7,543 nucleotides of DNA from Magnetococcales bacterium (lineage in GTDB: Bacteria; Pseudomonadota; Magnetococcia; Magnetococcales; JADFWU01). The stretch lies in assembly GCA_015234045.1 (NCBI GenBank), contig JADFWU010000086.1:1-7543 (forward strand), read 5' to 3'. Below, one piece after another: positions 1-7,543 of the stretch; the stretch's first letter is position 1; every line of letters begins with the position of its first letter. The position numbers were made by a program, and so were the translations under genes. A model generated the notes under the pieces. The model was not told the DNA's origin. It worked only from the letters and a program-made list of their open reading frames with translations, and ran no database searches.

Positions 1-446
1 CTTCTCTTCGACTGCGTACCAGCTTTCCCGACCCTGAACCCGTGGTAATGCCGGTGGATGGCATGTTGTTGGACTTTCCTTTCAGCGAACGTGGCGAGAC
101 CATACCCGCCAACGCCCATATGGTGATGATTGCACCTCTTGGTATTTCTACTACTGCGGTTGCGGTGATTCCGAGCAGTGATATCGGTTTTGTCCATAAA
201 GGCGGCCGCGGTTTAGTCAAGCTGGATGCCTATCCTTACCATCGCTTTGGTGCGGTTTATGCCCAAGTTACACGTATTCAACCAATACCCAATACCACGG
301 ATTTCAAGGTGACCTTAACCTTGAACAAAACCACCATCAAAGTGAACGAACGTCAGGTGCCTATTCTGCCTGGGCTGGCTGCTCAAGTGGATATTCTGAC
401 CGAAAAAAGACGTATCCTGGATATGCTTCTTGAGCGGTTGGAGTAA
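1..446 (+). CDS. HlyD-family membrane fusion protein of a peptide exporter, C-terminal part (5' end outside window)
   Basis: The frame is open from base 3 to a TAA at 444-446, giving 147 residues with no start in the window, so this is the 3' end of a longer gene. The sequence resembles the C-terminal part of periplasmic adaptors of type I secretion. It has a 'PVDGML' segment typical of the second lipoyl half-motif, followed by GETIPANAHMVMIAP, where HlyD proteins carry a 'G..v..g..l..i.P' motif. A beta-rich stretch comes next, and the tail 'PILPGLAAQVDILTEKRRILDMLLERLE' matches the conserved 'pGm.a.a.I.t..rril.yll.pl' ending. Such proteins sit in the inner membrane and link an ABC exporter to an outer-membrane channel; no TolC-like gene is visible. 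The exporter ATG lies 9 bases after the stop, and that gene's ribosome-binding site (GGAG, 440-443) is inside this coding end, which indicates one operon. Family assignment is firm; the substrate is inferred from the next gene. Confidence 0.88.
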   Translation, partial: SLRLRTSFPDPEPVVMPVDGMLLDFPFSERGETIPANAHMVMIAPLGISTTAVAVIPSSDIGFVHKGGRGLVKLDAYPYHRFGAVYAQVTRIQPIPNTTDFKVTLTLNKTTIKVNERQVPILPGLAAQVDILTEKRRILDMLLERLE

Positions 447-455
447 CAAACCACC

Positions 456-2657
456 ATGGAAACAAGCACATACCCCTTACCTTGGCGCAGTCGGTTTTTC
501 TCTCCACATGTGGTACGACAACACAGTGCCATGGATTGCTCGGCAGGCTGTCTGGCAACGGTTGCTCGGTATTTCGGCAAGCAGATCAGTATCAACCGTG
601 TTCGTGAGTTGATCGGCGTAGGACAGTCTGGTGCCTCTCTCAACCAGATTGAACAAGCCGCTAGAGCGCTCTCCTTCCACACTGAAACCCGATTTTCCAC
701 ACCGGATGATCTTCGTAAACAACAGCTACCTGCCATCATCAACTGGAAGGGCTATCACTGGGTTGTGGTGTTCTCCATCTCGGCCAAAAGCGCTACCATT
801 GGTGATCCTGAACGGGGCTTGCGTACCGTATCTTTGAAGACTTTTGCCAAAGAGTGGACCGGCTATACCCTGCTGTTAAAACCCACCGAAAAATTTGACC
901 AACTGGAAAACAGCCCGCCACCCTTGCGCCAACTGTTTCCCTACTTTAATCGCTATCGCAAAACCATCTTTGAGATCCTGTTTGCCTCGGTAATGGTTCA
1001 AATAATGACTCTGACCATACCGCTGTTCTCAAAATTTTTGCTGGATGAAGTGATTCTGAAAGAGGAACAGCGCTGGCTTGCATCGGGATTAACCGCGGTA
1101 TTCTGTCTGATATTCATGAATGCCATCATGACTTGGCTGCGCCAGGAGATGGCGTTGCAAGTGGGTATGCGAGCGAATTTAAAGATTATTACTCAAGTCT
1201 ATCAACGCCTGTTGCGTCTACCGCTCTCTTTCTTTGAGTCCCGAAAAGAAGGCGACATTATCAGCCGCTTTGAAGAGCATAAGAAGATCACCCAATTCAT
1301 CACTAATTCGGGCCTTCAGATGCTGGTCAATCTATTGACCGCCTTTCTCTATATCGCGGTAATGCTCTATTTTCACGCTGAATTAACGGCGGTAGCCTGT
1401 GTCTTTCTCCTGTTTCACATCGTAGCAATGATCTATATTACGCCTCGGATTCGACAGGCGTTCCGTGAGACCTTCGTCAAGGGCGCTCAGGCGGAGAGTC
1501 ACGTAATCGAATCACTTCAAGGTGTAGGCACCATCAAAGCACTGGGTGCCAACCACTACAGCCGCTGGCAGTTTGATAATCTCTATGCCGGTTTGGTTAA
1601 CACCTTTTTTGGTGGTCTACGCTACACACAAGCTTCTACCCTTTTGGCCCAGTTGGCGGATCATCTCAGCGGTATTGCCGTACTATTCTACGGAGCCACC
1701 TTGGTGCCCATGGGTGAGTTATCGGTAGGAACCCTCATTGCGCTCACGCTGCTGACACGCGCACTGCATCAACCTGCTACGGAGATTCTTGAAAGTTGGG
1801 ATGCCCTGCAAGAAGCGCTCAATGCGGTAGATCGTCTCAACGATATCCTGGAAAAAGATCCTGAGTACCTGCCCGCGCAGATGGACAGCAATCGAATTCA
1901 CATTCCCAGGGCACGCGGACATATCCGTTTCGAGTCGGTCACCTTTCGACACACTTCGGACAATCGACATAATATTATTCAAAATATCAATCTGAATATT
2001 CAACCCGGCGAACGCGTGATGCTGGTAGGACGCAGTGGAAGCGGAAAATCTACACTGCTTAAGCTGTTGTACCGTTTTCATGAGCCGACCAATGGTCGGA
2101 TTTTGCTGGATGGTTTCGATATTGATGATCTATGGCTGCCTTCACTGCGTGAAAGCGTTGGCTTTGCTGGACAAAAACCGCTTATCTTTCAAGGATCCAT
2201 TAGAGACAATATCGCCATCGTCCGCCCAAATGCCTCACTGAAGCAAATTCAACAAGCGGCCGAACTGGCTGAAGCGCACCGCTTCATCTCTGCCACACCA
2301 GGCGGTTACGATGCCCTATTGGCAGAACGGGGTTCCAATCTATCAGGCGGACAGCGTCAGCGGTTGGCACTGGCACGGATGTTTTTGTTGGATCCACCCA
2401 TATTGGTGCTGGATGAAGCCACATCCGCGCTTGATCCCATCACTGAGACCCGTGTACTCAACAATATCAACAGCCACTTTACCGGACGCACCATCATTGC
2501 CATTCCGCACCGGCCTCGCTTCTGCGAATCTGCGGATCAGATTGTGGTGCTCAACAAGGGAATTATTGTAGAGTCAGGTAATTATGAAACTCTGATCAAA
2601 CGACGCGGCTTATTCCATCACCTCATGCGCACCTACCAGGACACACCGATGGTGTAG
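456..2657 (+). CDS. Peptidase-containing ABC exporter (C39 bacteriocin-processing family)
   Basis: This is a complete 733-residue protein with the usual length and layout of double-glycine peptide exporters, which cut the leader from a small peptide in the cytoplasm and export the core using ATP. Residues ~18-145 are a C39 cysteine peptidase. The 'QHSAMDCSAGC' motif gives oxyanion Gln22 and catalytic Cys28, 'GYHWVVV' gives His101 and 'GDPERG' gives Asp117, so the triad looks intact. Residues ~165-440 are a six-helix transmembrane domain. Residues ~485-733 are the nucleotide-binding domain, with Walker A GRSGSGKST (525-533), Q-loop in 'GFAGQKP', signature LSGGQ (629-633), Walker B ILVLDE ending at Asp653-Glu654, D-loop SALD and H-loop His685 in 'IPHRP'. 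The ATG at 456 has GGAG 12 bases upstream and places the peptidase domain where the family has it. It follows the HlyD gene in the same operon and converges on a double-glycine peptide gene. A functional exporter is very likely; its actual substrate is inferred. Confidence 0.96.
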   Translation: METSTYPLPWRSRFFSPHVVRQHSAMDCSAGCLATVARYFGKQISINRVRELIGVGQSGASLNQIEQAARALSFHTETRFSTPDDLRKQQLPAIINWKGYHWVVVFSISAKSATIGDPERGLRTVSLKTFAKEWTGYTLLLKPTEKFDQLENSPPPLRQLFPYFNRYRKTIFEILFASVMVQIMTLTIPLFSKFLLDEVILKEEQRWLASGLTAVFCLIFMNAIMTWLRQEMALQVGMRANLKIITQVYQRLLRLPLSFFESRKEGDIISRFEEHKKITQFITNSGLQMLVNLLTAFLYIAVMLYFHAELTAVACVFLLFHIVAMIYITPRIRQAFRETFVKGAQAESHVIESLQGVGTIKALGANHYSRWQFDNLYAGLVNTFFGGLRYTQASTLLAQLADHLSGIAVLFYGATLVPMGELSVGTLIALTLLTRALHQPATEILESWDALQEALNAVDRLNDILEKDPEYLPAQMDSNRIHIPRARGHIRFESVTFRHTSDNRHNIIQNINLNIQPGERVMLVGRSGSGKSTLLKLLYRFHEPTNGRILLDGFDIDDLWLPSLRESVGFAGQKPLIFQGSIRDNIAIVRPNASLKQIQQAAELAEAHRFISATPGGYDALLAERGSNLSGGQRQRLALARMFLLDPPILVLDEATSALDPITETRVLNNINSHFTGRTIIAIPHRPRFCESADQIVVLNKGIIVESGNYETLIKRRGLFHHLMRTYQDTPMV

Positions 2658-2676
2658 GATGGATTTTACACCGGAA

Positions 2677-2701
2677 AAGAGGAGAAAGGGGTTCTCCTCT
2701 T
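2677..2701. terminator. Perfect hairpin between convergent genes, candidate bidirectional terminator
   Basis: AAGAGGAGAA (2677-2686) and TTCTCCTCTT (2692-2701) pair perfectly over 10 bp around a 5-base loop (AGGGG). The hairpin lies 19 bases after the exporter stop and 32 bases after the peptide-gene stop on the opposite strand, where a shared terminator would be expected. Neither side has a long uninterrupted T-run directly after the stem, so it is a weak or non-canonical intrinsic terminator. It could instead be a 3'-end stabilising structure. Confidence 0.5.
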
Positions 2702-2733
2702 CATGAAGCCCTCTTTCGTGATTTTTCGGAGAA

Positions 2734-2916
2734 TCAATCAGAAACGTTAAAGAAAAAGCCACCGGTCAAGGGTGAGCCGAAGCCCCCAAAAACCTCTTTC
2801 TCTTCATTGGCGGACAGCTTGCGTGCCCGAACTGGAAGATCGCGTATTTCGATCTTCTGGGGTTGTTTGTTGAAACGGGTATGTTCATCGTTCTGAGCAT
2901 CGACCCTGCTCTTCAT
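2734..2916 (-). CDS. Double-glycine leader peptide, putative secreted peptide precursor
   Basis: This encodes 60 residues read from an ATG at 2916 (MKSRVDAQ...), with AAAGGA about 9 bases upstream. A second in-frame ATG at 2967 would add 17 residues and also has a possible AAGGG site 8 bases upstream, so the start is not settled. The leader ends in LSANEEKEVFGG (residues 34-45). Counting back from the glycine pair, it has Leu at -12, Ser at -11, Glu at -8, Val at -4 and Gly-Gly at -2/-1, the consensus recognised by C39 peptidases. The predicted core is FGSPLTGGFFFNVSD: 15 residues, no cysteine, rich in Phe and Gly, with a second Gly-Gly at 52-53. I do not recognise the family. The core is much shorter than usual class II bacteriocins, so a signalling peptide, a small RiPP or a bacteriocin-like peptide are all possible. 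The gene faces the C39 exporter, its probable partner. No modification or immunity gene is visible. Confidence 0.75.
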   Translation of the reverse strand: MKSRVDAQNDEHTRFNKQPQKIEIRDLPVRARKLSANEEKEVFGGFGSPLTGGFFFNVSD

Positions 2917-3067
2917 TGAGGTATTTCCTTTGTTCGTTTGGGGTGATCGTTCAAATAACAGGTCCATGCGTTTGGCCCTTAGTCTAAAATGCGTTAATCA
3001 ATCCTTTTGTTGGTTGAAATTTAACAGAAACCACACACAAATATCGACTAAAATTTTTCTATTGGCA

Positions 3068-3081
3068 TATAAAATTTTATA
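3068..3081. promoter_or_regulatory. AT-rich perfect palindrome, candidate promoter or operator for the peptide gene
   Basis: TATAAAATTTTATA is a perfect 14-bp palindrome flanked by ATTG (3061-3064) and CAAT (3082-3085), which extends the dyad imperfectly. Each strand reads TATAAA, close to a sigma-70 -10 box. The site lies ~100-150 bases upstream of the two possible peptide starts. I found no good -35 box at the right spacing, so a promoter is only suggested. A regulator-binding site is an equally fair reading. Confidence 0.3.
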
Positions 3082-3180
3082 CAATCAGACATACTGAGTA
3101 GAACCGACATACCAATTGGCCTATCATTTATAGGCGTTACGCATTTGCCGGTTGAAACAGGCATCAAAGCGTGTACAGTC

Positions 3181-3200
3181 ATTCCCGCAGAGACGGGAAT
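3181..3200. repeat. dRS3-like 20-bp inverted repeat
   Basis: The sequence attcccgcagagacgggaat fits the ATTCCC-N8-GGGAAT layout of the dRS3 element known from Neisseria. Similar 'CATTCCCGC...GCGGGAATCCAG' repeats are common between genes in many beta- and gammaproteobacteria. The flanks here (gtc before, ccag after) match that wider form. One copy is visible. Whether it is repeated elsewhere in the genome cannot be seen from this window. Confidence 0.6.
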
Positions 3201-3330
3201 CCAGGTTTTGAAGACATAAGGGCCACGGAAAAAATGAAGCGTATAGACAAGCGATGGACACCGCCCGTCGGGACATCAAAAGCCTATTGGAACGAAAGCG
3301 CTACTGGTCCGTAATCCCGGAGGTAGCGAG

Positions 3331-3374
3331 CGAACCAGCTACAGGCGAACCAGCTACAGGCGAACCAGCTACAG
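3331..3374. repeat. Three tandem copies of a 15-bp unit
   Basis: The unit CGAACCAGCTACAGG occurs at 3331-3345 and 3346-3360 exactly, and at 3361-3374 without its last base. The copies are identical, which suggests recent slippage expansion. The unit length is a multiple of three and would read Glu-Pro-Ala-Thr-Gly repeats in one + strand frame, but the surrounding frame is not a credible gene. Confidence 0.9.
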
Positions 3375-3386
3375 CGTGCCGGGTTT

Positions 3387-3413
3387 CTCGTTGGAGAATC
3401 TCTCTCCAACGAG
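3387..3413. repeat. Perfect 11-bp hairpin downstream of yidC
   Basis: CTCGTTGGAGA (3387-3397) and TCTCCAACGAG (3403-3413) pair perfectly around a 5-base loop. It lies 37 bases past the yidC stop in the yidC reading direction. On that strand the stem is followed by AAACCC, not a T-run, so it is not a canonical intrinsic terminator. It could protect or process the 3' end of the yidC transcript, or be part of a small repeat element. Confidence 0.55.
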
Positions 3414-3450
3414 CTGACAGACAATCCGAACAGTTTGATAGCAACGCTAT

Positions 3451-5094
3451 CTAGGCCTGCTCCTGCTCTTTAGCACTCAACTTGATGATGTAGCCCTGCT
3501 GGATGATGGAGAGTGTATTGTTGACCAACCAGTACAGAACAAGCCCAGCTGGGAAAGTCAAAAACAGCACTGTAAAGACCACCGGCAGGAACATCATCAC
3601 CTTGGCCTGAATGGCATCGGCAGGCTTGGGATTGAGTTTGGACTGAATGAACATGGATGCGCCCATCAATACTGGCAGCACATAATACGGATCCATCACC
3701 GAGAGATCAGTAATCCAACCGAAGAACGGCGCATGGCGCATCTCAACGGAGAGAAACAGCACCTTATACAGAGCAAAGAACACCGGAATCTGAATCACAA
3801 CAGGCAAACAACCACCAAGAGGATTGACTTTGTTATCCTGGTAGAGCTTCATCATCTCCTGATTCATGCCCTGCCGGTCGTCACCGTACTTCTGTTTGAG
3901 TTTTTCAATTTTGGGCTGAAGCAACCGCATGGCGTTCATGGAGCGGTAGCTCTTATTGGCCAGCGGAAAGAACAGCAACTTCACAATCAGTGTCAGCAAA
4001 ATAATGGCAATACCGTAATTGCCGACAAATTTATGGAAGAAGAGCAGAAGCTGTACCAACGGTTCGGCGAGAAAGTGGAACCAGCCGTAGTCGATGGAAC
4101 GCTCAAGATCCATATTCAAGGATTTGAGCGTTTTGATCTCCTTGGGACCAACATAAAGCCGCGTACTGATGGTACTGGAACCGCCAGCCATCACATCCAA
4201 CTTCTCGGAGACTCCGACCCGATAGGAAGGCGCTTGAAAGTCAAAGTAATAGGTTTTGGTACTGTCCTGATTGGCGGGAATGGCAGAAGCTAGAAAGTAT
4301 TTATCAGAAAAACCAATCCAACCTTTTTGACGCTCCAAAGCCTGCTGAGATTCACGCAGTTCGTCATAATCGAAATTATGACGCTCTTCATTCAAAAAGC
4401 CCATGGGGCCGATAAAGTCCGCCACGGCCATCATTTTATCTTCGGTCAACTCCGGCTTAATACGCCGATACTGGAAGAAACGGAACAGAGAAAGATTTTC
4501 CGCACCATTGTTGATGACACGATCAGAAATATGGATTAGGTAACTGTTCGCTTCAATAGCAAAGGTGCGCTCAAAACGCAAACCCGCGCCATTATCCCAG
4601 AACATGCGAATCTGGCCCTGATTCTCGATATGATCCGTACCATCCAGCGTCCAAGTCGTTTTCAGACTCGGCGCAGGCACCCGCGCCACAAAAGCGCTCT
4701 CACCAAAAAATTGAGTGGCCGGATTTTCATTGACGAACCGAATGGGATAGCCAGCCTCACCCAACTCAGTCTTATGTTTCATCAACTGAACTTCGATCAG
4801 ACGGCCACCGCTCAGAGAGACTTTACCAGTCACAAAGCCATTATGCAGCGTTGCGGTCGGCCCGGTAATGGATACCACCGCTGGCGCAACAGGTGCCGCA
4901 GTCATCTGCGCGTTCGCCGAATTGGGAACAGCGGAACCAGGCGCTACCGGGCTTTGATCGGTTGCGGCACCCTCAATTTGGGTGACGGCGGTTTCCTGCG
5001 ACTCCTCCGGCGGATAGTAAACCGTCATAACGGTCTGATATACCACCAAAAGAACAAACGAAAGTGAGATTGCCAGCAGGGTGCGCCGATCCAT
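3451..5094 (-). CDS. yidC: Membrane protein insertase YidC (Oxa1 family)
   Basis: This is a complete 547-residue protein, the normal length for a Gram-negative YidC, which inserts and folds inner-membrane proteins alone or with SecYEG. Residues ~7-27 are the N-terminal anchor helix, after MDRRTLLAI. A Pro/Ala/Gln-rich linker (~28-75) is followed by the periplasmic beta-sandwich domain (~76-335). The conserved insertase core comprises a helix from ~346 to 376, the coiled cytoplasmic hairpin with MRLLQPKIEKLKQKYGDD (389-406), the signature NPLGGCLPVVIQIPVFFALY (424-443), DPYYVLPVLMG (468-478) and the last helices (~497-533) ending in NNTLSIIQQ. The hydrophilic-groove position that is Arg366 in E. 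coli is Lys372 here, in 'LIVKLLFFPL', so the positive charge is kept. The ATG at 5094 has AAGGA 8 bases upstream. It is last in the rpmH-rnpA-yidD-yidC series, 133 bases after yidD. That gap holds no gene, only a small GTTCGA/TCGAAC dyad (5116-5130). mnmE, often next, is absent. Confidence 0.98.
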   Translation of the reverse strand: MDRRTLLAISLSFVLLVVYQTVMTVYYPPEESQETAVTQIEGAATDQSPVAPGSAVPNSANAQMTAAPVAPAVVSITGPTATLHNGFVTGKVSLSGGRLIEVQLMKHKTELGEAGYPIRFVNENPATQFFGESAFVARVPAPSLKTTWTLDGTDHIENQGQIRMFWDNGAGLRFERTFAIEANSYLIHISDRVINNGAENLSLFRFFQYRRIKPELTEDKMMAVADFIGPMGFLNEERHNFDYDELRESQQALERQKGWIGFSDKYFLASAIPANQDSTKTYYFDFQAPSYRVGVSEKLDVMAGGSSTISTRLYVGPKEIKTLKSLNMDLERSIDYGWFHFLAEPLVQLLLFFHKFVGNYGIAIILLTLIVKLLFFPLANKSYRSMNAMRLLQPKIEKLKQKYGDDRQGMNQEMMKLYQDNKVNPLGGCLPVVIQIPVFFALYKVLFLSVEMRHAPFFGWITDLSVMDPYYVLPVLMGASMFIQSKLNPKPADAIQAKVMMFLPVVFTVLFLTFPAGLVLYWLVNNTLSIIQQGYIIKLSAKEQEQA

Positions 5095-5227
5095 GTGTGG
5101 ATTCCTTATTTCAGAGTTCGAGTTTCGAACACTGGAAAATCGATAGACTCTATATTCAGTTCAAAACACCAGCACCAATCAGCCCGTTTACCGCTACAAT
5201 TATTAAGACAGGGCAACAAACAGGGAT

Positions 5228-5440
5228 TCAAGGAACCGGATCAAAGCCACCCGAGTTAAACGGATGGCACCGTAACAAACGCCGCAACGCCAGCCAACTT
5301 CCCTTCAGGGCACCATGGCGGATAATCGCTTCACGCGCATAGCTGGAGCATGTCGGTTCAAACCGACAGCTGCGCGGCAACACCGGAGATATCAGGGAGC
5401 GATAGAGCCAGATCAGCCCGAGTAGAAATTTCTGAATCAT
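5228..5440 (-). CDS. yidD: Membrane protein insertion efficiency factor YidD
   Basis: This 70-residue protein matches the short YidD family, which associates with the inner membrane and assists YidC-dependent insertion. The conserved pattern is complete: an amphipathic N-terminus ([19 protein letters not shown]), then [15 protein letters not shown] with Cys25 and Cys31, then [19 protein letters not shown] with Cys58, and the ending GGFDPVP. Its ATG overlaps the rnpA stop by four bases (ATGA), and no clear ribosome-binding site precedes it, so translation is probably coupled to rnpA. This is the overlap normally seen for this gene pair. Confidence 0.97.
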
Positions 5441-5820
5441 GTTGCGGACATATTTTTAGCAAGCACCCGGTCAAGCTGGGATCGCAATTGTGCGGATGTC
5501 ACTTGCCCAGCACGCGGCCGAGCAATAATCACGCAATCGCCATCCTGTTTAAATCGGTGACGATGGGTGCGAAAGAATTCACGAATCGCCCGTTTCACTC
5601 GATTTCGGATTACAGCAGACCCAACCTTACGGCTTACGGTAACGCCAAGCCGACTTTCGGGTAAGCCGTGCGCGTGCCAATAGAGAACGAAAAAGGGATT
5701 TCGGCCAAACCGGCGTCCCTTTCTCAATACTTTTTTAAAAGCTGCACTGTTGAGAAGTCGCGCATGTTTGGAAAAGGAGAAATCCTCTCCCAAGCACGAC
5801 TCACCGTTCTCTTTGGTCAC
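5437..5820 (-). CDS. rnpA: Ribonuclease P protein component
   Basis: This 127-residue basic protein is the protein subunit of RNase P, which binds the catalytic RNA and helps trim 5' leaders from tRNA precursors in the cytoplasm. The N-terminus has the family's '[18 protein letters not shown]' (21-38), the central '[28 protein letters not shown]' region (57-84) holds the RNR signature (Arg72-Asn73-Arg74), and '[10 protein letters not shown]' (95-104) follows. The start is a GTG at 5820, with GGAG 7 bases upstream; an ATG just upstream at 5824 is in another frame. It lies 41 bases after rpmH and overlaps yidD by four bases, so the cluster is very likely co-transcribed. Confidence 0.97.
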
Positions 5821-5861
5821 ACATCTTCTCCGGGCAGGTTCAACCAGGAGGCAAGTCCAGG

Positions 5862-5996
5862 TTAGGAACTCAGAACTTTGCGACCACGACGACGACGGCG
5901 GGCGATAATGGCTCGGCCTGCGCGTGTTGACATCCGTTTACGAAAGCCGTGAGTCCGTTTGCGGCGAATAGTGCTGGGTTGAAAGGTGCGTTTCAC
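5862..5996 (-). CDS. rpmH: 50S ribosomal protein L34
   Basis: This 44-residue, very arginine-rich protein is ribosomal protein L34. It begins (GTG)[20 protein letters not shown], continues through [18 protein letters not shown] and ends in VLSS, matching the family end to end at the usual length. The start is a GTG at 5996 with AGGAG 8 bases upstream; the ValMet-type start is fixed because L34 begins MKRT. It is the first gene of the rpmH-rnpA-yidD-yidC cluster. Strong ribosomal-gene expression would be expected from the promoter upstream. Confidence 0.98.
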
Positions 5997-6046
5997 TGGT
6001 GACGCTCCTGATTTTCTTGAGATTGTATTAAACGTTTACGGGGTTC

Positions 6047-6064
6047 TCTCTCCGGCAGGAGAGA
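6047..6064. other. Small hairpin in the presumed rpmH leader
   Basis: TCTCTCC (6047-6053) pairs with GGAGAGA (6058-6064) around a 4-base loop, in the untranslated leader between the candidate promoter and the rpmH start. A perfect palindrome TAAACGTTTA (6029-6038) lies between it and the gene. No role can be assigned from sequence alone. Confidence 0.4.
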
Positions 6065-6083
6065 TGAATCCAAAAAGACAGCT

Positions 6084-6113
6084 ATCATAGGCGGAACAGA
6101 GCCATAAACTCAA
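6084..6113 (-). promoter_or_regulatory. rpmH: Candidate sigma-70 promoter for the rpmH-rnpA-yidD-yidC cluster
   Basis: On the - strand TTGAGT (6108-6113) is a 4/6 match to the -35 box and TATGAT (6084-6089) a 5/6 match to the -10 box, separated by 18 bases. The transcript would start about 80 bases before rpmH. It lies between the clpB terminator and rpmH, where a promoter is needed. Confidence 0.45.
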
Positions 6114-6147
6114 CCATCCATCTCTCTCTTGATGCACTTTTTGTTAT

Positions 6148-6192
6148 AAAAACAGATCAGGCTGTTATCATTACCGCTGACAACAGCCTGAT
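6148..6192 (-). terminator. clpB: Rho-independent terminator of the clpB transcript
   Basis: ATCAGGCTGTT (6156-6166) pairs with AACAGCCTGAT (6182-6192) over 11 bp, with three more inner pairs after one mismatch. On the - strand the stem is followed by CTG and then five T (6148-6152). It begins 31 bases after the clpB stop. This separates clpB transcription from the rpmH cluster. Confidence 0.85.
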
Positions 6193-6222
6193 TTCAATGT
6201 GATTTTGAGACACACTTCATGG

Positions 6223-7503
6223 CTATTTTCTATTATTTTTCAACACCAATTCCGTACCATCCTCGTTCGCATCCACAACAATCTCATCCCCTTCCATAAA
6301 CGAACCCGACAACAACGCCTCTGCTAGAGGATCTTGCACTTTTCTCTGGATGACTCGTTTGAGCAACCGCGCACCATAGGCGGGATCATAACCCCAATCC
6401 GCCAGCAATTGGGTCGCTTTTTTGCCGATTTTCAGTGTTAATTTCCGATCTACCAGCATTTCCCGGAGTCGCTCCAACTGAATAGCGACAATATCATGCA
6501 TCTGTGAACGCGATAGATGATGAAAAATGACCACCTCATCCACTCGGTTGAGAAATTCGGGACGGAAATGGTTTTTCAAGTCCTCAAAGACCCGGTTTTC
6601 CATCCTCTCATGATCTTCAATCTCAGCATCCAAATGACGAGAACCGATATTAGAGGTCATCACCACCACGGTATTACGAAAATCCACGACCCGTCCTTGT
6701 CCATCAGTCAAACGCCCATCATCCAACACCTGTAACAGAATATTGAACACTTCTGGATGGGCTTTTTCGATCTCATCCAGCAGAACAACGCTATAAGGAC
6801 GGCGGCGAACCGCTTCGGTAAGCTGCCCGCCCTCTTCATAGCCCACATAGCCCGGCGGTGCGCCCACCAGACGCGATACCGCATGCTTTTCCATGTATTC
6901 GGACATATCCAACCGAACCATGGCCTGCTCGTCATCAAACAGAAACGCAGCCAATGCCTTAGTCAATTCGGTTTTACCCACGCCAGTCGGTCCCAGCAAC
7001 ATAAACGATCCGATAGGACGATTGGGATCTTGCAACCCAGCCCGCGCCCGCCGTACCGCTCTGGAAACCGCTGATAAAGCGTCCTCCTGCCCGACCACAC
7101 GCCGCGCCAACCTCTGTTCCATCTTTAACAGCTTGGCTCGCTCACCCTCCAACATCCGCGACACCGGAATACCGGTCCAACGCGACACCACACCCGCGAT
7201 ATCTTCCTCAGTCACCTCTTCTCTGAGCAACCGATTGTTTTTGCTGCCACTCTCCTGTTCAGCCAACGCATCAATACGGCGTTGAAGATCAGGTATCATG
7301 CCGTGGCGCAGTTGGGCTACCTTATCAAAATCACCCTGACGCTCGGCAACCTCCTCTTCTTGGCGCTTCTCTTCCAACGCCTCTTTCAGATGCTGAAGAC
7401 CTTCAATCCCCTCTTTTTCTTTCTGCCATATTGAAGTAAGTCGCGCAGAATTCTCCTTGAGATTGCCCAACTCTTTGCTCAGTGCGATGGGCAGTCTTGA
7501 ATA
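6223..7503 (-). CDS. clpB: Chaperone ClpB, C-terminal half only; broken in the M domain (probable pseudogene or contig-end artefact)
   Basis: ClpB is a cytoplasmic Hsp100 disaggregase that works with DnaK; full-length proteins have about 860 residues. Only the last ~415 are here. Counting from the TTG at 7470, residues ~1-80 are the end of the coiled-coil M domain. The second AAA+ domain follows, with '[10 protein letters not shown]' at 97-106, Walker A GPTGVGKT (160-167), pore loop GYVGYEEGG (Tyr208), Walker B VVLLDE (Asp232-Glu233), sensor-1 Asn274, arginine finger Arg309 in 'LNRVDE' and sensor-2 Arg368 in 'YGAR'. The C-terminal domain is complete and a terminator follows. Upstream of 7503 the frame meets TGA (7504-7506) and TAG (7534-7536), and neither other - frame continues the M domain. 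TTG at 7470 has no ribosome-binding site and the first in-frame ATG is residue 58. The first AAA+ domain is therefore absent, and I do not expect a functional chaperone from this copy. Confidence 0.9.
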
Positions 7504-7543
7504 TCAAGCAGGAGATTTGGCGTTAGCGGATACCTATTTCAAG
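7487..7543 (+). other. Possible start of an opposite-strand TPR-like coding fragment
   Basis: The last 57 bases read on the + strand as [19 protein letters not shown] without a stop, running off the window. '[15 protein letters not shown]' follows the tetratricopeptide pattern (Y..aGD...A...y.kA). It appears exactly where the ClpB reading on the other strand fails. It is too short for a firm family call, and the true start, if any, is unknown. Confidence 0.3.

Follow-up and report, generated by a model that had tools for sequence, protein, structure and literature searches.

A candidate double-glycine leader peptide with a 15-residue core beside a C39 exporter in a Magnetococcales bacterium

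The window, the whole stretch of DNA analysed here, is an entire contig (C102) of 7543 bases from a draft genome of 3.65 Mb in 117 contigs. It opens inside a gene for a membrane fusion protein and continues into a peptidase-containing ABC exporter on the same strand, beyond which lies a small gene of the opposite strand. Features of this region, several of them defined by comparison with a locus on plasmid pLBY of Leptolyngbya boryana, are as follows.

3..446, plus strand: HlyD-family membrane fusion protein, C-terminal part, cut by the contig start (TIGR01843, 1.6e-19).
456..2657, plus strand: C39 peptidase-containing ABC exporter (PCAT), 733 aa (Pfam C39, ABC_membrane, ABC_tran).
507..890, plus strand: C39 peptidase domain of the exporter, with Q22, C28, H101 and D117 (Pfam C39, 1.7e-30).
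2676..2702, minus strand: stem-loop and short U run 3′ of the peptide gene (fold -14.4 kcal/mol, z -2.6).
2734..2916, minus strand: precursor peptide gene, 60 aa, MKSRV...NVSD (open reading frame and translation; codon usage).
2737..2781, minus strand: predicted mature peptide FGSPLTGGFFFNVSD, 15 aa, cysteine-free (sequence; cleavage site inferred).
2782..2916, minus strand: leader LSANEEKEVFGG, residues 1–45, with GG at its end (sequence; gapless match with the pLBY peptide leader).
2818..2853, minus strand: distal leader element IEIRDLPVRARK, residues 22–33 (DLPxRA in common with FDVQDLPARA of pLBY, at equal distance from GG).
2832..2860, no strand assigned: 11-bp hairpin within the leader-coding part (terminator scan and folding).
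2926..2931, minus strand: Shine-Dalgarno-like AAAGGA, 9 bases ahead of the ATG at 2916 (sequence).

The peptide open reading frame (ORF) is supported as a real small gene with host-like codon usage. Its codon log-ratio is 0.166 per codon, within the 0.10–0.30 of the neighbouring genes, whereas the two shifted frames give about -0.3 to -0.4. Its GC content by codon position (0.57/0.37/0.55) is close to that of the neighbouring genes (0.58/0.38/0.54). The first-pass annotation had placed the ORF at 2734–2967; an ORF is indeed present there, but that span fits a 77-aa version read from the first, upstream ATG, whereas the 60-residue sequence to which the annotation referred occupies 2734–2916. 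Although the upstream ATG is likewise preceded by a possible ribosome-binding site (AAGGG), the 60-residue form is preferred because of its AAAGGA site and because the codon score drops to 0.111 once the 17 extra residues are included. The stem-loop at 2676–2702, absent from the output of the consensus terminator scan, is a possible weak terminator of the peptide gene; the hairpin at 2832–2860 is terminator-like on the plus strand, and may therefore end exporter transcripts too.

The exporter matches PCAT1 (4ry2) with an E-value of 4.4e-119, and the four C39 residues listed above (Q, C, H and D) are common to PCAT1 and the Leptolyngbya exporter, in agreement with the earlier view that an exporter with intact catalytic residues lies next door. 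It is the genome's only C39 protein above the Pfam cut-off; a second, sub-threshold C39 match lies on contig C30, near HlyD and a TolC-like gene. Four TolC-like proteins in the genome exceed the curated cut-off. Another HlyD C-terminal fragment is found near a contig start elsewhere in the same genome (L098; G000:C65:666-809). Counting against a partnership of peptide and exporter, the peptide gene (minus strand) is convergent to the exporter (plus strand) and lies outside the exporter operon.

The contig's YidC is closest to proteins of same-order genomes (49–57%, others 32–51%; the exception outside the order is one 74% match, over 129 residues only), and the contig therefore sits well with its assembly. 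In five relatives, each of a different family (L114–L118; tblastn), rpmH, rnpA and yidD precede yidC, and the gene past yidC may, from its opening residues, be mnmE. No exporter lies next to yidC in these five relatives, save for a short ATPase match in one. Since peptide and exporter occupy the place of the post-yidC gene in the window, the locus has probably undergone a local insertion or rearrangement. Between the peptide gene and yidC lie a short tandem repeat around AGCTACAGGCGAACC (3337–3375) and a palindrome, ATTCCCGC-N5-CGGGAAT (3181–3200), neither of which occurs in the fetched loci outside this contig. At the far end, the ClpB frame (minus strand, 6223–7470) meets stops beyond about 7500, and in 7471–7543 the plus strand has an opening frame (21 protein letters, not shown); this end (7471–7543) is possibly a misjoin or a broken gene.

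The leader has the anatomy of a C39 substrate, as had been claimed: L(-12), E(-8), V(-4) and the GG pair (residues 44–45) match the described pattern, with hydrophobic residues at -12 and -4. A feature passed over by the first-pass annotation is the Glu at -7, which departs from the hydrophobic preference at that position and counts against reading the ORF as a C39 substrate. C39 peptidases favour a hydrophobic residue at -7, a key anchor; the preference was shown to be strong for LahT, where replacement of Leu-7 by Lys or Asp strongly impaired cleavage (PMC6363468). The L(-12), E(-8), V(-4), GG motif arises in 1.8e-4 of shuffles of the peptide protein, and together with an upstream [IVLF]xDL in 1e-5. 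Among 3,328 similar-sized ORFs in the fetched loci, a single other ORF carried the stricter motif, and it too is GG-leader peptide-like and lies at the locus of another C39 exporter. No curated GG-precursor family of NCBIfam or Pfam matches the peptide, up to E 10. The predicted core contains one Thr and two Ser, and a second GG within it that, if used, would yield FFFNVSD. The earlier description of the core as 15 residues without cysteine stands, but a core this short is not without precedent, the GG precursors of cyanobacteria being 28 to 164 aa in total length (PMC3140520).

The exporter's closest match, recovered in the plasmid search, is on L. boryana pLBY (C39-ABC WP_017292304; 46% identity, full length), with the next matches at 37% or less. 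The HlyD fragment is 36% identical to the pLBY HlyD (WP_017292305) directly upstream of that exporter. Upstream of the pLBY exporter lie, in order, the short HlyD gene, a second and longer peptidase-domain ABC exporter (1005 aa), a MauE/DoxX protein, a peptidylprolyl isomerase and an 81-residue protein annotated ‘hypothetical protein’ (WP_026149169), and a LuxR-type regulator is also found at the locus. The leader of the 81-residue peptide, QEFDVQDLPARATVVSMVALSSIYGG, aligns without gaps to the window leader, QKIEIRDLPVRARKLSANEEKEVFGG, up to the GG, with 9/26 positions identical and with DLPxRA and GG equally spaced in both (IEIRDLPVRA in the window). The pLBY leader has Leu at -7. The GG-anchored leader score is 38, a value that 1 of 200,000 shuffles reached (shuffle mean -17.8, sd 9.6); the runner-up among 957 GG-anchored stretches scored 11. 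Of the 266 ORFs read in the pLBY stretches, the peptide was the top BLASTP match (0.002, next 7.3). When 5,300 ORFs were searched blind, however, it came fifth (0.040), and a phmmer search gave it 0.63, both values lying among chance matches; the case therefore hinges on the prior link to a related exporter. Part of the DLP-coding DNA is covered by the palindrome at 2832–2860 and could be kept for another reason, which counts against leader homology, as does, for the pairing, the presence of two C39 exporters on pLBY, which makes the partner of its peptide ambiguous.

The two cores bear no visible likeness to one another: that of the window has 15 residues and no cysteine, that of pLBY 42 residues and six cysteines. 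The prediction that a conserved leader would go with a variable core beside C39 exporters thus holds in one relative, and the lack of any such relative, named beforehand as the finding that would tell against the reading, was not what emerged. IEIRDLPVRA, which had been proposed as a recognition element, is supported as such because the one relative that was found retains it, next to the most closely related exporter and despite an unrelated core. The suggestion of a peptide family gains a relative with a shared leader, but the ‘family’ consists of two members, as only the one relative was found.

Searches elsewhere were largely empty. Nothing convincing was found for the peptide in 61 genomes (its own and relatives), including 0/47 order relatives with a convincing copy, nor among species-genome contigs, viral contigs, phages and plasmids (the phage and plasmid matches, E 5 to 9, were judged from match tables alone); a leader-plus-GG query of 398 phylum genomes likewise gave no convincing homologue. 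The ORFs under the matches of two of these searches were read, and none encoded a similar GG-leader protein. With the exporter as bait, genome contigs and viral contigs returned no match, and its best relatives in the order, the phylum and a second class sample had about 30% identity across the N-terminal 467 residues.

Small ORFs with IxDL...GG leaders occur near long C39 exporters at L054, L055, L087 and L088 (two genomes of one family) and at L104 (Caballeronia); many have Asn-rich cores, some stand in runs of three or four, and three that were tested fell short of every curated NCBIfam or Pfam cut-off. Kinship of these leaders with that of the window was considered and rejected, and their similar anatomy is treated as likeness rather than homology, because a leader profile built from the L054/L055/L087/L088 genomes scored the window ORF no higher than other window ORFs and BLASTP against one of those peptides gave no alignment. 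One alignment of leaders included the window's own leader, so that the window match of that search is built in. In a further genome from the family of those two, L075 (1435–1611) holds a 58-aa ORF with LSREAMTKVRGG and a 22-residue tail past the GG.

The 60-aa ORF is probably a GG-leader precursor that is cut by, and exported through, the neighbouring type I system. The leader would dock on the exporter's C39 domain through a GG-proximal helix and the DLPxRA element, the C39 domain would cut after Gly45, and the freed FGSPLTGGFFFNVSD would leave the cell via an ABC-HlyD-TolC type I channel; cleavage, export and partner specificity are all inferred. A GG-leader peptide with a C39 exporter is a known kind of system, of which this is probably a new case with a short core.

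Among systems to which it may be compared, the pLBY locus is the most similar, with an exporter related over its whole length, HlyD directly upstream and a leader alignable to the GG without gaps, but it differs in its long six-cysteine core and in its second exporter, isomerase, MauE/DoxX protein and LuxR-type regulator. In Synechococcus elongatus, the C39 exporter PteB processes and secretes the small GG-motif proteins EbfG1-4, which serve in biofilm development, not killing; the likeness is by description only, and their mature parts are of 6–7 kDa, encoded by four genes on a single transcript (PMC4997328). Cyanobacterial GG precursors of groups III–V, again likened by description, combine diverse short cores with HlyD and a short-type exporter, that is, one with C39, membrane and ATPase domains but no N-terminal nucleotide-binding domain (PMC3140520); the window peptide falls in no curated precursor family. 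In ComC-type pheromones, the substrates of ComA, a GG leader with L(-12) and E(-8) likewise precedes a short cysteine-free core, but the ComA consensus has Leu at -7 (PMC6363468) where the window leader has Glu, and the window contig has no sensor kinase or regulator.

What FGSPLTGGFFFNVSD might do outside the cell is a matter for guesses, of which the leading one, held tentatively, is a secreted intercellular signal, favoured by the lone peptide gene, the short core free of cysteine and the lack of any visible immunity or modification gene. The contig holds no sensor kinase, regulator or pheromone receptor, but missing immunity, modification and regulatory genes mean little, as the contig stops inside HlyD. 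A short antimicrobial, with the action of a class II microcin though of unusually small size, is a less likely role: a GG leader, C39 exporter, HlyD and TolC-like proteins constitute the class II microcin export route (established knowledge; PMC9746304), but the core has just 15 aa, and the flanking intergenic DNA has no immunity-like small membrane ORF, albeit on a contig cut upstream of HlyD. Membership of the class II microcins themselves was rejected, a long core being required after the GG. Killing is not to be assumed, since both biofilm factors and presumed bacteriocins are known among the GG proteins of cyanobacteria (PMC4997328, PMC3140520); a matrix or surface role is slightly less likely again than an antimicrobial one.

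An improbable variant is that the product is a RiPP, its core modified by enzymes encoded past the contig start before cutting and export. Conserved distal leader elements typify enzyme-recognised leaders, and a redox membrane protein (MauE/DoxX) and a peptidylprolyl isomerase lie at the pLBY locus; against this, the contig, incomplete as it is, carries no modification enzyme, and the core offers no Cys, one Thr and two Ser. That the ORF arose by chance over the exporter 3′ region and terminator hairpin, with a coincidental leader likeness, would suit the mostly empty homologue searches, the hairpin and the Glu at -7, but is very unlikely given the coding statistics (codon usage and GC by position), the Shine-Dalgarno site, the rarity of the motif and the pLBY leader match.

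The exported-precursor reading points out a small gene missed by family libraries and names a specific 15-mer open to synthesis and detection in culture fluid. No work on secreted GG peptides of magnetic cocci turned up in a literature search, and even a negative test would therefore be informative. One leader type and one exporter type link two phyla here. More speculatively, a leader-exporter module may have passed between cyanobacteria and a lineage of Pseudomonadota, its cores freely exchanged, and in this bacterium would secrete a linear peptide of 15 residues that might be the first peptide signal known from its group.
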